Assembly (NCBI GenBank): GCA_016926235.1
Contig: JAFGOZ010000114.1
Coordinates: forward strand, 1 to 5,206
Reading direction: 5' to 3'
DNA length: 5,206 nucleotides
DNA from: Bacteroidales bacterium
GTDB taxonomy: Bacteria > Bacteroidota > Bacteroidia > Bacteroidales > UBA10428
Both the position numbers and the translations under genes were made by a program. Below the pieces are notes generated by a model that saw nothing but the letters and a program-made list of their open reading frames with translations, was not told the DNA's origin and ran no database searches. This document shows, piece by piece, positions 1 to 5,206 of the stretch (its first letter is position 1; each line of letters begins with the position of its first letter).

Positions 1-8
1 AAACGCGC

Positions 9-80
9 GGGCCCGTAGCTCAGCGGCAGAGCAGGCGGCTCATAACCGCTCGGTCGTAGGTTCGAATCCTACCGGGCCCA
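9..80 (+). tRNA. tRNA with CAU anticodon (Ile2 or elongator Met)
   Basis: A complete cloverleaf can be folded by eye. The seven-pair acceptor stem joins 9-15 (GGGCCCG) to 73-79 (CGGGCCC). The D stem is 18-21 with 29-32. The anticodon stem is 34-38 with 46-50 (one G-U pair), loop CTCATAA, anticodon CAT at 41-43. The T stem is 56-60 with 68-72, loop TTCGAAT. The discriminator is A80 and the next bases are CCT, so CCA is not encoded; this is common in archaea and some bacteria. A CAU tRNA can be initiator Met, elongator Met or the modified-C34 Ile2 tRNA that reads AUA. The anticodon stem lacks the three consecutive G-C pairs of initiators. The GGGCCC acceptor end makes Ile2 a reasonable guess, but identity is not settled. 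A decayed copy of its 3' part lies at 2759-2803. Confidence 0.96.
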
Positions 81-107
81 CCTGAAGGTTTATTGGTGGG
101 AAAATTT

Positions 108-119
108 TAATTATAATTA
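108..119. other. 12-bp AT palindrome between convergent genes
   Basis: TAATTATAATTA is a perfect inverted repeat in the 47-base gap between the tRNA and the convergent stop codon at 128-130. It follows a short A/T run at 101-108. It could help end transcription from either side, but such AT palindromes arise easily by chance in DNA of this composition. Confidence 0.25.
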
Positions 120-127
120 CCTTTCAT

Positions 128-1111
128 TTAGTAAAATTGAACTTTACCAATTTCTCCTTTATCCCAATCATCAGGAAAGATTTTAATATATTCTTTTACT
201 AATTTATTTGATATTTCTCCATGTTCACGTTTACAAAATCCTGACAAAATCCCTCTAAGGCCTAGATCACATACATATATTGTTATGTACCTCATTTTTT
301 TAATAAATTCTGAACTTGTGATTTCTATTCGATCATTATTGTCTTGTAATACAACTACATTTCTCTCTGGAATCCATTCAAAACCTTTGTGATGATTTCC
401 AACATTTCTTGCAATTTTGTAAAAGTTAGATAAATTACCTAATACAGGGAATAGAGGATTTTCTTTTGTAACATATCTCTTATACCACGAAATATCTTCA
501 GATGTTCCCCTTAAAAGATTGTCCGATTCACTCGGTGGAATTTGATTTATTACCTTAATAACACGCTTCACCACAAACATTATTCTTGGTAGATTAGTCT
601 CATAAGCATCTGTAATTGCCCTAAGTCCAGTTAATATGTGTTGTTTTTCCCTATCAACAACACGATCGTATAAGCTTTGCACCTTCAATTTCCACTCATT
701 TGTCATTTTACTTATATCCAAAAGACCAATAAAATCACTGGCCTTATTTAATTCTCTTTTACCAGTGAAGTATTTGACATATCCATTTTCCTTTGCATCT
801 TCAATTGTTGAGATTACTTCATCCTTTAATTCAAGAAGTTTTGTTTGTGCTCTAGATACCTCTTCTGCATATATTCTATCTAAATCAATACAATCTAAGA
901 CGTATTTAGTCGCAAATCGAGTTGCTGCTTGATAAACCCAATCATTCGAAGATATTAGAGGAATAACAACTTTTTCAAAGTATTCATGAATATTTTTTGC
1001 GATTTTAAATTCACCAATATTTTCCTTTAGTAGTTCTTCCTGGCGCTTTCCTTCTTCAAGTATTTGATCAAAATCTAGGCAGAAAAATTCATACGGTGTC
1101 ACGATTTTCAT
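128..1111 (-). CDS. Putative HEPN-domain protein (RNxxxH motif), possible RNase
   Basis: This 327-residue soluble protein has no signal peptide or membrane segment. I do not recognise it as a named family. The N-terminal two thirds (about 15-190) look mostly helical and charged. Residues 231-275 carry the best clue: RNVGNH at 235-240 (DNA 392-409) followed by a second His. This matches the R-N-x3-H signature of HEPN domains, which are helical RNases or nucleotide-binding modules common in toxin-antitoxin, CRISPR and abortive-infection proteins. The motif is followed by a probable beta-hairpin and a helix, as is common in C-terminal HEPN domains. The gene starts with ATG and has only a weak purine-rich stretch upstream (AAGAG on its own strand). 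It runs convergently towards the tRNA and is the first gene inside the putative tRNA-bounded island. It is apparently monocistronic, with no obvious antitoxin partner. The HEPN call is motif-based; the cellular target is unknown. Confidence 0.72.
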   Translation of the reverse strand: MKIVTPYEFFCLDFDQILEEGKRQEELLKENIGEFKIAKNIHEYFEKVVIPLISSNDWVYQAATRFATKYVLDCIDLDRIYAEEVSRAQTKLLELKDEVISTIEDAKENGYVKYFTGKRELNKASDFIGLLDISKMTNEWKLKVQSLYDRVVDREKQHILTGLRAITDAYETNLPRIMFVVKRVIKVINQIPPSESDNLLRGTSEDISWYKRYVTKENPLFPVLGNLSNFYKIARNVGNHHKGFEWIPERNVVVLQDNNDRIEITSSEFIKKMRYITIYVCDLGLRGILSGFCKREHGEISNKLVKEYIKIFPDDWDKGEIGKVQFY

Positions 1112-1265
1112 TGTTTTTTCTCTTTATTTTCCTAAGGAAATTTTTGTCAGAAACAAATTTGGAAATCCTTTAATCCCAAAATATTTTTTGATGAGATGTT
1201 CGTTTGTATAAGTAAGATCTCCTCAACTAATTTTACATCAAGGAATTATTCTCTATTCTGCTTAC
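1112..1265. other. Intergenic stretch without a recognisable gene
   Basis: This AT-rich gap separates the HEPN-like gene start from the minus-strand remnants. It must carry the promoter of the HEPN-like gene. A weak TATA-like run (AAAAAATATTTT on the minus strand, near 1180-1190) is the only candidate. On the minus strand just past the small ORF, a Val-Ser-Arg triplet (1257-1265) may be the decayed continuation of that ORF. I see no RNA gene or repeat here. Confidence 0.4.
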
Positions 1266-1388
1266 TCATATTACGATTGGCTCTCGAGGATTTTCATTTT
1301 GCCTTCCAATAACCTCTTCTCCATCTAGCAATAAAATTATCTCATCTGGCATAATAAATAAAATAATTGGAACATCAGAGAAATTCAT
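1266..1388 (-). CDS. Small ORF, 40 codons; possible FHA-domain N-terminal remnant
   Basis: This short minus-strand ORF has a credible start: GGAG at 1394-1397 lies five bases upstream of the ATG. Its ATG shares a base with the stop of the upstream HsdM-like fragment (TAATG), an arrangement seen in translationally coupled genes. The product begins MNFSDVP, contains the hydrophobic stretch IILLLDGEEVIGR, and ends EPIVI. The IGR triplet is followed, after exactly twelve codon positions including the stop, by VSR in the same frame. FHA phosphopeptide-binding domains commonly show IGR and a downstream S-R pair at about this spacing, so it may be a broken FHA domain. The match is short, and a chance ORF or a real small protein are the alternatives. 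Confidence 0.3.
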   Translation of the reverse strand: MNFSDVPIILFIMPDEIILLLDGEEVIGRQNENPREPIVI

Positions 1389-1439
1389 TACTTCTCCGGG
1401 TCAGCAATTCCCCAAACATAGCGAGAGAACTGGTTGCAT
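1388..1439 (-). pseudogene. Remnant of an HsdM-like N-terminus (type I DNA methyltransferase)
   Basis: Behind a strong Shine-Dalgarno is an ATG at 1439-1437. Its own frame stops after twelve codons. One frame over, at 1435-1391, it reads NQFSRYVWGIAD then PEK and a stop. HsdM, the methyltransferase subunit of type I restriction-modification systems, typically starts with a helix of the pattern N-x-(L/I)-S-x-(F/Y)-(I/V)-W-x-(I/V)-A-D, followed by LLRG. The fragment matches up to the Asp and then loses similarity. A single-base indel just after the start would join the ATG to this frame. This looks like the 5' end of a dead hsdM whose body is deleted. The match is only about twelve residues, but the two HsdR remnants nearby on the opposite strand support it. 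Confidence 0.45.
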
Positions 1440-1444
1440 ATTTT

Positions 1445-1506
1445 CCCTCCTTTTAACCCATTCATTCTTTTGAATAATTATTACAAGTTAATAACAACAA
1501 ATATAA
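1445..1506 (-). promoter_or_regulatory. Surviving promoter and ribosome-binding site of the HsdM-like remnant
   Basis: On the minus strand, AGGAGGG (1445-1451) sits five bases before the ATG at 1439, a near-ideal Shine-Dalgarno. Further upstream, TTATATTT (1499-1506) is a plausible archaeal TATA element about 60 bases from the ATG. The ribosome-binding site is clear; the TATA call is by eye and weak. Confidence 0.4.
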
Positions 1507-1523
1507 GTCACTAAAAACATTAT

Positions 1524-1648
1524 AATAATATTCATTGTGGTTATGCTCAACAAGCAAATAAGGTGGATAATCCCTAATGCAATCCAAAGAAAAGTCCTCC
1601 TTTCTCCGTTCTATCCTCAAAGCCCTTGGGCTTTCTTCTAAAGCGTAG
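1524..1648 (+). repeat. Degenerate direct repeat, copy A (pairs with 5067-5191)
   Basis: This stretch repeats the upstream region and first codons of the gene at 5116. Shared landmarks are AATAATATT (1524-1532 and 5067-5075) and GGTT-GCTCAAC (1539-1551, with two extra bases, and 5080-5090). In both copies exactly 25 bases then separate that element from the ATG. The first 23 codons match at 52 of 69 bases by hand count. Similarity ends around 1645-1650, where an HsdR-like reading frame takes over. Confidence 0.75.
1577..1648 (+). pseudogene. Truncated copy of the gene starting at 5116 (first 23 codons)
   Basis: The ATG lies ten bases after an AAGGTGG ribosome-binding site (1560-1566). It is followed by 22 codons and a TAG at 1646-1648. 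The peptide starts MQSKEKSSFLRSIL and matches the N-terminus of the gene at 5116 at 16 of 23 residues. A base appears lost near 1643-1646 (AAGCGTAG here, AAGCCGTCGATG in the other copy), which creates the stop. Nothing resembling the remainder follows; an HsdR-like start codon comes nine bases later. It is a dead 5' fragment, although the ribosome-binding site is intact and a short peptide could still be made. Confidence 0.7.
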
Positions 1649-1656
1649 GGTTAATT

Positions 1657-1824
1657 ATGGCAAATATTGATCTCAACGAACACCAGCGCTTTTATATCTC
1701 AGCTTCGCAGCTTCTTGTGAAGTTGGGATATCAGTGCCTAACCCCACAAGAAGAACTGGTGCTGCAAAGACAATGCTTGAGAACATCAAATTTCTTAAAT
1801 CCAAAGAAAACATACCATCAATAG
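1657..1824 (+). pseudogene. HsdR N-terminal remnant, copy 1 (type I restriction subunit)
   Basis: An open stretch of 55 codons starts at ATG 1657. Its first 36 residues include DLNEHQ, then SASQLLVKLGYQCLTPQEE and LVL. HsdR, the translocase/endonuclease subunit of type I restriction enzymes, commonly begins with a module of the form LNE...Q(I/V)PAxQLLxxLGYxYLTPxEALxLRGG. The fragment follows this up to the LTPxE-xxL block. It then departs from it: the Gly-Gly-Arg part is missing and the frame ends at TAG 1822-1824. Full HsdR proteins are roughly a thousand residues, so this is a small relic. It follows directly on the truncated copy at 1577-1648. After the divergence point, the frame read from 1752 gives RTGAAKT, a Walker-A-like string, but this is too short to interpret. 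Confidence 0.62.
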
Positions 1825-1860
1825 ATAATTCTCAATAGAAAAACTTGAAGGGAAATTTTA

Positions 1861-2475
1861 GTGACCAATATTCAAAAATTGTTCGATAAGGCACAGGATT
1901 GTCATAAATGCTTTGGGGAAAACCCTATTTATGTGCCCTACCCTGATCCGAACAATGCCCAGGAAACAGCTCAGATTATGTTCGTGAATGAAAGACCCGG
2001 GAGAATTGGAACAGGTGGTTCTGGACATGTGTCCTTTAATAATAACGATCCATCAGCTGAGTTCTTTAAAGAATGTTTTACTCAATTAAATCTTGATCGA
2101 AAACAAATTTTTATCACCAATGCATGTCTATGTCATCCTGTTTTCCCTGAATATAAGGATAAGGCTCCTACAAAAAGAGAAATTGATAATTGCCATGAAT
2201 GGCTTGGCAGACAATTATCAATCATACAACCAAAATTAATCGTTACGCTCGGTAGCATCGCATTGAAATCTTTGGCATTGTTTTTCTCTTCTTCTGAGCA
2301 ACTAAAGCATTACCAGTTAAAGAAGGACATTGGCAAAGTGATAAGTGACACAACACCATGGGTTTATCCCTTATATCACACCTCTAGGAGAGGCAGGATA
2401 AACCGAAACGCGGAAAAGCAAAAACTCGACTGGTTGAAAATTCCTTCTATTCTCGAAAAAATAAATCAACTTTGA
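1861..2475 (+). CDS. Uracil-DNA glycosylase superfamily protein, family-4-like with Fe-S cysteines
   Basis: UDG enzymes remove uracil from DNA and start base-excision repair. This 204-residue product (a usual family 4 length) has the core pieces in order: CHKC at 14-17; MFVNERPG at 40-47, in the place of the family 4 GExPG motif; F59 (HVSF), where a uracil-stacking Phe is expected; ITN at 85-87 followed by C91-H-P; C111 in EIDNC; a PKLIVTLGSIAL strand-helix at 124-135; and YHTS at 172-175, in the place of the usual HPS motif. C14, C17, C91 and C111 fit the four ligands of the family 4 4Fe-4S cluster. The Gly before the motif-1 Glu is Asn here and the HPS Pro is Thr, so substrate choice may differ. 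GTG 1861 is the start because a stop lies five codons upstream and the next Met would lose the CxxC pair. A purine-rich GAAGGGA at 1847-1853 serves as ribosome-binding site. Intact between two dead hsdR pieces, it may be kept by selection. Confidence 0.85.
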   Translation: MTNIQKLFDKAQDCHKCFGENPIYVPYPDPNNAQETAQIMFVNERPGRIGTGGSGHVSFNNNDPSAEFFKECFTQLNLDRKQIFITNACLCHPVFPEYKDKAPTKREIDNCHEWLGRQLSIIQPKLIVTLGSIALKSLALFFSSSEQLKHYQLKKDIGKVISDTTPWVYPLYHTSRRGRINRNAEKQKLDWLKIPSILEKINQL

Positions 2476-2506
2476 GTAAAAAACCTGTTAGGAGTAGAGA
2501 AAGTTT

Positions 2507-2742
2507 ATGGTTTTTTCAACTTGAATGAACAAACCTCCTCACAAGTTCCAGCCTTTCAGTTACTTTGCAAGATGGGTTATCATTACCTCACCACATAGGA
2601 AGCACAGAATCTACGGAATGGCAGACAGGGGGAAGCCCTAATAACCGAGGTGCCATATTAGAGCAAATGAACGATTACGAATATTAAGATAATAACTGCC
2701 AATTCAGTACTAGCAACCTGCAACAAGCTGTTAACACATTCA
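2507..2742 (+). pseudogene. HsdR N-terminal remnant, copy 2 (frameshifts and stops)
   Basis: This remnant begins at ATG 2507, with GGAG at 2491-2494, 31 bases after the UDG stop. The T run at 2511-2516 is one base short. Restoring a T gives MVFFNLNEQTSSQVPAFQLL followed by CKMGYHYLTT, the standard HsdR N-terminal module. A TAG at 2596-2598 interrupts it, then EAQNLRNGRQGEAL continues the EALxLRGG block. After about 2653 the frame shifts and AILEQMNDYEY is readable (compare ILxEQLxxxNxIEY of HsdR). Past a TAA it resumes with QFSTSNLQQAVNT, matching the FSEANIQxAI block. Similarity stops near 2740, where the tRNA-like sequence begins. At least one frameshift besides the T-run loss and two internal stops make it clearly dead. 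It differs from copy 1, so the two are not a recent duplication. Confidence 0.78.
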
Positions 2743-2803
2743 GCTGGCTGCTGTGTGACGGCTCATAACCTCGCGCTCTTAGGTTCGAATAATTCAGGGT
2801 CCA
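2741..2803 (+). pseudogene. Decayed 3' tRNA fragment, candidate attachment-site remnant
   Basis: Positions 2759-2803 align without gaps to bases 36-80 of the tRNA at the left edge, with 36 of 45 identical by hand count. CGGCTCATAACC (anticodon stem-loop) and TAGGTTCGAAT (T arm) are perfect and lie at identical spacing. The 3' end also matches (GGG-x-CCA against GGGCCCA). The acceptor 3' strand and T stem are broken by substitutions, so it cannot fold as a tRNA. A D-arm trace (CAGC-TGGC, 2741-2748) is possible; nothing matches the 5' acceptor half. A pyrimidine-rich stretch follows. A 3' tRNA piece in direct orientation downstream of the intact tRNA is what tRNA-targeting integration leaves behind. 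A decayed duplicate tRNA gene is the alternative. Confidence 0.75.
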
Positions 2804-3048
2804 CTTTTCCTCCTTTCTTACCATTTTCTTTTCGTACCTAATCGAAATATTTCAATAAATAAATATTTTCTCATGTATAATTTTTTATATTGTGTAAATC
2901 GGTAAGTTATTCCAGAAATAATGGGCCGACAAATTATAATAACAAAACCGGTGAACACACCTAATCAAATAAATTACTAATTTATTGAATTTATTTTCTA
3001 AAGTTAATATTAATAAAATTCATGATTTTGGGAAATTTGGTTCCCCTA
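2804..3048 (+). promoter_or_regulatory. AT-rich upstream region of the J-domain/propeller gene
   Basis: No gene is visible between the tRNA fragment and the next ribosome-binding site. The left end is pyrimidine-rich (2803-2835) and the rest is very AT-rich. TATA-like strings occur at 2881-2891 (TTTTTATATTG) and around 3003-3015 (GTTAATATTAATA). One of these probably drives the downstream gene, but I cannot choose between them. Confidence 0.35.
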
Positions 3049-3050
3049 GA

Positions 3051-3055
3051 GGAGG
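3051..3055 (+). promoter_or_regulatory. Strong Shine-Dalgarno (GGAGG) fixing the start at 3062
   Basis: GGAGG, within the longer purine run AGAGGAGGAAA, lies six bases before ATG 3062. This is optimal spacing and sets the start of the 653-residue protein. Confidence 0.85.
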
Positions 3056-3061
3056 AAATTC

Positions 3062-5023
3062 ATGTTCAAGAAAGTCATTGACACCCTATTCGGAAAAAAT
3101 GAAGATCAGGAAACACAAAATAATCAGCTTATAACACGCAATAATGAGCCTAAAAAGACTGGACCTAATATTCCCAAAATGTTAAATTTGGATACGATTG
3201 ATTATTACCCTTTACCTCCTGCTCCTAGTAAATGGGATTCTAATCCCCAAGAGCCAATAACTTCAGAAGATGAATTGTTTGAAATAATTGATTGCATAGA
3301 AAAAGAAATTGCAATTACAAATACTCGGAAGTTGGACATGTCAGAGCGTCCTGATCCAGCCTATAAAATTACTATGCCCAGTAGTGTTGGATTTATCGAG
3401 ATCGATAAAAATGGAAAAGCTAAAAACTTACCTGGGTGTTCATCTGCTATAGCATTACGTGACAAAACAGGAAATTTCATTAAAGAAGTTGGTCTTGGTC
3501 ACAGCATTTATCGTATTGGTCTAGATCATTTTGCAAAGCATTTTGTTCTAATGGATAAGGAATCTATTTTACATGTATATAATGAAAACCTGGAAGAAAT
3601 TAGAAGTTTTAACTTGTCAAACGATCCTCGAATAATACAAATTAGAGACTCCAATGTTGATTTCTATGGTGATGTTCGGACATCAATTCGATGTATCGAT
3701 GTCAGTAGTGATGGTAACACAATACTTTTTACAATTGCCGATTCAGCATTTCTTATTGACTTATTTGGAAATACAATTTGGGCAAGATCAATGCCTCTTG
3801 GTGAGGGCTGGGTTCGTGAATTTATAAAAGGGGATCGAGTAGGTACCAGTCAAGAAGTTTTTATCGCTTTAGCATTTATGGGGTTGTCATTACCTGTAAC
3901 AAGAGAACAAATTCGGCTCCGATATCGTGAACTGTCCAAGCAATATCATCCAGATCTGAACCCGAATATTCCTGATCGAGGGGAAATGATGAAATCATTA
4001 AACATTCATCATGATGTATTGACTGGTATTGACTCAACCGAACTTTCAAAGAATCCGAACGAGCCACATTTAAACTACAGACGTACAAAGCCAGATTCGG
4101 TTGAAAAAATTAGATTTAAGAATAATAACGTTGAATATGAGTTATCATTTGAAATCAGCACAGGAGGACCGGCTTTGGATTGGATTTATGCTGCTGCAAT
4201 TTCTAATGAAAAGGATGGAACTTATTTAGGAACCTACTCAGGGAAAGTAATCAAATTAGATGCTAAGGGAGAGCCGGAATTTGCTCTTGATGTCGCAAAT
4301 GTTCCCCGAAATATAATTGAGGTCGATGATTATCTATATATTCTTACTGATACTCGTCTCTATATCGTTGATGAGGAAAAGGCCTTGGTAAATTTGATAG
4401 ACGTACACAATCAAGGAAAATTAGCGGTTAGTGCAGAAGGGTTTGGCTTATATGCCAAAAAATCTCTATCATGGTACTCGCCTACAGGCAAATTTAAATT
4501 CTCTTTGGCAACCAAACATCCTTTGCGTACATTTTATATAACAAATGGATTTATGGTTGTTGAGACTCGACAACACCGCGCATCTATTTCGATTGAGGAA
4601 AATGCAAAGATTCCCCATCATATTGGAAACGCTAAATCAAAAACGCCTGTAATAAACAAAGGTTCTGATAAGGTGAAATATGAAAGAGAAGCACAAGCAG
4701 AAGCTGACAATTTAGCCCCTGCAACTTTAGAAAATCTACCTGGCTTGAAGCGAGCTGGTCGTTACAATGAGGCTATTTCAATATTGTTGGAAAAGATTAA
4801 GATGGAGGAGAGGGATAATCAAATTAATCATTGGGGTGTCGCACCAGCATGGTATCACGAATTAGCAATAATTTACCGTAAGCAAAAGGATTATGAAAAT
4901 GAGGTCAAAATACTAGAGCGTTACATGGCACAAGAAAAAGCTCCTGGAGTAATGAAAGCTAGAATAGCTAAAAGGTTGGAAAAAGCTAAAATCCTTTTTG
5001 AAGAATCAAAATTAAACAAATAG
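3062..5023 (+). CDS. J-domain protein with beta-propeller-like segments and TPR-like C-terminus
   Basis: This 653-residue protein is soluble, with no signal peptide or membrane segment. Residues 1-60 are a short helix followed by a polar, Pro-rich linker. Residues 105-250 contain beta-rich repeats with SSDGNTILF and GNTIW, typical of WD40/PQQ-like blades. Residues 263-322 form a J-domain: a helix-II-like REQIRLRYRELSKQY runs into HPD (296-298) and then a MKSLNIHHDVL helix. Beta-rich repeats resume at about 355-512 (YLGTYSGKVIKLDAKGE, YLYILTDTRLYIVD). Residues 555-650 are helical with a TPR-like pair (AGRYNEAISILLEKI and KDYENEVKILERY). The HPD motif is what stimulates Hsp70 (DnaK) ATPase, so this is probably a co-chaperone that brings propeller- or TPR-bound clients to DnaK. 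The J-domain lies between propeller segments, not at the N-terminus as in DnaJ, and there is no Gly/Phe or zinc-finger region. Client and pathway are unknown. Confidence 0.85.
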   Translation: MFKKVIDTLFGKNEDQETQNNQLITRNNEPKKTGPNIPKMLNLDTIDYYPLPPAPSKWDSNPQEPITSEDELFEIIDCIEKEIAITNTRKLDMSERPDPAYKITMPSSVGFIEIDKNGKAKNLPGCSSAIALRDKTGNFIKEVGLGHSIYRIGLDHFAKHFVLMDKESILHVYNENLEEIRSFNLSNDPRIIQIRDSNVDFYGDVRTSIRCIDVSSDGNTILFTIADSAFLIDLFGNTIWARSMPLGEGWVREFIKGDRVGTSQEVFIALAFMGLSLPVTREQIRLRYRELSKQYHPDLNPNIPDRGEMMKSLNIHHDVLTGIDSTELSKNPNEPHLNYRRTKPDSVEKIRFKNNNVEYELSFEISTGGPALDWIYAAAISNEKDGTYLGTYSGKVIKLDAKGEPEFALDVANVPRNIIEVDDYLYILTDTRLYIVDEEKALVNLIDVHNQGKLAVSAEGFGLYAKKSLSWYSPTGKFKFSLATKHPLRTFYITNGFMVVETRQHRASISIEENAKIPHHIGNAKSKTPVINKGSDKVKYEREAQAEADNLAPATLENLPGLKRAGRYNEAISILLEKIKMEERDNQINHWGVAPAWYHELAIIYRKQKDYENEVKILERYMAQEKAPGVMKARIAKRLEKAKILFEESKLNK

Positions 5024-5028
5024 AACGG

Positions 5029-5042
5029 AAATTAATTAATTT
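5029..5042. other. 14-bp AT palindrome after the J-domain gene
   Basis: AAATTAATTAATTT is self-complementary and lies six bases after the stop codon at 5021-5023. It could mark transcript end or be a binding site upstream of the next gene, but it has no GC stem or T tail. Chance is a fair explanation in this composition. Confidence 0.25.
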
Positions 5043-5066
5043 ACAAATAGTTCCACTATAATGTTC

Positions 5067-5191
5067 AATAATATTAAAAGGTTGCTCAACTATAGGGTAA
5101 GGTAAAAGATCAATCATGGCATCCAAAGAAAAGTTTTCCCTCCTTCGTTCTATCTTAATAACCCTTGGGTTATCCCCTGAAGCCGTCGATG
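5067..5191 (+). repeat. Direct repeat, copy B (pairs with 1524-1648)
   Basis: This is the apparently functional counterpart of the degenerate repeat at 1524-1648. It includes the shared AATAATATT and GGTTGCTCAAC elements, the 25-base spacing to ATG, and the first codons. Conservation of the non-coding part suggests these elements belong to the promoter or leader of this gene. Confidence 0.72.
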
Positions 5192-5206
5192 ACATCATTG
5201 AAAGAA
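5116..5206 (+). CDS. Unrecognised gene, N-terminal 30 codons only (runs off the window)
   Basis: ATG 5116 opens a frame that continues past the window end. The visible protein begins MASKEKFSLLRSILITLGLS and continues PEAVDDIIER. It is a helical, charged N-terminus with no signal peptide. AAGGT at 5100-5104 is a weak ribosome-binding site somewhat far from the ATG. The start and frame are supported by the degenerate copy at 1577-1648, in which the same ATG and 16 of 23 residues are kept. The N-terminus gives no secure family. A DUF2726-type protein is a faint impression that thirty residues cannot confirm. It lies 92 bases after the J-domain gene on the same strand, with its own conserved upstream elements, so it may have its own promoter. 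Confidence 0.7.
   Translation, partial: MASKEKFSLLRSILITLGLSPEAVDDIIER

Follow-up and report, generated by a model that had tools for sequence, protein, structure and literature searches.

Integrons, which are characterised by an IntI integrase and attC sites, hold small gene units in a row behind a fixed landing site, and Tycheposons are tRNA-associated tyrosine-recombinase elements that carry cargo. The window, the whole stretch of 5,206 nucleotides analysed here, opens on a tRNA-Met gene, and relatives carry the same gene with rows of small units behind it. This layout is similar to that of integrons in having a small-unit row behind a fixed site, with a recombinase nearby in some relatives. 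Unlike in integrons, the landing site of the relatives is a tRNA gene and the recombinase lies within the first unit. Tycheposons, by description only, resemble the elements at this site in their tRNA, tyrosine recombinase and cargo; they belong to other phyla.

Genomic islands in tRNA genes are collected in Islander (PMC4383910). As these islands are outlined there, a regenerated tRNA lies at one end, a displaced fragment at the other and accessory genes between them, and the window likewise has an intact tRNA, a putative displaced fragment and accessory genes between the two (Table 1). It departs from that outline in three respects: no integrase was found in the interval, the far fragment does not have the half-site usual in relatives, and accessory DNA lies beyond the fragment as well as before it. 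CIMEs, as described with tandem accretion in PMC5704250, are remnants of ICEs or IMEs that are missing their integration genes, keep their ends and are stacked by later insertions. The tRNA-Met loci would likewise contain end-keeping remnants stacked at one site. Unlike the CIMEs of that description, the relatives' units often measure about 1 to 3 kb, hold one or two genes and share a left half-site, and many of their fragments contain a T-loop hairpin. CIMEs keep both ends, lose their integration and transfer genes and are mobilised by a related element; in the window, the left end resembles that of the mobile lineage and the right end has no half-site.

Table 1. Coordinates of features in the window
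Feature	Position	Strand	Basis
tRNA-Met (CAT), intact, putative integration target	9..80	+	ARAGORN 9-82; Rfam 9-80, 71.1 bits
Post-tRNA DNA, P' arm-like end sequence of mobile lineage	81..112	+	Likeness to sites in relatives
327-aa mostly helical cargo protein, intact ORF	128..1111	-	HEPN-like at best
DUF2726/zinc-ribbon cargo gene, first 23 codons, then stop	1577..1648	+	Similarity to G120 gene
Uracil-DNA-glycosylase (UDG) superfamily ORF, 204 aa, intact	1861..2475	+	PF03167, E 3.9e-22
Type I restriction R subunit, decayed N-terminal piece, one internal stop	2536..2658	+	tblastn
tRNA-Met 3' fragment, anticodon stem to 3' end, 20% diverged	2759..2803	+	Ungapped match to 36-80
653-aa protein with DnaJ domain, accessory	3062..5023	+	PF00226, 30.8 bits
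Second DUF2726-type cargo gene copy, start only	5116..5206	+	Likeness to G120; repeat D1

The tRNA-Met gene and its 3' fragment

ARAGORN and Rfam call a single tRNA in the window, the intact tRNA-Met at one end of the interval. Ten public genome records contain the exact window tRNA, and nine of the ten are titled Anaerolineae, Anaerolineaceae or Brevefilum. Window bases 1-98 have 98% identity to genome G009. In a plasmid search with the whole window as query, the best 20 of 133 records match around the tRNA only. The exact 44-base 3' part of the tRNA is absent from the viral contigs in a scan sensitive to close relatives only.

The initial annotation reported a directly repeated 3' tRNA segment, in the same orientation, behind an intact tRNA, and this is confirmed. 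Bases 36-80 are identical to 2759-2803 at 36 of 45 positions without gaps. When the remaining window sequence is dinucleotide-shuffled 1,000 times and both strands are compared, the maximum is 27 (mean 22), and repeat detection joins 36-81 with 2759-2804. Perfect blocks had been claimed for the anticodon and the T-arm. These are present at 36-47, on the anticodon stem-loop side, and at 57-67, which takes in the T-loop and most of the 5' T-stem; in the 3' strand of the T-stem the two copies differ. The similarity ends sharply at base 36, and the far copy is therefore a 3' fragment and not an evenly decayed tRNA. It is read as a displaced attachment-site half.

The fragment matches the half-site model R1 with 7.6 bits (E 0.009), over model positions 36-86 only. 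The conserved left half-site, which stands ahead of most fragments in relatives, is missing from it. Of the 17 flanks tested, none is similar to the DNA after 2803.

Accessory DNA before and after the fragment

The DNA directly behind the tRNA resembles sites in relatives. Window bases 43-109 match a displaced site in G004 at 82% and a site in G120 at 75.6%. In an anchored test of the post-tRNA DNA, none of 2,000 shuffles reaches the score for 4 of 17 comparators, three of these four having been picked after the likeness had been noticed. An unanchored local alignment of the same DNA scores 30, below the highest shuffle score of 35, and alone shows nothing.

A HEPN-like gene, a UDG-like gene and dead restriction genes had been listed as island-like content. 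The UDG-superfamily ORF and one decayed type I R piece bear this out in part. The HEPN motif is R-x4-6-H, and the assignment of the 327-aa protein to HEPN is possible, not proven; its fold search gives no match at Foldseek E 0.001. By tblastn, the R piece matches an annotated type I restriction endonuclease subunit R at 48.7% over residues 1-39 (E 6e-5) and a second record at 43.6% (E 2e-3). None of the three main ORFs has a PADLOC match at E 0.1, and the ORF at 1657-1824 has neither a Pfam nor a plasmid match. In the viral contigs scanned, where only close relatives are detectable, the half-site pattern is absent and there are no confirmed relatives of the 327-aa protein, the UDG or the integrase of G001.

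Accessory DNA runs on past the fragment to the end of the window. At E 1e-15, the 147 family genomes yield no more than two partial matches to the gene for the 653-aa DnaJ protein, whose TPR matches are below the cut-off. The truncated cargo gene upstream of the fragment has its counterpart in a 240-aa gene with DUF2726 and a zinc ribbon (window 1540-1644, 79% to G120:C123:4858-4962). The last bases of the window resemble the same region (5085-5206, 83.6% to G120:C123:4864-4985), and repeat D1 pairs the start of this second copy with 1544-1644. The right flank of the window has no match in the 147 family genomes, and no empty site was found for the interval 9-2803.

The initial annotation had also proposed a search for integrase fragments. 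A profile of the local integrase family (16 sequences, some duplicates) has no match among 228 six-frame pieces of the window, and tblastn finds none at a meaningful E. Other integrase families were covered through Pfam on four ORFs only.

The same tRNA gene in relatives

In 11 of 17 loci from relatives, 3' fragments of tRNA-Met lie behind the tRNA, and such fragments are seen in many more genomes. The other six loci have no fragment; G009, whose flank is closest to that of the window, is among them, over 19 kb. Selected sites on tRNA-bearing contigs are almost all downstream of the tRNA and on its strand (31 of 33). Fragments that start near the anticodon loop are present in G015, G035 and G138. 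Many fragments in relatives carry a T-loop hairpin. As structured RNA, the fragments were rejected: the consensus fold of 18 fragments has four pairs, none with a compensatory change, and the hairpins are therefore described here but not explained.

Tyrosine integrases of one family are found behind tRNA-Met in several genomes. The integrase of G001, which was the query of the search for relatives, lies about 1 kb behind the tRNA. Its relatives in G036, G011 and G128 have 53-57% identity, and their frames end about 20-35 bp from the 3' end of the tRNA. A more distant relative is present in G112 (40% identity) and partial ones in G004 and G111. Three of these genomes also have Rep genes, of the Rep_trans type in G001 and G011 and of the ORF2/G2P type in G036.

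The distance from the tRNA to the flanking gene varies from 2.8 kb (G005) and 4.8 kb (G003) to 17.6 kb (G001). The gene after it lies 4.1 (G005), 6.1 (G003), 6.5 (G032), 8.4 (G031) or 16.1 kb (G009) from the tRNA. The last site and the flanking gene are 0.3 to 4 kb apart, with DNA in between that is not conserved, which leaves the original junction without an exact position. The role of tRNA-Met as a repeated integration target in relatives is well supported. No paper on tRNA-Met arrays in Anaerolineae was among the matches listed from the open-licence PMC literature. One worn repeat leads to a mapped hotspot: a single tRNA gene behind which small units of accessory genes come and go in Anaerolineaceae, most of them uncultured.

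Origin of the fragment and extent of the inserted DNA

Most likely, an old insertion displaced a tRNA tail, which now lies at 2759-2803. It is probable that the tRNA-Met is a hotspot with serial insertions and that the window fragment is an old displaced end. The analysis shows the fragment, its boundary, the likeness of the end sequence and, in relatives, the hotspot and its integrases; we infer that the fragment arose by the process seen in the relatives, and likewise its age, the element that left it and each recombination step. The tRNA at 9-80 would be an integration hotspot of Anaerolineaceae and relatives, used by small integrative elements. These would carry a rolling-circle-type Rep gene and, close to the tRNA, a divergent tyrosine integrase. 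The 3' half of the tRNA would recombine with the attachment site of the element, and every insertion would rebuild the tRNA at the left end and shift the older 3' end rightward. Serial use of the site, during which integrase and Rep genes are lost, could then leave a row of short gene-bearing remnants between tRNA 3' fragments. Window bases 81 to about 112 may be the end of one such lineage. The source element of the fragment was probably of another integrase lineage, with a core that would start in the anticodon stem-loop.

The fragment could instead be the remnant of a complete second tRNA-Met, tandem or element-borne, that has lost its 5' half. Extra tRNA-Met copies do occur near the first in relatives: G087 contains two complete copies 5.4 kb apart, and G063 contains an altered copy directly before the intact one. 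In the window, however, identity falls from 36 of 45 on one side of base 36 to 6 of 27 on the other (tRNA bases 9-35, in register). The 5' half was not found before 2759: 599 of 1,000 shuffles do as well as its best local alignment to 2691-2758. A deletion or replacement exactly at base 36 would be required, and this sharp boundary makes the decayed tandem tRNA, which the initial annotation had named as its alternative, distinctly unlikely. Chance or convergence is close to negligible. Most tRNAs share the T-loop sequence, but the anticodon-loop block matches too and none of the 1,000 shuffles exceeds 27 of 45.

The extent of the inserted DNA is a separate matter. The insert may be larger than the window, with 2759-2803 an internal relic of an older event and no bracket. 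This is compatible with a displaced tRNA end and denies the bracket only. The lineage end sequence follows the tRNA, but the window has no left half-site (outside the tRNA and the fragment, R1 matches at 1.8 bits at most), and accessory genes continue up to the end of the window. Most sites in relatives, however, lie behind the tRNA on the same strand, as expected of the ends of inserted units, and the larger insert is plausible without being favoured. The earlier proposal of an integration event at this tRNA agrees with the fragments and integrases of relatives, the variable flank distance and the post-tRNA likeness. A single 2.7-kb island bounded at 2803 is not supported, because the fragment has no half-site, neither a local integrase nor an empty site was found, and the accessory DNA continues.

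The interest lies in the wider system of small serial units that finish with the 3' end of a tRNA, in some cases bearing a T-loop hairpin. The displaced-end reading can be extended, tentatively and with rather low probability, to a tRNA-anchored gene-cassette system of Anaerolineales. The 3' half of tRNA-Met would be the landing site. The cassettes, of about 0.3 to 3 kb and often one gene, would end in the shared half-site and the tRNA 3' end, with an optional variable T-loop hairpin. A small element with integrase and Rep would move them in trans, and the window would be a worn stretch of array. If true, these would be ordered, integron-like arrays without an integron. How very short units move without a recombinase of their own is a testable question that this raises. 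The shared half-site and the T-loop hairpins form a searchable signature for such units.

The tRNA-Met gene and its partial copy

The sole tRNA in the window is a tRNA-Met (CAT). The initial annotation aligned positions 36–80 without gaps to a second copy at 36 of 45 identities, and this alignment is borne out. The best match for positions 36–80 in 1,000 dinucleotide shuffles of the rest of the window (both strands) has 27 identities. The shared stretch runs from inside the anticodon stem to the tRNA 3' end and stops there. Six of the 27 bases preceding the second copy agree in register with the tRNA, and local alignment of the tRNA 5' half to this DNA is no better than to shuffles. Because the identity ends at the anticodon stem and the preceding bases are unmatched, the second copy is a 3' fragment of tRNA-Met (hereafter the far fragment).

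Ten public genome records contain the 72-base tRNA without a mismatch; their titles are Anaerolineaceae (6), Anaerolineae (1), Brevefilum (2) and Cyclobacteriaceae (1). G009, a Brevefilum MAG, matches window bases 1–98 at 98%. The record titled Cyclobacteriaceae (JAGTVG010000030.1, L010) matches bases 1–81 at 99% and probably reflects a binning error.

Locations of features in the window and in genomes of relatives (G-numbers)
Feature	Location	Description
tRNA-Met (CAT)	window 9–82	Rfam score 71.1 bits
Far fragment	window 2759–2803	
DUF2726 gene start, first copy	window 1577–1648	cut by a stop
DUF2726 gene start, second copy	window 5116	
DUF2726-type leader and start, repeat pair	window 1544–1644 and 5083–5183	71% identical
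DnaJ-domain gene	window 3062–5023	653 aa, domain mid-protein
tRNA 3' fragments, G001	+5.5, 6.3, 8.9, 10.3, 13.5 kb behind tRNA	
tRNA 3' fragments, G004	+5.4, 10.8, 12.1, 13.5, 14.8 kb behind tRNA	
tRNA 3' fragments, G008	+1.5, 2.8 kb behind tRNA	
Row of seven R1 matches (L102)	G031:C1:2328159–2336125	spacing about 0.26 to 2.1 kb
Two complete tRNA-Met genes (L089)	G087:C28:95750–101244	5.4 kb apart, displaced fragment in between
tRNA-Met copy (L101)	G063:C139:3841–4037	5' half intact, T-loop hairpin, directly before intact tRNA-Met

Displaced tRNA ends in relatives

At least one further tRNA 3' fragment lies behind tRNA-Met in 11 of 17 relatives' loci (E 0.001 or better). The loci of G009, G032, G121, G054, G030 and G115, several of them short, contain no such fragment at E 0.001. 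A sequence model of the displaced ends (R1), built from 18 fragments (A1), was scanned against the 147 family genomes. Among the 40 sites listed with an upstream half, 31 are downstream of the tRNA on its own contig and strand, 2 are on the tRNA contig but on the opposite strand (G031, 29–30 kb off) and 7 are on other contigs. In an order-wide draw, 25 of 301 genomes contain a match at 1e-8, with tRNAs and family members counted in. The row of seven matches in G031 is on the strand opposite to tRNA-Met, which is 27–35 kb away. Three of the seven share the non-tRNA sequence that follows them, and the sole tRNA in that locus is a tRNA-Leu.

The left half of the sites reads approximately TATAGCC, five bases, GGAAT, nine bases, TAATCCGCTYGGTCG. 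By eye, it is present in 13 of the 16 fragments whose detection relied solely on resemblance to the tRNA 3' half, and absent from G007, G108 and the weak G006+2810. Its sharing among sites found later is not independent, since the search model contains it. Some sites (L064, L090, L091, L102) retain the left half with no tRNA sequence to its right. The right half consists of the tRNA 3' end, either plain (about a third of 52 sites inspected by eye) or with a short T-loop hairpin (somewhat less than half); the remainder have no right half. In sequence, the hairpins fall into two or more dissimilar types (L064, L063, L061, L056, L057, L058, L090, L097, L101 and others).

Integrases, cargo and flanking genes

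Roughly 1 kb behind the tRNA-Met of G001 is a tyrosine integrase (PF00589, 36.2 bits), accompanied by Rep_trans and HTH genes. Its relatives behind tRNA-Met in G036, G011 and G128 are 53–57% identical, and their frames end about 20–35 bp from the tRNA; the G128 integrase, on a contig of which 3 kb was examined, is just under the Pfam cut-off. G112 contains a 40% relative, and G111 and G004 contain partial relatives. The integrase adjoins Rep_trans in G011 and an ORF2/G2P-type Rep in G036. In G001, G036, G004 and G111, the first unit contains an integrase, complete or partial, and is closed by a plain site. Relatives of the G001 integrase occur anywhere in the genome in 43 of 147 genomes (E 1e-10), most not adjoining tRNA-Met.

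Ten proteins from site loci include a short-chain dehydrogenase, a CAAX protease, a hydrolase, a DUF2726 protein and a DNA methylase by Pfam; two of the other five have sub-cut-off matches only and three have none. In the window, the 327-aa gene encodes an intact protein with 40 homologues. Its conserved R-N-x3-H motif and weak matches to Csm6 and AbiV suggest, short of proof, the HEPN-like protein of the initial annotation.

Window 43–109, which includes part of the tRNA, is 82% identical to a displaced site in G004, and the DNA after the tRNA is 75.6% identical to a site at the start of contig C123 of G120. In a test anchored directly after the tRNA, 4 of 17 comparators stand out, which 0 of 2,000 shuffles equal; these are the G009 tRNA flank, two G004 sites and the G120 site, the last three picked post hoc. 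In this test 13 of 14 tRNA flanks do not stand out, and in unanchored comparison the likeness of the post-tRNA DNA is not above shuffles. Contig C123 also carries an intact 240-aa DUF2726 gene, whose start is present twice in the window. Given this likeness and the gene in common, the left end of the window probably belongs to the relatives' mobile lineage, with part of the cargo from the same stock. The repeated DUF2726-type leaders, one on each side of the far fragment, hint at a pair of related cargo units placed one after the other.

The upstream flanking gene is common to 5 of 17 relatives' loci. The downstream flanking gene, by eye a membrane transporter, is common to 3 of 17; its distance from the tRNA is 2.8 kb in G005, 4.8 kb in G003 and 17.6 kb in G001. 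In five loci the next gene along lies 4.1 to 16.1 kb from the tRNA. Three further genomes carry the transporter on a contig that lacks tRNA-Met. The DNA immediately before the transporter is hardly shared between relatives and so does not fix the original junction.

Extent of the accessory DNA and known systems

The initial annotation read the tRNA and far fragment as brackets of a 2.7-kb island. The fragment is real, but it scores only 7.6 bits against R1, lacks the left half-site and has accessory DNA beyond it. The DNA right of 2803 is not found in the 147 family genomes and resembles none of the 17 flanks compared, and the DnaJ-domain protein has two partial matches in the family genomes (E 1e-15). 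Accessory DNA therefore continues past 2803, and the fragment may not mark its outer edge. Integrase fragments, proposed initially as a check, are absent from the window as far as the local family (the tyrosine integrases behind tRNA-Met in relatives) is concerned. Fragments in G015, G035 and G138 also start near the anticodon loop; they lie on contigs other than that of the tRNA or 38 kb away from it. A different integrase lineage is thus a plausible source of the far fragment.

The locus works like tRNA islands, but its membership among them is incomplete because searches for the local integrase family, and Pfam on four ORFs, give no integrase in the window. It also works like the tandem accretion of remnants that keep their ends but lack integration genes (CIMEs), as described in PMC5704250. 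Compared with the usual case, the relatives differ in their small units, common half-site and T-loop hairpins.
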